NCBI RefSeq assembly: GCF_002232035.1
Contig: NZ_NKXR01000001.1
Location: 132,574-196,573, forward strand
Length of the DNA: 64,000 nucleotides
DNA from: Collinsella sp. TF06-26
GTDB lineage: Bacteria > Actinomycetota > Coriobacteriia > Coriobacteriales > Coriobacteriaceae
Reading direction: 5' to 3'
Below are positions 1 to 64,000 of this stretch, one piece after another. Position 1 is the first letter of the stretch. The number at the start of each line of letters is the position of its first letter. Below the pieces are notes generated by a model. The model searched no databases, was not told the origin of the DNA, and worked only from the letters and a program-made list of their open reading frames with translations. Both the position numbers and the translations under genes were made by a program.

Positions 1-326
1 AAGCCGGAACGCATGACAGTGTCGACGCCAAGCGGCTTGGCTGGGTCGATCTCACTCGCGATGGCGTCGGTCACGACGTCGGTGTCGGTGTGGTAGGCCA
101 CGCGGGCATTGTCGTACTCGGGCAGCTGATGCAGGGCGTTGACTAAGATCACGGACTCGTCATCGCGCGCGAGCAGCACGCCGCAAAAACGCTCGAACAT
201 ATCGGCATAAAAGCCGGTCAGATAGTAGATCGACCACGGGTCATTCACAAGCAGCTGCGCGCCGGGGTGCTGAGCCTCGAGCGCATCGAGCACGCGCGCC
301 ACACGCTGGTCATCGACATGTGCCAT
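1..326 (-). CDS. Xaa-Pro peptidase, M24 family (N-terminal part, runs off the window)
   Basis: The reverse strand encodes 108 codons from ATG at 326, preceded by an AGGATG-type ribosome site, and stays open to the window edge. The visible part (MAHVDDQRVARVLDALEAQ..., then a segment with NDPWSIYYLTGF and MFERFCGVLLARDD) has the look of the creatinase N-terminal domain. In M24 Xaa-Pro aminopeptidases and prolidases this domain precedes the metal-binding pita-bread domain. The catalytic part lies outside, so metal ligands cannot be checked. The family removes or cleaves next to proline in the cytoplasm. It stands alone here: the gene upstream of it on the same strand is more than 460 bases away behind a palindromic element. 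Confidence 0.75.
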   Translation of the reverse strand, partial: MAHVDDQRVARVLDALEAQHPGAQLLVNDPWSIYYLTGFYADMFERFCGVLLARDDESVILVNALHQLPEYDNARVAYHTDTDVVTDAIASEIDPAKPLGVDTVMRSG

Positions 327-375
327 GAAACATCCTTTCGCTAGGGTGTCACCATGGTATCCCCAACGCCAGGGT

Positions 376-791
376 AGTCAATTTGGGACGGGGCTATTTT
401 AGCTGTGTCAAACATGCGGAATGATAGGTAAAAGTAGTCATAAGAGGGTCGTCCCGAATTAGCTGCTTTCAAAACTATGGCGGATTACGGGGCTGGACCT
501 GTATTACTTGACCATTGGAAAAATTGCGAAATTAAAACCGCAGGTAGACGGCTTATCAAAAATCGAAAAATGCCGGTATGGATGGGGGTCTCCGAATCAG
601 CCCCGTAATCCGGCATAGTTTTGAAATGGCACTAAAGTAGGCACAATCTAAATATCGATCCCAAGGCAAGTTGCGGTGGAATAGTTCCTGGATGCCGGGG
701 TTTTGGCGGAAATCAGGAACTATTTCACCGCAATTGAGGAGGGGCGGGGTGGATGGCGGGGTAGCTAAAAGAGCCCCGTCCCAAATTAACT
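376..791. repeat. Nested inverted-repeat element filling an intergenic region
   Basis: The 467 bases between the peptidase and the DUF1667 gene hold three pairs of long inverted repeats and no convincing gene. Outer arms: 376-404 with 763-791 (29 nt, 2 mismatches). Middle arms: 470-495 with 598-623 (26 nt, 1 mismatch; core CAAAACTATG...GGATTACGGGGCTG). Inner arms: 671-690 with 714-733 (20 nt, 1 position that would be G-U in RNA). A further degenerate copy of the outer arm lies at about 441-466. Stems this long with few mismatches suggest a recently active palindromic mobile or REP-like element, or a structured RNA. No terminal transposase is present. Confidence 0.75.
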
Positions 792-793
792 GC

Positions 794-1192
794 TTAGGCA
801 GGGTCGATGTCCATGCTGGCGATGAGGTCGGTACCGGTGTCTAGGAGGTTGGGGAGGACTACATCGCTCATGCGGATGGGGGCTTTGACCTCTAGGCCGC
901 GGATGAGGTCCATCGCCTGGGCGTGGAGTTCGAGCGGGATGGTTTCGGCCGTGCGCACGGGCAGCAGCGCCTCGTCGCCGCCGGATACGGCCACGGTCGT
1001 GGTAAGCACGCGCATGGGACAGGTGAGCTCCTGATGTGCAAACTTATCACCGCGCGGGCAGCTGTTGCCGGTTACGGAGCGTACCTCTACCACGGCGCCG
1101 TCTGCGCTGCGCTCGACCTCCACGGTCAGGAGGCACTCGGATGGGCAAGTGGTGCAGTTGAACTGCAGCGTCTCGATTGCATTCGTGCTCAT
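794..1192 (-). CDS. DUF1667 small cysteine-rich protein of the GlpA-like operon
   Basis: A 132-residue protein. It has Cys13, Cys16 and Cys20 (CTTCPSEC) near the N-terminus, then Cys45 (NSCPRGDKF) and Cys58 (LTCPMRV), the pattern of DUF1667. This family is found next to glycerol-3-phosphate dehydrogenase-like flavoproteins; the cysteines suggest a metal or iron-sulfur site, but the biochemical role is not established. It is the last gene of a three-gene minus-strand operon, 3 bases after the stop of the FAD oxidoreductase. I infer an electron-transfer or assembly role for the two flavoproteins upstream. Confidence 0.85.
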   Translation of the reverse strand: MSTNAIETLQFNCTTCPSECLLTVEVERSADGAVVEVRSVTGNSCPRGDKFAHQELTCPMRVLTTTVAVSGGDEALLPVRTAETIPLELHAQAMDLIRGLEVKAPIRMSDVVLPNLLDTGTDLIASMDIDPA

Positions 1193-1195
1193 AGT

Positions 1196-2548
1196 CTATG
1201 CCTCCTCGACGGGATCGACGGATAGGACAATCTCGCTGGCACCCAGGTCGAGCGCTTGTTTGATGACCTTTGCCGGCAGCGGGAAGCTTTCCATAACGCT
1301 CGGCATAAACGCGCGGACCTTGCCTGCAAGCAGTTCCTCGTCGCCTGCCAGAATACGCACGCGGGCGGCGTCGACCGGTCGGCGCACGCGGAAGTTCAGC
1401 TTGGTGAGCGCCGCAGCCGTAATGCGTCCCGGCAGTGCGTATCCCGCAATGCCAGCAGGGGAGACGGTGAGCTCGCAGTCCGGAACGGCGCCCGCGCCGG
1501 TTCCCAGCGCGTACGCCGCCGCAGCTGCGCCAGCTCTCTCGGACTCACACGTTACGTTGTCGGCCAGGTCGTGCACGTGCAGCACGTTGCCGCAGGCAAA
1601 GATGCCCGGCACGCCCGTCTGCAAGCTCTGGTCCACCACGGCGCCGCGCGTACGTGGGTCCAGCTCCACGCCTGCGGCAACCGAAAGCTCGTTCTCGGGA
1701 ATCAGCCCCACCGAAAGCAGCAGTGTGTCGCACGGAACGATGCGCTCGGTCCCGGGAATGGGTGCAAGATGCTCGTCGACTTGGCTCACCTCGACAGCCT
1801 CCACGCGATCGTGTCCAATCACGCGCGTGACCGTGGTCGACAGATGCAGCGGAATGCCAAAGTCGTCCAGGCAGTTCTTGACGTTGCGGCGCAGGCCGTT
1901 GGCGTACGGCATGAGCTCGTACACGCCCTCGACCGAAATCCCCTCGAGCGTGCAACGGCGCGCCATGATCAGCCCGATGTCACCCGAGCCCAAAATGACG
2001 GCGCGCGAGCCGGGTTTAAGGTTTTCGATATTGATGTATCGCTGCGCCAGGCCCGCCGTAAACACACCGGCGGGACGACTGCCGGGGATCTTGATCTCGC
2101 TGCGGGTGCGCTCACGGCAACCCATGGCAAGGACGACCGCGCGCCCGGTGAGCTGCAACATGCCGGCGGGGCTCATGAGCGTGACGGTATGGACCTCGGT
2201 GTCTTCTGCAGGCTCGCCTGAATCAATCCCAAGCACCATGCTGCCCAAGAACAGCGCAATGTCGGTTGCGTGCACCTGGTCGATAAAGCGCTGCGCGTAC
2301 TCGGGACCGGTGAGCTCCTGTTTAAAGTGCGACAGGCCAAAGCCGGGGTGGATGCACTGGCGGAGGATTCCGCCCAGGTGCTGTTCGCGCTCCACGATGG
2401 CCACGCGTGCTCCGGCCTTATGCGCGGCCAGCGCTGCAGCCATGCCGGCGGGGCCTCCTCCGATGACGACCACGTCGAAGGCCTGCGTTGCTACCGACGC
2501 TATGGTTCCGGCCTCTGCGCGTTTGTTGCGCATATCAAACGTCGCCAT
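1196..2548 (-). CDS. FAD/NAD(P)-dependent oxidoreductase (pyridine nucleotide-disulfide oxidoreductase fold)
   Basis: A 450-residue flavoprotein. A dinucleotide-binding glycine motif (VVIGGGPAGMAAALAA, about residues 27-42) opens the FAD domain; a second one (AVILGSGDIGLIMARR, about 185-200) marks the NAD(P) domain. A C-terminal FAD-contact segment (GIFACGNVLHVHDLAD) follows. No CxxC redox disulfide of thioredoxin-reductase type was seen, though Cys64 lies in GGILRQCIHPG. It sits between the GlpA-like gene (one base between its start and that stop) and DUF1667. This trio is a common arrangement in Firmicutes and Actinobacteria, where it is annotated as an anaerobic glycerol-3-phosphate dehydrogenase-like complex. 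The oxidised substrate cannot be read from sequence. Confidence 0.85.
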   Translation of the reverse strand: MATFDMRNKRAEAGTIASVATQAFDVVVIGGGPAGMAAALAAHKAGARVAIVEREQHLGGILRQCIHPGFGLSHFKQELTGPEYAQRFIDQVHATDIALFLGSMVLGIDSGEPAEDTEVHTVTLMSPAGMLQLTGRAVVLAMGCRERTRSEIKIPGSRPAGVFTAGLAQRYINIENLKPGSRAVILGSGDIGLIMARRCTLEGISVEGVYELMPYANGLRRNVKNCLDDFGIPLHLSTTVTRVIGHDRVEAVEVSQVDEHLAPIPGTERIVPCDTLLLSVGLIPENELSVAAGVELDPRTRGAVVDQSLQTGVPGIFACGNVLHVHDLADNVTCESERAGAAAAAYALGTGAGAVPDCELTVSPAGIAGYALPGRITAAALTKLNFRVRRPVDAARVRILAGDEELLAGKVRAFMPSVMESFPLPAKVIKQALDLGASEIVLSVDPVEEA

Positions 2549-2549
2549 T

Positions 2550-4013
2550 CTAGCGCACCCCCTTCAGTGGTCCCTCGACCAGCCAAGATCCAGCATCTTC
2601 CAACAGCACTTCGCTGGGGTCGCAGCCCAGCTCGCGGGCAAGGATCGCAACCACGCGGCTCTGGCAAAAGCCGCTCTGGCACCGACCCATGCCCGCACGG
2701 CAGCGCCGCTTGACGCCCTCGACCGAAACCGCACCCGGGCGGCGTCGAATCGCGGCCACGATCTCGGCCTCGGGCACTGTCTCGCAGCGGCAGACGATCT
2801 GCCCCCATGCAGGGTCGGACTCAATGAGCTCCTCCTTGCGTGCAAGCGGCGTACGGTCGAAGTCGTCCGGCGCGTGTCGAATCGGATCCCAATCGGCCCG
2901 TTCGCGCAAAGCAACGCCCGCCTCGCGCATCACGTGCTCCATGCGCTCGGCAATGGCCGGCGCGCTCGCCACGCCTGGCGACTGAATGCCCGCCGCCTGG
3001 AACAGGCCTGGCACCACGGCGGACTGCCCAATAAAGAAGTCGTTTGTTCCCTGAATGACCGGACGCCCGCCGGCAAACGCGCGCACCACGCGGCGCGTGT
3101 CCAGATCGGGCACCAGCTTGCGTGCTCCCGTCAGCAGCGCGTTCACATCGCTTGCGTAGGTCTGCGTGTCGCCCGGCTCGCGCACGGCAGCCGTCGCGGT
3201 GATCACGGTGTTGCCGTGGACCGTGCCCGTGACGATTACGCCCTTGGACACTGGCGTGGGCACGGGGTAGAGCGGCATGAGCGCGCGCGGCTCCTTGTCC
3301 AGCACCACGATGTTGCCCTGGCGCCAGACCATCTGGAACTCCTCGGCGCCCGCCATATGCGAGATGTCCGCTGCACCGTTGCCCGCGGCGTTGATCAGAT
3401 AGCGGCAGCGCACATCGCCGACAGGCGTCACCAGCGTAAAGCGCGCAGCCCCGTCGGTAGCCTCGCCGCCGGCAACCTCAATTGCTTCCACCGGAGCCGA
3501 CCGAATAAACGTCACGCCGTTGGCCACGGCGTTCTCCAGCGCAGCGATGGCGACCTCAAACGGATCCACAAAGCCAGTGGAGGGACACCACAGCGCGCAC
3601 GTCGCCTCGGCACTCGCGCGTGGTTCCAGCTCGCGGATGCGCTCGGGGCCGATAATCGACAGTTCGGGCACGCCGTTGGCCACGCCATTCTGGCGCAGCT
3701 TCTCCAGGTGTGCGCGGTCTTCGTCGTTAAACCCCAGCACCATCGAACCGGTGCGGCAAAACAAAAAGCCGAGCTCCTGGGCCCACGTGCCATATAGCTC
3801 GCAGCCGCGGGCGTTGACCTGCGCCTTTACGGTGCCCGGCGCCGGATCGTAGCCGGCGTGTACCAGGCCGCCGTTGGCCTTCGATGCGCCTAGGGCGACA
3901 TCGTTGGCCGCCTCGACCACGCAAATGGTCAGGTCATAGCGCGCGAGTTGCCGCGCAATGGCACACCCGGTGATGCCCGCGCCCACAACCGCGATATCAA
4001 ACGTTTCTGTCAC
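2550..4013 (-). CDS. GlpA-like FAD-dependent dehydrogenase with C-terminal [2Fe-2S] BFD-like domain
   Basis: A 487-residue protein starting at GTG 4013 behind a GGGAGG ribosome site. Residues about 7-22 (VVGAGITGCAIARQLA) are the FAD motif of the D-amino-acid-oxidase / glycerol-3-phosphate dehydrogenase fold. The last 80 residues carry Cys408, Cys410, Cys438, Cys445 and Cys450 (CRCETV ... GRCQSGFC), typical of a BFD-like [2Fe-2S] domain as in anaerobic GlpA. The likely role is oxidation of glycerol-3-phosphate or a similar 2-hydroxy acid, passing electrons to the partner flavoprotein. L-2-hydroxyglutarate oxidase-type enzymes share the N-terminal fold, so the substrate is open. First gene of the operon; a perfect palindrome lies 18 bases upstream of its start. 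Confidence 0.85.
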   Translation of the reverse strand: MTETFDIAVVGAGITGCAIARQLARYDLTICVVEAANDVALGASKANGGLVHAGYDPAPGTVKAQVNARGCELYGTWAQELGFLFCRTGSMVLGFNDEDRAHLEKLRQNGVANGVPELSIIGPERIRELEPRASAEATCALWCPSTGFVDPFEVAIAALENAVANGVTFIRSAPVEAIEVAGGEATDGAARFTLVTPVGDVRCRYLINAAGNGAADISHMAGAEEFQMVWRQGNIVVLDKEPRALMPLYPVPTPVSKGVIVTGTVHGNTVITATAAVREPGDTQTYASDVNALLTGARKLVPDLDTRRVVRAFAGGRPVIQGTNDFFIGQSAVVPGLFQAAGIQSPGVASAPAIAERMEHVMREAGVALRERADWDPIRHAPDDFDRTPLARKEELIESDPAWGQIVCRCETVPEAEIVAAIRRRPGAVSVEGVKRRCRAGMGRCQSGFCQSRVVAILARELGCDPSEVLLEDAGSWLVEGPLKGVR

Positions 4014-4030
4014 AGTGCCTCCCAGATGAG

Positions 4031-4045
4031 TTGACAGGCTGTCAA
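4031..4045. promoter_or_regulatory. Perfect palindrome in front of the GlpA-like operon, possible operator
   Basis: TTGACAG-G-CTGTCAA: two perfect 7-base arms around a single base, 18-32 bases upstream of the GTG start at 4013. It is too short and too close to the ribosome site to be a good terminator and has no T run. A repressor site controlling the minus-strand operon is the simplest reading, by inference only. Confidence 0.45.
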
Positions 4046-4182
4046 TAAGACTATCCTACGGCCTGCACATCCCCAGTGCGGCGGCAATGCGGCGAACAGC
4101 CCCGCAACACCCGCCAACGGCAGGCGAGGGGAGACTCGGCAACGTCGACAACCTCGTCTGCCAACAACTACGGCAACCGTTC

Positions 4183-4399
4183 GTCTCAATCTGTAACAGT
4201 TAGCAGAGGATTTGGGTTGTAGATGTTACAGATCAAGACAAACCTTCCGACGGATTTTGAATGTCTCGATCTGTAACAGTAAGAGGGGTTTTGGGGCTCA
4301 AGATGTTACAGATCGAGATTGAAGTCGGGGAGGGACCCCTGTGTCTCGATCTGTAACACCTAGACCCTTATTTGCCGAGTAACTGTTACAGATTGAGAT
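4183..4399. repeat. Array of six alternating 16-mers, exact 80-bp period
   Basis: Three copies of a 57-nt palindromic unit start at 4183, 4263 and 4343. Each has a left arm close to GTCTCGATCTGTAACA and a right arm close to TGTTACAGATCGAGAT (4224, 4304, 4384). Loops are always 25 nt and gaps between units always 23 nt, so the same 16-mer recurs in alternating orientation every 39-41 bases. Arms match at 14-16 of 16 positions, while loops and gaps have diverged. It fills most of the space between two divergent genes. No cas genes are near and the units are too few for a CRISPR array. It may be a tandem palindromic repeat family, a multi-site operator or a folded RNA. Confidence 0.85.
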
Positions 4400-4500
4400 G
4401 TTTGTGTCCACGGTGGCCGCCGGGCCCCACCAGGGTCCCGCTCGAACGACCCCCGTGTTACACTAAACCGGACTATAAATAATCCGAAAGGTACACCTCA

Positions 4501-4932
4501 ATGTCCAAATACATCAACGAGCTCATGTCGCCGCAGCTTATGGGCGTCATCTATGCCTTCGTGGGCTTTATCATCGCCCTGTACGTGCTGTCGGTCGTCT
4601 ATGTGTTCATCGACGCTCGCCGCCGCGGCGCCAGCGCCTACGTGGCATGGGGCATCATCGCCCTCATCCCGTTTGTGGGCCTCATCGCCTACCTGGTCCT
4701 GCGTCCGCACTCCTACGCGGCCGACCGCGAGGAGCAGGAGCTTGACATGGCCCTGCGCGAGCGCCAGCTTGCCCAGTACGGCACCTGCCCGCAGTGCGGC
4801 GCGCCCATCGAGAAGGACTTTGTGGTCTGCCCGGTGTGCGACACCCAGGTTCGTAACGTCTGCCCCAGCTGCCATCGCCCGCTCGATGCGCACTGGAAGG
4901 TCTGCCCCTACTGCCGAACTCGCATCCAGTAA
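4501..4932 (+). CDS. Membrane-anchored double zinc-ribbon protein
   Basis: A 143-residue protein. Two predicted membrane helices (about 13-35 and 47-67) are joined by a short positively charged turn (DARRRGAS). A cytoplasmic charged stretch follows, then two CxxC...CxxC zinc ribbons (CPQCGAPIEKDFVVCPVC and CPSCHRPLDAHWKVCPYC). The protein ends right after the second ribbon. Double zinc ribbons of this kind mediate protein or nucleic-acid contacts; the specific role is unknown. A TATAAA box lies 22 bases before the start and an AAAGG site 11 bases before it. It stands as a single gene ahead of thrS. Confidence 0.8.
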   Translation: MSKYINELMSPQLMGVIYAFVGFIIALYVLSVVYVFIDARRRGASAYVAWGIIALIPFVGLIAYLVLRPHSYAADREEQELDMALRERQLAQYGTCPQCGAPIEKDFVVCPVCDTQVRNVCPSCHRPLDAHWKVCPYCRTRIQ

Positions 4933-5028
4933 CGCATCCATCGCCGGGCCGGACGCAAGCCACGGGCACGCCGCAAGCCACGCGCGCCCCACACCCCACC
5001 CCACACGATGAAGCATGCGTAGAAAATC

Positions 5029-5057
5029 GCCCGCCGTGCCATTAAGGTGCGGCGGGC
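5029..5057 (+). terminator. GC-rich hairpin after the zinc-ribbon gene
   Basis: GCCCGCCG and CGGCGGGC form a perfect 8-bp stem around a 13-base loop, about 100 bases downstream of the zinc-ribbon stop. Only a weak T-rich tail (GCTTGTAT) follows, and the thrS promoter starts inside it. It is probably a terminator that insulates thrS. Confidence 0.5.
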
Positions 5058-5059
5058 GC

Positions 5060-5087
5060 TTGTATACCAAGGCAACCTGCCTATAAT
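5060..5087 (+). promoter_or_regulatory. Promoter of thrS
   Basis: TTGTAT at 5060-5065 and a perfect TATAAT at 5082-5087 are separated by 16 bases. This leaves a leader of about 60 bases before the thrS ATG at 5157. No T-box-like specifier or antiterminator could be recognised in so short a leader. Confidence 0.6.
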
Positions 5088-5156
5088 GATGCAAGTTAAA
5101 ACGCCGAGCGCATCGCACGCACTTGCATCAGGCATCCGAGAGGAGAAAACATACCC

Positions 5157-6920
5157 ATGAAGGCACTCTACAATGACGGTTCGGTGGCCGAGCTCCCGCA
5201 GGACGAGGTCACGCACGTCATCCGCCACTCTGCCGCGCACATCATGGCGCAGGCCATCAAGCGTCTGTACCCCCAGGCCGACTTTGCCTACGGTCCCGCG
5301 ACCGACAACGGCTTCTACTACGACGTCGACCTGCCCGAGGGCGTCAAGATCAGCGAGGACGACTTCCCCGCGATCGAGGCCGAGATGAAGAAGATCGTCA
5401 AGGAGAACCTCAAGTTTTCCGTGTACGAGAAGCCCCGCGCCGAGGCCATCGCCCTTATGGAGGAGCGCGGCGAGAAGTACAAGGTCGAGCACATCGGCGA
5501 CCTGGACGACGACGCCCGTATCACCTTCTACCAGCAGGGCGACTACATCGACATGTGCGTCGGCCCCCACATCTGCTACACCAAGGCGCTGAAGGCCTTT
5601 AAGCTCACTGGCGTCTCGGGCGCTTACTGGAAGGGCGACAAGGACAACAAGATGCTCACCCGCATCAACGGCGTCGCCTTTGCCACCAAGGAAGAGCTCG
5701 ACGAGCACATGCACATGCTGGAGGAGGCCAAGAAGCGCGACCACCGCAAGATCGGCCGCGAGATGGACCTCTTTATGATGCGCGACGAGGCCCCCGGCTT
5801 CCCGTTCTTCCTGCCTAATGGCATGATTCTTAAGAACACGCTGCTGGACTACTGGCGCGAGATCCACCACAAGGCCGGTTACGTGGAGATCTCCACGCCG
5901 CTTATCATGAACAAGCAGCTGTGGAAGACCTCGGGCCACTGGGACCACTACAAGGACAACATGTACTCCACCGTCATCGACGACGAAGAGTACTGCATTA
6001 AGCCCATGAACTGCCCGGGCGGCGTGCTGGTGTACGCCTCCAAGCCGCACTCCTACCGCGAGCTGCCCATCCGCGCCGGCGAGATTGGCCTGGTGCACCG
6101 CCACGAGCTGCGCGGCGCCCTGCACGGCCTGTTCCGCGTGCGCTGCTTTAACCAGGACGACGCCCACCTGTTTGTGCGTCCCGACCAGCTGACCGACGAG
6201 ATCGTGGGCGTGGTCAACCTCATCGACTCCGTGTACCAGAAGTTTGGCTTTAAGTACCACGTTGAGCTTTCCACCCGCCCCGAGGACTCCATGGGTTCGG
6301 ACGAGGATTGGGCTCGCGCCGAGGAGGGCCTGCGCACCGCTCTGGAGAAGCTGGGCATGGACTACGAGGTCAACGAGGGCGACGGCGCCTTCTACGGCCC
6401 CAAGATCGACTTCCACCTGGAGGACTCGCTCGGTCGTACCTGGCAGTGCGGCACCGTCCAGCTCGACTTCCAGATGCCGCTCAACTTTGACCTGGAGTAC
6501 GTGGACGCCGACGGCACCAAGAAGCGCCCCATTATGCTGCACCGCGTGTGCTTTGGCTCCATCGAGCGCTTCATCGGCATTCTGATTGAGCACTTTGCGG
6601 GCAAGTTCCCCACCTGGCTGGCTCCCGTTCAGGTCAAGGCACTTCCGGTTTCCGAGAAGAGCCGTGACTACGCCCACGAGGTGTGCGCCAAGCTGGAGGA
6701 GGCCGGCATCCGCGTGGTCTGCGACGACCGCGACGAGAAGATCGGCTACAAGATCCGCGAGGCCCGCAGCATCGACCGCGTGCCCTACATGCTCATCCTG
6801 GGCGAGAAGGAGGTCGAGGCCGGCAACATCTCCGTCCGCGATCGTTCCAACGAGACCGTTCAGATGAGCGTTGACGAGTTTGTGGCCAAGGTACTCGAGG
6901 AGATCAAGACCCGCGCCTAA
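5157..6920 (+). CDS. thrS: Threonyl-tRNA synthetase lacking the N-terminal TGS domain
   Basis: A 587-residue class II synthetase that charges tRNA-Thr. It starts almost directly with the editing domain: HSAAH at residues 24-28 and the Cys motif in DMCVGPHI. The catalytic domain follows (MNCPGG, RxGEIGLVHRHE with motif 2, and FGSIERFIG motif 3), then the anticodon-binding domain (KIGYKIREARSIDRVPYMLILG). Usual ThrRS is about 640 residues with a TGS/ubiquitin-like domain of about 60 residues first. That domain is absent, and the start chosen has a strong GAGGAG site at a normal distance, so this is not a start error. TGS-less forms occur in other bacteria. Confidence 0.97.
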   Translation: MKALYNDGSVAELPQDEVTHVIRHSAAHIMAQAIKRLYPQADFAYGPATDNGFYYDVDLPEGVKISEDDFPAIEAEMKKIVKENLKFSVYEKPRAEAIALMEERGEKYKVEHIGDLDDDARITFYQQGDYIDMCVGPHICYTKALKAFKLTGVSGAYWKGDKDNKMLTRINGVAFATKEELDEHMHMLEEAKKRDHRKIGREMDLFMMRDEAPGFPFFLPNGMILKNTLLDYWREIHHKAGYVEISTPLIMNKQLWKTSGHWDHYKDNMYSTVIDDEEYCIKPMNCPGGVLVYASKPHSYRELPIRAGEIGLVHRHELRGALHGLFRVRCFNQDDAHLFVRPDQLTDEIVGVVNLIDSVYQKFGFKYHVELSTRPEDSMGSDEDWARAEEGLRTALEKLGMDYEVNEGDGAFYGPKIDFHLEDSLGRTWQCGTVQLDFQMPLNFDLEYVDADGTKKRPIMLHRVCFGSIERFIGILIEHFAGKFPTWLAPVQVKALPVSEKSRDYAHEVCAKLEEAGIRVVCDDRDEKIGYKIREARSIDRVPYMLILGEKEVEAGNISVRDRSNETVQMSVDEFVAKVLEEIKTRA

Positions 6921-6991
6921 GGCAAACTTCACAACAATTAACAAAGGCGACTGTCCACAAAGGGCGGCCGCCTTTTTCATGCCGAAATAAG

Positions 6992-7020
6992 AAAAGCCGC
7001 TGGTTGAGCGGCCTTTTTTT
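6992..7020 (+). terminator. Intrinsic terminator after thrS
   Basis: GCCGCT (6996-7001) pairs with AGCGGC (7007-7012), flanked by AAAA before and a run of seven T after. A second, weaker hairpin (AAAGGCG ... CGCCTTTTT, about 6944-6977) lies just before it, so thrS ends with a double terminator. Confidence 0.85.
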
Positions 7021-7033
7021 GTTGCACAAAAAG

Positions 7034-7155
7034 GTACAGGTTTTTGTATCTTTCGACAAACGACATTATACGAGCAATTAATCAGCGTTTGTCCAGATTA
7101 CGCAAAATGCACTGCCGGTAGATACATCTCCATACCCCTCTACAAAAACCTGTAC
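7034..7155. repeat. Inverted repeat pair flanking the leader of the polysaccharide operon
   Basis: GTACAGGTTTTTGTA at 7034-7048 and its perfect complement TACAAAAACCTGTAC at 7141-7155 are separated by 92 bases, in the 326-base gap between thrS and the antiterminator gene. The flanking bases are similar too (AAAAAG / CTTTTG). They could be a pair of regulator sites bridging a promoter, or the ends of a structured leader RNA. No other feature was seen in this gap. Confidence 0.6.
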
Positions 7156-7246
7156 TTTTGCGACTGCGCCTAGCTGCGAGCGAGAAGCCTGTTCTAAACG
7201 CCCCTGCATTTGCGTGAATCGCAAAGCAAAAAGAGGGGGCGAGAAC

Positions 7247-7837
7247 ATGGAACAGACGGCACGGCGCCAAGAGCAGCTGCCGGGCGCATTTAACGGCGCC
7301 ACCACCAACAGCCAGCACGGCCGCGTCCGCTGGTATCTGGTCCACACCCCCAATGGAAAAGAGCGCGAGATCTGCGAAAAGGTCCGCTGCATTATTCCAC
7401 ACAACCTTATGCAGGACGCTTTTGTGATGCAAAAGGAGTTCTGGTTTAAGCGGGACGGCGCCTGGTCGCTCCAAACCAAACCCATGTACAAGGAATACTT
7501 CTTCGTCGCCACGCACGATGCCGCTGCGCTCGATAGGGCACTGGCCCAGTTGAGCTTTGGCTGCCGCATCGCCGGCAGTAGGGAGCGGGCGTACATGCCC
7601 ATGCCGGACGATGCTCAGGATTGGTACCGCAGCGTTCTGGACGACGACGGCGTGGTGCGCAACAGCGTTGCGCGCATAGAAGACGGCGTGCTGCATATAG
7701 AGCAGGGGCCCTTGGTGGGGCAAGAGGCCCGTGTAAAGAAGATCGACCGTCATAAACGCTGGTGCCTGGTGGACGTGGGCGAAGGCGACTCCGCATTTAG
7801 GGAGTTACTTCCGCTCGACGTGCCCAGCAAAACGTAA
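7247..7837 (+). CDS. LoaP/UpxY-like NusG-family antiterminator of the polysaccharide operon
   Basis: A 196-residue protein when started at ATG 7247, which has an AGAGGGGG site 7 bases before it; a GTG 33 bases upstream is in frame but has no site. The N-terminal half (RWYLVHTPNGKEREICEKV, FVATHD) matches the NusG N-terminal domain. The C-terminal GPLVGQEARVKKIDRHKR is a KOW motif. Specialised NusG paralogues of this kind (LoaP, UpxY) travel with long polysaccharide operons and let RNA polymerase read through terminators in them. Its place as first gene of a 14-kb capsule cluster fits that role. The target leader element is not identified. Confidence 0.85.
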   Translation: MEQTARRQEQLPGAFNGATTNSQHGRVRWYLVHTPNGKEREICEKVRCIIPHNLMQDAFVMQKEFWFKRDGAWSLQTKPMYKEYFFVATHDAAALDRALAQLSFGCRIAGSRERAYMPMPDDAQDWYRSVLDDDGVVRNSVARIEDGVLHIEQGPLVGQEARVKKIDRHKRWCLVDVGEGDSAFRELLPLDVPSKT

Positions 7838-7877
7838 GGGAGACGTTGCACCGGCAAATCATTCGTTTTTTGAATTC

Positions 7878-8675
7878 ATGGACGGGGGGGGGGTTCCTGG
7901 GGACAGGGACGTAAGTTTTATCGTGACTGCTAATAAAGAAGTGACAGAGAGCAATGCGCCCGTAGGGGCGGCGCTGATTGCTCAGGCCATGGACCGGCGT
8001 GAGGGCGTCGGCCGCAACAAGGCCATGCAATCCATCATGGACTGGGATCGTTCGCGCCTAGCCTACCGCACCGTTAAGCGCGCGTTCGACATTGTGTTCA
8101 GCGGTGTTGTGCTCGTGGTCATCGCGATTCCCGGCCTTGTGCTCGCGGCACTCATCCGCCTGGAGAGCGAGGGCAGCCCCTTCTACAGCCAGATCCGCGT
8201 GGGACAGACCCGCCCCGACGGTAGCCTGACCACCTTCCGCATGTGGAAGTTCCGCTCCATGTACAAGGACGCCGACGAGCGCCTCGCCGAGCTCAAGGGG
8301 CAGAACGAGATCGCCGGCGCCATGTTCAAGATGAGGGAGGACCCCCGCGTCACCAAGATCGGCAGGTTCATCCGCAAGCACTCCATCGACGAGTTCCCGC
8401 AGTTCCTCAACGTGTTCTTTGGCCAGATGTCCGTCGTCGGTCCACGTCCGCCGCTGCCGAACGAGGTGGCGGAGTACACCGAGTACGACCTGCAGCGCCT
8501 TGCGGTGAAGCCCGGCATCACCGGCTGGTGGCAGGTGACCGATCGAAATTCAACGGGTTTCGACGGAATGGTCCAGCGCGACCTGGAGTACATCGCCAAG
8601 CGCGGCGTCATCACGGATCTCAAGATCGTGGTCCTCACGGTGATCGAGGTCATCACCGGCAAGGGTGCGTGCTAA
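7878..8675 (+). CDS. Priming undecaprenyl-phosphate sugar transferase (bacterial sugar transferase family)
   Basis: The 265-residue frame contains a membrane helix (IVFSGVVLVVIAIPGLVLAA) followed by the conserved PF02397-type domain: KFRSMY, KIGRFIRKHSIDEFPQF, SVVGPRPPLPNE and KPGITGWWQV. Such enzymes place the first sugar phosphate on undecaprenyl phosphate to start repeat-unit assembly at the inner membrane. The start is uncertain. ATG 7878 has no ribosome site and is followed at once by a run of ten G (7884-7893), so a change in tract length would put it out of frame. GTG at 7923 is an in-frame alternative. It overlaps the next gene by one base (TAATG). Confidence 0.9.
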   Translation: MDGGGVPGDRDVSFIVTANKEVTESNAPVGAALIAQAMDRREGVGRNKAMQSIMDWDRSRLAYRTVKRAFDIVFSGVVLVVIAIPGLVLAALIRLESEGSPFYSQIRVGQTRPDGSLTTFRMWKFRSMYKDADERLAELKGQNEIAGAMFKMREDPRVTKIGRFIRKHSIDEFPQFLNVFFGQMSVVGPRPPLPNEVAEYTEYDLQRLAVKPGITGWWQVTDRNSTGFDGMVQRDLEYIAKRGVITDLKIVVLTVIEVITGKGAC

Positions 8676-9451
8676 TGCTTCGGGACTATTCAAAATTCGT
8701 TGAGCTCAAGCGTGTTCCCGTGATCGATGTTCCGATCACGGGAACCAATATGTCTGAGTGCGTCGAGTTTCTCACTCGCCATATAGATGAGCTACATGGC
8801 GAGTATATTTGCGTATCCAATGCTCACACGTCGGTTATGGCTCATGACGACCCTTCCTATTGGGCCTGCCAAGCAGACTCCCTCATGTCCGTTCCCGACG
8901 GCAAGCCTTTATCTGTTGTCGGACGTAAAACAATAGAGTCAATGGGGCGTGTAACTGGACCCGATCTAATGCGAGAGATATTCAACATTTCCTTGCAGCA
9001 AGGATGGAGCCATTACTTCTATGGTAACGAGCAGAAGAATCTCGACGCTCTCAAGAATTCACTTCAAAAGGAATATCCGGGCCTGGAAATCGCTGGTATG
9101 GAGCCTTCGGTCTTCCGACCGCTCTCCGACAGCGAGAAGCGAGACCTTTCGCGACGTATCGCTGATTCGGGTGCAGACTTCGCATGGATTGCGCTGGGTG
9201 CGCCTCGCCAGGAAGTCCTCATGCATGAGCTTAAAGGTGGCCCTCAGCCAATAATGATCGGTGTCGGGGGAGCCTTCAATGTCCTCGCCGGAGTGGTGCC
9301 GGAGGCACCAATCTGGATGCAGGACTTGAGCCTCGAATGGCTATACAGACTTATCCAAGAGCCGAAACGGCTTTTCAAGCGATACCTCATTACTAACACT
9401 AAGTTTCTCTTTTACCAGTTCACGGGCGCAAAACGCAAGGAAGGCAAGTAG
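8675..9451 (+). CDS. WecG/TagA/CpsF-family glycosyltransferase
   Basis: A 258-residue protein starting at ATG 8675, which shares its A with the stop of the sugar transferase. It shows family hallmarks: CVSNAHTSVMAHDDP near the N-terminus, DGKPLSVVGR, GPDLMREI, HYFYGNEQKNLDAL, WIALGAPRQEVLM and GVGGAFNVLAGVVPEAP. These enzymes (GT26) transfer N-acetylmannosamine or related sugars to a lipid-linked acceptor as the second step of teichoic-acid or capsule units. It is translationally coupled to the priming transferase, which fits consecutive steps. Confidence 0.9.
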   Translation: MLRDYSKFVELKRVPVIDVPITGTNMSECVEFLTRHIDELHGEYICVSNAHTSVMAHDDPSYWACQADSLMSVPDGKPLSVVGRKTIESMGRVTGPDLMREIFNISLQQGWSHYFYGNEQKNLDALKNSLQKEYPGLEIAGMEPSVFRPLSDSEKRDLSRRIADSGADFAWIALGAPRQEVLMHELKGGPQPIMIGVGGAFNVLAGVVPEAPIWMQDLSLEWLYRLIQEPKRLFKRYLITNTKFLFYQFTGAKRKEGK

Positions 9452-10510
9452 ATGAAATCCACGACCGCATTCAAAGACAAGACCCTCATGATCACGGGCG
9501 GCACCGGCTCGTTCGGCAACACCGTGCTCAAGCACTTCATGGACACCGACCTGGCCGAGATCCGCATCTTCTCCCGCGACGAGAAGAAGCAGGACGACAT
9601 GCGCCACCGCCTGCAGGAGAAGTCGCCCGAGCTCGCCTCCAAGGTGCGCTTCTTCATCGGCGACGTCCGCAACGCCCAGAGCGTGCGCGACGCCATGCAC
9701 GGCGTGGACTACATCTTCCACGCCGCCGCCCTCAAGCAGGTGCCCTCCTGCGAGTTCTTCCCCATGGAGGCCGTCCGCACCAACGTCATCGGCACGGACA
9801 ACGTCCTGCACGCCGCCATCGACGAGGGCGTGGACCGCGTCGTGTGCCTGTCCACCGACAAGGCGGCCTACCCCATCAACGCCATGGGCAAGTCCAAGGC
9901 CATGATGGAGTCCATCATCTACGCCAACGCCCGCAACGGCGCCGGCCGCACCACCATCTGCTGCACCCGCTACGGCAACGTCATGTGCTCGCGCGGCAGC
10001 GTCATCCCGCTGTTCATCGACCGCATCCGCAAGGGCGAGCCGCTGACGGTCACCGACCCCAACATGACCCGATTCCTGATGAACCTTGACGAGGCGGTCG
10101 ACCTGGTGCAGTTCGCCTTCGAGCACGCCAACCCCGGCGACCTGTTCATCCAGAAGGCGCCTGCCTCCACGATCGGCGACCTCGCCGAGGCGGTCCAGGA
10201 GGTCTTCGGCCGCGTGGGCACCCAGGTCATCGGCACCCGCCACGGCGAGAAGCTGTTCGAGACCCTCATGACCCGCGAGGAGCGCCTGCGCGCCGAGGAC
10301 ATGGGCGGCTACTACCGCGTGGCCTGCGACTCGCGCGACCTGAACTACGACAAGTTCGTCGTCGACGGCGAGGTGGAGACCCAGGCCGACGAGTCCTACA
10401 CCTCCCACAACACCGAGAGGCTCGACGTGGAGGGCACCATCGCCAAGATCAAGACCGCCGAGTACGTGCAGCTGGCGCTCGAGGGCCGCGAGCACGAGGC
10501 GGTGCAGTAG
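9452..10510 (+). CDS. capE: UDP-GlcNAc 4,6-dehydratase/5-epimerase, first step to UDP-FucNAc (CapE/FnlA type)
   Basis: A 352-residue extended SDR enzyme. The NAD motif TGGTGSFG is at about residues 15-22. The active-site segment STDKAAYPINAMGKSK has Met where most SDRs have Tyr, as described for CapE. The following two genes are the other enzymes of UDP-N-acetyl-L-fucosamine synthesis, so FnlA/CapE is preferred over FlaA1/PseB-type dehydratases. Codon use is very GC-rich with almost only C- and G-ending codons, unlike the flanking transferases. Confidence 0.9.
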   Translation: MKSTTAFKDKTLMITGGTGSFGNTVLKHFMDTDLAEIRIFSRDEKKQDDMRHRLQEKSPELASKVRFFIGDVRNAQSVRDAMHGVDYIFHAAALKQVPSCEFFPMEAVRTNVIGTDNVLHAAIDEGVDRVVCLSTDKAAYPINAMGKSKAMMESIIYANARNGAGRTTICCTRYGNVMCSRGSVIPLFIDRIRKGEPLTVTDPNMTRFLMNLDEAVDLVQFAFEHANPGDLFIQKAPASTIGDLAEAVQEVFGRVGTQVIGTRHGEKLFETLMTREERLRAEDMGGYYRVACDSRDLNYDKFVVDGEVETQADESYTSHNTERLDVEGTIAKIKTAEYVQLALEGREHEAVQ

Positions 10511-10511
10511 G

Positions 10512-11729
10512 GTGCGCGTACTCGTCACCGGCGCCAGGGGCTTCGTCGGGAGGAACCTCTGCTGCGCGCTGAAGAACGTCCGCGACGGCAAGGACCGCCG
10601 AGCCAAGTATCAGCAACTCCTTCCCCTCGAGGTCATGGAGTACGACATCGACTCCAGACCCGAGGAGCTCGACGGGTATTGCTCCCGCGCCGACTTCGTC
10701 TTCAACCTGGCGGGCGTCAACCGCCCCGAGGACCAGGCGGAGTTCATGGAGGGCAACTTCGGGTTCGCGTCCACGCTGCTGGAGACGCTCGAGCGCCACG
10801 GCAACACGTGCCCCGTCATGCTCTCCAGCTCCGCGCAGGCGAGCCTGTCGGGACGCTTCGAGGGCTCGGTCTACGGCGAGTCGAAGCTCGCGGGGGAGGG
10901 GCTGTTCCGGGAGTACTCGGAGCGCACCGGCGCCCCGGTGCTCATCTACCGTTTCCCGAACCTCTACGGCAAGTGGTGCCGCCCGCGCTACAACTCCGCC
11001 GTGGCCACCTTCTGCGACGCCATCGCGAACGGCCGCCCCTACACCGTGAACGACCCCTCCGTGGAGCTCGAGCTCCTCTACATCGACGACCTCGTCGGCG
11101 AGATGCTGGGCGCCCTTTTGGGCGAGGAGCACCGCTGCGGTTACGTGGGCCTCGAGAGGGTAGAGGGTGACGAGTTCTGCTACGTCCCTAAGACCGACGT
11201 TAAGACCCTGGGCGAGATCGTCTACCTGCTCGACAGCTTCCGCGACAGCCGCGAGACGCTCGCGGTGCCCGACCTTTCGGAGGGCTCCTTCTCCAAGAAG
11301 CTCTGGAGCACGTTCCTGTCCTACTACGAGCCGGGGAACTTCGCCTACGGCCTCAGGCCCAACACCGACGGCCGCGGCTCGTTCACGGAGTTCCTGCGCA
11401 CGCCCGAGCGCGGCCAGGTCTCGGTCAACGTGTCCAGGCCCGGCATCACCAAGGGCAACCACTGGCACATGAGCAAGTGGGAGAGGTTCCTGGTGGTCTC
11501 CGGCACCGCCTCCATCAAGCTCAGGAAGGTGGGGGAGGACTCCGAGGGGGACCCGTTCCCCGTCGACGAGTACATAGTTTCTGGGTCTGACATGCGCGCC
11601 GTGGAGATGATCCCGGGCTACACGCACTCCATAACCAACCTGTCCGACGCCGAGGACCTCGTGACGGTCATGTGGGCAAACGAGCCCTTCGACCCCGAGA
11701 ACCCCGACACTTACTACGAGGAGGTCTAG
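10512..11729 (+). CDS. capF: Bifunctional reductase/epimerase, second step to UDP-FucNAc (CapF/FnlB type)
   Basis: A 405-residue protein starting at GTG 10512, one base after capE. The N-terminal SDR domain (VTGARGFVGRNL; SSSAQASLSGRFEGSVYGESK) is followed by a C-terminal cupin domain (GITKGNHWHMSKWERFLVVSG). This SDR-plus-cupin architecture is that of CapF: the cupin epimerises C3 and the SDR reduces C4 to give UDP-2-acetamido-2,6-dideoxy-L-talose. Length agrees with the family (about 370-400). Confidence 0.9.
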   Translation: MRVLVTGARGFVGRNLCCALKNVRDGKDRRAKYQQLLPLEVMEYDIDSRPEELDGYCSRADFVFNLAGVNRPEDQAEFMEGNFGFASTLLETLERHGNTCPVMLSSSAQASLSGRFEGSVYGESKLAGEGLFREYSERTGAPVLIYRFPNLYGKWCRPRYNSAVATFCDAIANGRPYTVNDPSVELELLYIDDLVGEMLGALLGEEHRCGYVGLERVEGDEFCYVPKTDVKTLGEIVYLLDSFRDSRETLAVPDLSEGSFSKKLWSTFLSYYEPGNFAYGLRPNTDGRGSFTEFLRTPERGQVSVNVSRPGITKGNHWHMSKWERFLVVSGTASIKLRKVGEDSEGDPFPVDEYIVSGSDMRAVEMIPGYTHSITNLSDAEDLVTVMWANEPFDPENPDTYYEEV

Positions 11730-11733
11730 CCGC

Positions 11734-12915
11734 ATGGGCAAGGACTATTCCGATATCGCATTCGAGGACGATGGTCGCTTGAAACTGCTGATCATTGTGG
11801 GCACGCGCCCCGAGGTCATCCGCCTGTCCGAGGTCATCAAGAAGTGCCGCCGCCACTTCGACTGCCTGCTGGCGCACACCGGGCAGAACTACGACTACAC
11901 GCTCAATGGCATCTTCTTTCGCGACCTGTCGCTGGACGACCCGGACGTCTACCTGGACGCCGTGGGCGCCGACTTGGGCGAGACCGTGGGCAACATCATC
12001 GCCGCAAGCTACAGGCTCATGGTCCAGGTGGAGCCAGACGCGTTGCTGATTCTGGGTGACACCAACAGCTGCCTGTCCGCCATCGCGGCCAAGCGCTTAC
12101 ACATCCCCATCTTCCACATGGAGGCGGGCAACCGCTGCAAGGACGAGTGCCTGCCCGAGGAGACCAACCGCCGCATCGTCGACGTCATCTCCGACGTCAA
12201 CCTGGCCTACTCCGAGCACGCTCGCCGCTACCTCAAGGACACCGGCTGCGCCCCCGAGCGCACCTACGTCACCGGCTCGCCCATGGCGGAGGTCCTGCGC
12301 GCCAACCTGGACAAGATCGAGGCGTCGGACGTCCTTACCGAGCTCGGCCTTGAGCCCAAGCGCTACATGCTGCTCTCGGCCCACCGCGAGGAGAACATCG
12401 ACACTGAGACGAACTTCACGAGCCTGTTCACCGCCATCAACGCGCTCGCGGAGAAATACGACATGCCGATCCTGTACTCCTGCCACCCGCGCTCCCGCAA
12501 GCGCCTGGAGGCCACCGGCTTTAGGCTCGACCCGCGCGTGCGCATGCACGAGCCCATGGGCTTCCACGACTACAACTGCCTGCAGATGAACGCCTTCGCC
12601 GTGGTGTCCGACTCCGGCACGCTTCCCGAGGAGTCCAGCTTCTTCGCGAGCGTCGGCCGCCCGTTCCCGGCGGTGTGCATCCGCACCTCCACCGAGCGCC
12701 CGGAGGCGCTTGACAAGGCGTGCTTCACGCTGGCCGGCATCAGCGAGCGCGGCCTGCTCCAGGCCGTCCGCACCGCCGTCGAGCTCGACGCCGAGGGGTC
12801 GCTGCCCGAGGCCCCCGTGCCCGACTACGCCGACGAGACCGTGTCCACCAAGGTGGTCAAGATCATCCAGAGCTACACCGGCGTCGTGGACAAGATGGTG
12901 TGGAGGAAGGCTTAG
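11734..12915 (+). CDS. capG: UDP-FucNAc-forming C2 epimerase (CapG/FnlC, WecB family)
   Basis: A 393-residue non-hydrolysing UDP-sugar 2-epimerase. Family marks include LLIIVGTRPEVIRLSEVIK, AHTGQNYD, LILGDTNSCLSA, FHMEAGNRCKDECLPEETNRR, LLSAHREENID and SDSGTLPEESSFF. In the capE-capF-capG context it performs the last step, turning UDP-N-acetyl-pneumosamine-type intermediate into UDP-N-acetyl-L-fucosamine in the cytoplasm. It lies 4 bases after capF and 2 bases before the acyltransferase. Confidence 0.9.
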   Translation: MGKDYSDIAFEDDGRLKLLIIVGTRPEVIRLSEVIKKCRRHFDCLLAHTGQNYDYTLNGIFFRDLSLDDPDVYLDAVGADLGETVGNIIAASYRLMVQVEPDALLILGDTNSCLSAIAAKRLHIPIFHMEAGNRCKDECLPEETNRRIVDVISDVNLAYSEHARRYLKDTGCAPERTYVTGSPMAEVLRANLDKIEASDVLTELGLEPKRYMLLSAHREENIDTETNFTSLFTAINALAEKYDMPILYSCHPRSRKRLEATGFRLDPRVRMHEPMGFHDYNCLQMNAFAVVSDSGTLPEESSFFASVGRPFPAVCIRTSTERPEALDKACFTLAGISERGLLQAVRTAVELDAEGSLPEAPVPDYADETVSTKVVKIIQSYTGVVDKMVWRKA

Positions 12916-12917
12916 CC

Positions 12918-13433
12918 ATGGGTCTCGTCTACAAGATTCTCGACGGTGTCTCACGTGCCTATAACAAGCTTCTTCTAATGCCCTCGTTGCGCCGCTCCTT
13001 TGCTGCATGCGGCGAGAATGTAACTCTCGGCCGCCGCAGCGAGATCGCCGGAGCCGGCAATATCTACATGGGCCATGACGTGTACCTAGGTCCTGGAACG
13101 ACGCTGCTCACGACCCGAGCGAAAATTCGCATCGGCGACTATGTCATGAGCGGACCCAACCTTACTGTTATCACCGGCGATCACCGCACCGACATCCTCG
13201 ATCGCCCCATGATGGAACTAACCGATGAGGACAAGCTCCCCGATAATGACCAAGATGTCGTTATCGGCAATGACGTGTGGATGGGTAGCGGAGTGACGAT
13301 TCTCAAGGGCGTCAACATCTCTAATCACTGCGTAATTGCTGCAGGCGCTGTGGTGACCAAAGATGTGGAGCCTGAGTATTCAATTTGGGGGGGGGTTCCC
13401 GCTCGCTGCTTAGGTTCGCGGCTTAAAGGATAA
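12918..13433 (+). CDS. Hexapeptide-repeat acyltransferase (sugar O-acetyltransferase type)
   Basis: A 171-residue protein from ATG 12918. It shows left-handed beta-helix hexapeptide repeats (IGNDVWMGSGVTILKGV, CVIAAGAVVTKDV) and the closing IWGGVPARCLG, the usual end of the CysE/LacA/NodL superfamily. It probably acetylates a sugar of the repeat unit. The codons for Trp-Gly-Gly-Val near the end contain nine consecutive G (13387-13395). Slippage there would remove or replace only the last dozen or so residues. Confidence 0.88.
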   Translation: MGLVYKILDGVSRAYNKLLLMPSLRRSFAACGENVTLGRRSEIAGAGNIYMGHDVYLGPGTTLLTTRAKIRIGDYVMSGPNLTVITGDHRTDILDRPMMELTDEDKLPDNDQDVVIGNDVWMGSGVTILKGVNISNHCVIAAGAVVTKDVEPEYSIWGGVPARCLGSRLKG

Positions 13434-13435
13434 CG

Positions 13436-14512
13436 ATGGTTTCATCTAAAAATATAGTACACGCGAAAGTTCTAATGGTCGGCCCCGACCTTTCTTTGCA
13501 CGGCGGAATTGTTTCCGTCGTACAGGGCTATCTGGATGGGGGTCTTCCCGAGGCGTGTGACGGCTTCGACTACTTGGGGACAGGGGTCGGCTGCTCTAAG
13601 CTCGCTAAATCCTTCGCCTTCGCCCGGGCTCTTGCTCGATACGCGATGGCCATGCCTTCCTACGACATCGTTCACCTGCACATCAGCGCGCGTGGCTCCT
13701 ACAGGCGCAAGTCAATCATGGCGCGCATGGCCCATAAGGCAGGCAAACGCGTGATCTTGCACGATCATGACGGTGAGTTCAAGAAGGCCTTCGAAGAGAG
13801 CGATGACGCCTACCGCCGCGATGTAAGGGAGACCTTCGGCATAGCGGATCGCGTCGTTGTGCTCTCGGAGGAGTGGCGCGATTACTTCGCTGAAAACGTT
13901 TGCGATTCGGGGAAAATCGATGTCGTCCATAACGGCGTTAAAGTGACGGCGAAGCCATGCTCACCTTGTTCGCGTCATGACGTCCTGTTTTTAGGACGCC
14001 TTGACGCGCGCAAGAGCCCCGATGTGCTCTTGCGCGCGTCAAGGGATGTCCTGTCGTGTTTTCCGGACACGAAAATCGTGTTCGGTGGAGATGGTGAGGT
14101 CGAGAAGAATAAACAGCTCGCTGCGGAGCTCGATATTGCCGACCGATGCGAGTTCCTCGGCTGGGTCACGGGCGACGAGCGTGAGGCCCTTTTCGAGCGC
14201 GCTGCTGTGTACTGTCTGCCCTCGAAAAACGAAGGCATGCCTATGAGCGTGCTCGAAGCAATGGCTCGAGGTATTCCGACGATTGCAACTTCGGTTGGAG
14301 GTATTCCACAGGTCATCAGGGATGGAGTAAATGGCTACCTTATGCCTGTCGATGATGAATCAAAGCTATCAGGGCTGTTGTGCACGTTGATGGGTTCTGA
14401 GGACCTTCGTTTGAGCATCGGTCGCGCCGGCAGGTCGACTATTTCGGGAAGATTTAACGTTAAGAGAAATGTAGATGCGATTGTTCAACTCTACAAGGAG
14501 TTGGTGGATTAG
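13436..14512 (+). CDS. Glycosyltransferase, GT4 family
   Basis: A 358-residue GT-B enzyme. The N-terminal acceptor domain has VLMVGPDLSLHGGIVSVVQGY. The C-terminal nucleotide-sugar domain has LFLGRLDARKSPDVLLRA, FGGDGEVEKNKQLA, and the E-x7-E motif in KNEGMPMSVLEAMARGIP. It is a retaining cytoplasmic transferase that should add one sugar of the repeat unit; donor and acceptor cannot be told. It ends by overlapping the next gene by one base. Confidence 0.9.
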   Translation: MVSSKNIVHAKVLMVGPDLSLHGGIVSVVQGYLDGGLPEACDGFDYLGTGVGCSKLAKSFAFARALARYAMAMPSYDIVHLHISARGSYRRKSIMARMAHKAGKRVILHDHDGEFKKAFEESDDAYRRDVRETFGIADRVVVLSEEWRDYFAENVCDSGKIDVVHNGVKVTAKPCSPCSRHDVLFLGRLDARKSPDVLLRASRDVLSCFPDTKIVFGGDGEVEKNKQLAAELDIADRCEFLGWVTGDEREALFERAAVYCLPSKNEGMPMSVLEAMARGIPTIATSVGGIPQVIRDGVNGYLMPVDDESKLSGLLCTLMGSEDLRLSIGRAGRSTISGRFNVKRNVDAIVQLYKELVD

Positions 14513-15330
14513 TGGTCGAGAGAACGCCTAAAACGATTTACTACTGTTGGTTTGGTGATGGGGAGCTTTCTGCGACTGCTCAGAAATGTCTTCTCTCATG
14601 GGAAAGATATGCACCTGGCTATTGCATCACACGTTGCGATGAGCGGTTGTTCGATATCGAGTCAACGCCGTGGACTAAGGCGGCCTATGCTGCCGGTAAA
14701 TATGCGTATGTAGCAGATTATGTGCGCTTCTGGGCCGTTTATAACTTCGGTGGGGTCTACATGGACCTGGGGAGCGAACTTGTTCGTGATATAACTTCGC
14801 TCTGTGAAACATTTTCACCGTTTTCGGCAATTGAAGAATTGTCAAAAACGGTGAATACAGGGTTGATAGTTGCCGCACCGCGTCATAACCCTTTGCTTGC
14901 GGAAGTACTTGATGCGTATGACTCCACACAATTCAGTGACGACCCAGGTTTTCTAAATGATCATACCGTTAATCAGATGTTTACTCGCGTTCTCGAGGCT
15001 CATGGGTTTGTACGCGAGAATCGAGGGCAGAACGTTGGCGAATGGACTTTGCTTCCTTCCTCTGCATTTAATCCGGTATATGGATTTGGCGGGTATCACA
15101 TAAAAAATGATACCTACAGTGTGCATCACTATTCTGCTTCTTGGGCTGAACCTAAATTTAGGACTAAGGGAAAAATTGTCCGCCTATTATCGCCTTTTAT
15201 TGGTAGACGAGCTGCACAGATAGTAGGTAGGACGATCGCCGAGATTAAGCATAACGGCTTGATTTCCGGTACGGATAACTTGATTAAGCTGACGAAGAAT
15301 AACGTGAAACAGCCGACAAATAGGAGGTGA
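14512..15330 (+). CDS. GT32-like capsular glycosyltransferase
   Basis: A 272-residue protein starting at GTG 14512, overlapping the GT4 stop. PKTIYYCWFGDGELS and YVADYVRFWAVYNFGGVYMDLGSELV are the GT32 (Gly_transf_sug) signatures. The usual DxD in GGxYxDxD reads D-L-G here, so the second Asp is missing from its normal place; a glutamate follows two residues later. Whether it is active is open. GC content begins to fall here relative to the capE-G genes. Confidence 0.8.
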   Translation: MVERTPKTIYYCWFGDGELSATAQKCLLSWERYAPGYCITRCDERLFDIESTPWTKAAYAAGKYAYVADYVRFWAVYNFGGVYMDLGSELVRDITSLCETFSPFSAIEELSKTVNTGLIVAAPRHNPLLAEVLDAYDSTQFSDDPGFLNDHTVNQMFTRVLEAHGFVRENRGQNVGEWTLLPSSAFNPVYGFGGYHIKNDTYSVHHYSASWAEPKFRTKGKIVRLLSPFIGRRAAQIVGRTIAEIKHNGLISGTDNLIKLTKNNVKQPTNRR

Positions 15331-16572
15331 ATGATGGTCATAACAACTCAGATAAAAAACTGTTGTTCAAATTGTAGCCAGATTAATAGCGAATCTAAAC
15401 CAGAAATGAATAACGACAGTGCGGTAATGCATTCATTTCTGAAGTTACCAGCTTTGTATGTAATTGGTTTCAGTGTTCTATATTTGCGCTCTGTCCTCTC
15501 AATAACAACGCTCGTGGAACTTCCCGATGCTCTGGATAAAAGTCTACTATTAATCGCCAGCGCTTTTCTTCTACTTCATTGTGTTTCTAAGCTTGATCTA
15601 TACAGCAAGCATATAGCTCTGATTGTTTTGTCTGTCAGTATTGGTTTCATTAGTTATTTAGTGTCCGGCGAGACTGCATCTTTTGTTGTTATTTTAGCCG
15701 TTCTTTCAACGGCTTCGATAACTGATATAGATTGTGTAGTTCGATACTGGCTATTTCTCTCCGTGGCTTTGATGCTGTTTTTAATTACTATGTTTGCCAT
15801 TCAGATGGTTTGTGACCCTCAGGGTATTAAGTATTTTTCTCGCTTGTCCGACAGCGGTCTAATTTTGAAAAAACGTTGGTCCTTTTATTTTTCACACCCA
15901 AATATGTTTGGCGCTATGGTTTTAATGTCCTGTAGTGCTTTTGTATATTTGTATCAAAATCGAATTGGATTTATCCACTATTTCCTAATCCTCCTGATTG
16001 CGTTGTTCGTTTTTGCTTTATCGGACTCGAAAACTTCTTCGATATTAATATGTTTGCTAGTTGTACTTTCAGTCATACAGAGACTCTTTCGACTATTTGA
16101 TACTGCTCAAGCGAGAATACTAGTTGGGTTACTCCCGCTGGGCGCTTTTCTTATCGTTTATTTGGTTTCGGGACCTCTTTATACCAGTTCTTTGGGCGGC
16201 TTATTAACGGGCAGAATATCCCTATGGCACGCCTGTTATGTTAATCAGGGTTTATCGCTGTTCGGCAATAAGTTTATTGAATCAACGAGTATTGGCGTCA
16301 ACGGCTGGACGTACTATTACACAACTCTTGACTGTGCTTATGCATCAGGTTTATTTGTTCTCGGTATTGCTTTCTCTCTATGGTTCGTTTGGGCAGTATG
16401 GAAATGCGCAAGATGGCGAGGCTATGATTCAGGAAGAGTTTTACCGGCTTTGATTATCATGCTGGTACTTGGTTTTTCTGAGGTACATATTTTTACTTTT
16501 GCTATTTGCTATGTGAACTTGTTTCTAGGCAGGCCCCTTTTTGAATTTCCGGAGCGGACTTGCATCGGCTAA
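15331..16572 (+). CDS. O-antigen/capsule polymerase-like membrane protein (Wzy)
   Basis: A 413-residue protein with about 10-12 hydrophobic segments, many Leu/Ile/Phe/Val stretches and no soluble domain. A larger loop (about residues 285-340, GPLYTSSLGGLLTGRISLWHACYVNQG...) resembles the extracytoplasmic loop of Wzy/O-antigen ligase proteins, including GRxxLW. It lies between transferases and the flippase, as expected for a Wzx/Wzy pathway. Sequence conservation in the family is low, so the call rests on topology and context. The gene is AT-rich compared with the rest of the window. GGAGGTGA precedes the start; ATG 15334 is an alternative. Confidence 0.8.
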   Translation: MMVITTQIKNCCSNCSQINSESKPEMNNDSAVMHSFLKLPALYVIGFSVLYLRSVLSITTLVELPDALDKSLLLIASAFLLLHCVSKLDLYSKHIALIVLSVSIGFISYLVSGETASFVVILAVLSTASITDIDCVVRYWLFLSVALMLFLITMFAIQMVCDPQGIKYFSRLSDSGLILKKRWSFYFSHPNMFGAMVLMSCSAFVYLYQNRIGFIHYFLILLIALFVFALSDSKTSSILICLLVVLSVIQRLFRLFDTAQARILVGLLPLGAFLIVYLVSGPLYTSSLGGLLTGRISLWHACYVNQGLSLFGNKFIESTSIGVNGWTYYYTTLDCAYASGLFVLGIAFSLWFVWAVWKCARWRGYDSGRVLPALIIMLVLGFSEVHIFTFAICYVNLFLGRPLFEFPERTCIG

Positions 16573-16698
16573 GTATCTCAGAGTGGATTTTCTGTTTTTG
16601 ATTTACTGGTTTGACTGATGTTTTAACCAGCAACTTAAAGAAATAGCCCAATAGATATCAATCTGTGTGCGCTGCTCATGTAAGTCAAATTAGCTATT

Positions 16699-17354
16699 TT
16701 GCTGATAGGTGGGATTATGCCAAATAAAATATTTGATGGGATGATTCGCGGTCAAGTTGGATTGGACTCGATTGGCACCATCATTTCTGCTTTTCAATCG
16801 GAGAGAGTTATTGCTCAAAGCTTTTCTGGTGCCTTGAAAATCGGCCAGTCGCTACTTCGGGCTATTGTTGTGGATGATAGTTCGACCAACAATTCAGTCG
16901 ATATTGTCGCTCGGTCATTCGTGGAAGATGAGGGAGTTAGTTTATTACACAAAAACCATTCCGGTTGGCCTGCTGCGCGAAACGCTGGTTTCGCCGCCGC
17001 TCGTGGCGATTGGATTATGTTCCTTGATGTCGACGACTACCTTTTGGCTGGAGACTATGAGACGCCTGGTGACTTGGCTGTCTTAAATGATCTTGGGCTT
17101 ATTGTCTGTCATTATTCGCGACCCAATTTTGCCCCGGCGCACGCCCAAGATGCAGCAACGGTGAGATCTGCTTTCTCTGTAAATCATCTGAATTGGTTAA
17201 ATATTCCAGTGCAGCCGGTCTCATCGCACTGCGCTCGGTCCATTCTGCGCTCGACCTGTCCAAGTTCGAGCCCGACGGCTTCCGTATGCCGAATTGGGAG
17301 GAAGAACTGGGAGAGTATTCGTCCTCGTTGACTGGGATTTTGCGACATTATTAA
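16699..17354 (+). pseudogene. Broken GT2-family glycosyltransferase
   Basis: The first frame opens at TTG 16699 (ATG 16717 is better) and shows GT-A marks: AIVVDDSSTNNSVDIVARSF, HSGWPAARNAGFAAARGDW and MFLDVDDYL. After about 17205 the similarity to a transferase stops in this frame. It continues in another one (AAGLIALRSVHSALDLSKF ... EEELGEYSSSLTGILRHY, stop at 17352-17354). A frameshift near 17205-17225 therefore breaks the gene. The second part is GC-rich, unlike the AT-rich first part. An active product is unlikely. Confidence 0.7.
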
Positions 17355-17558
17355 AAGTTTTCGGGGTGTCGCTTCATATGATGTGTATCACGGGTTTCAG
17401 CAATCGTTTTCTACTTATGTTGTCAAATATAGTAAATAACGTTTGATTGGGTTGATGGTTAGGGAGGACTCTTCCAAAGTGCCTCCTCAGCTCAATCCCT
17501 TTATAGGTTGTACTCATCTTCTTTTTCACACGTTTACTCTTAGATTGGATTGTTTTGT

Positions 17559-19862
17559 ATGTTACCAAAGGACAAAGTCGCACTTTCGACTTGGTTTTCG
17601 TATCATAACTATGGAACGGCGTTACAGGTAACCGCTTTGTATCATTTATTAAGCGAGCTTGGAAAAGACGTTGATGTTGTAAATTATATCCCTGTCGGTA
17701 AGTGCATAAATAGACCAGACTATAAAGGCGTTGGCCCGTATTTCTGCGAGCTAATTAGTAAGGCATTTAATAAGGTCTTTAATAGGTCGTATACCCCAGC
17801 ATCTCGTGAAAAGTTATTCGATGCGTTTCTTGATGAGCATTTGTCCTTTACAGCTGAGTGCTTGATACAGCCTGATTTTGAGCGATTGAACGATTACTAC
17901 GATATTTTTGTTTGTGGTAGTGATCAGATTTGGAATCCGTCTTTTTACAACTCTCGTTATTTTTTTGATTATGTTTCAGATAATCGAAAAAAGGTTTCCT
18001 ATGCACCTAGTGTTGGGAATTCTAAGGTTGACGACGAAGACGTCGCTCGTTGCATGAAGAAGCTCTGCAGCAGGTTTGATGCGCTTTCTACGCGTGAGGA
18101 ATCTGGCAGTAAAATCGTATCTGAGCTTACGGGGAGGGATGTCGAAACCGTAATTGATCCTACCTTGTTGATGAGTTCTTCTGACTGGAATAGTCTCACC
18201 GGAGAAGCGGTTGCGCCTTCGGAGCCCTATATGCTTGCATATATGCTGGGATATAACAAAGACCATTGGAAAAGGGTCTACGAGTTGGCTTCTTTGCTCG
18301 ACTTGCCGGTTCGCATTATTCCTGTGTTTAAGAGAGATCTTAAGAGGGGAGGCTGTATCACGGATCCTGTTGGCCCCGCGGAATTCGTATCGCTAATTGC
18401 GAACGCGAGCTACGTATGCACGGATTCTTTCCATGGCGTTGCCTTCTCAATTAATCTCAACCGTGATTTTTGCGTATTTGAGAGATTCAAACGAGGAGCC
18501 TCTGGTAGCCAGAATTCTCGCATCTACAACATTCTTGATAAGATGAGTCTCCAGGCAAGGCTTGCTCTCGATGGTGTTTCGAATGAGGAGCTTATTAACA
18601 AAATTGAATGGACAGAGCCCAATAATCTGCTTTTGGCTCAACGTGAGCATTCGCTTAATTGGTTGAAAAACGCGCTTGCCCTTGAGCCCTCTTTTGACAA
18701 TGTCAAAAACAGCATAAAGAAAAATCGCTCGCTTTGCTGCGGCTGTGGTGCTTGCGAGGTTGCTTGTCCGGTTGACGCGATTTCCATGAAGCTTGATGAA
18801 GAAGGCTTTTGGAGGGCGAATGTTAACGAGGATAAATGTATCTCGTGTGGTAAGTGCCGTAAAGCATGTCCGTTAATCCACCATGAGAACGCCTTGCCCG
18901 TGGAGCAAGGAAAGCTGTATTCATTTAAAACGCAAGACGTGTCTCAGCTTATGCATTCCTCGAGTGGTGGCGCTGGAGCGGCGATTGCGGCCGCTGCCTC
19001 TTCCGATGGCGCGTATGTACTCGGCTGTGCCTACGAAGACGGCCGTGGAGCTGTAGGTAAGCTGGTGAGCCCCGGTGATTCCGAGGGACTCTCTAGTCTT
19101 GCGGGAAGTAAATATACTCAAGAGGAAGTGCGCGATGAGCTCAAGCATGCTGCTGACTGCGGTGGCCAATTGTTTGTTTTCGGCACTCCATGTCAGATTC
19201 AGGCTGCGCGTAATCTCTTTAGCGGGCATGAAGATGTTACCTATGTTGACTTTGTTTGCCACGGAGTCCCTTCTCGTCATCTTCTAAGCCGTTATTCGGA
19301 TTGGCTTAACCGTTGTTATGGCCTCGATCCGCAAAGGCTGCATGTCAATTTTCGATACAAACCCCGAGGTTGGAGAGAGAGATATATATATACGAGCGAT
19401 GGCTCCTCTGAATCTTGTCGTAGCCAACACGAGGACCCTTACTTTCTTTTGTTTGAGGCTGGGCAGTGCTACGGTCAGTCATGTTATGAGTGCCCGTGGA
19501 GGGCAACAAGCGCCGCCGATCTTCGAATGGCAGATTACTGGGGCCCTCGATTCTCCAAAGATGAGACGGGCGTCAGCATGCTTCTTGCTTCGACCGAGCG
19601 TGGCGAGAAGATCATCGCTGATCTCAGGCAAGCTGGAGCTGTTTCTGAACAGCCTTTCTCTGACTATAACAAGTATCAACAGACCAAGAACTTCCGTATG
19701 CCTGTGTTCCGAGATGTGCTAATTGACGCTCTATCCGATCCGTCTTCTAACATCCAAGACATAAGTGATCAATTTGCTTTGCCTGTTGCTCAGGAACGGA
19801 AGGCTATGAGGCGGCTGAATCCCTTAAAGGAGATCGCCAAAAAGATTCTTAAGAGAGGTTAG
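17559..19862 (+). CDS. Polysaccharide pyruvyltransferase fused to ferredoxin and FrhB-like domains
   Basis: A 767-residue protein from ATG 17559 (TTG 17550 also in frame; ribosome site weak). Residues 1 to about 370 are a polysaccharide pyruvyltransferase domain (STWFSYHNYGTALQ, CGSDQIWNP, CTDSFHGVAFSI). About 391-440 hold two four-cysteine clusters (CCGCGACEVACPVDAI and CISCGKCRKACPL) for two [4Fe-4S] centres. About 450-745 match the coenzyme F420 hydrogenase/dehydrogenase beta subunit (SSSGGAGAAIAAAA, FGTPCQIQAARN, CYECPWRATSAADLRMADYWG). The two halves are often separate neighbouring genes in capsule loci. The fusion suggests that ketal addition is tied to a redox step. The reaction of the FrhB part is unknown. 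Confidence 0.85.
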   Translation: MLPKDKVALSTWFSYHNYGTALQVTALYHLLSELGKDVDVVNYIPVGKCINRPDYKGVGPYFCELISKAFNKVFNRSYTPASREKLFDAFLDEHLSFTAECLIQPDFERLNDYYDIFVCGSDQIWNPSFYNSRYFFDYVSDNRKKVSYAPSVGNSKVDDEDVARCMKKLCSRFDALSTREESGSKIVSELTGRDVETVIDPTLLMSSSDWNSLTGEAVAPSEPYMLAYMLGYNKDHWKRVYELASLLDLPVRIIPVFKRDLKRGGCITDPVGPAEFVSLIANASYVCTDSFHGVAFSINLNRDFCVFERFKRGASGSQNSRIYNILDKMSLQARLALDGVSNEELINKIEWTEPNNLLLAQREHSLNWLKNALALEPSFDNVKNSIKKNRSLCCGCGACEVACPVDAISMKLDEEGFWRANVNEDKCISCGKCRKACPLIHHENALPVEQGKLYSFKTQDVSQLMHSSSGGAGAAIAAAASSDGAYVLGCAYEDGRGAVGKLVSPGDSEGLSSLAGSKYTQEEVRDELKHAADCGGQLFVFGTPCQIQAARNLFSGHEDVTYVDFVCHGVPSRHLLSRYSDWLNRCYGLDPQRLHVNFRYKPRGWRERYIYTSDGSSESCRSQHEDPYFLLFEAGQCYGQSCYECPWRATSAADLRMADYWGPRFSKDETGVSMLLASTERGEKIIADLRQAGAVSEQPFSDYNKYQQTKNFRMPVFRDVLIDALSDPSSNIQDISDQFALPVAQERKAMRRLNPLKEIAKKILKRG

Positions 19863-19865
19863 TGT

Positions 19866-21272
19866 ATGGCGAAAAAGCGTAATAAAGAGCTCGCGGTTAA
19901 TGCGGGGCTTTTCGCCATTAGCTCTTTCGGCTCAAAGGCAATTTCATTTTTGCTTTTGCCGCTTTACACTGCGGTTCTTTCGACCGGGGATTACGGCACT
20001 GTAGACCTTATGAACAGCACTGTCAGCCTTCTGGTGCCGTTACTTACGTTAAATATCCAGGATGCCGTATTGCGGTTCGGATTGGGTAAGGATGCCGATC
20101 CGAAAGAGATTGTCTCTGTGGGACTTCGTATGGTAGCGGCAGGAGGGACTGTCCTGCTTTTGGTTGTCGCCGCGCTGCATTTTCTCGGCATCTTGCCTGT
20201 CGATGGGATTTATTGCGTATTCCTTGTAGGAATGTTTTACCTCTCTGCGCTATCCAACGTGGTCACTATGTATGTAAAGTCGCAAGACCACGTGCGTTCG
20301 CTTGTTGTAAGCGGGCTTGGAAACACGCTTATCATGAGCGTGTCAGCGGTTCTGCTGCTTGTCGTTTTTAAGATGGGCGTACTCGGCTACATGCTCTCGA
20401 TGGCGCTTGGTTATCTGTTTTCTGTGCTGTATCTGTTTTGGGCGGGAAAGGTTTGGCAGTGTTTTGGGGTCGATATTCGGTCCGGCCTCATGCGCTCTAT
20501 GATTGCTTTAAGTGCTCCTCTCGTTGCAAACAGCATCGCATGGTGGATTAATGATGTCAGCGACCGTTACGTTGTTACTTTGATTTGTGGTGCTGCAGCA
20601 AACGGTCTTTACGCAGTTGCCTATAAAATCCCTTCGATTTTGTCGACGCTGCAGTCTATCTTTTATAATGCATGGGCAATTTCCGCAGTTAAGGAGTTTG
20701 ATCCCCAGGATTCTGATGGCTTTCTCGGGACGACCTATGAACTGTATTCCGGTGCAATTGCCATTGCGTGCTCAGTCATCATGTTGCTGGATATACCGCT
20801 GGCTCGAATTCTCTATTCGAACGACTTCTTTGATGCCTGGCGTTATGTTCCCCTATTGTTGGTCGGAGTTATGCTCAATGGCCTTTCTCTTTTTGAAGGG
20901 TGTTTATTTACTGCGGCTCGTAAAACAAAGGCAGTTTCTTGGACTACCGTAGTGGGGGCTACCGTTGGTATTGCGACCTGCATCGGCTTGACTCTGATAA
21001 TAGGGGCCCTTGGCGCTGCCGTTGCGACCGTTGTAGGATATTTGGTTACTTGGTCAACAAGAACTGTAGTGATGACGCGCTACATTGCTCGAATTAAGGT
21101 TTCGTGGCAAGTTGAGATTGCAACTCTTCTGGCTTTAATCCTCCAAGCTCTTTTGGCAATGCAATGGGGCATGCAATTAATCCAAGTACCTATTCTTGCT
21201 GCAGTCGTGTTTCTGCGTCGTCGTCAGCTCATGAGCATTTGCGGTTTTGTTCGCAAAAAGGTCGCTAGTTGA
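19866..21272 (+). CDS. Wzx-type polysaccharide flippase (MATE/PST family)
   Basis: A 468-residue membrane protein with about 12-14 hydrophobic helices. It begins with NAGLFAISSFGSKAISFLLLPLYTAVLST, typical of PST/Wzx proteins, then DYGTVDLMNS. It should flip the lipid-linked repeat unit to the outer face of the membrane for Wzy. It is the last intact gene of the capsule operon, 3 bases after the fusion gene. Confidence 0.9.
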   Translation: MAKKRNKELAVNAGLFAISSFGSKAISFLLLPLYTAVLSTGDYGTVDLMNSTVSLLVPLLTLNIQDAVLRFGLGKDADPKEIVSVGLRMVAAGGTVLLLVVAALHFLGILPVDGIYCVFLVGMFYLSALSNVVTMYVKSQDHVRSLVVSGLGNTLIMSVSAVLLLVVFKMGVLGYMLSMALGYLFSVLYLFWAGKVWQCFGVDIRSGLMRSMIALSAPLVANSIAWWINDVSDRYVVTLICGAAANGLYAVAYKIPSILSTLQSIFYNAWAISAVKEFDPQDSDGFLGTTYELYSGAIAIACSVIMLLDIPLARILYSNDFFDAWRYVPLLLVGVMLNGLSLFEGCLFTAARKTKAVSWTTVVGATVGIATCIGLTLIIGALGAAVATVVGYLVTWSTRTVVMTRYIARIKVSWQVEIATLLALILQALLAMQWGMQLIQVPILAAVVFLRRRQLMSICGFVRKKVAS

Positions 21273-21364
21273 TAGGTGATGTTTCATTGTTCGCTGACTT
21301 CACTTACTTAGGATCTGCGAACTTGCGCTTGTAGGAATACTGCAACGAATCATCGCTGGATGAA

Positions 21365-21591
21365 TTGGTTTATAGCATTTTAGATGCCGTCAATGGGCAA
21401 CGTTATAAGCTCTTTGGCCTTTGTGAGGGTTGGAGATTTTTTCTGGACACCTGTGTAATCGTTGATCGTGCGTTTACTCGCAAGAAAAAATCGAGCCAGA
21501 AATTGCTTGGGCACTTAATGGGGCGATTGGGGGATAAGGGTGCTAGACTGATTCTCCCCGAGGTCATTCAACTCGAGTTGGAAAAGGTTCT
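21365..21591 (+). pseudogene. PIN-domain protein fragment
   Basis: A readable stretch begins near TTG 21365. It includes WRFFLDTCVIVDRAF (the first acidic strand of PIN nucleases, normally LDTN) and RLILPEVIQLELEKVL (second acidic motif). After about 21591 the frame runs on into DNA that makes better sense on the other strand as an IS256-type transposase start. The C-terminal half of the PIN domain, with the remaining acidic residues, is missing. It was probably cut by an insertion and later decayed. Confidence 0.5.
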
Positions 21592-21593
21592 GC

Positions 21594-21730
21594 GCGGTAC
21601 CCGTTTCGGCTGTTCGCCCCGCCACCGCACAGCTGGTCTGCCTCGGCGTCCCTCACGGCGTTCACGTCTGCTCGGTGAGTCTGCGAAACAGCTCCTGCAT
21701 GAATATGTCGCCGTCGTCGAAACGGGGCAT
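21594..21730 (-). mobile_element. Remnant of an IS256-family transposase N-terminus
   Basis: On the minus strand, from ATG 21730: MPRFDDGDIFMQELFRRLTEQ, then after a shift of frame VNAVRDAEADQLCGGGANSR followed by NGYRAE. The EAD-LCGGGANSRNGYR segment is the highly conserved beginning of IS256-type (Mutator) transposases. The fragment ends abruptly at the PIN remnant. No catalytic DDE residues remain. From here to 22036 I see no gene. Confidence 0.55.
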
Positions 21731-22036
21731 GGCGTGTATGTCCGGCGTCGGGTCTAACAAGATTTCCGCAGCGGTCTTCGTACTTTCTCAGAACCTGTTG
21801 TTGTGGTGATTTGAGATTCTAGAACGAGGGCCGTTCTTCGTTAAACGGGCGCTGGGGCGTCACCCTTACGCCAACATTTCCGACGCGATCATTCTTTAAT
21901 TCTTGCTGCGATTATGGAAGGGCTTTGTTTGTAAACGGTTCGAGAAAACTAAAGTAGAATTATTTTACGTTCATTGTCTGGTGCATGACGTTTTATCAAT
22001 GTTGATTAATTGGCTTCATGTTGAGGCGTCTAATTG

Positions 22037-22900
22037 ATGGGAAACGCTGTGCTTCAGGAATTATTTGGACCTTTGTCGAACGACTTGAACGCATTGGCAG
22101 ATCTTGCGACTGCTGTCGCTCTTTTTGCTGCAATCGCTTCTTATCGGCTTGCTGTTAAGCAGATGCGTAACGATAGCTATATAAAAGCCTCTGAATGGTC
22201 CATTAATTTTGCCGATACTTTTAGGGCCGAAGTTCTGCCCAGGATGAAGCTATTCAGCTTCGTCTCTTCCGAAGTCTCCATTTATGCTCAAGCCGTTATG
22301 AGCCTATCGGTTCATTCTTTAAAGTCGTTTTCCGAAAAAGAATTCATCTCCATAGCCGGTACGTCAAGTTCGAACGTTAAACAAGGTTTGCTATCTTACT
22401 TGGCAAACAGTGAAAACCTTGAAAAGGCTGCCAGTAAGTATGCAGAGCTCGCAGAATTACATCCAACTATTTTTACGCCTGTCGATCGAGCCTCCATTGA
22501 TAGCGAAACGTTTGCTTTACTTTTTAATAAAACGCTTACGGAGTTATCGAATTATCTGGAACAGCTGTCATTAATGGTTAATAGTGGGTTGGCTAATGAG
22601 GAGGTTCTATACCCGTCGTTTCATCGGCCTTTTTTCAGGGCCGTTAATTACGTCTTTCCCTTTTTGTGCTCCGTGAACAATGGCAGGGAAGTTGGGAATT
22701 ACAGCTATACCCATATTGTTAAACTGATGGAAATATGGGGCGAGCGTGAACGTGAGATCGATCGTGGGGTTCAGACTTATCAGTTAAAAATTGATAGGGG
22801 CTATGAAATAAACAAAGAGATCGGACTAAAGGTTCAGGAGCCGTCGGCTGTTTCTAAACTGAGCTCAATAATCTTCGGTATATTCAAGAACAACAATTAG
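22037..22900 (+). CDS. Membrane-anchored protein of unknown function
   Basis: 287 residues from ATG 22037 (TTG 22034 also possible). One hydrophobic helix near the N-terminus (LADLATAVALFAAIASY, about 20-36) is followed by a basic turn and a mostly helical, charged cytoplasmic part without recognised motifs. The overall plan, one helix then YRLAVKQMRNDSYIKASEWS, resembles DUF4760-like proteins, but I would not insist. AT-rich; the first intact gene of the accessory island. Confidence 0.6.
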   Translation: MGNAVLQELFGPLSNDLNALADLATAVALFAAIASYRLAVKQMRNDSYIKASEWSINFADTFRAEVLPRMKLFSFVSSEVSIYAQAVMSLSVHSLKSFSEKEFISIAGTSSSNVKQGLLSYLANSENLEKAASKYAELAELHPTIFTPVDRASIDSETFALLFNKTLTELSNYLEQLSLMVNSGLANEEVLYPSFHRPFFRAVNYVFPFLCSVNNGREVGNYSYTHIVKLMEIWGEREREIDRGVQTYQLKIDRGYEINKEIGLKVQEPSAVSKLSSIIFGIFKNNN

Positions 22901-22918
22901 CAATGGGTGGATAAAAAT

Positions 22919-22941
22919 AGCTCCAGTTCATGACTGGAGCT
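22919..22941 (-). terminator. Hairpin with T run on the minus strand
   Basis: AGCTCCAGT and ACTGGAGCT form a perfect 9-bp stem with a 5-base loop. On the minus strand it is followed by ATTTTTAT; on the plus strand no T run follows. It therefore ends minus-strand transcription and hints that something in 22950-23400 is read leftward. Confidence 0.6.
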
Positions 22942-23047
22942 GAAACTGAAAACATATTGTGTGGCCTGATTCACGAACTTTAACGTTTGCTAACTAATGG
23001 TTATATGGAATACCCTCGACTTCTTCTTCCATATTTTCCTCCACTAT

Positions 23048-23317
23048 TTATCTATAGCGTGTGCGAGTGATAACTGCGTACATGACCATCCTTTCTAGTA
23101 GTGGGCCAATTGCTGGGTTGCCGTCTTGGCTTTCTCTTATAACGCCCAGCGAGCTTTCTATTGAATGGGATCCGATGGGCTGTTGGCTAATAGCTAACTG
23201 TTCTCGGACACTCTCATATTTGAAATCTAGCCAGCGCTTGAGGCAATGATAATAGTTGTACGTTACTTTTTGTGAGTAAAGTAGTTTAATTGCTTTGAGG
23301 AAATCGGTGGACAGCAT
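23048..23317 (-). CDS. Small hypothetical protein (doubtful)
   Basis: An 89-residue frame (MLSTDFLKAIKLLYSQKVTY..., ending MVMYAVITRTRYR) with plausible amino-acid composition and a minus-strand terminator 107 bases downstream. No good ribosome site precedes ATG 23317, and an in-frame stop lies directly upstream. It could be the tail of a decayed gene. Nothing else recognisable lies between 22942 and 23595. Confidence 0.3.
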   Translation of the reverse strand: MLSTDFLKAIKLLYSQKVTYNYYHCLKRWLDFKYESVREQLAISQQPIGSHSIESSLGVIRESQDGNPAIGPLLERMVMYAVITRTRYR

Positions 23318-23595
23318 CTATCAACCGCTGGTAGATTTTCGATGACAAAAGCGTTGACAGTTTTAAGAAACCGGCTTCGCTTTCGATTGGTCAGCTTGGG
23401 TTCAGTCTAGTGTATCTGTTAAGTTAGATTCTCGTGAAGGAGCTTGGCCGTCTACTGCCTGATCGCACCGGTGCTGCCTTACTGCTATCGGTCCATTCTT
23501 TATAAAGGCGCCTATGCTCGCACGCTGAGAGCAGCGGTAATATTGCTGCTATGCGTACAGAAAGGACTGTGTCGTAAAGCAGAGAGGGGCTTACG

Positions 23596-25368
23596 ATGGC
23601 GAAGATTACCGGTATTACGTGCAACCACGTTAAGGGGATTAACCATCTTGACGTGCCATGCGATTTTTACCCGAACAAGCCTAACTTTCTTGTGGCGCCT
23701 AACGGGTCGGGTAAGTCTTCGCTTGCGACGGCGTTTGCATCCCTTAACACCAGGCGGCTAAAATTGGCAGACGCGGATCGTTATAACGGGGAGGACTGGG
23801 ACGACACCTCCTTGTCCGTGACTTTTGACGATGACGTGACATTAAGTGCTAATGCTGATTCGAATGAAATTGCGAGTAGGGTAGACGTGCAGGTCGTCCG
23901 CTCGGGATTGTACGCAAATATGACGAACCGCCGGGTGGGGCCAAGGGTTCTCAGTCAAACGAAGATGAGCGTTCAACAGTGCGTTCTGTACGAGAAGGTG
24001 CCAGCCACTGTCCGCTTGAACTATTCAGTCACTGCGGAGCGACAGAAATATGCGTCGATCTTACGCGGGAGAATGGATAACCTTGCCGAGGCATTCAAGA
24101 GCTATGAGTTCCTTAGCGAGCTACTCAGCTGCGATGCCGCTTTTAAAACGACTGAGGGTTCCCGATACGCTGCAGCAATCAATAATTTCTTCAAGGGCGT
24201 TATTTCGCTCGAAACGGGCATGGGCGGGGATATTAGTGAGGATGAAGTTCTCAGTTATATTTCTTTTGTAAAGCCACTGAGTTCAATCAAGGAAATCCTT
24301 GATCGTTGGTATCCCGAGAAGGGGGATATCTCGAACTACCTGAATGCGATACAGGTCAATAGGTTTATCGAGAAGAGGCGTAACGAGATAAAGGAAGCCT
24401 GTTCATATCTTCGATTCCGTAAGATTAAGGATGATATCAATGAGATGCTCCATTTGCTGAACAGAACCAGGTATGGGGTCGTGGCTAAAGTCAGGAACCA
24501 TCAGCTCGTCGTTGATTTCCCCGATTGGGATGAGGCCTCTAACGGCGAGATTGACGTACTCCAGCTGTGTGTTGCACTATTTCGAGCAAGGGCGAAGTTT
24601 GGTGAGAAAGAAAACGCTCTATTGCTTATCGATGAGGTTTTCGATTACCTTGACGATGCCAATCTGCTTGTCGCCCAGCACTTCCTGCTGGAGATGATGA
24701 AGCAGTTCAAGAATTCCGGGAAGAACCTCTATGTCATCATCTTGACTCATCTTGACCCAGGACTCTTTAAGAGTTTTCGTTTCAAAAGCTTCCATACCTC
24801 ATACATTCCTAATTCAGGTCGTGATTCTGTAAATGGGTGTTTGAATAAGCTGCTCGTTGACAGAAATAGGTGTAAGAAGGAGCTCTCTGATATTTATAAT
24901 TCGGTCTCCTCCCATTACCTTCATTTCTCTGAGTGTGACACAGTCTCTGATAACGTCTTGGAATACATCGCTAAACAGGGGATTGAAGATGAGCTGAAGA
25001 GGCCTTCATCGTTTCGGAGTGTTATGGAGGCAAAGCTTGGCGACTACTTCTCTGGAAAGTCCTTTGCTCCATCGGAAGTGTGCTGTGGCATCAGGTTGGC
25101 TGTCGAGAGGCTCGGTTATGAGAGGCTGGCGGCAGATGATAAGCCTGGATTTCTGGAAATTAATACAGGGACCGAGGACAGGCTTCGATATGCGAGTGAG
25201 CATGGCGTTGATGTGCCAGAGACATTCCACCTGTTGGGCTCCATATACAACAGCTGCATGCATCTCTCCGGGAGGCCAGGCGAAACAGAGCTCGTCCAAA
25301 GAGAGCTAGGGAATAACATCATCAGACACATGATTGAGGTGTCGTTGAAGGAATTCGGCTGGGCATAG
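23596..25368 (+). CDS. ABC/SMC-type AAA ATPase of a probable defence system
   Basis: A 590-residue protein. Walker A is at about residues 34-42 (APNGSGKSS), in the SMC/RecF-like context KGINHLDVPCDFYPNKPNFLV. A degenerate ABC signature (ASNGEIDVLQLCVAL) stands before a Walker B of the form ALLLIDEVFDYLDD (about 341-354). A likely switch His occurs in VIILTHLDPG. The middle is helical, and about 200 C-terminal residues have no recognised domain. No TOPRIM (OLD) or nuclease motif was seen. Such stand-alone ATPases in islands usually act as sensors for a partner encoded beside them; the 25399 and 26309 genes follow on the same strand. Confidence 0.75.
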   Translation: MAKITGITCNHVKGINHLDVPCDFYPNKPNFLVAPNGSGKSSLATAFASLNTRRLKLADADRYNGEDWDDTSLSVTFDDDVTLSANADSNEIASRVDVQVVRSGLYANMTNRRVGPRVLSQTKMSVQQCVLYEKVPATVRLNYSVTAERQKYASILRGRMDNLAEAFKSYEFLSELLSCDAAFKTTEGSRYAAAINNFFKGVISLETGMGGDISEDEVLSYISFVKPLSSIKEILDRWYPEKGDISNYLNAIQVNRFIEKRRNEIKEACSYLRFRKIKDDINEMLHLLNRTRYGVVAKVRNHQLVVDFPDWDEASNGEIDVLQLCVALFRARAKFGEKENALLLIDEVFDYLDDANLLVAQHFLLEMMKQFKNSGKNLYVIILTHLDPGLFKSFRFKSFHTSYIPNSGRDSVNGCLNKLLVDRNRCKKELSDIYNSVSSHYLHFSECDTVSDNVLEYIAKQGIEDELKRPSSFRSVMEAKLGDYFSGKSFAPSEVCCGIRLAVERLGYERLAADDKPGFLEINTGTEDRLRYASEHGVDVPETFHLLGSIYNSCMHLSGRPGETELVQRELGNNIIRHMIEVSLKEFGWA

Positions 25369-25398
25369 TTGGTTGTTTAATAGGTCGGAAGTGATTTC

Positions 25399-26220
25399 AT
25401 GACACAGGCTGAATACTACATTGCGAGAATCGATGAGGCGCTACGCGCGTATGACGACCGTTCTGCGGGTGATCTTGTTAAGGAAATCATTGCCGTTTTT
25501 TCGAGCGCCGATTCGTTATTAATTTTGGGGCTTGATAGGGATAAGAGTAGGGCGATCGTACCTGGCCAGGTGGTCAGATACGATAATAAAGGTGATTTGA
25601 AGAAGCTTCGGGGAAAACTCCTTGTCCAGATGGAGTCTGAGCGTAAGAATCTGAAGTGTGATCCATTTTTTCTCGCTCTCGCATCTGTCGACGAAGATAT
25701 TGATGAGTGCAATCGTCTAATTAGCAGTGGAAACGATGACGATCGTCGACGCTGCGTCGATCGTATGGTTCGGGTTTACGAGGTCGATATTAAGAACTTT
25801 GCCGTTGGCCTGAGTGGTTACGGGTTCGGCTCAGAAGAAGAGGATTTGCGTGATGATCTGGAGCTTATACTGGGTCACCTTAGGCATTACAGGGCTAAAA
25901 TCGCTCTCGAGTCTGTGTCGGGAAGTATGAACACTGTGAATATTCAGGCTAGCGCTGTTAACCAGAATAGTGTGACGAATGTGCTGACTATTACTCAGGT
26001 TGCCGAGCAGGTCCAATCTATCCCGGAAAACGTTTTGAACGACGACCTTAAAAGAGAGCTAAAGTGCCTACTTCTCGATTTGGAAGCAGTCAAGAACAAG
26101 CCTAAGAAGGAAGCGGAAAGTCGCTTACAGAAAGTTCTTGCTTGGATGTCTGACAAGGGAGTTGACGTTGCGATAGCTGCTCTTCCTTACATTGTAAGCT
26201 TCATTGGCACGTTAGTATGA
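25399..26220 (+). CDS. Hypothetical protein with hydrophobic C-terminus, probable partner of the ATPase
   Basis: A 273-residue protein 30 bases after the ATPase. The N-terminal two thirds are charged and helical. A polar Asn/Thr/Val-rich stretch follows (SMNTVNIQASAVNQNSVTNV, about 183-202). A Lys-rich helix then leads into a hydrophobic end (DVAIAALPYIVSFIGTLV). This plan, a beta-like linker and then a short hydrophobic tail, recurs in toxins and effectors of defence loci, where the tail may enter the membrane. No catalytic motif was seen. I infer an effector role from position and topology only. Confidence 0.65.
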   Translation: MTQAEYYIARIDEALRAYDDRSAGDLVKEIIAVFSSADSLLILGLDRDKSRAIVPGQVVRYDNKGDLKKLRGKLLVQMESERKNLKCDPFFLALASVDEDIDECNRLISSGNDDDRRRCVDRMVRVYEVDIKNFAVGLSGYGFGSEEEDLRDDLELILGHLRHYRAKIALESVSGSMNTVNIQASAVNQNSVTNVLTITQVAEQVQSIPENVLNDDLKRELKCLLLDLEAVKNKPKKEAESRLQKVLAWMSDKGVDVAIAALPYIVSFIGTLV

Positions 26221-26308
26221 TGCGTTACGAATGGTGGCTTTCAACGGTTAGATAACTTCGCCTATTGATCAATGCTCGAACGGTATTTCTTTCTTTGGAG
26301 GAATTTCT

Positions 26309-27253
26309 TTGGCGGACTTAGTACATGTGTTGCCGATTCAATCGGTTAGTGCCGAAGGCTGCGATGCACTTTCAAAGATTGAGTTACTTGAAGGCGATTC
26401 TGTCATCAAAATGAAAGAGTACTCCGATGTCGTGCGTTCTTTCTGGGAGGTCAATCAGCTTTATGAACAATTTCGATGGAACTACAGCGAATTGAGGCGT
26501 TTGGTTCCATGCGACCGGTCTGACATCTTGTCCGAGGGCTTTGCCGGCGGACGTTTTGGTGAGAGGATTGTTGTAAACGGCGCTTTTTGTAATTATGTAT
26601 CAGCTGGCCGAGGTCTTATCGACAGAATGCAAGCCGTTATGCGTGAATACGACAAAGGTTCCAAAGACGAACTATATAAAGACTATTGGAAGTTGCCTTC
26701 TTCTTGGTATGACGGCGGCGGCCTTTACGTGTTTATGTATGAGATACGAAATCCCGTTCAGCATGGTCAAACCGTTGTTTCGCTTGTGAAAGAAAAAGGC
26801 TCTACCAGGGTTCGATTCGATCTTGACCAAATCGCTGACATGCGCGAATACAGTACCTCGGCAAAGCTGCGCGCGTTTTTAGATACGACTATTTCGAAGA
26901 TTAAAGAGTGTGATCCGTCTGGTTCTCCGTTCCTTAGTTTTCGTTATACGAACATGGAATACAACAAGCTTGTGATTGAACTCTTCTGTCATTTTCTGCA
27001 ATGTGCTGAACCTAGGATACGTGAAGTTCGTAGGGATACGGAACGTCTGCTTTCGCAGCACGATGGGGCGGTTGGCAGCTTAGGTGGCTCTTCTTTTGTT
27101 GCATATGTCGATGGTGACATGGCTCATGTTATTGATCAGATTGATGTTGATCCGGTTAAGCAACTAAAAGATATACGCCTAAAAGCGAAGAGACATCTAA
27201 AGGAAGCCCGAAATGCAGTTGCGGCTGAGCGCCGTTTCTATGCTTTCCGGTAA
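26309..27253 (+). CDS. HEPN-like protein of the defence island
   Basis: 314 residues from TTG 26309, chosen because a TGGAGG site lies 8 bases before it. Arg147-Asn148-x3-His152 (RNPVQH) fits the HEPN RNase motif R-x4-6-H with Asn after Arg, in a helical context (FMYEIRNPVQHGQTVV). HEPN proteins cut RNA or act as toxins in many abortive-infection systems. The rest has no recognised domain. It follows the ATPase pair with an 88-base gap and could belong to the same system or be separate. Confidence 0.55.
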   Translation: MADLVHVLPIQSVSAEGCDALSKIELLEGDSVIKMKEYSDVVRSFWEVNQLYEQFRWNYSELRRLVPCDRSDILSEGFAGGRFGERIVVNGAFCNYVSAGRGLIDRMQAVMREYDKGSKDELYKDYWKLPSSWYDGGGLYVFMYEIRNPVQHGQTVVSLVKEKGSTRVRFDLDQIADMREYSTSAKLRAFLDTTISKIKECDPSGSPFLSFRYTNMEYNKLVIELFCHFLQCAEPRIREVRRDTERLLSQHDGAVGSLGGSSFVAYVDGDMAHVIDQIDVDPVKQLKDIRLKAKRHLKEARNAVAAERRFYAFR

Positions 27254-27340
27254 AGGACATAAGAACGTAATATGCATTTCAATGGTCTGGATGCCTGAGC
27301 GTTATCTGACTGAGAATGAGTTTAAACGGTGTATTAAGGA

Positions 27341-28711
27341 CTAATGGTCAGCTGGTGGCGTCAGGCGCCGATACAAATCTTGATTGAAGTTTGTGTATGT
27401 AAGTTCGCTATTGCTGAGCTCCTCAATTCTCGGATCTCTATAGTCGTTAATGAATATCAATGTGCATACGTCTTCAACAAAACGTTTGCGCCTGGTTTCG
27501 ATATCTTGCTTATATGGAAGCTCTTCTTTATTTGAACCCCACACTTCTTCAATCACTATATCGAGGCATTTAATAAAATGCTTGCTGTGCTTTGCGAACT
27601 CATAGACGGCACTGTAATTGGCGTTCGTTTTGACTTCGTATCAAGTGAGAGGCTCGTAGTAGGCGAGAATATTTAAAGCTGGTAGTAGACATAGGTTTGG
27701 GAAAAGTCTTGCTCTGCCGTTTCCACAAAACTCCTGGTGAGTATCGATGTAATCCAATTGTTTCTTTATTGGATCTGCAAGCCTGTTGCAAGTTCTTAAC
27801 GATGCTTGTTTATTGCTGAGCAACTCATTCGTTATGTTTATATAACTTTGCGTATAGCCGTTATTTGCGCTGACACCCTTATACAGAAGGTAATCGGCCG
27901 GCTTTATCGAATCCAGCTCTAGGCGTTTGTCGTAAAAACGCTCGAGGTATTTTCTGCCTTCGAATTTTGGGCCATACACGCCTTGGAGGGAATGGCCCAG
28001 CTGAGTAATGTCTGTCGAATAAACCACAACGATATTTTCTTGCTGAAACAGGTTTTTTGTCTGCTCGAGCACCTTTATGGCGAATTCGGGTCGGCAGCGG
28101 TCGAGCTCGTCGATAAAGATGACGGCTCGGTTGGCTACCTCAGGTAGATTATTCTTAATGAGTTCGTCAATTTTGCCACGGAGCTCTTTTTCTTCTTTGT
28201 ACCGTGCGAGAAAATCGGCGCCACTGAACTTATCAATGGCACCATTGATGTCACCGCTATATCCAATAAGGGAAGCAGCGGCTTCTAGGACGTTAATGAT
28301 TCCCTTGCCGAAATCCTTTCCTTCCTTGACGCTCTCTTCGCCTACAGCGTTGGCGATAGAGGCCAATATGGGCAAGATCGGATTGTCGAAATGGTCCTCC
28401 TCCCACGCGTTGAAATAAATGGGCAGACATGGCGTCGCGGGGAGTTCCGTTGCGGTTTCTCCTAGTGTCGCGTTAAGTGTCTCTAAATCGGGGTCGAGAG
28501 TCGGATTTGCCATTTGCAGGACTCTCGCTACTTGCTTTACAAAGAATGTCTTGCCAGAACCCCAAGGCGCGTCAATAACAAAGGTATACGGAGGTTCAAC
28601 CGCAATGAGCATCTTTAGAAAGTCCTCAATTTCTCTCTTTCGGTGATGCGGATCTTGGGTGAGGGCGATATCAATCGCTTCCGGCGTGGGTTCTTCGTCT
28701 ACTCGTTTCAT
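27341..28711 (-). pseudogene. KAP-family P-loop NTPase interrupted by an in-frame TGA
   Basis: From ATG 28711 the frame encodes 356 residues: Walker A APWGSGKTFF (about 48-57), FNAWEED, and Walker B VIFIDELDRCRPEFAI (about 195-210), with KYLERFYDKRLEL after it. These are KAP NTPase hallmarks. TGA at 27641-27643 stops it, but the same frame continues without another stop to 27341 (YEVKTNANYSAVYEFAKHS ... LYRRLTPPADH), adding about 99 codons of normal-looking protein. A single C-to-T or G-to-A change would explain it. KAP NTPases occur in phage-defence contexts. It is convergent with the HEPN gene. Confidence 0.75.
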
Positions 28712-28918
28712 GGTGGCTGCCTTCTTTCTGTGGTCTTAGATTGCGTTTCGGTCTTATTCTTTCCGTAAATAGGATCGGTAGGTCTCTTCTTATCTGGCTT
28801 CCATCCGTAGGTTTTACCCTTTTAATGTTAAACAATGCCTAGACCTGCGATTTTGCATACGCAGCGAAGTGGTATGGTACTCGAGCTTATGCCGAGTTCT
28901 ATTTACGTTGGGAGATTG

Positions 28919-29521
28919 ATGGTGAACGAGTCCAGTGAGAGCGGGGACGGTGAGTTTAAAACCTCCGATGTCCTGATCACAGTTTTAACCTCTGCGGCGC
29001 TTCCGGTTGCCTCGCGCATCCTTACGCTTTCTTTTGGGGATAATTCCTTGTGGTCTGTCGACCGATTATTCATTATCTATTTTGCATCATTTTCAGGATG
29101 GATATTGAGGAGTTATTTCCAGCTTGTCGTGGAGAGAAGCGGAATGAGGGATAAAGGCTATAGGTTTATGGATTCAGACGCGGCGGGAAATGCTGTTTGG
29201 ACGTTTCCCGTTGTTCTTGCCCTCTTTTGTTGGAATCTCATACCAGGTTTAATCACACTCCTTGCTATCTATGGCGTCGCAGCCTTTTTGCTCTTGAAGT
29301 ATCAGAGTGTCTTTTGCATTGACGTGGGAAGAATGGGGTTTATCGGGTTATGTACGCTTCTTACTGTTGTCGTCATGGAAGTGGTCGTTGTAGGCTATCT
29401 GTCTGATCCGCCATCTGAAATATATCAATTCGTAATTTATACGATGACGTTAGTTCTTATTATTTCGTTTAATTATGCGCTCGATCGTTTTCGGATTAAA
29501 CGCTTCGGTCGCAGGAAATAG
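28919..29521 (+). CDS. Multi-pass membrane protein of unknown function
   Basis: 200 residues when started at ATG 28919 (GGGAG a few bases before); the frame is open 84 bases further upstream. Five or six hydrophobic helices are visible (VLITVLTSAALPVASRI, LFIIYFASFSGWILRS, VWTFPVVLALFCWNLI, GLITLLAIYGVAAFLLL, GLCTLLTVVVMEVVVV, FVIYTMTLVLIISFNYA). A basic C-terminus (RFRIKRFGRRK) follows. No family recognised. It is separated by only 32 bases from the soluble protein at 29554, so the two probably act together. Confidence 0.6.
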   Translation: MVNESSESGDGEFKTSDVLITVLTSAALPVASRILTLSFGDNSLWSVDRLFIIYFASFSGWILRSYFQLVVERSGMRDKGYRFMDSDAAGNAVWTFPVVLALFCWNLIPGLITLLAIYGVAAFLLLKYQSVFCIDVGRMGFIGLCTLLTVVVMEVVVVGYLSDPPSEIYQFVIYTMTLVLIISFNYALDRFRIKRFGRRK

Positions 29522-29553
29522 GACCCGTGATCTTATAAGGGTATGAGGACAAC

Positions 29554-30525
29554 ATGGACACTTCTACAACAAATCAGTCGCTCGTATATCGCTTTGTCGA
29601 TGTAGATCCCGAAGAAGGCTTGGACGCCAAGGACCTTTCTAAGTTCCTGAGCCAATTTGACGGACTGATAAAAGAGGTCGCTAAAGAGTCGGGCAGCTTA
29701 GACAAAACGACTTTAAAAGTGCGTCCATTTAAAGAAGGGTCTTTTATTGCGGAATTCGTGATCCATTGTGTGCCCGGATTGATTGACGCGTTAAACAGTG
29801 ACGCTATATCTGCAATTAATAATGCCTGCGGTCTTGTGGAGGTTCTATTTGCTATATCGCACATAATTAAAAAAGTTAAAGGACATATCTCTAAATATAA
29901 ACCAACTGACAATGGAACTTTCGTATATGGAGAGGGTTCGGACGCAGTCGTTGTTCCCGTTGAGATCCACGCGCTAGTCCAGTCCCCAGAAATCGCTGAG
30001 AAATTTTCTAAGGTCATCACTGGTCCGATGAAAACATTCAAGAGGCCTTCGAGGGAGATTGAGATTAAGATTGCCGGTAGTAAGGCTTCAGAGGATGCTA
30101 TTTCTTTTTCTTCAAGCGAGGTGACTTATTTTGACAGCTATAAAGACGAAGCTTTGAAGGCAACGCAGGAAGAGACGGTTGAGTATTCGTCCCACAATAT
30201 CTGGGTTCGACCGTTATTTGGTTCCTACGGTGGAGATGTTTCCGGATATACATTTGAGTCGGGCTACGAGGACGAGCATCGAACATACAATAAGGTTCAA
30301 ATAGACGACTGTGATTTTCTCGAACGTGTTCGAGATGGTGAGTATCGCTTAAATAGTGGCGACCTAATGCGTGTCGATATGACCATTAAAGAGGTCATTA
30401 ATTTGAGGACGCAAAAAGTCCGAACCGCCGCATGCCATATAACTAAAGTTAGAGATTACCGCCCGATGAAAAGATGTGAACAGCTGACCTTTGCTGACTT
30501 TGCGGACGAGGAGAATAATGATTGA
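29554..30525 (+). CDS. Soluble hypothetical protein, pair of the membrane protein upstream
   Basis: A 323-residue protein. The N-terminal half looks alpha/beta (YRFVDVDPEEGLDAKDLSKFL; TTLKVRPFKEGSFIAEFVIHC), with a hydrophobic helix (LVEVLFAISHIIKKVKGHI, about 96-114). The C-terminal half is rich in beta-like segments (SSHNIWVRPLFGSYGGDVSG, VRTAACHITKVRDYRP). I do not recognise a family and see no catalytic motif. Proteins of this size and plan are seen in defence islands, and its place here supports such a role only weakly. Confidence 0.55.
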   Translation: MDTSTTNQSLVYRFVDVDPEEGLDAKDLSKFLSQFDGLIKEVAKESGSLDKTTLKVRPFKEGSFIAEFVIHCVPGLIDALNSDAISAINNACGLVEVLFAISHIIKKVKGHISKYKPTDNGTFVYGEGSDAVVVPVEIHALVQSPEIAEKFSKVITGPMKTFKRPSREIEIKIAGSKASEDAISFSSSEVTYFDSYKDEALKATQEETVEYSSHNIWVRPLFGSYGGDVSGYTFESGYEDEHRTYNKVQIDDCDFLERVRDGEYRLNSGDLMRVDMTIKEVINLRTQKVRTAACHITKVRDYRPMKRCEQLTFADFADEENND

Positions 30526-30614
30526 TGTGCCGAATCAGGCTATTTGAATAATAGATGGATTAGGTCGAAACGCTGAATGTAATTCCTGCATGCGCCGCAA
30601 TAGCGATGAATTTA

Positions 30615-30713
30615 GGGTACTATATCAATAGTGATACAGTCATCGTGGACTCTAAGTGAGGCGATGACAAAGAAGGGTCGTTGTCCGGAGGCTTCCGGCA
30701 ACGGCCCTTTGAT
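30615..30713 (+). ncRNA. Terminator-capped leader RNA in front of the Abi_2 gene
   Basis: A TATATC box lies near 30620. A hairpin pairs TCATCG (30640-30645) with CGATGA (30662-30667). A strong 14-bp hairpin follows (30673-30709: AAGGGTCGTTG-CCGG, loop AGGCTT), with a T-rich tail (TTTTGATTTT). The hairpin ends a few bases before the abiF ribosome site, so the toxin would be read only by read-through. Conserved RNAs next to abiF genes are known (abiF RNA motif), and the layout resembles RNA-antitoxin systems. Whether this sequence fits that model needs a covariance search. Confidence 0.5.
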
Positions 30714-30727
30714 TTTAGGAGCTTGTT

Positions 30728-31633
30728 TTGGCAAAAGAGTTTAAGACTTTCGCTCAACTAATTGAACTCCTAGAGAGCCGTGGGGTGGCGACTGATGCTG
30801 CCACGGTAGATTGCCTGAGACGTGAAAGTTATTATGCAGTTGTAAACGGCTACAAAGCCCCCTTTCTTGACAAAAATGCTGGGCAGTCTACGTCCTGTGA
30901 TGTTTTTAGGGAAGGCACTTCATTTAAGAACATTTATGATTTATTCCTGTTTGACAGGGAACTTAGGCAACTTACGTTTTCGTATCTCGCGAGGGCCGAA
31001 GCTGTGCTCAAGAACGCCGTCGTGTATTCGTTTTGTGATCAATATCGCACTTCGGATGCCTATCTGAATCGGGCTAATTATGTCGAGCCTAAAGATATGC
31101 TTGTGCCCAAGGCGTTTCGAGGTAATAAAAAGAAGCAGCATTCGAAGAGGCTTGCTGATCTTGTAAATATTCTGAAAGACAAGCTGGCAGATGAGCAGCG
31201 CATGCGTCCCTTCGTGAGACATTATTTGAATAAATACGGCGCAGTCCCATTATGGGTTCTTCAGAACGATCTGACATTTGGCAATATTTCACATTTCTAT
31301 CAGCTTCAAAAACGCGGCGTTCAGAATGCTGCCTGTAAGTTGATTGGCCAAACGGCAAATAGAAATCAAAGACTCGAGCCGTTAGTGCTGCTTCGTGTCT
31401 TTCAGGTTCTTTCTGGCTATAGGAATTTTTGCGCGCATGACGAGCGGCTCTATTGTGCGGTAGTAAGAGGGGCAAGGTTTTCCGATATGTACTCCTTGCT
31501 CTGCCGTGTTCTGCCCGACGACGAGACGAAAGCAATGCTTGATGAATTAGGTGAGCTTGTTGGATCTTATCGTGGGCTAATTGCGCAAGATGTTTTATAT
31601 AGCGTATTTAAAGAGATGAACATCAGGGTGTAA
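30728..31633 (+). CDS. Abi_2 family (AbiD/AbiF-like) abortive-infection protein
   Basis: 301 residues from TTG 30728, with AGGAG 6 bases before it. The N-terminus has the family pattern SYYAVVNGYKAPFLD, then LFLFDRELRQLTFSYLARAE. Near the C-terminus Arg232-Asn233-x3-His237 (YRNFCAHDERLY) is the HEPN RNase motif. Abi_2 proteins halt phage growth by RNA cleavage. Length is normal (about 300). It is preceded by the leader RNA and followed by a long gene-free stretch. Confidence 0.85.
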   Translation: MAKEFKTFAQLIELLESRGVATDAATVDCLRRESYYAVVNGYKAPFLDKNAGQSTSCDVFREGTSFKNIYDLFLFDRELRQLTFSYLARAEAVLKNAVVYSFCDQYRTSDAYLNRANYVEPKDMLVPKAFRGNKKKQHSKRLADLVNILKDKLADEQRMRPFVRHYLNKYGAVPLWVLQNDLTFGNISHFYQLQKRGVQNAACKLIGQTANRNQRLEPLVLLRVFQVLSGYRNFCAHDERLYCAVVRGARFSDMYSLLCRVLPDDETKAMLDELGELVGSYRGLIAQDVLYSVFKEMNIRV

Positions 31634-32353
31634 AGAAAGTTTCAATAACGCCGATGACAATTGGACCGCCGCATCCACGGCGCTTCTTCTGCTGGGAATA
31701 GCGATTCTCGGTGCTGTACTTCTCTGCGAGATGGTGTAGCATACCTAGCTATCATACAAAAGCTCTGTGTGAGCTTTAAGGGTGACGCTTTCGACAAGAG
31801 AGTGTTGCCCTTTTTTCATGTATGTATTGTTCGGTGTGCTTGTCTTCCGATGTAGAAGCCGCTCAAAGTAGTCATATCGCATGATGCCGATCCAGCCATC
31901 GGTGCACCCGAGCTCCTCGATCAATCGCCCGGTAATCACGACAGTGCTGCTAACGATGTTACTCTCTCACACTGTGAGCATGCAGTAGATCGGTAAGAGC
32001 CAGTTAACGTAGATGCTCATCCAGTATGCTAAAGACGCTTCCAATGGATCGCCCTGCTCGGCGGGTAGATTATGATAATAGCAAGCTGCGTTCATGCAGA
32101 TTCGCGAAAGATACTGACTGTTCTCTTAAATTGAATTGACCCCTTGGAACCCGGGCGATAGAGTAAATGAGCGGTATTGACGTAGTCAACCTACGGGCCT
32201 GCGTCCTGCGGAGAGGCGGCTGTTCTTCTGGATGGCCGTCTCTCTTCATTGCGCTCATGATGAGAAACTATATTGCGCTGAGGCTGGCGGACGTAAAAAC
32301 GTTAATGACGTCCTGATGGCTGTTGGGCCCACAGACAAACAAAGGCTATCGGC
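31634..32353. other. Gene-poor stretch between the Abi_2 gene and the MqsR operon
   Basis: No convincing gene. A minus-strand segment about 31800-31960 reads VITGRLIEELGCTDGWIGIM and then RYDYFERLLHRK. It looks like part of a real protein, but it is short, lacks a start signal, and I cannot name its family; it may be a relic. Composition is mixed, as expected for decayed island DNA. Confidence 0.4.
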
Positions 32354-32425
32354 TAGAATATAGGCAATTGCGGTGTAAGCCTTCGGGCGACACCTGAAGA
32401 GGGTTGATGCGTCGGCCCTCTTTTT
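32354..32425 (+). ncRNA. Possible small RNA with UUCG hairpin and terminator
   Basis: TAGAAT at 32354-32359 could be a -10 box. Downstream, GGTGT-A-GCC-TTCG-GGC-G-ACACC forms a tight stem with a UUCG tetraloop (about 32371-32393). It is followed by AGAGGG ... CCCTCT with five T, an intrinsic terminator. No reading frame fits. A small RNA of about 60 nt is the simplest reading. Confidence 0.4.
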
Positions 32426-32642
32426 GTTTGGATGTAAGAATTGGCGCGTCAAAACTTGCATCTCAATTGAGAAAAGACGAAATGGCGGGTGTTTTTCTGC
32501 TCACATGTAACTTTACTGACGCATTGCTGCTCAGCCTTAATTCGCTGCGGCTTGCCGGTAAGGGATTGACTGAGATTGGGTTTTTCCTTAATGTTCCTAC
32601 TGTGATGAGGCCCTGCGACGGTACGTCCGGCTTGGTCCGTGG

Positions 32643-32664
32643 AAACCGCCGAAAGGCGGTTTTT
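32643..32664 (+). terminator. Intrinsic terminator of an unidentified transcript
   Basis: AAACCGCC, GAAA tetraloop, GGCGGTTT and TT: a textbook 8-bp terminator at 32643-32664. The 80 bases before it contain another small stem (ACGG ... CCGT at about 32614-32638) but no gene, so it may cap a second small RNA. Confidence 0.6.
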
Positions 32665-32737
32665 GCGTTTAAGGGACCGCTTTCCAAAGGGTATTATCGC
32701 GTTTTCGCTTTGGGGCAGTAGGTTATTATTGCCGTTT

Positions 32738-32861
32738 CCGGAAGTGCAGGGAAAAGTCGGAAACCTCCGAGCACAACCTGATTTTTGGCAACAAAACTGT
32801 AGGTTGCGAAAGCCTAAAACCGGAGTCTGGTCGACCGACCTTGATTTTCCCGCACTTCCGG
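32738..32861. repeat. 124-nt nested palindromic element
   Basis: Arms at 32738-32755 and 32845-32861 (core CCGGAAGTGC and GGGAAAA, one extra base in the left arm) enclose three smaller pairs: GTCGG/CCGAC, CTCCG/CGGAG and CAACCT/AGGTTG. The whole folds as one branched stem. There is no transposase and no reading frame. It lies directly upstream of the MqsR operator region. Confidence 0.65.
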
Positions 32862-32907
32862 ATGGTCCCATAATGCGGCAATGCTCTTGACTGGAACGCC
32901 ATATTGA

Positions 32908-32954
32908 GTTGCCAATTGGCAACAAGACGAATATAGTTAGCATCATGTTAACTA
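32908..32954. promoter_or_regulatory. Probable operator of the mqsRA-secB operon
   Basis: GTTGCCAATTGGCAAC at 32908-32923 is a perfect 16-base palindrome. TAGTTA (32934-32939) and TAACTA (32949-32954) form a second one. Both stand within 60 bases of the toxin start. MqsA antitoxins bind palindromes before their own operon through the HTH domain, so autoregulation is likely. Confidence 0.6.
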
Positions 32955-32964
32955 AGGGGTGGTT

Positions 32965-33312
32965 ATGAATCGAACCAAGCTCCGACCGACATATTCACTT
33001 GACGAAGCGAAGTCTTTGGCTCGCTCGGGAAAGATGATTGTAAATGGTAGGGTGCGCAGACACCTGATGAATCAGTTTGGTTATTTGGACATCGATCATT
33101 TCCTTGCTGACCTATTTGATTATCTGAAGCCTGACGATTTTAGAAAATCCATCGCGCTCGATATGGATGGGCCTCTGCATGATGTTTACGCAGATGTCTT
33201 CGTGTGCCGAGGTTTTGAATACGAGGATTGGTACGTTAAGTTTTCAATTGATTCCGAAGGCAATGCGCATTTAAACGTTTTGTCTGCGAACATCGATGGA
33301 TACATTCATTAA
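32965..33312 (+). CDS. MqsR-family mRNA interferase toxin
   Basis: 115 residues from ATG 32965 (AGGGG 5 bases before; GTG 32959 also in frame). The pattern YSLDEAKSLARSGKMIV, then LKPDDFRKSIALDMDGPLHDVYADVF and WYVKFSID follows the RelE-like MqsR fold (in E. coli ESDFYKSMTTYSD...WQDVY..., with Lys and Tyr at similar places). It should cleave mRNA in the cytoplasm when free. The toxin-first order with the antitoxin 10 bases downstream is typical of mqsRA. Confidence 0.75.
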   Translation: MNRTKLRPTYSLDEAKSLARSGKMIVNGRVRRHLMNQFGYLDIDHFLADLFDYLKPDDFRKSIALDMDGPLHDVYADVFVCRGFEYEDWYVKFSIDSEGNAHLNVLSANIDGYIH

Positions 33313-33322
33313 AGGAGGAGTC

Positions 33323-33835
33323 ATGCGTTGCATGGAATGCGGCAAAGAAATGCAATTTACCACGGCGCCAATGACTGAAATTTACCGTGGCGAGAAAATT
33401 ACTGTAAAAGGAATTGAGCATTATGTTTGCGAGTGCGGCAACGATGAAATGACCGCTGCGGAGGCGACTAAGCTTGCCCATGCGCTTGCCGCGCAATACG
33501 CCAAGGCTCATGAGTTTCTATCTCCCTCGGAAATAAAGCATTTGCGCTCCGATCTTGGTTTGACTCAGCATGAGTTTGAGTCGCTATTAGGGGTTTCAAA
33601 ACCCACGGCGTCTCGTTGGGAGAACGGGGCATCGCAGCAATCTATTACCGCAAATAACCTTATGAAGCTCATTCGAGATGTTCCTGAGGTGCGCACTTAT
33701 CTGGGACTTTCTTCTGGTGAGATGGCCTCAAGACTTAATACATCACGATTTTCGGTGATACTGGGAGGAGAAGCCCCGGCTTATAGGGACTCGGCTCCTT
33801 TGGCAGATGAGAATGCCTTTCGATTGGAGATGTAA
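33323..33835 (+). CDS. MqsA/YgiT-type antitoxin with zinc finger and Xre HTH
   Basis: 170 residues from ATG 33323, behind AAAGGAGGAG. The N-terminal zinc domain has Cys3-x2-Cys6 and Cys36-x-Cys38 (YVCECGND; E. coli MqsA has CxxC at the second pair). The C-terminal half is a helix-turn-helix (LRSDLGLTQHEFESLLGV, SKPTASRWENG). It binds the toxin through the N-terminal domain and the operator through the HTH. The C-terminal extra about 35 residues may be the segment recognised by the chaperone. Confidence 0.85.
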   Translation: MRCMECGKEMQFTTAPMTEIYRGEKITVKGIEHYVCECGNDEMTAAEATKLAHALAAQYAKAHEFLSPSEIKHLRSDLGLTQHEFESLLGVSKPTASRWENGASQQSITANNLMKLIRDVPEVRTYLGLSSGEMASRLNTSRFSVILGGEAPAYRDSAPLADENAFRLEM

Positions 33836-34261
33836 ATGGAATCGCTTCAGAAGCAACGCATTGAATCTCCGTTGATTACATGCGTGACCAGAAAAGTGGA
33901 CAGTTTATCATTTGATGGCGGGATGATTCCGAAAGAGGGCGTCAATAAGTCTGACGTTGAATGCAACGTCCGAAATGCTATTACCAGTGCATTTTCGGAC
34001 GAAAACGGAACCAGGTTTCGTCAGCTCAATTTAGTTATAGAGCTTCTACCTAGCAATGAGGGTCATTACTATCGTTCCGAAATATCCGTTTCCGGCATAT
34101 ATCGCGCTCCTGCGGATTTAGATGACGACGCTTTTGATAAAGAGGCGCTTAGTACCGGCATGCAGGATCTGTATTCCTACGCAAGGGGCATTATTGAAAA
34201 TGTATCAGCTGGTGGAGTGTGGGGGCCGCTTTATCTGCCGCAGATTGGTTTCACTATCTAG
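33836..34261 (+). CDS. SecB-like chaperone of a toxin-antitoxin-chaperone operon
   Basis: A 141-residue protein that begins directly after the antitoxin stop. Its end, YARGIIENVSAGGVWGPLYL then PQIGF, fits the conserved SecB C-terminal part (YAREVI...RGGFP.L.L.P.NF). The middle has an alternating beta pattern (FRQLNLVIELLPSNE, YYRSEISVSGIYRAP) as in SecB strands. Antitoxin-dedicated SecB-like chaperones are known in TAC systems such as MqsRAC and HigBA-SecB. Gene order R-A-C is the same. Sequence identity to SecB looks low, so the call leans on context. Confidence 0.65.
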   Translation: MESLQKQRIESPLITCVTRKVDSLSFDGGMIPKEGVNKSDVECNVRNAITSAFSDENGTRFRQLNLVIELLPSNEGHYYRSEISVSGIYRAPADLDDDAFDKEALSTGMQDLYSYARGIIENVSAGGVWGPLYLPQIGFTI

Positions 34262-34325
34262 CTCTCGATGCCCTCACATTCCCTAAAAAGTTCTTAAAAC
34301 AGCCTTAAAGGCGTTCCAACTCGCG

Positions 34326-34356
34326 TTGACAGCGTAAAATACGCATGTTTGACTAT
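34326..34356 (+). promoter_or_regulatory. Possible promoter and operator of the pel locus
   Basis: TTGACA at 34326-34331 with GACTAT at 34351-34356 (19-base spacing). Between them lies a perfect palindrome, GCGTA-AAA-TACGC (34332-34344), which could be a regulator site. The pelD start follows 33 bases later with GGGGAGGGG before it. Confidence 0.4.
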
Positions 34357-34388
34357 GACAGAAGTGGATTTTAGGGGAGGGGTACGCC

Positions 34389-36527
34389 ATGGAGGTGCTG
34401 GTTGTTGGCAACACCGCATATGTTGACGATGACTTTTGCGCCAAGGCGTTCCCCGGGGACCATGTCCAGGTCGTCGCTGCCGCGGAAGCGCGCCGCGATG
34501 AGTCGTCGCCCCATGCCTCGTGGAAAGAGCTGCTCCAGCACTTGGAGCAGGCCTACGAGTTCGACCGCGTGGTCTACCTGTCTAATTACCTTACCCCGCA
34601 TACCGATACCGTGGGCGATATCGAGCTGCTGCGCTCGGTCTTTCGTACGTGCGCGGGTCGTCGGGTCCAACTGCTGTATGTAGCGGGGCCCGCGGGTGCC
34701 GAGGGTGCCGCCGATGCCGCGGGGCGAACGGGCAAGGGCATTATCGCGCACGCAGCCAACGACCTGTGCCGCTACTACGCTGCTCGCGAGGGCGTGCAGA
34801 CCAAGATCCTGCGCGTGCCGTTCCTGTATACCGCGTCTGCCGCGCTGGAGGACCCGTTTTTGGTGCCGCTGTTCGACGCGTGCTCAACCGGATCGGTCGC
34901 TCTGCAGGGCGCGCAGGATGCGGCGTTTCCCCTGCTGTGTGCCGAGGAGCTTGCGGTGCTGATTCGCCGCATCTTTGATAGCTGGGATGCCTCTTTTGAG
35001 ACGCTCGACGTTGCCGATGCCTTCCATCACACGTCGGGTAAAGTGGGCGAGGCCCTCAAGGTGCTGTTCCCCGGCCTTGCCGTTGCCTATGGCGATTCTG
35101 CCGGCTACGCCCTGCCCACGGACGATACCGTTCGCGTGCGTTATGGCTGGTTTCAGCGCTACGACTTGCTGCGCGATCTTTCGACCATTCAAGCGCGTTG
35201 GGATGCTGGCCGCTCAAAGAAGGCCAACCCCTTGCGCGCCGCCATCGACCGTATCCAGCTGCGCACGCTGCCTATTAAATGCCTGGAGACGGGCGTTGCC
35301 TGGGTTCTGTTCGAGGTGCTGGAGCGTCTATTCTCCCAATCAGCCCAGCTCAATGTGCTCGATTATCGCCTGCTCTACGTCGTGATCATCGGCACGCTGT
35401 ATGGCTTGGACTTTGGCTTGGTTGCGGCGCTGTTGGCATCGGTGGGCTTGGCCTTAAGCTACTTTACTCAATACGGCTATACCTTCCAGGGCCTGTTCTA
35501 TGAGCCGTCCAACTGGCTGCCGTTTATCGCGTACTTTGTGGTGGGTGCCGTGTGCGGCTATGTGCAGCTGCGTAACAGCGAGGCCATTAGGGTGGAGCGC
35601 GACCAAAACGAGCTCGTGCGTAATCGCAATACGTTCCTCACGCAGCTCTACCACGATGCCATCGAGGACAAGCGCACATACAAGCACCAGATTGTGGGGC
35701 GTCAGGATAGCTTTGGCAAGATCTTTGCCGTGACGCAAGAGCTCGACGTGCTCAATCCGCGTGACATCCATCGCAAGTGCTGCGAGCTTCTGGGCGAGAT
35801 CCTCGAGAACGATTCGGTGACGATCTACCATGTTTCGGGCGGGGCATTTGCACGCCTGGTGGCGGCAAGTCCCGCGATTGCCGAAGATGCCGCGCGTTCG
35901 CTCACGCTTGAGCAGCTTGCACCTCTTTTGGGCGACGGGGGTCGTTCGAATCTGTGGGTGAACCGCGAGCTGACGCCGGGGCTTCCCATGTTTGGATACA
36001 CGATCGAGCGCGACGGGGCACCCGCCGTGTTGATCTTTGTGCGTCGCGCGGCCGAAAACCAAATGACCCTCTATTATCAAAACTTGTTCCGCATCTTGTG
36101 CGGCTTGGTCGAAAGCGCGCTGGGCCGTGCCTTTGACTATGAGGCGGTGGCACAGGATAAACGCTGCGTTGACGGCACTTGCGTGCTCAAGCAGGCGGCC
36201 TTTGGCCAAGAGCTCGCGGCGGAGCAGGCGCTGGCAGATAGCAAGATGGGGAGCTTTTTGCTCCTGCGCGTGGTGCCGGGCATGGAGCCTGTCGGCGAGC
36301 TGGTGGGCGCGATTGGTTCGGGTATCCGCGAGAACGATGCGGCGGGCCTGGTCGATGGTGACATGCTCTACCTGCTTATGCGCCAGGCAAAGGCGTGCGA
36401 TCTGCCCATTATCCGCGAGCGCCTGAGCGCAAAGCAGATTGCGGTGGAGCCCGTTGACGGCGAGGACATCGTGGCGCTGCTGCAGCACATCTCTTACACC
36501 GGTGACGGTGAGGGGGGTGCCGCTTGA
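34389..36527 (+). CDS. pelD: PelD with N-terminal SDR-like domain, c-di-GMP receptor
   Basis: A 712-residue protein. Residues 1 to about 260 resemble an NAD-dependent epimerase/SDR fold but lack a clear GxxGxxG (VLVVGNTAYVDDDF). About 298-395 hold membrane helices (LETGVAWVLFEVLERLF, LLYVVIIGTLYGLDFGLVAA, WLPFIAYFVVGAVCGYVQL). A coiled segment follows, then a GAF-like domain (about 440-580) and a degenerate GGDEF domain. There R647-E-N-D650 is an RxxD inhibitory site placed 5 residues before DGDML, where GGDEF would be. PelD uses this site to sense c-di-GMP and switch on Pel synthesis, without cyclase activity. First gene of the locus, overlapping pelE. Confidence 0.85.
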   Translation: MEVLVVGNTAYVDDDFCAKAFPGDHVQVVAAAEARRDESSPHASWKELLQHLEQAYEFDRVVYLSNYLTPHTDTVGDIELLRSVFRTCAGRRVQLLYVAGPAGAEGAADAAGRTGKGIIAHAANDLCRYYAAREGVQTKILRVPFLYTASAALEDPFLVPLFDACSTGSVALQGAQDAAFPLLCAEELAVLIRRIFDSWDASFETLDVADAFHHTSGKVGEALKVLFPGLAVAYGDSAGYALPTDDTVRVRYGWFQRYDLLRDLSTIQARWDAGRSKKANPLRAAIDRIQLRTLPIKCLETGVAWVLFEVLERLFSQSAQLNVLDYRLLYVVIIGTLYGLDFGLVAALLASVGLALSYFTQYGYTFQGLFYEPSNWLPFIAYFVVGAVCGYVQLRNSEAIRVERDQNELVRNRNTFLTQLYHDAIEDKRTYKHQIVGRQDSFGKIFAVTQELDVLNPRDIHRKCCELLGEILENDSVTIYHVSGGAFARLVAASPAIAEDAARSLTLEQLAPLLGDGGRSNLWVNRELTPGLPMFGYTIERDGAPAVLIFVRRAAENQMTLYYQNLFRILCGLVESALGRAFDYEAVAQDKRCVDGTCVLKQAAFGQELAAEQALADSKMGSFLLLRVVPGMEPVGELVGAIGSGIRENDAAGLVDGDMLYLLMRQAKACDLPIIRERLSAKQIAVEPVDGEDIVALLQHISYTGDGEGGAA

Positions 36528-37429
36528 TCTCGCTTGTCGTTGCTGCCGTCTTGCTGCTGATTCATGCGCTGATTTGCCTGATGCTGTGGACGCTCATGAA
36601 GTTGGGCCTGCTGCCGGTGCGCGGGCACATGCTGGCTGTAATAGTGCTGGTGCCGCTGTGGGGCCCGTTGCTGGTGGTTCTGCTATCGGTCCGCAGCGCG
36701 GTGTTTGGCGAGGGGCTGAAAGAGTCTGCGCTGGAGTCGCTGCGCTTCAACGACGACCTTCATCGCAGCATCCTAGTGCACGACCGTGAAGCCGATGCGG
36801 GCGTGATCCCGCTCGAGGAGGCGCTCATCGTCAACGATCCGGCAGACCGGCGTCGCCTAATGCTCTCCATGCTCACCGAGGAGCCCGAAGCGTACCTGGC
36901 GCAGCTGCAGGCGGCTAAGCTTAACGACGACGTTGAGGTGGCTCACTATGCCGCGACGGCGGTGGCGCAGATCTCCAAGGAGTCCGACCTTAAACTGCAG
37001 CAGCTGGAGCGTGCCTTTAAGACGGACCCGAGCGCGCAAAACCTCAATGAATACTGCGATTTTCTTGGTGAATACTTGGGCTCGGGCTTGGCCGAGGGGC
37101 GCGTGGCTCAGATTCAGCGCCAACAGTATGCGCGCCTGCTTGCGCGTCGCTGCGAACGCGAGGACGCCCTTGAGCTGCGCATTCGATACGCGACGGCGCT
37201 GGCCGATGCCGGACAGATCGACGAGGCGCAGGCCGTGATCGACCAGCTGGTGCTCGACGTGCCCGAGGAGCAGGAGGTTTGGATGCTTTGCCTGCGCCTG
37301 GCGGTGATGCGCCACAACGGTGACGAGGTCCACCGTGTGATCGATGCGATCGACAAACAGCATGTATACTTGAGCGCCGCCAACCGCGAGGAACTGGCGT
37401 TTTGGCGCAACGGAGAGGAGGCCCGGTGA
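36524..37429 (+). CDS. pelE: PelE, membrane-anchored TPR protein
   Basis: 301 residues from TTG 36524, overlapping the pelD stop by 4 bases behind GAGGGGG. Two N-terminal membrane helices (VAAVLLLIHALICLMLWTLM; LAVIVLVPLWGPLLVVLL) precede a cytoplasmic helical-repeat region (about 90-290) with TPR-like pairs such as EAYLAQLQAAKLNDDVEVAHYAATAV and ALADAGQIDEAQAVIDQLVL. In Pel systems PelE bridges PelD and the cytoplasmic synthase PelF. The ordinary sequence of TPRs varies, so context carries the call. Confidence 0.8.
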   Translation: MISLVVAAVLLLIHALICLMLWTLMKLGLLPVRGHMLAVIVLVPLWGPLLVVLLSVRSAVFGEGLKESALESLRFNDDLHRSILVHDREADAGVIPLEEALIVNDPADRRRLMLSMLTEEPEAYLAQLQAAKLNDDVEVAHYAATAVAQISKESDLKLQQLERAFKTDPSAQNLNEYCDFLGEYLGSGLAEGRVAQIQRQQYARLLARRCEREDALELRIRYATALADAGQIDEAQAVIDQLVLDVPEEQEVWMLCLRLAVMRHNGDEVHRVIDAIDKQHVYLSAANREELAFWRNGEEAR

Positions 37430-39306
37430 GCGTGGTACAGCATATCCGCGACCGTGCGGGCCATTTTCGCTGGATGGGGCTGCTTGTGGTGTGGGCGGTC
37501 TTTATTGCCATGGCCGCCGTGCTGCTGGTGGAACGTGCCGGCGTGCAGTACAGTGCGGGCCAGCATAAGCTGGGGATGCTTGCCGCCAACGATGCGGTGC
37601 CGGCCTCCTCGGCGATGTTTGGCCAAAAGCCCACGTGCCTGGTCATTACCGATTCCGACCAAGCTGGCGTCGAGGACGTAAAGGAGCAGTTTGACCAGAT
37701 CCTGCTCGACATGAAGATCGCGCACCGCGACGTGGACCTTGCCCTGGACGGCGTGGGTGCCATTCCCTCGCTGACCTCCTTCGATCGCGTGATTTTGCTC
37801 ATGCCGTCGCTCGATGGGCTCGGTACGCACCTGAGCGACATTATGAGTTGGGTGAGTGCCGGCGGTTCGCTTATGCTCGCCATGCCTCCGGATAACTCGA
37901 GCTATTTGCAAGTGATTGCTCCCAAGCTTGGCATTGAATCGGCCGGATATGACTATGTAAAAGCCGAAAGCATTGTGCCGAGCGAGGACTTTATGCTGGG
38001 CGGGGGAGAGCGCTACGAGCTCTCGGACCCCTTTGATTCGTCGCTTTCGGTTTCGCTGCGCGAGACGGCTCGTGTGTGGGCTAAGACCGGCGATGCGGGC
38101 GCCCCGCTCATTTGGTCGAATGACTGCGGTAGCGGTCGCACCGTGGTGTGCAATATCGGTATCTATGACAAGGTCATGCGCGGTTTTTACGCCGCGGCGA
38201 TCAGCCTGCTGGGCGATGCCACGGCCTATCCGGTCATCAACAGCGCCGTCTTCTATCTGGACGACTTTCCCAGCCCCGTGCCCTCGGGCGACGGCACCTA
38301 CATCAAGCGCGACTACGGGCTTTCTATCGCCGACTTTTATGCCAAGGTCTGGTGGCCCGATCTGCAAAAGCTCGCGCAAAAATATGGCGTTCGCTTTACC
38401 GGTGTGATGATCGAAAACTACGAGGACGCGGTCAACCAGACCGAGCCCGCGCGCCAGGCCGATACCACGCAGTTTCGCTACTTTGGCGGTATGCTGCTGC
38501 AGATGGGCGGAGAGCTGGGTTTCCACGGCTACAACCATCAGCCGCTGGCGCTCTGGGATACCGACTATGGCACACTGTGCGACTACAAGACGTGGAAGAA
38601 CAAGGAGACGCTCGTCGCATCGCTCAACGAGCTTATAGCCTTCCAAGATGAGGTGTTGCCCAACGCGCACGGCTCGGTTTACGTGCCGCCGTCAAATATC
38701 CTTTCGGTCCGTGCGCGCAAGCTTATCGGCACCGACGTTCCGCGCATTAAGACCATCGCCAGTACGTATTTTGAGGATGGCACCGACTTGCCCTACGTTC
38801 AGGAGTTTGGCGTGGCGAGCGATGGCATTGTGGAGCAGCCGCGCATTGTTTCGGGCGGCATGGTCGACGATTCCTATATGCGCTTGGCTGCCGTGTCCGA
38901 GCTAAACATGCACTATGTGAGCACGCATTTTATGCACCCGGACGACCTGCTCGATCCCGATCGCGGCGCCAAGGAGGGCTGGGAGGTCTACAAGGGCGGC
39001 CTGACCGACTACCTGGACTGGCTTAGCAAGTCTGCGCCCGACCTGCGGCGTCAGACCGGTTCGGAATGCTCGGGCGCCATCCAGCGCTTTTCGTCCGTGA
39101 CGGTGAGTGTGGATACCAGTGCGGATGCCTGGACGCTCAGCCTGGGCAATTTCCACGACGAGGCGTGGCTCATGTTCCGCGCCAACAACGGCGAGCCGGG
39201 TGCAGTCACGGGTGGCGAGATTACGCATCTGACGGGCGATCTGTACCTGGTTAAAGCCACGGACAAGACGGTGACCATTGCACGCAAGGAGGGTGGCGAC
39301 AGATGA
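37426..39306 (+). CDS. DUF2194 polysaccharide deacetylase of the Pel locus (PelA deacetylase type)
   Basis: 626 residues from GTG 37426, overlapping the pelE stop (GTGA), with GGAGAGGAGG before it. One N-terminal membrane helix (LLVVWAVFIAMAAVLLV) puts the rest outside. A Rossmann-like segment comes first. Then come deacetylase motifs: FYLDDFPSP (metal and catalytic Asp), GFHGYNHQPL (H-x3-H), YVPPSN, and THFMHPDD near the end. It should remove acetyl groups from the GalNAc-rich chain. No PelA hydrolase domain is present, matching Gram-positive Pel loci, which carry only the deacetylase. Confidence 0.85.
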   Translation: MSVVQHIRDRAGHFRWMGLLVVWAVFIAMAAVLLVERAGVQYSAGQHKLGMLAANDAVPASSAMFGQKPTCLVITDSDQAGVEDVKEQFDQILLDMKIAHRDVDLALDGVGAIPSLTSFDRVILLMPSLDGLGTHLSDIMSWVSAGGSLMLAMPPDNSSYLQVIAPKLGIESAGYDYVKAESIVPSEDFMLGGGERYELSDPFDSSLSVSLRETARVWAKTGDAGAPLIWSNDCGSGRTVVCNIGIYDKVMRGFYAAAISLLGDATAYPVINSAVFYLDDFPSPVPSGDGTYIKRDYGLSIADFYAKVWWPDLQKLAQKYGVRFTGVMIENYEDAVNQTEPARQADTTQFRYFGGMLLQMGGELGFHGYNHQPLALWDTDYGTLCDYKTWKNKETLVASLNELIAFQDEVLPNAHGSVYVPPSNILSVRARKLIGTDVPRIKTIASTYFEDGTDLPYVQEFGVASDGIVEQPRIVSGGMVDDSYMRLAAVSELNMHYVSTHFMHPDDLLDPDRGAKEGWEVYKGGLTDYLDWLSKSAPDLRRQTGSECSGAIQRFSSVTVSVDTSADAWTLSLGNFHDEAWLMFRANNGEPGAVTGGEITHLTGDLYLVKATDKTVTIARKEGGDR

Positions 39307-40730
39307 GAATCTGCTTGGTACTCGAGGGTTGCTACCCCTATGTGCACGGCGGCGTATCTACCTGGATGCATGGCTATATCCAGGCCATGCCCGAGCACGA
39401 GTTTGTGCTGTGGGTGATCGGCGCGCATGCTGCCGACCGCGGCAAGTTTGTCTACGAGCTGCCCGGCAACGTGGTCGAGGTGCGCGAGGTGTTCCTGGAC
39501 GATGCCCTGAGGCTTTCGGGCGAGCAACATGAAGCGAGTTTTAACGACCGTGAGCGCGAGGCGCTACGCCGTCTGGTGTCGCTCTCCAATCCGGACTGGG
39601 ACGTGTTATTCGATATCTTCCGCCGCCGTCGCGTGCATCCGCTCTCGTTTTTGCAGAGCCGCACGTTTATGGATATCTTTCGCGACGTGTGCCTGGCCGA
39701 GTACCCATACACGCCCTTTGCCGATGCATTCCATACCATGCGCTCCATGCTACTGCCCGTGCTCTACCTGCTGGGCAGCGAGGTGCCGGTGGCCGATGTG
39801 TACCACGCCATCTCAACCGGCTACGGCGGCCTGCTCGCCTGCCTGGGCTCAAGCGTTCACCATGCGCCGGTGCTGCTCACCGAGCACGGCATCTATACCC
39901 GCGAACGCGAGGAAGAGATCATTCGCGCCGACTGGGTGGTGCCGTCGTTTAAGGACCGCTGGATCCGCTTTTTCTACCTGCTTTCGGAGGAGATCTACCG
40001 TCGCGCCTTTCGCGTGACGAGCCTGTTTCACAACGCCCGCAAGACGCAGATCGATATGGGCTGCGATGCGGACAAGTGCCTGGTCATCCCCAACGGCATC
40101 CAGTTCGATCGCTTTAAGGACATTCCCTTAAAGCCCGATGACGGCTGGGTGGATATTGGCGCGGTGGTGCGCCTGGCGCCCATCAAGGACGTCAAGACCA
40201 TGATCTATGCCTTCTTTGAACTGCACGAGCGCCTGCCTAAGGTGCGCCTGCACATTATGGGCGGCGTGGACGACGAGGAGTACGGTGCCGAGTGTCACGC
40301 GCTGGTCGATACCCTGGGCGTGCGCGATCTGATCTTTACCGGGCGCGTCAACGTGGTCGAGTACATGGAAAAGCTCGACTTTACCATTTTGACGAGCATC
40401 TCCGAGGGCCAGCCGCTCAGCGTGCTGGAGTCGCTTGCGGCGCGCCGTCCCTGCGTGACAACCGAGGTGGGCTGCTGCCGCGAGCTGCTCGAAGGCGCCC
40501 CGGGCGATGACTTTGGCGTTGCAGGTTTTTTGACGCCGCCCATGTATCGCAAGGGCTTGGCCGATGCCATGGAGCGCATGTGCACAAGCCGTGCCCGCCG
40601 CATTGAGATGGGGGAGCGCGGCCAGCGTCGTGTTGCCACGTACTTTTTGCACGAGCAGATGCTCGCCAACTATCGCGCGCTGTACGACGAGACGGCGCGT
40701 GCGTTTGACCTGCCCAGAGAGGGGGAGTAG
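39303..40730 (+). CDS. pelF: PelF, GT4 glycosyltransferase (Pel synthase)
   Basis: 475 residues; ATG 39303 overlaps the preceding stop (ATGA). It begins with ICLVLEGCYPYVHGGVSTWMH, the hallmark of PelF. The C-terminal GT-B domain has IPNGIQFDRF, GAVVRLAPIKDVKTMIYAF, MGGVDDEEY, FTGRVNVVEYMEKLDF and the E-x7-E motif in SEGQPLSVLESLA. It is the cytoplasmic enzyme that polymerises Pel from UDP-sugars, held at the membrane by the PelD/E/G complex. Confidence 0.93.
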   Translation: MRICLVLEGCYPYVHGGVSTWMHGYIQAMPEHEFVLWVIGAHAADRGKFVYELPGNVVEVREVFLDDALRLSGEQHEASFNDREREALRRLVSLSNPDWDVLFDIFRRRRVHPLSFLQSRTFMDIFRDVCLAEYPYTPFADAFHTMRSMLLPVLYLLGSEVPVADVYHAISTGYGGLLACLGSSVHHAPVLLTEHGIYTREREEEIIRADWVVPSFKDRWIRFFYLLSEEIYRRAFRVTSLFHNARKTQIDMGCDADKCLVIPNGIQFDRFKDIPLKPDDGWVDIGAVVRLAPIKDVKTMIYAFFELHERLPKVRLHIMGGVDDEEYGAECHALVDTLGVRDLIFTGRVNVVEYMEKLDFTILTSISEGQPLSVLESLAARRPCVTTEVGCCRELLEGAPGDDFGVAGFLTPPMYRKGLADAMERMCTSRARRIEMGERGQRRVATYFLHEQMLANYRALYDETARAFDLPREGE

Positions 40731-40733
40731 CCG

Positions 40734-42278
40734 GTGGCCGGAATCGGTTTTGAGCTCAAACGCCTGTTTAGGCGCAAGGGTCTGTTTGCCACGATGCGCG
40801 CCTATGGCTACGCCGGCATTGTGTGCACGGGCCCCATGCTGCTGGGCGTGCTGCTCCAGGTGGGTATCTTGGTGCTGTGCGGTCTGTGGGGTGTGGGCCG
40901 CGCCAACCAGGATCTGCTGGTGTGCATGGTGACCTATACGCTGCTGGCATCGCTCACGCTCACAAGCTTTTTCTCCATGCCCGTTACGCGCTTTCTGGCC
41001 GACATGCTCTTTGCCGAGCGCGAGGATGAGATCCTGCCTTCGTTTTGGGGCTCCAACGCCATCATGCTCGTTGCGGGCACCGTGCTCTACGGCGTCTTTT
41101 TGCTGTTCTCGGGCGCCACGCTGCTGCAGGGGCTGCTGTGCCTGTGGCTGTTCAACATTATGATCGTCAACTGGAACGGTATGAGCTACCTCACGGCCAT
41201 CAAGGATTACCGCGGTATCCTGTGCGGCTTTGCGGCTGCCATTGGTGTGGCATGCCTGTGCGCCCTGGCCGCGCTGGCACTTGGGCTGCCGCCGGTCGAG
41301 GGCCTGTTGGCGTCAGTTGCTCTGGGCTACGGCGTCATGCTCGTCTGGGACGTGGTGCTGCTTTACCGGTATTTTCCGCAGAGTGACCGCAGCCCCTGGC
41401 TCTTTTTGCAATGGCTCGATCAGTTTATGCCGCTTGCGCTTACGGGGCTGTTTACCAACTTGGGACTTTTCGCACACCTGGTTATTATCTGGGCGGGCCC
41501 TATTGGCGTGCAGATCAAAGGCCTGTTTTACGGGGCTCCTTACCATGACGTGCCGGCACTCATTGCGTTTTTGACCACACTCGTCACGACCGTCAACTTT
41601 GTGGTGTCGGTCGAGGTCAATTTCTATCCGCGCTACCGTGACTACTACAGCCTGTTTAACGACGGCGGCGTGGTGGGCGATATTGTGGTGGCCGAGGAGG
41701 AGATGCTCTCCACGCTCAACAGCGAACTGCGCTTTTGCGCGCTCAAGCAGCTGTTTGTGACCGCGGCGGTCATTTCGCTCGAGACCACAGTGCTCTCGGC
41801 CCTGCCGCTGGGCTTTAACAACCTTATGCACGGGTATTTTCGCACGTTATGCGTAGGCTACGGCCTGTATGCCGTGGGCAACACGATCCTGCTTATCTTG
41901 CTGTACTTTACCGACTACAAGGGAGCCGTTCTGGCCTCGGGCCTGTTTGCCGGTGTGGCAGGGCTGGCGACCGCCGTGTCGTTGCTTTTGCCGCAGCAGT
42001 TTTACGGCTTTGGCTTTTTGTTGGGTGCGGTGGTGTTTTTTATCGTGGCCCTGCTGCGGCTCGATACCTATACCGCCAACTTGCCGTATCGTATCCTGAG
42101 CCAGCAGCCCATTGTGGCGACCGACAAAACGGGTCGCTTTACACAGCTGGGCCGCTTGCTCGACCGTGCCGAGCAGCGCTATGAGGAGTGCCGCCGCAAG
42201 GGCGTGCCGCACGGCGCGTTTCAGCGCGCAGTAGTTCGCGTGTATCGCAACCATTGGGGAGGTTCTGATGATCGATAA
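40734..42278 (+). CDS. pelG: PelG, membrane transporter of Pel
   Basis: 514 residues from GTG 40734. The start (MAGIGFELKRLFRRKGLFATMRAYGYAG) is the conserved PelG N-terminus; about 12 membrane helices follow in a MATE-like plan. It moves the growing chain across the membrane. The C-terminus (about 60 residues, RYEECRRKGVPHGAFQRAVV) is cytoplasmic and basic. Its last 11 bases overlap the CotH-like gene. Confidence 0.92.
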   Translation: MAGIGFELKRLFRRKGLFATMRAYGYAGIVCTGPMLLGVLLQVGILVLCGLWGVGRANQDLLVCMVTYTLLASLTLTSFFSMPVTRFLADMLFAEREDEILPSFWGSNAIMLVAGTVLYGVFLLFSGATLLQGLLCLWLFNIMIVNWNGMSYLTAIKDYRGILCGFAAAIGVACLCALAALALGLPPVEGLLASVALGYGVMLVWDVVLLYRYFPQSDRSPWLFLQWLDQFMPLALTGLFTNLGLFAHLVIIWAGPIGVQIKGLFYGAPYHDVPALIAFLTTLVTTVNFVVSVEVNFYPRYRDYYSLFNDGGVVGDIVVAEEEMLSTLNSELRFCALKQLFVTAAVISLETTVLSALPLGFNNLMHGYFRTLCVGYGLYAVGNTILLILLYFTDYKGAVLASGLFAGVAGLATAVSLLLPQQFYGFGFLLGAVVFFIVALLRLDTYTANLPYRILSQQPIVATDKTGRFTQLGRLLDRAEQRYEECRRKGVPHGAFQRAVVRVYRNHWGGSDDR

Positions 42279-44037
42279 GTTGATGTCTCGCCGCTGTCTG
42301 ATCGAGGCGGCTGCCGGCGCGCTGCTGCTTTCGGGCTGCTCATCTCAGGACGAATCCTCGACAAAAAAGGTCAAAAAGCAGGACAAGATTAAAAAGGCCG
42401 AGGCCTCCGACCAGTCCAAGCATCTGCGCGATAAGGACGAGCTGTACGAGGTCTATGATGACTCGGGCATTGTGACCATGTATCTGACGGTCTCTCGCGG
42501 CAACAGTTCCGAGAACACGGACCATAGCTGGGCCGAGATCAACACGTACTCGGTGTATGACTATGCCGACATGGGCGTGACGCGCTATCAGGTTATGGGC
42601 CTGCTGCAGGCGGGCGACGAAGACGGCCCGGTGGCCGGCGAGGTTGGCTATGGCGAGGACGCGCCCAATGCCACCGTGCAGGTGCGCGGCCAGACATCGA
42701 GCTCCTACACGCAAAAGAATTACAAGGTGGAGCTCAAAAAAGGCAAGGGCACCTGGCGCCAGCAGCGCGCGATTGCGCTCAACAAGCACATGGGCGAGGG
42801 TATGCGTTTTCGCAACAAGATGGCCTACGACCTTATCCGCGGAATTCCCCAGATGATGGGCCTGCGCACGCAGTTTGTGCATCTGTGGGTGTGCGACCAG
42901 ACCGAAAAGTCCAACGATACCTTTGAGGACTACGGCCTGTTTACGCAGGTGGAGCAGCTCAACAAGACGGCGCTTAAGGCACATGGCCTGGATAAGAGCG
43001 GGCACCTGTACAAGGTGAACAGCTTTGATTTCCATCGCTACGAGGACACCATTAAGCTTGCCGACGATCCCGACTACAACCAGGCAAACTTCGAGGGCAT
43101 GCTCGAGATTAAGGGCGATTCGGACCACACCAAGCTCATCGAGATGCTCGATGCGCTCAACGACGAATCGCAAAAGATCGATAACGTGCTCGACACCTAC
43201 TTTGATACCGAGAATCTGGTCTATTGGCTGGCGTTTCAGATCCTGACGGGCAACTGCGATACTCAGAACCGTAACTGTTATCTGTACAGCCCGCTCAACT
43301 CAAATACCTGGTACTTTTTAGATTGGGATAACGACGGCATGCTGCGTAAGCTGGAGCTTTCTCTTGCCGGGTTCTCGGACTATGCGAGCTGGGAGCGCGG
43401 CGTAAGCAACTACTGGGGCAACGTGCTATTCAATCGTGCGCTGCGCAGCAAATCGTTCCGCAGTGAGCTCGACCGCGCCGTAAAGGACCTGCGCTCGTAT
43501 ATGACCGAGGCGCGCCTGGCCAAGATGATTAGACATTATCGCGAGGTTACCGAATCGTTGGTCTTTGCTTCGCCCGATATCGACAATCTGCCTGTCACCA
43601 AGGACCAATACGAGCAAATCGCCGCGGCGATTCCCTCCGAGATCGAGGAGAACTACAAGAGCTTTCGCGAGAGCTATAAAAAGCCCATGCCGTTCTACAT
43701 TGGCGTGCCGCAGATCGATAACGGTAAGCTGCGCATTAACTGGGATGCGTCCTACGATTTTAAGGCGCGCGACATTCGCTATACCGTGGAGCTGGCGCGT
43801 GACTATGCCATCAAGGACGTGTTTTTTAAGGCCGAGGACGTGCTGCTGCCTGAGGTGACCTGCGATGCGCCCGATACCGGCCAGTATTTTGTGCGCGTGC
43901 GTGCCACCAACTCAGACGGCTATACGCAAGATGCGTTTGACTACTATGTGACCGACGACGGCAAACACTACGGCATGAAGTGTTTTTACGTGCAGGACGG
44001 TGGTAAGGTCGTGGAGGACACGTATGAGGAGGGCTAG
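42268..44037 (+). CDS. CotH-like kinase lipoprotein attached to the Pel locus
   Basis: 589 residues. The N-terminus is a lipoprotein signal with lipobox LSGC (Cys24). After a Lys-rich linker comes the CotH domain: VRGQTSSSYTQKNYKVELKK, IALNKHMGEGMRFRNKMAYDL, NCDTQNRNCYLY and YFLDWDNDGML (the metal-binding D-x-D). CotH proteins are atypical kinases that phosphorylate surface proteins. A beta-rich C-terminal part (RINWDASYDFKARDIRYTVE ...) follows. The product should act on the cell surface; its substrate is unknown. It overlaps genes at both ends, so it belongs to the pel transcript. Confidence 0.85.
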   Translation: MIDKLMSRRCLIEAAAGALLLSGCSSQDESSTKKVKKQDKIKKAEASDQSKHLRDKDELYEVYDDSGIVTMYLTVSRGNSSENTDHSWAEINTYSVYDYADMGVTRYQVMGLLQAGDEDGPVAGEVGYGEDAPNATVQVRGQTSSSYTQKNYKVELKKGKGTWRQQRAIALNKHMGEGMRFRNKMAYDLIRGIPQMMGLRTQFVHLWVCDQTEKSNDTFEDYGLFTQVEQLNKTALKAHGLDKSGHLYKVNSFDFHRYEDTIKLADDPDYNQANFEGMLEIKGDSDHTKLIEMLDALNDESQKIDNVLDTYFDTENLVYWLAFQILTGNCDTQNRNCYLYSPLNSNTWYFLDWDNDGMLRKLELSLAGFSDYASWERGVSNYWGNVLFNRALRSKSFRSELDRAVKDLRSYMTEARLAKMIRHYREVTESLVFASPDIDNLPVTKDQYEQIAAAIPSEIEENYKSFRESYKKPMPFYIGVPQIDNGKLRINWDASYDFKARDIRYTVELARDYAIKDVFFKAEDVLLPEVTCDAPDTGQYFVRVRATNSDGYTQDAFDYYVTDDGKHYGMKCFYVQDGGKVVEDTYEEG

Positions 44038-44815
44038 CGCGCTGCTTGAGCGCCTTACGGCTCCGCCTGTGCGTGCCACGCAGGAGCGTTGCCGCCACGA
44101 GCTCAAATATCTCATTAACGAGGGCGAGCACGCTGCGCTTGCCTGCCGCATGGCGCCGGTTTTTAAACTGGACAAGTATGCGCGGGCGGGTGTTTACACC
44201 ATTCGCAGCCTGTACTTTGACGACTACTGCAACTCGGCCTACGAGGAAAAAGACGCCGGTATTCTTATGCGAAAAAAATATCGCGTGCGCATCTATAACG
44301 GCGGCGACAAGGTGATTAAGCTCGAGCGCAAAAAGAAGTACGGCAGCTGGATCTACAAGGAGGACGCGCCACTCACGCGTGGCGAGTTTGAGCAGATTCT
44401 GGCCGGCGACTACGACTTTTTGCTGAGGAGCCCTTATCCGCTCTGTCGCGAGTTCTACATCGAGTGCATCTGCAACATGATGCGCCCGCGGACCATCGTG
44501 GACTACGAGCGTGAGCCGTGGGTGATGGACGAGGGCACCGTGCGCATTACCTTTGATAGCAACGTGCGTGCGGCGGTGGGAAGCTTTGACATCTTTGACG
44601 CGACGTTGCCCGCGTTGCCCGTGCTGGAGCCCGGCAAGCTGGTGATGGAGGTCAAGTTTACCGAGTTTTGCCCACAGCTGGTGCGCGATATGGTGCCGCC
44701 AGGTGCGGCCGAACTCACGGCGGTCTCTAAGTACTGCCTGTGTTATGACAAGACCGCCTACCTGCGCGGTTTTAACTACTGGGAATCGGATTTTGGGAAC
44801 CGAGGGGATATTTAG
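44024..44815 (+). CDS. VTC-domain (polyphosphate polymerase-like) protein
   Basis: 263 residues from ATG 44024, chosen for the GGAGG 7 bases before it; GTG 44000 is in frame but less likely. It has the VTC pattern: ERCRHELKYLINEGEHAAL, then YTIRSLYFDDYCNSAYEEK, RKKYRVRIYNG, IKLERKKKYGSWIYKE, LVMEVKFTEFCP and SKYCLCY. These basic and acidic residues line the tunnel of polyphosphate polymerases, which elongate polyP from ATP. In bacteria such genes commonly pair with DUF4956 and CotH genes. Start overlaps the CotH gene end. Confidence 0.85.
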   Translation: MRRASALLERLTAPPVRATQERCRHELKYLINEGEHAALACRMAPVFKLDKYARAGVYTIRSLYFDDYCNSAYEEKDAGILMRKKYRVRIYNGGDKVIKLERKKKYGSWIYKEDAPLTRGEFEQILAGDYDFLLRSPYPLCREFYIECICNMMRPRTIVDYEREPWVMDEGTVRITFDSNVRAAVGSFDIFDATLPALPVLEPGKLVMEVKFTEFCPQLVRDMVPPGAAELTAVSKYCLCYDKTAYLRGFNYWESDFGNRGDI

Positions 44816-44818
44816 ACC

Positions 44819-45484
44819 ATGAGCACCAGGGACTTTTTTAAGAACTCCGTCTTGGAGGCGTTTGGCCAGGTCGACCCTGCCAAGATCGGCCTTTCGCTGC
44901 TTGTGGCGCTCGCCATGGGCATCCTGATCTATTACGTGTACAAGCGCTTTTTTACCGGCGTGGTCTATTCGCGCAGTTTTGCTGTAACGCTCGTGGGCAT
45001 GTGCGTGCTCACCTGCATGGTCACGCTCGCGATCTCGACGAATGTGGTCATCTCGCTCGGTATGGTCGGTGCTCTGTCTATCGTCCGCTACCGTACGGCG
45101 GTCAAGGACCCGCTCGACCTGCTGTATCTGTTTTGGGCCATTACCACGGGCATTACGGCGGGCGCCGGCATGTATGCGCTCGTAGGACTCACGGCAGTGG
45201 TGATCGTGGTGATGATCGCTGGCTTTGCGAGCCACCAGGACAAGGCGCGCGTGTACATGATGGTCATCCACTACACGGGGCAGACCACCGGCGATGATAT
45301 CGTTCGCGCGTTTGGACGCACCAAGTTCACCGTCAAATCCAAGACGATGCGCGGTGACAAGGTCGAGATGGCCGTCGAGGTCTTCTCGGACGGTGTGGAC
45401 ATGCCCTACGCCGACGCCATCCGCGCGCTCGATGGCGTTGAGGACCTGACGCTCATCCAGTACAACGGCGAATATCACGGCTAG
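44819..45484 (+). CDS. DUF4956 membrane protein
   Basis: 221 residues. Four or so membrane helices (ILIYYVYKRFF region, FAVTLVGMCVLTCMVTLAI, LYLFWAITTGITAGAGMYAL, LTAVVIVVMIAGFA) surround the conserved GMVGALSIVRYRTAVKDPLDLLYLFW of DUF4956. A small cytoplasmic alpha/beta domain ends the protein. It follows the VTC gene by 3 bases; the pair is widely conserved, suggesting a membrane unit for polyphosphate or a surface polymer. Last gene of the pel-linked operon. Confidence 0.85.
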   Translation: MSTRDFFKNSVLEAFGQVDPAKIGLSLLVALAMGILIYYVYKRFFTGVVYSRSFAVTLVGMCVLTCMVTLAISTNVVISLGMVGALSIVRYRTAVKDPLDLLYLFWAITTGITAGAGMYALVGLTAVVIVVMIAGFASHQDKARVYMMVIHYTGQTTGDDIVRAFGRTKFTVKSKTMRGDKVEMAVEVFSDGVDMPYADAIRALDGVEDLTLIQYNGEYHG

Positions 45485-45517
45485 TTTGGTTCAGTTTTAT
45501 TTAAGGGGCGGTGTCGC

Positions 45518-46510
45518 GTGGATGTGCAGCAGCTTGAAGAGACCTGGGCCGTAAGGGCCGGCGCACGTGAAACGTGCCTTGTTGCGGCCTCGCATGTGCC
45601 GGCGGCGCTGTCGATGCTGGGGATTGTGCAGCCCGGCGATCGCTTGGTGACCTTTGCGGACGACTTTGCCGATGCGTTTGCCTGCGGCTTTGATGGCTGC
45701 GATGTTGCGCTGGTGGGGGAGCCCGCGGCTGCGGCGTTTGCTGCTGCGTCCGAGGGCTTTGATGCTTCGTTTGATGCCGAGGGGCCGCACCTGTGGTGGT
45801 TTGTCAACTCCATCGGCGGGTTTGGCCTGCGTGTGCCCGACCTTCGCGCTCTGGGCCGCGCGGCTCGTGAGTCGCATGCGCTGCTCGTGGTTGATAACAC
45901 TGTGTCGGGCGTCTTTGGGTGCAACCCGCTGCGTCTGGGCGCCGTGCTTTCGCTCGAGGCGCTCGACCGCGTGTGTGCCGGCGTTGCGCCGCGCAAGCTC
46001 GTCGCCGCTTCGGTGGCGCGCTCGCAGCTTAAGCGCCATCGCGTGGATGCCGCCGCCGAGTGTGCGCATGCGCTTCTTGCGGATTGCGGTGCGTCTGCAC
46101 TCGACCTTTCTGTTAATGAGACTTGCATGCTGGAGCGGGGGCTGTCTTCGCTCGACGCTCGCATGCAGGCCCACTTCGACCGCGCCCGTGCGCTGGCCGA
46201 GTATCTGGCCGCCAACGAGATGGTACGCAACGTGCGCTATCCCGGGCTGACCTCGCATCCCGACCATGCGGTTGCAACGGGAATCCTCGAGCACGGCTTT
46301 GGCCCCGCAGTTGAGTTTGACCTTATCGAGCGTAGCGCGGGTGATCTCTTCGATGCTTTGCCGGGGGAGTTTCGCACATCGCCCGCCGGCGGCGCAACGA
46401 CGCGCCTTTCGGCTCCACGCGGCAAGCAGGGGAGCACCACCCGCCTCTTCGCCGGTACCGACGATCCCCTGCAGGTGGCTGCCACTCTCGATAACGCCCT
46501 TCGCAAGTAG
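45518..46510 (+). CDS. Cys/Met-metabolism PLP-fold protein, catalytic lysine apparently replaced
   Basis: 330 residues from GTG 45518 (AAGGGGCGG before it). VVDNTVSGVFGCNPLRLGA matches the PLP aspartate segment of cystathionine gamma-synthase-like enzymes. The end has the family marks VRYPGLTSHPDH and KQGSTTRLFAGTDDP. Where the PLP lysine stands in SxTKYLxGH, this protein reads LDRVCAG, placing Arg151 at the lysine position. It is also shorter than the usual about 380-400 residues. It may be an inactive paralogue or do something else. The neighbours give no hint. Confidence 0.7.
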   Translation: MDVQQLEETWAVRAGARETCLVAASHVPAALSMLGIVQPGDRLVTFADDFADAFACGFDGCDVALVGEPAAAAFAAASEGFDASFDAEGPHLWWFVNSIGGFGLRVPDLRALGRAARESHALLVVDNTVSGVFGCNPLRLGAVLSLEALDRVCAGVAPRKLVAASVARSQLKRHRVDAAAECAHALLADCGASALDLSVNETCMLERGLSSLDARMQAHFDRARALAEYLAANEMVRNVRYPGLTSHPDHAVATGILEHGFGPAVEFDLIERSAGDLFDALPGEFRTSPAGGATTRLSAPRGKQGSTTRLFAGTDDPLQVAATLDNALRK

Positions 46511-46530
46511 CTAATCGGGGTCTGTGTCAC

Positions 46531-46680
46531 GAAAACGGCCTATTTACTACGTTTAAGCAATAGGGTTCGACCACACCCGCCTATTTTGAAAATTACCAAG
46601 CTGTTTACCAGCGGTTTCTTTTCATAATGTCCGGTATGGTCGTGGGTATTCAACTAAACGTAGTAGATGGGCCCGTTTTG
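46531..46680. repeat. Inverted repeat element between two convergent genes
   Basis: Arms of about 25 bases at 46531-46554 and 46652-46680 (shared TACTACGTTTA / TAAACGTAGTA, AAAACGG / CCGTTTT) with few mismatches, plus a weaker inner pair (GACCACACC / GGTATGGTC). It lies between the PLP-fold gene and the convergent ModE-like gene. The long arms look like a mobile palindromic element, but it could also act as a bidirectional terminator. Confidence 0.6.
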
Positions 46681-46732
46681 TGGCGCGAGCCTCAACCCGA
46701 GGGCGCTGTGGGCTAAAAACCGCCTAAAAGGA

Positions 46733-47080
46733 CTACTCTGCATTGATGCTGGCGATGAGGTCGTTGGCTTTGGTGGCGATGACGTTGTTGATGTCGGTCT
46801 GCAGCTCCTCGTAGACCGCTATGGCCCGCTCGCCGGCGGGGGTGAGGGTGGATCCGCGGGCGCCGTCGCGCTCGATGAGTTTGCAGCCCAGCTGACCTTC
46901 GGCCTCGTTTACGATGCGCCAGGCCTTGGAATACGCCATACCCATGCTCTTGGCGGCACGGTTGAGCGAGTGCTCGCGGGCGATACCTTGCAGCAACAAG
47001 ACGCAGCCGTGGCCGAAGACGCCCGGCAGGTCTTTGTCGCACGCTTGAATGACCAACTTTGCCGTCGTCTTGTACTCCAT
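46733..47080 (-). CDS. ModE-like winged-helix regulator (N-terminal domain only)
   Basis: 115 residues with a LysR/ModE-type winged helix: HSLNRAAKSMGMAYSKAWRI, then VNEAEGQLGCKLIERDGARGSTLTPAG. ModE proper adds two TOBE molybdate-binding domains; these are absent, and a short helical tail ends the protein. Such short forms are common near molybdate or redox genes, but none is visible here. A GGAG site precedes ATG 47080. Divergent from guaB. Confidence 0.8.
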   Translation of the reverse strand: MEYKTTAKLVIQACDKDLPGVFGHGCVLLLQGIAREHSLNRAAKSMGMAYSKAWRIVNEAEGQLGCKLIERDGARGSTLTPAGERAIAVYEELQTDINNVIATKANDLIASINAE

Positions 47081-47273
47081 GTGCTCCGCATCTCCCCGCT
47101 AAAGTGTTTGCTGGGTAAACGCAAAGCCTGCGTCAAACCCTCGTGTGCTCTTCTTAAATCATGCATTGTAGCAGTCAAAGTGCGTTAAGATACTTCCCCA
47201 GTATTGGGCGCCCAAGGTTGGGCTGGGTCCTATGAGGCCTGCAGCCGACCGGTCGCATGGAAAAAGGAGAAAC

Positions 47274-48785
47274 ATGGCTACGTTCTTTCCCGGTGAGTCC
47301 CACACGTTTTCGGAGTATCTGCTGGTTCCTGGCTATTCGTCCTCGCAGTGCATCCCCAACAACGTCTCTCTTAAGACGCCGCTAACCCGCTTTAAGCGCG
47401 GTGAGAAGCCGGCAATCACCCTGAACATCCCCATGGTTTCCGCCATCATGCAGTCCGTCTCGGGCGTCGACATGGGTGTCGCGCTCGCTACCGAGGGTGG
47501 CCTGTCCTTCATTTACGGTTCTCAGACCCCCGAGTCCGAGGCCGCCATGGTCAAGGCCGTCAAGGATCACAAGGCCGGCTTTGTTCAGTCCGATTCCACG
47601 CTGACCCCCGACATGACCATGGAACAGGTCATCGAGCTCAAGGAGAAGACCGGCCACTCCACCATGCCGGTCACCGACGACGGCACTCCCAAGGGCAAGC
47701 TCCTGGGCATCGTCACCAGCCGTGACTATCGCCCCAGCCGCGATGACCACCAGAAGAAGGTTTCCGAGTTCATGACCCCGCGTGAGCAGCTCATCGTGGG
47801 CGACAAGAACATCAGCCTCAAGGTTGCCAACGACGTCATTTGGGACAACAAGCTCAACGCCCTGCCGATCGTCGACGACAACGATCACCTTATGGGCATC
47901 GTCTTCCGCAAGGACTACGACAGCCACAAGACCAACCCCAACGAGCTGCTCGATAACGACAAGCGCTATATGGTCGGCGCCGGTATCAACACCCGCGACT
48001 ATGCCGAGCGCGTGCCGCTGCTCATCGAGGCTGGCGCCGATGTCCTGTGCATCGACTCCTCCGAGGGCTTCAGTGAGTGGCAGAAGCGCACCATCGAGTG
48101 GATTCGCGCCAACTACGGCGAGGACGTCAAGGTCGGTGCCGGTAACGTCGTCGACGCCGAGGGCTTCCGCTTCTTGGCCGACTGCGGTGCCGACTTCATC
48201 AAGGTCGGTATCGGCGGCGGTTCCATCTGCATCACTCGCGAGACCAAGGGTATCGGTCGTGGCCAGGCCACCGCGCTGATCGACGTCTGCCGCGCCCGTG
48301 ACGAGTACTACGAGGAGACCGGTGTTTACGTGCCCGTGTGCTCCGACGGCGGTATCGTATACGACTACCACATGACGCTCGCCCTTGCTATGGGTGCCGA
48401 CTTTATGATGCTGGGTCGCTACTTCGCCCGCTTCGATGAGAGCCCGACCGAGCGCGTCAACGTCAACGGCCAGTACATGAAGGAGTACTGGGGCGAGGGT
48501 TCTGCGCGTGCTCGCAACTGGCAGCGCTACGACCTGGGCGGCGCGGCGAAGCTCAGCTTCGTCGAGGGCGTTGACTCCTACGTTCCCTATGCCGGTTCCC
48601 TCAAGGACGGCGTGGGCGGCACGCTCTACAAGGTCAAGTCCACGATGTGCAACTGCGGCGCCCTCTCGATCCCCGAGCTCCAGGAAAAGGCACGCCTGAC
48701 CCTGGTCAGCTCCACCTCCATCGTCGAAGGCGGCGCCCACGACGTTGTCGTGAAAGACTCTCAGCAGTCTGTGTCTTATCGATAG
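47274..48785 (+). CDS. guaB: Inosine-5'-monophosphate dehydrogenase
   Basis: 503 residues from ATG 47274 behind AAAAAGGAG. IMPDH oxidises IMP to XMP with NAD, the committed step to GMP. Marks: [14 protein letters not shown] near the N-terminus, two CBS domains (about 95-225; [29 protein letters not shown]), the catalytic Cys loop [27 protein letters not shown] and the GGAAKL... flap region. The N-terminus is a little unusual ([20 protein letters not shown]), as in the IMPDH group with about 500 residues. Monocistronic, with a strong hairpin downstream. Confidence 0.95.
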
Positions 48786-48833
48786 GATAAGAGCTGCACA
48801 TAAAGGTTGAGTATCAACCACGTTATTTAGATA

Positions 48834-48868
48834 AAGCGAGATGCCTGCAAGTCGCAGACATCTCGCTT
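48834..48868 (+). terminator. Hairpin terminator after guaB
   Basis: AAGCGAGATG pairs with CATCTCGCTT (10 bp), extended inward by CTGC/GCAG across one mismatch. A moderately T-rich tail (GTTGTATTTG) follows. It stands about 50 bases after the guaB stop. Confidence 0.7.
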
Positions 48869-48902
48869 GTTGTATTTGCTATCATCATGCGAGTCAACCT
48901 TA

Positions 48903-49021
48903 GGGTCGGGCGGCTTAGCTTTGTTCGCTACAAGTTCCGCACGCAAAGAAGAGCACTTAATGTGCTCTTCGTCTTGCGCAGGACTGTCCGCAGTAGCGAA
49001 TAAAGCTAAGCCGACCGACCC
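48903..49021 (+). repeat. 119-nt stem-loop directly upstream of leuS
   Basis: Arms 48903-48931 and 48993-49021 (29 nt, 2 mismatches, one of which would be a G-U pair) enclose a second stem (AAGAAGAGCAC / GTGCTCTTC around 48946-48970). The structure ends only 10 bases before the leuS ribosome site AAAGGAG (49031-49037). It could be a leader that controls leuS or a palindromic mobile element inserted there. No T-box features are seen. Confidence 0.65.
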
Positions 49022-49044
49022 CATTAAAGATTAAAGGAGCTGAT

Positions 49045-51621
49045 ATGTGCGATTGCACAGATCATAAGGATGAGATCCCTGCCTACGACGCGCAGGCCAT
49101 TGAGTCCAAGTGGATGAAGGCCTGGGAGGACTCCAACCTCTTTGCCGTCGACACCGACGACAGCAAGCCCAAGAAGTACGTGCTCGAGATGTTTCCGTAT
49201 CCGTCGGGCGACCTGCACATGGGCCACGCGCGCAACTATACCATCGGCGATGCCGTGGCCCGTCAGGCCCGCATGCGCGGCTACGATGTGCTGCACCCCA
49301 TCGGCTTTGACGCCTTTGGCCTGCCTGCCGAGAACGCCGCCATCAAGCACAATACGCAGGCTGCCGCCTGGACGTATAAGAACATGGACCAGGCTCTCGC
49401 CACGATGAAGCGCATGGGCTTCTCCTACGATCTGGATCGCATGGTCAAGACCTGCAGCCCCGATTATTACCGTTGGGGCCAGTGGATCTTTGAGAAGTTG
49501 TGGGAAAAGGGCCTGGTTTACCGCAAGAAGAACCCGGTCAACTGGTGCCCCACCTGCAAGACCGTTCTGGCCAACGAGCAGGTCACCGAGGGCAAGTGCT
49601 GGCGCTGCGGCACCGAGCCCGAGAAGCGCGACCTGGAGCAGTGGTACTTCAAGATTACCGAGTACTCTCAGGAGCTGCTCGATGACCTGGAGAAGCTCCC
49701 CGGCTGGCCCGAGCGCGTCAAGCAGATGCAGGCCAACTGGATCGGTCGTTCCGAGGGCGCCGAGGTCGACTTTACCCTGTGCGACCAGGATGGCGAGCCC
49801 ATCGAGGGCGACGAGGGCAAGATCACCGTCTTCACCACGCGTGCCGATACGCTCTTCGGTGTCTCCTTCTTTGTCCTGGCTCCCGAGTACGCGCGTCTGC
49901 ACGAGCTCGTCGCTGGTACGGAGTACGAGGAGGCCGTGACCAAGATCGTCGAGGACTCCAAGCATATCTCCGCCGTCGAGCGTGCCCAGGGCACCCTCGA
50001 GAAGCACGGTGCCTTTACCGGCCGCTACGTGGTGAACCCGGTCAACGGCGAGAAGGTCCCCGTGTGGGTTGCCGACTACGTTGTTGCCGACTACGGCACC
50101 GGCGCCGTCATGGCCGTTCCCTGCGGTGACCAGCGCGACTTTGAGTTCGCACGCAAGTATGATTTGCCGATCGTGCCGATCATCCTGGACGATGACGACC
50201 GCGCAGCCGTCGAGGCCAGCGGCGAGACCATCGATACCTTCCATGCCGAGACCGTCGACTGGGATTGCGCCCATGCTGCCGAGGGCACGCTCGTCCAGTC
50301 CGGCAAGTACACCGGTATGCGCGGCGGCAAGCACTCCGAGGGCGAGGCTGCAATCGTTGCTGACCTCGAGGCCATGGGCTGCGGTCGTCGTAAGGTCGAG
50401 TTCCGTCTGCGCGACTGGCTCATTTCCCGCCAGCGCTATTGGGGCAACCCCATCCCGGCCATCCACTGCGAGCACTGCGGCATCGTGCCCGTGCCCGAGG
50501 ACCAGCTGCCGGTAACGCTGCCCGAGAACCTGGACCTGGGCGCCGGCGAGACCCTCGCCGAGTGCAAGGAGTTCTACGAGACCACCTGCCCGGTCTGCGG
50601 CCGCCCGGCCAAGCGCGAGACCGATACCATGGACACCTTCACTTGCTCCAGCTGGTATTACCTGCGCTATACAGACCCGCACAACACCGAGCTGCCCTTC
50701 TCCCGCGAGGCCGCCGACCGTTGGATGCCCGTCGATAACTACATCGGCGGCATCGAGCACGCCATTCTGCACCTGCTCTACAGCCGCTTCTTTACCAAGG
50801 CGCTGCGCGACCTGGGCCTGCTGAGCGTGGACGAGCCCTTCACCAACCTGCTGTGCCAGGGCATGGTCAAGGACGAGAACGGCGATACCATGTCCAAGTC
50901 CAAGGGTAATGTCGTGCCCCCGAGCTCGGTCATCGAGCCCTACGGCGCCGACACCATGCGTCTGGCGATCCTGTTTATCGCCCCGCCCGAGAAGGACTTC
51001 GACTGGGATCCCAAGGCCGTCGAGGGCGCCAACCGCTTCATCAAGCGCGCCTGGCGTATCGTTTGGCAGCTCGTCCAGTCCGGCGACGCCAACGTGGCCT
51101 TCGACAAGTCCGCGCTCGACGAGGTCGCGATGAAGCTCTATCGCGAGCGTCACCGCACCATCGCCAAGTGCACCGAGGACTTCGATCGTGGCCAGTTCAA
51201 CACCGCCATCTCGGCCGTCATGGAGCTCGTCAACGCGGCGAGCGCCTACCTCAACGCCACCGAGGGTGCCGCCCGCGACAAGGCGCTGTGCTACGGCGTG
51301 GCTAAGGATATCGTGAGCGTCCTTGCCCCCATCTGCCCGTTCTGGGCCGACGAACTGTGGCACGAGGCCCTCGGCTGCGAGGGCAACGCCTACACCGCCG
51401 CCTGGCCCGAGTTCGACCTGGCCGAGTCCATCGAGGATACGGTGCAGATCGTCGTCCAGGTGCTCGGCAAGGTCCGTGGCCGCATCGACGTCGCCCGCGA
51501 CGCCTCCAACGAGGAGATGCAAGCTGCCGCTGAGGAAGCCGTCGCCAAGTGGCTCGAGGGCAAGACGGTCGTCAAGGCCATCTGCGTGCCCGGCAAGCTG
51601 GTCAACCTGGTGGTCAAGTAA
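49045..51621 (+). CDS. leuS: Leucyl-tRNA synthetase
   Basis: 858 residues, class I synthetase for tRNA-Leu. The HIGH motif appears as HMGH ([17 protein letters not shown]), the KMSKS motif as [10 protein letters not shown]. The CP1 editing domain (about 220-420) keeps the Thr-rich [19 protein letters not shown] and [16 protein letters not shown] with the editing Asp. A zinc-like Cys cluster ([20 protein letters not shown]) and CEHCG occur. Normal length. Single gene with its own palindromic leader and a terminator downstream. Confidence 0.98.
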
Positions 51622-51649
51622 GCGCTGCGCGTAAAGCTGACATGCAATA

Positions 51650-51685
51650 AACGAGGGACGGTCCGGTTGGGTCGTCCCTCGTTTT
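51650..51685 (+). terminator. Terminator after leuS
   Basis: ACGAGGGACG and CGTCCCTCGT form a 10-bp stem with a 13-base loop, followed by TTTTGTGTT. It lies 30 bases after the leuS stop and also faces the convergent lipoprotein gene. Confidence 0.8.
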
Positions 51686-51725
51686 GTGTTGTCTGCCCTG
51701 CTTAGTCAGTGCGTCGCACCGTCTT

Positions 51726-52298
51726 CTACGGGATGTGTACCAGGTCCCTAAAGTAAACGTTGCCCGTTGCCTCTTCGAACATCCAAATGTTGAGGTAGAT
51801 GTCGTTGAGGTCGTTGTTCACATCAAAGTCCGGGTCGTCGAAGGTGCCTACAAAGGTGAGCATGGCGCGCGTTTCCTCGCCCGCTGCGACCTGCTGGCGC
51901 ATGCGCACATCGCGGACCACGCCGTTGACGTAGGCATAGGAGTCCACATCGCCAAACATCATGTCGACATCGGTGTTGTTTGTCACCGCAAAGATCAACA
52001 CGGCGTCGCCGTAGCCATCCGTGTCCTTGCCCACGCAGGTAACATGGACGTTCTCGTCTGCCTCAAGGTCGATGGGGAACTGTTCTTGGGAATCGGGACC
52101 CAGGCCCTGGGGATCGACGATGTCTTCGTTAATTTTGTCGAAGCTCTCCGATGACGTCGTTTTCTCGATGGCTTTTGTGCTGCCGAGATCCGGTTCGCAT
52201 GGTCCGGTTTTGCCATCGATGTTGTTGCAGGCCGTCAGAGCGAACGAACAGGCAGCTACGACGAGCGCGGTCGCGCAGAGGGTGCCTAGGCGTTCCAT
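51726..52298 (-). CDS. Secreted lipoprotein, Ig-like domain
   Basis: 190 residues; ATG 52298 has AAGGAGGA before it. The signal ends in lipobox LTAC (Cys24), so the protein is anchored outside the membrane. An acidic linker is followed by a beta-rich domain (VLIFAVTNNTDVDMMFGD, VVRDVRMRQQVAAGEETRAM, LTFVGTFDDPDFDV) like the DUF5067/DUF4352 Ig-type modules of Gram-positive lipoproteins. Function unknown; single gene convergent with leuS. Confidence 0.8.
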   Translation of the reverse strand: MERLGTLCATALVVAACSFALTACNNIDGKTGPCEPDLGSTKAIEKTTSSESFDKINEDIVDPQGLGPDSQEQFPIDLEADENVHVTCVGKDTDGYGDAVLIFAVTNNTDVDMMFGDVDSYAYVNGVVRDVRMRQQVAAGEETRAMLTFVGTFDDPDFDVNNDLNDIYLNIWMFEEATGNVYFRDLVHIP

Positions 52299-52561
52299 GG
52301 ATCCTCCTTGCCGTGGAGATACTGGAAGGTTGTGTGGTCAATGCGTGCGGCAGGCTTTCTCGCTACAGAATGCCTCTCAGCTTTAGTCTGGCCGATGTGC
52401 GCCCAGGGATGGAATGCCCATAGGGCCCGATTCAGTCGGCGCTCTGGGACGCATGGCCCGTTTTGGGGCTGTTGAGGGTGCGCCGCATGGGGCTCCTCGG
52501 TCAATTGTCCTATTCTTGTGGAGAACCTGTGCGCACGCTGACCTGCAGATTCGTACTGTGC

Positions 52562-52590
52562 TTGCGCGTTTCCGCAGCTATTGGTATAGT
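52562..52590 (+). promoter_or_regulatory. Promoter of the rimP-nusA-infB operon
   Basis: TTGCGC at 52562-52567, a 17-base spacer and TATAGT at 52585-52590. The transcript would start near 52597 and run at once into the hairpin at 52618. The rest of the 370-base gap between the lipoprotein gene and rimP shows nothing recognisable. Confidence 0.6.
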
Positions 52591-52617
52591 TTGCTTGCAA
52601 ATGAAGTTGTAATTGAA

Positions 52618-52648
52618 AGAAGTGGGGTTTCGGCCCCGCTTCTTTTTT
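52618..52648 (+). terminator. Attenuator-like hairpin in the rimP leader
   Basis: AGAAG-T-GGGG pairs with CCCC-G-CTTCT around a 6-base loop, followed by six T, only about 20 bases before the rimP start. This is a complete intrinsic terminator inside the leader of the operon that encodes NusA, so it may serve as a read-through control. Confidence 0.7.
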
Positions 52649-52668
52649 GTATGGATGGAGGTGCCGCA

Positions 52669-53163
52669 ATGGTCAAGACCAAGACCGAGCAGGCGATCAT
52701 CGACGCGCTCGAGGCCGTCGCTCCCCAGCACGATGTCGACATCGTCGACGTCGAGCTCGTGGGCGCCACCAAGGCCCCCTGCGTGCGCGTGCGTATCGAG
52801 GGTGCCGAGGGTCAGAGCCTGTCTCTCAACGACGTCACGGCCAACACCAAGTGGGTCGGCGATGTGATTGAGGAGCTCGACCCTATCTCTTCGAGCTATA
52901 CGCTCGAGGTGTCGAGCCCGGGTATGGCGCGCCCGCTGCGCCGCCCGAGTGACTTTGCCCGCTTTGTGGGCGAGAACTGTGAGCTCACCTCCACCGCTAC
53001 CGAGGGCCGTCGCAAGTACGCCGGCAAGATTGCCGCTGCGACCGAGACCGACGTGACCCTCGAGCTCGAGGACGGCGAGTCCGTCACCCTCGATTTCTCT
53101 GATGTAAAAAAGTGCAAGTTGAAGCCCACCTACGACTTCAAGCCCGCGAAGGAAGGAAAGTAA
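52669..53163 (+). CDS. rimP: Ribosome maturation factor RimP
   Basis: 164 residues from ATG 52669 (GGAGG 7 bases before); the frame is open upstream but has no better start. VDIVDVELVGATKAPCVRVRIEG and SYTLEVSSPGMARPLRRPSDF are RimP signatures, with the C-terminal SH3-like domain after them (VTLELEDGESVTLDFSDVKK). RimP helps 30S subunit assembly. First gene of the rimP-nusA-infB-rbfA operon, one base before nusA. Confidence 0.93.
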   Translation: MVKTKTEQAIIDALEAVAPQHDVDIVDVELVGATKAPCVRVRIEGAEGQSLSLNDVTANTKWVGDVIEELDPISSSYTLEVSSPGMARPLRRPSDFARFVGENCELTSTATEGRRKYAGKIAAATETDVTLELEDGESVTLDFSDVKKCKLKPTYDFKPAKEGK

Positions 53164-53164
53164 G

Positions 53165-54412
53165 ATGGCAGCATCCGACATGATGTCCGCCCTGATGGAG
53201 CTTTGCCAGGAGAAGCACATCGACCAGCTCTACCTGATCGACCGCCTGGAGCAGTCGCTCGCCAAGAGCTATGCCGAGATCCTGCATCTTGAGTGGGGCG
53301 CCAAGGTGACCATCGACCGCACCACCGGCAAGATCTACGTCTACCGCCTGGAGCCGATCGACGATTCCATGGACGAGGAGGGCAACTTCACCGAGTTCGA
53401 GGAGATCGACGTCACCCCCAAGAACACGAGCCGCATCGCTGCCCAGCACGCCAAGGCCGAGATCAACGCCATCGTGCGCAACTCCGCCCGCGAGCAGATC
53501 TATGAGGAGTTCTCCGGCCGCATCGGTGACCTCATCAGTGGTACCGTGCTGCAGTCCACGCCCGACTTCACGATCGTCAAGATTCGCGAAGGCGTCGAGG
53601 CCGAGCTTCCGCACTTTGATCAGCGCCGTTACGAGAACGAGCGCAACGAGCGTCCGATGGGCGAGCGCTACCTGCACAACCAGCATATCAAGGCCGTGAT
53701 CATCGACGTTCGCGACCCCAACTCCAACCTGCAGCCGGTTCGTGGCGAGCACAGCCGTCCGCCGATTGTCATCTCCCGTACCCACCCCGAGCTCATGCGT
53801 CGTCTGTTTGAGCAGGAGGTGCCCGAGATCTATGAGGGCACCGTCCAGATCAAGTCAATCGCCCGCGAGCCCGGCCAGCGTTCCAAGGTCGCCGTCCACT
53901 CGCTTGACGACCGTCTGGATCCCGTGGGTGCCTGCGTCGGCCCCAAGGGCAGCCGTGTTCGCGCTGTCGTGGGCGAGCTCCGTGGCGAGCGCGTCGACGT
54001 CATCCTGTGGGATGCCGATCCTGCCGTCTACGTCGCCAACGCCCTTTCGCCCGCTAAGGTCACCCGCGTCCTCATCGACGAGGAGAAGGCCTACGCCGGC
54101 GTCATCGTGCCCGACGACCAGCTGTCCCTCGCCATCGGCAAGGAGGGCCAGAACGCCCGCCTCGCCGCGCGCCTGACCGGCTGGCACATTGACATCAAGT
54201 CCGAGACGCTTGCCGCCGACATCCTCAAGAACGTTCCCGTTCACGAGGAGCCCGCCGCCGACCTGATCGGTGACGAGGAGGACGAGGACGTCCGCCGCTG
54301 CGAGTACGTGTCCGAGGACGGCATCCAGTGCCGCAACCAGGCTCGTCCCGGCTCCCGTTTCTGCGGTGTCCACGACACCGACGCCTTCGATGATGCGGAG
54401 GACCTGATCTAG
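53165..54412 (+). CDS. nusA: Transcription factor NusA with a Cys-rich tail
   Basis: 415 residues. N-terminal RNA polymerase-binding domain, S1 domain (about 130-200), then two KH domains ([41 protein letters not shown]). NusA governs pausing, termination and antitermination. The last 40 residues are unusual: [20 protein letters not shown] then FCGVHD carry three Cys and a His that could bind zinc. The separate YlxR gene often found after nusA is absent here, and infB follows directly. Confidence 0.95.
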
Positions 54413-54503
54413 CGCGCGGTCGCGCCGGGCGGGTCCCGGCGCGTCTCCAACGCTCGTTCAGTCTCTAGGCACCCAAGGTGCCAGAAAGGGTAGGTGAAGT
54501 CAT

Positions 54504-57218
54504 ATGGCAAAAGTCCGTGTGTCCACCCTGGCCAAAGAGTTCGGCATGACCTCCAAGGAACTGATGGGTCATCTCGCCGATATGAAGATTCCCGCTAAGT
54601 CCGCTTCCTCCACCTTGGAGGACGCCTATGTCGCCATGGTCCGCAAGCAGCTCGCCTCGGTGATCGAGGCCCGCGCTCAGGAAGTCGAGGCCGCCAAGCA
54701 GGCCGAGGAGCAGGCAGCTGCCGCCGAGGAGGCCGCACGCGCCGCCGAGGCCGAGCGCGAGCGCATCGCCGCCGAGAAGGCCCGCGAGGAGGAGCGCCGC
54801 CAGTTTGCCGCAGCCCAGGCTGCCGAGGAGGCTGCCCGCGCCGAGGCCGAGGCCAAGAAGAAGGCCGAGCAGGAGCGCCTTGCCCGCGAGAAGGAGGAGG
54901 CTGCCCGCGAGGCCCAGCGCCGCGCCGTTCCCGCTTCCGACTCCGGTTCGCGCTTCCGTTCGCTGCTCGACCAGATCGCCGCACAGGAGACCGTGCTCAA
55001 GGAGAAGAAGGACGCCGAGGACAAGGCCAAGGCCGAGCGCGCCGCCGAGCGCGGTAACCGTCGTGGCGGCAACAACGACCGCCGCGGTGGCCGTCGTAAC
55101 GATCGCAACGCTTCCGACAACAACTCCGAGCGCAACGCCTCCGAGAGCCGTCCGCACAGCCATCGCACCAACGCCAGCAACAACGTCGCTGCCGGCATGG
55201 ACTTCCCCAACCCCGATAAGCAGGGCAAGGGCAAGAAGCGCAAGGGCGGTCACAACAACGAAGAGGACCACTACAGCCGCATGGCTCGCGAGGCCGAGGA
55301 GTACAGCCGCGAGAAGGTGCTCGAGGAGGCTCGTGCCGCCGTCGAGGAGGCCTCTCGTGAGTCCACCGGTCGCCGCAAGAAGCGCAAGGAGAAGCGTGAG
55401 CGCGAGGCTGCCAAGGCTCAGGAGGAGCGCAAGATAGAGGAGGCATTGGCCCAGGGCGTGAACCCCGAGGAACTCGATGCCATCAAGGTCTCCCAGGGTG
55501 TTACGGTCCAGGAGCTTGCCGAGGCTCTCGACGTTCCGGCCAACGACATCATCAAGCGCCTGTTCCTGCTGGGTACGCCGCTCACCATGACACAGTCCAT
55601 GTCCGACGACCTCGTCGAGCTCGTTGCCGACGACCTGGGCCGTCAGATCAAGATCATCACCCCCGAGGAGGAGAACACCTTCTCGTTCTACGACGATCCC
55701 GCCGACCTTAAGCCGCGCGCACCGGTCGTCACCGTCATGGGCCACGTCGACCACGGCAAGACGAGCCTCCTCGACGCCATCCGTCACACCGGCGTCGCTG
55801 CCGGCGAGGCGGGCGGCATCACGCAGGCCATCGGTGCTTCGCAGGTTATGATCAACGACCGCAAGATCACCTTCATCGATACCCCGGGTCACGCTACCTT
55901 TACGGCCATGCGTGCCCGTGGTGCCAAGGTGACCGACATCGTTATTCTGATCGTGGCTGCCGACGACGGCGTCATGCCCCAGACGGTCGAGTCGATCAAC
56001 CACGCCAAGGCCGCCGGCGTACCCATCGTCGTCGCCGTCAACAAGATCGATAAGCCGGGTGCCAACCCCGACCGCGTGCGCCAGGAGCTCACCGAGTACG
56101 GCGTCATCCCCGAGGAGTGGGGCGGACAGAACATGTTCGTCAACATCTCGGCCAAGCAGAAGATCGGTATCGACGACCTTCTGGAGACCGTGCTGCTCCA
56201 GGCAGACGTGCTCGAGCTCAAGGCCAACCCGGACACCTTTGCCTCCGGCAACGTCCTCGAGGCCAAGCTCGACAAGGGCCGCGGCTCGGTCGCTACCGTG
56301 CTCGTGACCCGCGGTACCTTGCACGTGGGCGATACGCTGGTCGCCGGCCTTACCTACGGCCGCGTCCGTGCTATGCTCGACCCCAAGGGTCGCGCCGTCA
56401 CCGAGGCCGGTCCCTCCGACGCCGTCGAGATCCTGGGCCTGCAGTCCGTGCCCAACGCCGGTGACGAGTTCCGCGTGTTCGAGGACGAGCGCGAGGCTCG
56501 TGCCCTCGCCGACGAGCGTTCGCTCAAGGCCCGTATCGAGGAGCAGAGCCGCGTCAAGCACGTCACGCTCGAGAACCTCTTCGAGACCATTGCCGACGCC
56601 GAGGTCAAGGAGCTCAACCTGATCATCAAGGCCGACGTCCAGGGTTCCATCGAGGCCCTTCAGGATTCGCTCGACAAGATGGATCAGTCCGAGGTCCGCA
56701 TCAACACGATCCACTCCGCCGTTGGTGCCATCAACGAGACCGACGTCGTCCTGGCCGACGCCTCCAATGCCATCATCATCGGCTTTGGCGTCCGTCCCGA
56801 CGGTAAGGCCCGCTCCGCCGCCGAGCGCGAGGGCGTCGAGATCCGTTGCTACGACGTCATCTACAAGTGCCTCGAGGAGCTCGACGCTGCCCGTATCGGC
56901 ATGCTCAAGCCCACCGAGGTCGAGGTCTCCACGGGTACCGCGACCGTTCTGGACACCTTCAAGGTGCCCAAAGTCGGTATCGCCGCCGGTGTCCGCGTCG
57001 AAGAGGGCGAGATCGCCGCGACCGATTCCGTGCGCCTGGTGCGCGACGGCATCGTGGTCTTCAACGGCAAGATCGCCTCGATGCGCCACTACAAGGACGA
57101 GGCCAAGAGCCTCAAGAGCGGTTCCGAGGGCGGCATTGGCCTGGAGAACTTCCAGGACATCAAGCCCGGCGACCAGATCGAGGGTTACCGCATCGACCAG
57201 GTTGCCCGTACCGAGTAG
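54504..57218 (+). CDS. infB: Translation initiation factor IF-2
   Basis: 904 residues. The N-terminus has an IF2_N domain ([21 protein letters not shown]), then a long Ala/Glu/Arg-rich and Arg/Asn-rich linker (about 60-310). A second IF2_N-like part follows ([20 protein letters not shown]). The GTPase domain has [23 protein letters not shown] and NKIDKPG. Domains II-IV follow to the end, including the fMet-tRNA binding domain. The large size and charged linker are typical for actinobacterial IF-2. Confidence 0.98.
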
Positions 57219-57229
57219 GGGGTAGCGCT

Positions 57230-57640
57230 ATGAAGCAAACGCAGGCAACCCGCCGTCTGGGCGAGCAGCTTCGCGAGAAGCTTGGTTATATCCTGCTCTT
57301 TGAGGTTTCCGATCCGCGTCTCGACCTGGTTACTTTGACCGCGGTTGAGGTCGCGGTGGACCGTTCGTTCGCGCGTGTGTACGTGTCGTGCGATGCGAGC
57401 CGCTACGACGAGGTCATGGAGGCGCTCGCAAGCGCCAAGGGCCGTATTCGCAGCCTGTTGGCTCGCTCGCTCGATTGGCGTGTTACGCCCGAGCTCGATT
57501 TTCGCATCGATCGCTCGACCGATGAGGCCGAGCGCATCACGCGTGCGCTGGAAAACGTTCCCGCCACGCTTGCGATCGAAAAGGACGAGGACGGCTATCC
57601 GATAGCGGATGCCGCCCAGGAGGCAGCTTTAGATGACTAA
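57230..57640 (+). CDS. rbfA: Ribosome-binding factor A
   Basis: 136 residues from ATG 57230. RRLGEQLREKLGYILLFEVSDPRL, then VTLTAVEVAVDRSFARVYVS, and LARSLDWRVTPELDFRIDRSTD are the RbfA KH-like core. It acts in late 30S maturation. Its last 8 bases overlap the next gene. Confidence 0.93.
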   Translation: MKQTQATRRLGEQLREKLGYILLFEVSDPRLDLVTLTAVEVAVDRSFARVYVSCDASRYDEVMEALASAKGRIRSLLARSLDWRVTPELDFRIDRSTDEAERITRALENVPATLAIEKDEDGYPIADAAQEAALDD

Positions 57641-58676
57641 TTCCGCCGACCTCGCCTCGTGCGAGTCTGCAGATATTCAGCGACGCATCCTCGAGCTCAT
57701 CGAGGATGCGTCCTCCATTGCGATTTCGGGACACACTTCTCCCGATGGCGACGCCCTGGGCTCCGTGTTGGGTCTGGGCCTCTCGCTTATGAAGTTTTTC
57801 CCTAACAAGGACATTGCCCTGCTGCTGGCAGACGATGATCCGGTTCCGCGCATCTACCGCTTTATGGAAGGCTCCGATCGCCTGGTACCGGCATCTGCGT
57901 ATACCGGCAATCCGGACCTGTTCATCTCGGTGGACGTGCCGGTCGTCGAGCGTCTCAATAATTCCGCCGAGGTGCTTCGTCGCTCCAAGCATGTGGTGTG
58001 CTTCGATCACCATCCGGCGCGCGAGGAGTTTGCCGAGCTCAGCCTGAGGCGCGTCGAAGCTGCAGCCTGCGCCATGATCATCGACCGCTTCTTGGACAAT
58101 TGCGGCATTGTCGCACGTGATGGCGTTGCGACCTGCCTGCTGTGTGGCTTGGTTACCGATACCGGCCGTTTTCAGTACCAAAACGCCGATGCAGCCGCGT
58201 TCCATGCAGCCTCGCGTCTGGTTGCCCACGGTGCCGATCCGGCGCGTGTGGCACTCGAGGTTTACCAGAGCATGCGCGTTGAGTTTTTGCACCTCAAGTC
58301 CATCGTTATGGGCCGCATTAAGACGGTGGCCCACGGGCGCGTCGCGTATAGCTACGCGTACCAGAGTGACCTTGAGGCCTGCGGTGTCACCTCGGACGAG
58401 TGCGACGGTCTGGTTGACGTGGTGCGCTCGGTGATGGGCGTCGAGGTCTGTCTGTTCCTGAAGGGCATTGAGGGCGATACCAAGGTGCGCGGCAACCTGC
58501 GCTCCAAGGGCGACCTCAACGTGTCCGAGATCGCTGCTGCCTTTGGCGGAGGCGGACATCCCGCTGCCGCCGGTTTCTCCAACAACGGAACGATTCTCGA
58601 GACGCTTACCGTGGCACTTCCCATGCTGGCCGAGCTGGTGGGGGAGGATCCCGCTTCGGTGACCGTCGAGCTTTAA
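57633..58676 (+). CDS. DHH-family phosphoesterase NrnA (nanoRNase / pAp phosphatase type)
   Basis: 347 residues. The DHH domain has SGHTSPDGDALGSVLGL (metal-binding Asp pair), FDHHPARE and GLVTDTGRFQYQNAD. The DHHA1 domain ends with SEIAAAFGGGGHPAAAGF. NrnA-type enzymes degrade short RNA oligomers and pAp. Placement between rbfA and truB is common in actinobacteria and Firmicutes. Confidence 0.92.
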   Translation: MTNSADLASCESADIQRRILELIEDASSIAISGHTSPDGDALGSVLGLGLSLMKFFPNKDIALLLADDDPVPRIYRFMEGSDRLVPASAYTGNPDLFISVDVPVVERLNNSAEVLRRSKHVVCFDHHPAREEFAELSLRRVEAAACAMIIDRFLDNCGIVARDGVATCLLCGLVTDTGRFQYQNADAAAFHAASRLVAHGADPARVALEVYQSMRVEFLHLKSIVMGRIKTVAHGRVAYSYAYQSDLEACGVTSDECDGLVDVVRSVMGVEVCLFLKGIEGDTKVRGNLRSKGDLNVSEIAAAFGGGGHPAAAGFSNNGTILETLTVALPMLAELVGEDPASVTVEL

Positions 58677-58691
58677 CTTTTTGGATGGTAC

Positions 58692-59624
58692 ATGGCTCGT
58701 CGTACGCCTTCTCAACTGAATATGCTGCTCGCCGTCGATAAGCCGGTGGGCTGCACGTCCCACGATGTGGTTTCGAAATGCCGACGCGCCCTCCATGAGC
58801 GGCGCGTCGGCCATGCCGGCACGCTCGACCCCATGGCATCGGGTGTCATGGTGGTGGGTGTGGGCCAGGCCACCCGTCTGCTGGGCATGCTAACCCTCGA
58901 TACCAAAAGCTATGTCGCCGACATTTCGTTTGGCGCCGAGACCAATACCGATGATGCGGAGGGCGAGGCGGTCCGCACGGTGGCTGTTGCCAACGAGCTC
59001 CGCGATCCTGCCTATGCCCGTGAGCGCTTGGCCGCTATGCTGGGTCCGCAGATGCAGGTGCCGCCGGCGTTTTCGGCTATCTCGGTCAATGGCGTTCGCG
59101 CCTACAAGTCTGCTCGCGAGGGCAATGCGGTGGACCTACCTCCGCGCCCCGTCGAGGTCTATGCCGCCGACCTGATCGCCGTGGGAGGCGAAGGTGATAC
59201 GTGTGTGTGGACCGTGGCGTTCTCAGTGAGCAAGGGTACCTATATCCGTGCGCTCGCTCGCGATTTGGGCCGCGCCTGCGAGAGCGCCGCGCACATTTCC
59301 GCGCTGCGCCGCACGGCCTCCGGTGTTGTTTCCATTGGCGCTTGTCATGCGGTCGAGGAGCTTTCTCCCGAGTCCGCGGCTGGCTTTGCCCTGGATCCCA
59401 TTGCGGCCTTGGGCGCCACGCGTGTTGACTTGCCGGGCAATCTTGCCGACGACCTGCTCTGCGGCCGACGCATTCCCGTTGAGCGTGCGCTTGCCGATTT
59501 CGATTCCGCGAAGGCGCCTTTTGCGTTGGTGCTCGATGGGGGACTCAAGGCGCTTGCCCGCATTGAGAGTGGCCGCTTTGTCATGGAGCACGTGTTTCCG
59601 CAGGCAATCGGCGGTGTTCGATGA
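58692..59624 (+). CDS. truB: tRNA pseudouridine-55 synthase TruB
   Basis: 310 residues. LAVDKPVGCTSHDVVSKCRR at the start, RVGHAGTLDPMASGVMVVGV with the catalytic Asp, then VPPAFSAISVNGVRAYKSAREG and SKGTYIRALARDLG. It makes pseudouridine 55 in the T-loop of tRNAs. The end overlaps ribF (ATGATG). Confidence 0.95.
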   Translation: MARRTPSQLNMLLAVDKPVGCTSHDVVSKCRRALHERRVGHAGTLDPMASGVMVVGVGQATRLLGMLTLDTKSYVADISFGAETNTDDAEGEAVRTVAVANELRDPAYARERLAAMLGPQMQVPPAFSAISVNGVRAYKSAREGNAVDLPPRPVEVYAADLIAVGGEGDTCVWTVAFSVSKGTYIRALARDLGRACESAAHISALRRTASGVVSIGACHAVEELSPESAAGFALDPIAALGATRVDLPGNLADDLLCGRRIPVERALADFDSAKAPFALVLDGGLKALARIESGRFVMEHVFPQAIGGVR

Positions 59625-60628
59625 TGTTGCCCGCTCGTGAGCTCGCGCGTATCTTTTTCGAGGGCGAGTCGGACGAGGCCCGCATCGTCACTGCCGATGC
59701 GTTTGATGAGTGCGAGCACTTGGGTGCTGCATCGATTGCCATCGGCGTGTTCGATGGTGTGCACCGTGGACACCAGGAACTCATCGAAGCGCTTGTCCGT
59801 GATGCCCGTGCCCATGGCTGCAAGGCGGTCGTGGTCACTTTCGATCCCGATCCGGACGTTGTGGTGAGTCCTTCGCCCGCTCAAAAACTGATGACGACGG
59901 CCGACCGTCTACATGCCTTGGCTCAGACCGGGGTCGACGCAGTGGTGGCCGTTCCCTTTACGCCTGAGGTTGCGGCACTCGACCATGTTGGTTTTCTCAC
60001 ACTGTTGTCACGCGTGGTCGACATTCGTTCGATTCGCGTTGGCAGCGATTTTAGGCTGGGTCGTGGCGGTGCTTCTGGTGTTGCCGAGATGCGCGTCTGG
60101 GGTTCCGAGCACGGCGTTGACGTGTATGGTCACGATCTGCTTTGCGAGGGCGGTGAGGCCATTTGCGCCACCCGCATCCGTCATGAGCTGGGACAGGGCC
60201 ATGTGGAGCTGGCTGCTGAGTTGCTCGGCCGCCCGTATATGCTGCGCGGCGGTGTTGTTCGCGGCCGTCACGAGGGCTCTGGCATGGGCTTTCCCACGGC
60301 AAACCTGCAGGTTTCCGACGGCATTCAGGTGCCTGCCGATGGCGTGTATGAGGGCCTGGTGCTCGTCGATGACACCGTATGGCCTGCTGCCGTTAACGTC
60401 GGCCTGCCGCCGACGTATGCCGACGATGCCGCTTCATCGCATCTCGAGGCTAACTTAATTGGTTATACGGGCGACCTGTACGGCGCTTCCGTTTCGCTGG
60501 CGTTTACGCGCTGGCTGCGTCCCTCGCGTGTGTTCGAATCGCTGGATGAGTTGATCTCGACCGTCGAGGGTAATATCGAGGATATTCGTCACAACTTGGG
60601 CGAGCAGGGGGTGAGTATCCGTGATTAG
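59621..60628 (+). CDS. ribF: Bifunctional riboflavin kinase / FAD synthetase
   Basis: 335 residues from ATG 59621, overlapping the truB stop. FAD synthetase domain first: GVFDGVHRGHQEL (HxGH), VVVTFDPDP, VRVGSDFRLGRGG-like. Riboflavin kinase domain next: RHEGSGMGFPTANLQVSDG, PADGVYEGLVLVDDTVWPAA, LEANLIGYTGDLYG. It makes FMN and FAD, which the flavoproteins at the left end of this window need. It overlaps dnaG by 8 bases. Confidence 0.95.
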   Translation: MMLPARELARIFFEGESDEARIVTADAFDECEHLGAASIAIGVFDGVHRGHQELIEALVRDARAHGCKAVVVTFDPDPDVVVSPSPAQKLMTTADRLHALAQTGVDAVVAVPFTPEVAALDHVGFLTLLSRVVDIRSIRVGSDFRLGRGGASGVAEMRVWGSEHGVDVYGHDLLCEGGEAICATRIRHELGQGHVELAAELLGRPYMLRGGVVRGRHEGSGMGFPTANLQVSDGIQVPADGVYEGLVLVDDTVWPAAVNVGLPPTYADDAASSHLEANLIGYTGDLYGASVSLAFTRWLRPSRVFESLDELISTVEGNIEDIRHNLGEQGVSIRD

Positions 60629-62729
60629 CGATGATGAAAAAGACCAGGTACGCGCTGCGTCCGACCTAGTTGCCATCGTGCAGGAAACGGTTGAGCTCAA
60701 GCCCCGCGGCCATGAGTTTTGGGGTTGCTGCCCCTTTCATGGCGAAAAGACGCCGTCCTTCCACATTATCCCCGCCACACAGGTGTGGCATTGCTTTGGC
60801 TGCGGCGAGGGTGGCGACGTCTTCACCTATATCATGAAGCGCGAGAACCTGAGCTTTCCCGAGTCAATCCGTTATTTGGCCGATCGTGCAGGTATTGAGC
60901 TGCACGACACCGGAGATCGCCGCGAGCGCGGTACCAAGCGTGCCCGCATCTACGATCTGTGTGCCGAGACCGCCCAGTTCTACCACACCATGCTTATGCG
61001 CGGTAAGGATGGCCGTCCACGTGAGTACTTTGCCAGCCGCGGCATGGGCGGCGACGTCTGCCGCCGCTACTGCCTGGGCTTTGCGCCGGGTCGTAATATG
61101 CTGGTGGCTCATCTGTCGCAGGCGGGCTTTACTCCGCAGGAGATGATCGACGCCAACGTTGCCGTGAGTCGAGGGCGCGGGCAGCTTGCCGACCGCTTCT
61201 ACGACCGCGTGATGTTCCCCATCTTTGACGAGCAGGGTCACAACATCGCCTTTGGCGGTCGCATCATGGGTGACGGCCAACCCAAGTACCTCAACACCGC
61301 CGAGACGAGCGTGTTTCATAAAAAGCGAAACCTCTACGGCTTTAATTGGGCCAAGGAGTTTATCGTCGCGCAGGATACCGCCATCGTGGTAGAGGGCTAT
61401 ACCGACTGCATCGCCTGTTGGGAGGCGGGGATTAAAAACGTTGTCGCTACGCTGGGCACCGCGCTCACGGAGCATCACGTCAAGACGCTCACCCGCTTTG
61501 CTAAGCGCATCGTGTACATGTTCGACGGCGATGCGGCGGGACAGAAGGCCGCCCGCCGCGCGATTCAGTTTATCGAGCAGGATTCGATGGATCTGCGCTG
61601 CGTGGTGCTGCCCGACGGCAACGACCCCATGGAGTTCATCACGGCGCATGGTGGACAGGAGCTGCAGGCGCGCATCGACGCTGCCGAGCCGCTTATGGAC
61701 TTTGTCTACCGTTCGCTGCAGGAGTCGAGTGACATCACCACGCCGGGCGGTCGTGCCAAGGCGCTGGAAGATGCGCTGACGCTTATCTATCCGCTGCGCG
61801 ATAGCTATATGATCGACACATACTTTATCCAGATTGCCGATCTGCTGGGTTTGGATCTGGAGACGGTTCGCGCGAGTTCGGGTCGCGTGTTTCGCGATGT
61901 CGCCAAGCGCGAAGATGCGGAACGACGTCGTGAGCAGAACTATGAACGCCAGCGGGCGCAAGCCGAGCGCTCTGGTAGCGCGGGCGGTCGGACGTCTGGT
62001 TCGCAGGGGGCATCTCGCGGTGCTTGGGCATCGGGCGCGACGTCGCCGGTGTTCGCGCCGGTCGAGGAGGAGCCGTACGACTATGTCCCGCTCGATGCCT
62101 ACGGCGCCGCGCCCGTGGAGGTCGTCGACGATCTGCCGCCGATCGACGTGCCTGATGGTATGGGCGCTGTTCCTGTGGCTGATGGTTCGGGCGCACCGGC
62201 TGCGGCGGCGCCGATGGTTCTTACCGATCTTGAGCGCAAGTCCTTGGCAGGGGAGCGCGAGCTGTTGACGATGCTCACGAGCTACCCCGACCTGTTCCGC
62301 ACGTATGCCGACCGCATCTGCTCCATCGAGTGGGTTGACCCACGTCACGAGTCCATCGCATGGGCCGTGCTGGCAACGCCGCCGGGAACCGATCCTGCAG
62401 CCTGCATGGATGCGGCGCGCTCGGTGTGTCCCGAGGCGGCAACGCTTGTGAGCGCCGGGCGCATCTCGGCGACGAGCAAACACCCTACCGAGACGAACAT
62501 CGTGTTCATGCTCGATACGCTCGAGCTCTACACCATCAAGCGCCGTATGCGTGCCGCGCAGGCCAAGCTGCGCCAAGACCGTTCGCTCGACGATGAGGCC
62601 CGTCGCGCGCTGACCGTGCAGGCCGCGCAGGATTCGCAGCGTCAACGCGAGCTGCAAAAGTCGATCGGCGGCGTGGCGGACCCGTTCCGTTTGATCGGCC
62701 TGGAGGCCGCGGGCACCGAGCAAGCCTAG
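60621..62729 (+). CDS. dnaG: DNA primase
   Basis: 702 residues from GTG 60621. CHC2 zinc finger at the N-terminus (CCPFHGEKTPSFHIIPATQ then WHCFGCGEGGDVFTY). RNA polymerase core and TOPRIM follow (IVVEGYTDCIACWEAGIKN, YMFDGDAAGQKAARRA). After a low-complexity linker (about 440-530) comes a C-terminal helicase-binding domain. It makes primers for replication. Placed before rpoD, as in the classic macromolecular-synthesis arrangement. Confidence 0.97.
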   Translation: MISDDEKDQVRAASDLVAIVQETVELKPRGHEFWGCCPFHGEKTPSFHIIPATQVWHCFGCGEGGDVFTYIMKRENLSFPESIRYLADRAGIELHDTGDRRERGTKRARIYDLCAETAQFYHTMLMRGKDGRPREYFASRGMGGDVCRRYCLGFAPGRNMLVAHLSQAGFTPQEMIDANVAVSRGRGQLADRFYDRVMFPIFDEQGHNIAFGGRIMGDGQPKYLNTAETSVFHKKRNLYGFNWAKEFIVAQDTAIVVEGYTDCIACWEAGIKNVVATLGTALTEHHVKTLTRFAKRIVYMFDGDAAGQKAARRAIQFIEQDSMDLRCVVLPDGNDPMEFITAHGGQELQARIDAAEPLMDFVYRSLQESSDITTPGGRAKALEDALTLIYPLRDSYMIDTYFIQIADLLGLDLETVRASSGRVFRDVAKREDAERRREQNYERQRAQAERSGSAGGRTSGSQGASRGAWASGATSPVFAPVEEEPYDYVPLDAYGAAPVEVVDDLPPIDVPDGMGAVPVADGSGAPAAAAPMVLTDLERKSLAGERELLTMLTSYPDLFRTYADRICSIEWVDPRHESIAWAVLATPPGTDPAACMDAARSVCPEAATLVSAGRISATSKHPTETNIVFMLDTLELYTIKRRMRAAQAKLRQDRSLDDEARRALTVQAAQDSQRQRELQKSIGGVADPFRLIGLEAAGTEQA

Positions 62730-62839
62730 ATGTTGTGGTCAACCAGCGTATTCTCGCCTATATCCAGTCCTCTTTTTGGGTATAGACGTCAATGTGTGTG
62801 CTAAAGTATTGAGTCCTGTGGACTATGAAGGGAGAATCT

Positions 62840-64000
62840 GTGCCAAAAAAGACTGAGAGCACGGGTACTGGGCTGGAATCCTACGTTGCAAAGCTCATGG
62901 GCAACGGCTCAAACAGGACTTCGGTAACCGAGGACGAGATTCAGGTCGCCCTGAAGGATATCGATGTTTCTGACGAGCAGCTCACCGCGGTGTATTCCGC
63001 GCTGCGCAACAGCGGCATCCAGATTATCTCCGCGAGCGGTAACGACGACGCCCCCATGGACGTCGACGATGACGATAACGATACCGATACCGACGATTTC
63101 GATGACGACGACGAGCACGATTCCGGCTCGCTCGACGATCACGAGCTCAAGATGGCCCGTCAGGCCGATGCCGAGATGGGTTCTTCCAAGAGCAAGAAGA
63201 AGCGCACCGTGCGCACGTCCCGTTCACGCTCCCGCGTGCGTGGCATCGATGCCTCCACGGTGATGCTGACCGGCGATCCGGTTCGTATGTACCTCAAGGA
63301 GATCGGCAAGGTCGACCTGCTGACCGCCTCCGAAGAGGTCGATCTGGCCATGAAGATCGAGGCCGGTCTCGAGGCCACCGAGAAGCTCGAGGCTGCCGAT
63401 GCCGGTGAGCTCGAGCTCACGCGTGCCGAGATGCGTCGTCTTACGCGCATTGAGAACGTTGGCCTCGAAGCCAAGCAGGCGCTCATCAGCGCAAACCTGC
63501 GTCTGGTCGTCTCCATCGCCAAGCGCTATGTCGGCCGCGGCATGCTGTTCCTTGACCTGATCCAGGAGGGCAACCTCGGTCTGATTCGCGCCGTCGAGAA
63601 GTTCGACTACCAGAAGGGCTTCAAGTTCTCCACGTACGCCACGTGGTGGATCCGTCAGGCCATTACGCGCGCTATCGCCGACCAGGCCCGTACAATCCGT
63701 ATTCCCGTGCATATGGTCGAGACTATCAACAAGCTCGTCCGCGTGCAGCGCCAGCTCCTTCAGGATCTGGGTCGCGACCCGACCCCCGAGGAGATCGGTG
63801 CCGAGATGGACATGAGCGCCGACCGCGTCCGCGAGATCCAGAAGATCTCGCAGGAGCCCGTGTCGCTCGAGACCCCCATCGGCGAGGAAGAGGATTCCCA
63901 GCTGGGCGACTTCATCGAGGACTCCCAGGCTATCGTTCCGCCCGATGCTGCCAGCTTCTCCATGCTGCAGGAGCAGCTCACCCAGGTGCTCGACTCGCTT
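62840..64000 (+). CDS. rpoD: Primary sigma factor RpoD/SigA (5' part, runs off the window)
   Basis: 387 codons from GTG 62840 (GGGAGAA site before it), open to the window edge. A variable N-terminal part includes a strongly acidic run (about 74-97, many Asp) followed by a Lys/Arg run. Then region 1.2 ([16 protein letters not shown]), region 2 ([63 protein letters not shown]) and region 3 ([15 protein letters not shown]). Region 4 lies outside. The complete 2.3-2.4 helix identifies the housekeeping sigma factor. Confidence 0.97.

Follow-up and report, generated by a model that had tools for sequence, protein, structure and literature searches.

A clade-restricted family of exactly spaced inverted-repeat arrays in Collinsella: a candidate platform for an architectural DNA-binding protein

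A 64-kb stretch of the Collinsella sp. TF06-26 genome (64,000 nucleotides, called the window throughout) was found to contain one array of three regularly spaced inverted-repeat units, which belongs to a family dispersed over the genomes of a single Collinsella clade. The array is, with moderate confidence, a double-stranded DNA platform for a candidate architectural protein, with a layout like that of BIMEs. This reading is preferred because the site appears to be double-stranded DNA, read by letters in the arms and by base class in the loop, held in a fixed geometry, present in two or more units and independent of orientation. Comparison among genomes bears out a family with a fixed geometry and a restriction to one clade, lacking hairpin covariation, constrained in the base class of its loops and neutral to gene context.

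Geometry and distribution of the arrays

The units of the window array were found to start at 4183, 4263 and 4343 with an exact 80-bp period. Each unit of 57 nt contained a 16-nt arm, a 25-nt loop and an inverted 16-nt arm, and successive units were separated by 23-nt gaps. These coordinates and lengths, first given by a sequence-only reading of the window, were reproduced exactly. The conserved unit extended about 3 bp outside each arm as A/T-only positions. The array was located within a 487-bp gap between a GlpA-like flavoprotein gene and a zinc-ribbon gene, and the features of the locus are as follows.

2550..4013, minus strand: left neighbour, FAD-dependent oxidoreductase with a BFD-like [2Fe-2S] domain (GlpA-like); start codon 170 bp from the array
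4180..4182, with the matching triplet 4400-4402: outer A/T-rich triplet of the extended unit; conservation ends outside it at the array ends
4183..4239: unit 1, arm 4183-4198, loop 4199-4223 (25 nt), inverted arm 4224-4239
4240..4262: gap 1, 23 nt
4263..4319: unit 2, arm 4263-4278, loop 4279-4303, inverted arm 4304-4319
4320..4342: gap 2, 23 nt
4343..4399: unit 3, arm 4343-4358, loop 4359-4383, inverted arm 4384-4399
4501..4932, plus strand: right neighbour, small protein with a double zinc ribbon and a PLDc_N-like N-terminus; start 102 bp from the array

The word GATCTGTAACA was found six times in the 64-kb window at no more than one mismatch, all six matches being the arms of this array; dinucleotide shuffles of the window contained 0.54 ± 0.73 matches and never six. 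A de novo scan, set to find inverted arms that recur at 55-140 bp, yielded only the window array in the 64-kb window, whereas 300 kb of a second array-bearing genome contained five arrays, all belonging to this family. The same scan of 800 kb from two array-free Collinsella genomes yielded no arrays, whatever the arm sequence.

The source genome (2.26 Mb) is fragmented into 41 contigs, and its array stretches were read individually. A search at no more than three mismatches returned 48 units, and the reading of the stretches gave about 52, distributed over 19 intergenic arrays with a spacing of always 80 or 81 bp between units. Two units were contained in nine of the arrays, three in seven, four in two and five in one. 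The sequence-only reading had held that units scattered singly at random spacings would make the array a chance cluster; all units of the source genome lay in 80/81-bp arrays, and no single unit was listed at three mismatches or fewer. A zero-truncated Poisson distribution with the same mean (our own arithmetic) would place about a fifth of the arrays at one unit. Since single units were absent, two units seem to be the smallest functional number; this point is no more than suggestive, one hybrid single unit being present in genome G014. Over all loci examined, the loop was 25 nt long in 206 of 210 distinct units and the gap 23 or 24 nt in 134 of 135, and the claim that spacing is kept as sequence drifts was upheld. 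Successive half-sites were found 41 bp apart across the loop and 39-40 bp apart across the gap, near four helical turns in both cases, which fits the earlier suggestion of alternating DNA sites about four turns apart.

Orthologous loci were anchored on the zinc-ribbon protein, from whose orthologues the species names were also taken; those at least 97% identical belonged to C. aerofaciens and close unnamed Collinsella. The array was kept at the window locus in 18 of 18 named C. aerofaciens-group orthologous loci, one of them clipped by a contig end, whereas the loci of other Collinsella and of Enorma (zinc-ribbon identity at most 87%) contained no array there. A comparison of copy number and spacing, proposed by the sequence-only reading as a check among strains, gave among relatives 2-8 units at the window locus, varying in register by whole 80-bp steps, and a sharp split of whole genomes into those with 24-65 units and those with 0-2. 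The array-bearing genomes form one Collinsella clade, and among 398 genomes of the class the units were found in one of 153 genera and in none of the other 152. The species compared are related, and such counts are those of non-independent events.

Some of the genomes with 0-2 units could be accounted for. Two genomes outside the clade were found to contain one near-perfect unit and no array, so that an isolated unit can persist as a passenger, at least briefly. G028 (C. stercoris-like; L140) and G031 (L137) each contained one unit upstream of clpB, within sequence that almost matches the corresponding region of the source genome. The zinc-ribbon proteins of these two genomes are only 78 and 85% identical to the source protein, and recent horizontal transfer of the near-identical clpB region is therefore likely from the sequences; an ancestral solo site at clpB was rejected in its favour. 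In G013 a single unit was observed at a contig end beside tRNA-Met and a putative AlbA-type gene (L139); it shares its loop with source array L007, likewise beside tRNA-Met, and was possibly carried in with a genomic island. A phage or plasmid origin of the family was rejected: the arrays were found in one IMG/VR contig (0.9 kb from the start of the examined stretch) and one 0.9-Mb 'plasmid', and in none of the phage records. The latter, 'plasmid 6' of C. aerofaciens TSDC17.2-1.1 (NZ_OY725717.1; L110), contains the core genes gltB and Nramp together with 31 array pieces and looks like a mislabelled chromosome.

Turnover and genomic context

The loops of the window locus were found to be orthologous across species, and short arrays resembled long ones minus whole units. 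The loop of unit 2, GTAAGAGGGGTTTTGGGGCTCAAGA, was recognisable at the orthologous locus in several other species (L030, L031, L035, L036, L038, L043). Within one array the loops were unlike each other (mean identity 0.46), and no recent tandem duplication was seen inside arrays, the loops and gaps being all different. In G014 one hybrid unit (L178:1857) was found in place of two neighbouring source arrays (L011:526-2100), with loss of the intervening DNA; its left half resembles one source array and its right half the other, as would be expected from recombination between the two.

The array upstream of glmS was present in four of 23 genomes, the source included, and absent in 19. The empty alleles contained at least two different junctions inside REP-like palindromes that flank the array where it is present. 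This second palindromic repeat, about AACCACCACRAAGGGGACAGGCACCTTTGTGGTGGTTT, was found to flank some arrays (L008:5001-5033 and 5230-5262; L009:4952; L006:6075; and upstream of glmS in L124, L129 and L130). When this one locus was checked for target-site duplication, the empty alleles were found to fit deletion between the flanking palindromes, with no clean empty site seen, and from the sequences such deletions appear to have removed the glmS array in several species. In G011 (L122) the last part of a coding sequence for a transposase-like integrase was found in the glmS upstream region, at the place that the palindromes occupy in other species. Arrays are thus dispensable at a given place and seem mostly to shrink or vanish.

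A neutral origin, in which the units are non-autonomous mobile palindromes of the REP/BIME or MITE type, have no host function and owe their regularity to the amplification mechanism, is unlikely but is the strongest of the rivals. The arrays are dispersed, intergenic, alternating in orientation and clade-specific, as are BIMEs (PMC2817692); Y1-type transposases were present in every array-bearing genome tested, and some loop halves recurred in non-orthologous arrays. However, Y1 proteins were also present in most array-free genomes, and none of ten Y1-transposase loci (PF01797; six array-bearing genomes) contained arms within about 3 kb, on which ground mobilisation by Y1 transposases was rejected. 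The units are not selected as hairpins, the all-different loops and gaps leave no recent tandem copies, and the single array-minus locus examined looks deleted rather than inserted. Neutral copies, moreover, would not hold arms, loop length and base class while the letters randomise. An autonomous element with the arms as its terminal inverted repeats, which a MITE would require, was not seen among the matches listed from an arm search of the source genome and 44 congeners. The source-genome matches listed outside arrays were scattered single one-mismatch arms, about as many as with a reversed-pattern control.

BIMEs consist of regularly spaced alternating repeats and bind gyrase, IHF and Pol I (PMC2817692). 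The Collinsella arrays share with BIME-2/REP elements the dispersed intergenic position, the alternating orientation, the regular spacing, the clade specificity and the variable number of units. In contrast to these elements, the repeated Collinsella word is itself not a palindrome, the spacers are all different yet class-coded, the spacing is exact to the base and pairing is not selected. A cognate RAYT flanked by the repeats, a mark of REP/BIME systems, was not found at ten loci of six array-bearing Collinsella genomes, by a PF01797 search that could miss some RAYTs. REP/BIME copy number usually exceeds 100 per genome, whereas the source genome contained about 52 units and its relatives 24-65. 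The GTAG/CGTC-type tag at the end of a 20-40 nt REP palindrome was absent from the unit ends of the Collinsella profile; the TAG seen at loop positions 12-14 lies inside the unit and is degenerate. The layout is closest to that of BIMEs, while three defining REP features (pairing selection, a flanking RAYT and high copy number) fail; the arrays may have a BIME-like function although they are not BIMEs.

Gene orientation was taken from a simple codon-model gene caller. The 19 arrays were found in six convergent, six divergent and seven tandem gene gaps. As a baseline, the gaps no shorter than 60 bp in 300 kb sampled from G014 were 16% convergent, 23% divergent and 61% tandem. The arrays do not avoid convergent gaps, and promoters or operators are therefore not the common denominator. 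The neighbours were unrelated core genes, including glmS, clpB, tuf, prfC, dxs, thiD and glycogen phosphorylase (names partly from reading the sequences), and in the hypothetical proteins beside arrays neither a Pfam domain nor any hint of DNA binding was found. The placement of the window array between flavoprotein and zinc-ribbon genes, on which the sequence-only reading had remarked, is correct, but these neighbours are incidental, about 19 arrays lying beside unrelated genes. Both the terminator and the regulon readings fit poorly with such mixed contexts beside unrelated core genes. Multi-site operators of a transcription factor, which would join the arrays into a regulon, are quite improbable: the half-sites are inverted with a cooperative-looking spacing and several arrays precede a start codon by 100-250 bp (the window array and those of clpB, glmS and prfC), but six of the 19 lie between convergent genes, the neighbours have no functional theme, and the glmS array is missing from most genomes.

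GC skew and dnaA placed the origin near 1.73 Mb in G014. Targeting to the terminus or origin is not claimed: the arrays of G014 were missing from a stretch near ter, but in G060 the distances to the origin were roughly even. No clear chromosome-wide positional bias of the arrays was found.

Base-class constraint within the unit

Substitutions were counted in loop-matched pairs of units (loops 64-96% identical). The arm core was found to contain 0.038 substitutions per site, the outer TCT 0.010, the loops about 0.13-0.24 and the outer A/T flank 0.34, so that the arms change at about one fifth of the rate of the loops; the pairs were picked by loop similarity, which conditions the loop rates and makes the arm/loop contrast a rough guide. 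This comparison of sequences indicates purifying selection on the arms. Position -1 was occupied by a purine (G or A) on essentially every half-site, and 87 of 89 changes there were transitions.

The G or A state at position -1 was found to be independent on the two arms of a unit (A-T 23, G-C 22, A-C 21, G-T 20). Pairing of the arms in RNA or single-stranded DNA is unlikely, because A-C would then be expected to be rarer on at least one strand. At the inner ten loop positions, complementarity of a loop half to its own partner was 316 of 880, compared with 368 ± 13 for swapped halves (z about -4). After the units were oriented by their A-tract, the anti-complementarity had a z of about -3 and the G/C block alone was no longer significant; part of the effect thus arises from the polarity that the A-tract gives each unit, a polarity that was inconsistent among units within arrays. 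The independent arm states, together with loop halves that match each other less well than swapped ones do, point to double-stranded DNA rather than an RNA hairpin as the object under selection.

Among 88 non-redundant units, G/C made up 78% of loop positions 7-10 from either arm, C and G being present in similar numbers. The central five positions were 17% G/C, and in them AA (77) and TT (144) steps were far more frequent than TA steps (15). The highest mutual information was found between adjacent A/T columns. Peaks of A/T were present at 0, 10, about 21 and 31 bp from the unit centre; the cosine score was highest in that range at 10.0-10.25 bp, on a profile that is not a clean sinusoid. The 'diverged spacers' of the sequence-only reading were therefore correct as to letters, which differ, but not as to base class, which is constrained into G/C blocks and a central A-tract. 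Randomised letters with a kept class and length would be the signature expected of indirect readout of DNA shape. A link of A-tracts and curved DNA to nucleoid proteins has been discussed (PMC3940949). With phased A-tracts and curved DNA the Collinsella loops share the A-tracts and the alternation of A/T and G/C near a 10-bp phase; unlike them, the Collinsella units contain long conserved sequence-specific half-sites in a fixed 80-bp unit.

The alternative that the arrays act as RNA hairpins (terminators, mRNA stabilisers or small RNAs) is very improbable. Single units fold at -17 to -27 kcal/mol with z from -3.4 to -9.4, but the inverted arms by themselves account for this stability. At the variable arm position no covariation was found, the loops are anti-complementary, no terminator-like T-run was found inside the array, no match reached the Rfam gathering score and no consistent orientation relative to genes was present. 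The hairpin reading was rejected in spite of the good folding energy, on the missing covariation and the anti-complementary loops, and the 'three equal RNA hairpins' offered by the sequence-only reading are contradicted by the independent arm states and the less-than-chance loop complementarity. Least credible of all is a role as the target of a shufflon- or resolvase-like site-specific recombinase, for which the inverted arms and the in-register recombination of arrays (unit losses, and the G014 unit joining arrays a and b) could be cited, but the units recognisable at the window locus keep their orientation across species and so give no sign of inversion, in-register loss is also the outcome of ordinary homologous or slippage events between repeats, and no recombinase gene was found tied to the arrays.

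Proposed architecture and significance

Tandem arrays of other kinds were also compared. Iteron and plasmid centromere arrays are tandem protein-binding sites with a fixed period. In contrast, the Collinsella arrays are about 20 in number, chromosomal, beside core genes and built of inverted rather than direct sites, and no Rep or Par genes were seen beside them. CRISPR arrays share the conserved repeats, the unlike spacers and the high regularity, whereas the Collinsella arrays contain an inverted pair per period, class-coded spacers of 23-25 nt, loops that are orthologous across species, and a dispersed arrangement. The statement of the sequence-only reading that this is no CRISPR array holds, given the two inverted arms per period and no evidence of spacer acquisition. 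No earlier description of such repeats was found in the portion of the open-access literature covered.

In the preferred reading, that of an architectural platform, each array would be composed of 2-8 tandem copies of a symmetric site, each copy being two inverted half-sites of about WWYRTCTCRATCTGTAACANNWRG. The protein envisaged is sequence-specific and probably acts as a dimer or a larger oligomer; it would grip the half-sites on one face, some 41 bp from each other. The intervening 25 bp would be selected for bendability, with the central A-tract, the flanking G/C blocks and A/T again at ±10 bp, and not for particular letters, and the 80/81-bp repeat would let neighbouring complexes touch in a fixed geometry. 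From the sequence patterns we infer protein binding, DNA bending and the importance of contact between units. Arrays of at least two units would then be dispersed intergenic platforms that organise the chromosome or buffer its supercoiling, much as BIMEs may do; this chromosome-organising role is speculative. Counted against the architectural reading are the loss of arrays (glmS), the solo units outside the clade, the lack of a clear chromosomal bias, and the failure to detect HU/IHF-type proteins, the most evident candidates for a bender, in the genus.

HU/IHF-type proteins (PF00216) were found in none of 45 Collinsella genomes and in nine of 14 control genomes, by a search that could miss a divergent form; HU/IHF was rejected as the binder, as it was not detected in the genus. 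A more specific form of the architectural reading is put forward tentatively, as a possibility on the doubtful side: a dedicated protein of the C. aerofaciens group would wrap the units and polymerise along arrays of at least two, as a lineage-specific scaffold replacing or adding to HU-type architecture. Under this form, wrapping and polymerisation would place the spelling of the site under constraint by base class and exact spacing.

The arrays form a natural ruler of DNA geometry, with about 50 independent variants per genome in two dozen species, in which spacing and class are kept and letters are lost, and they make indirect readout and inter-site phasing directly testable. Should the arrays prove ordinary, they would still be a fixed genus-specific source of in-register deletions for strain typing. 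On the architectural reading, they mark a probable new protein that binds the chromosome of a bacterium among the most common in the human gut.
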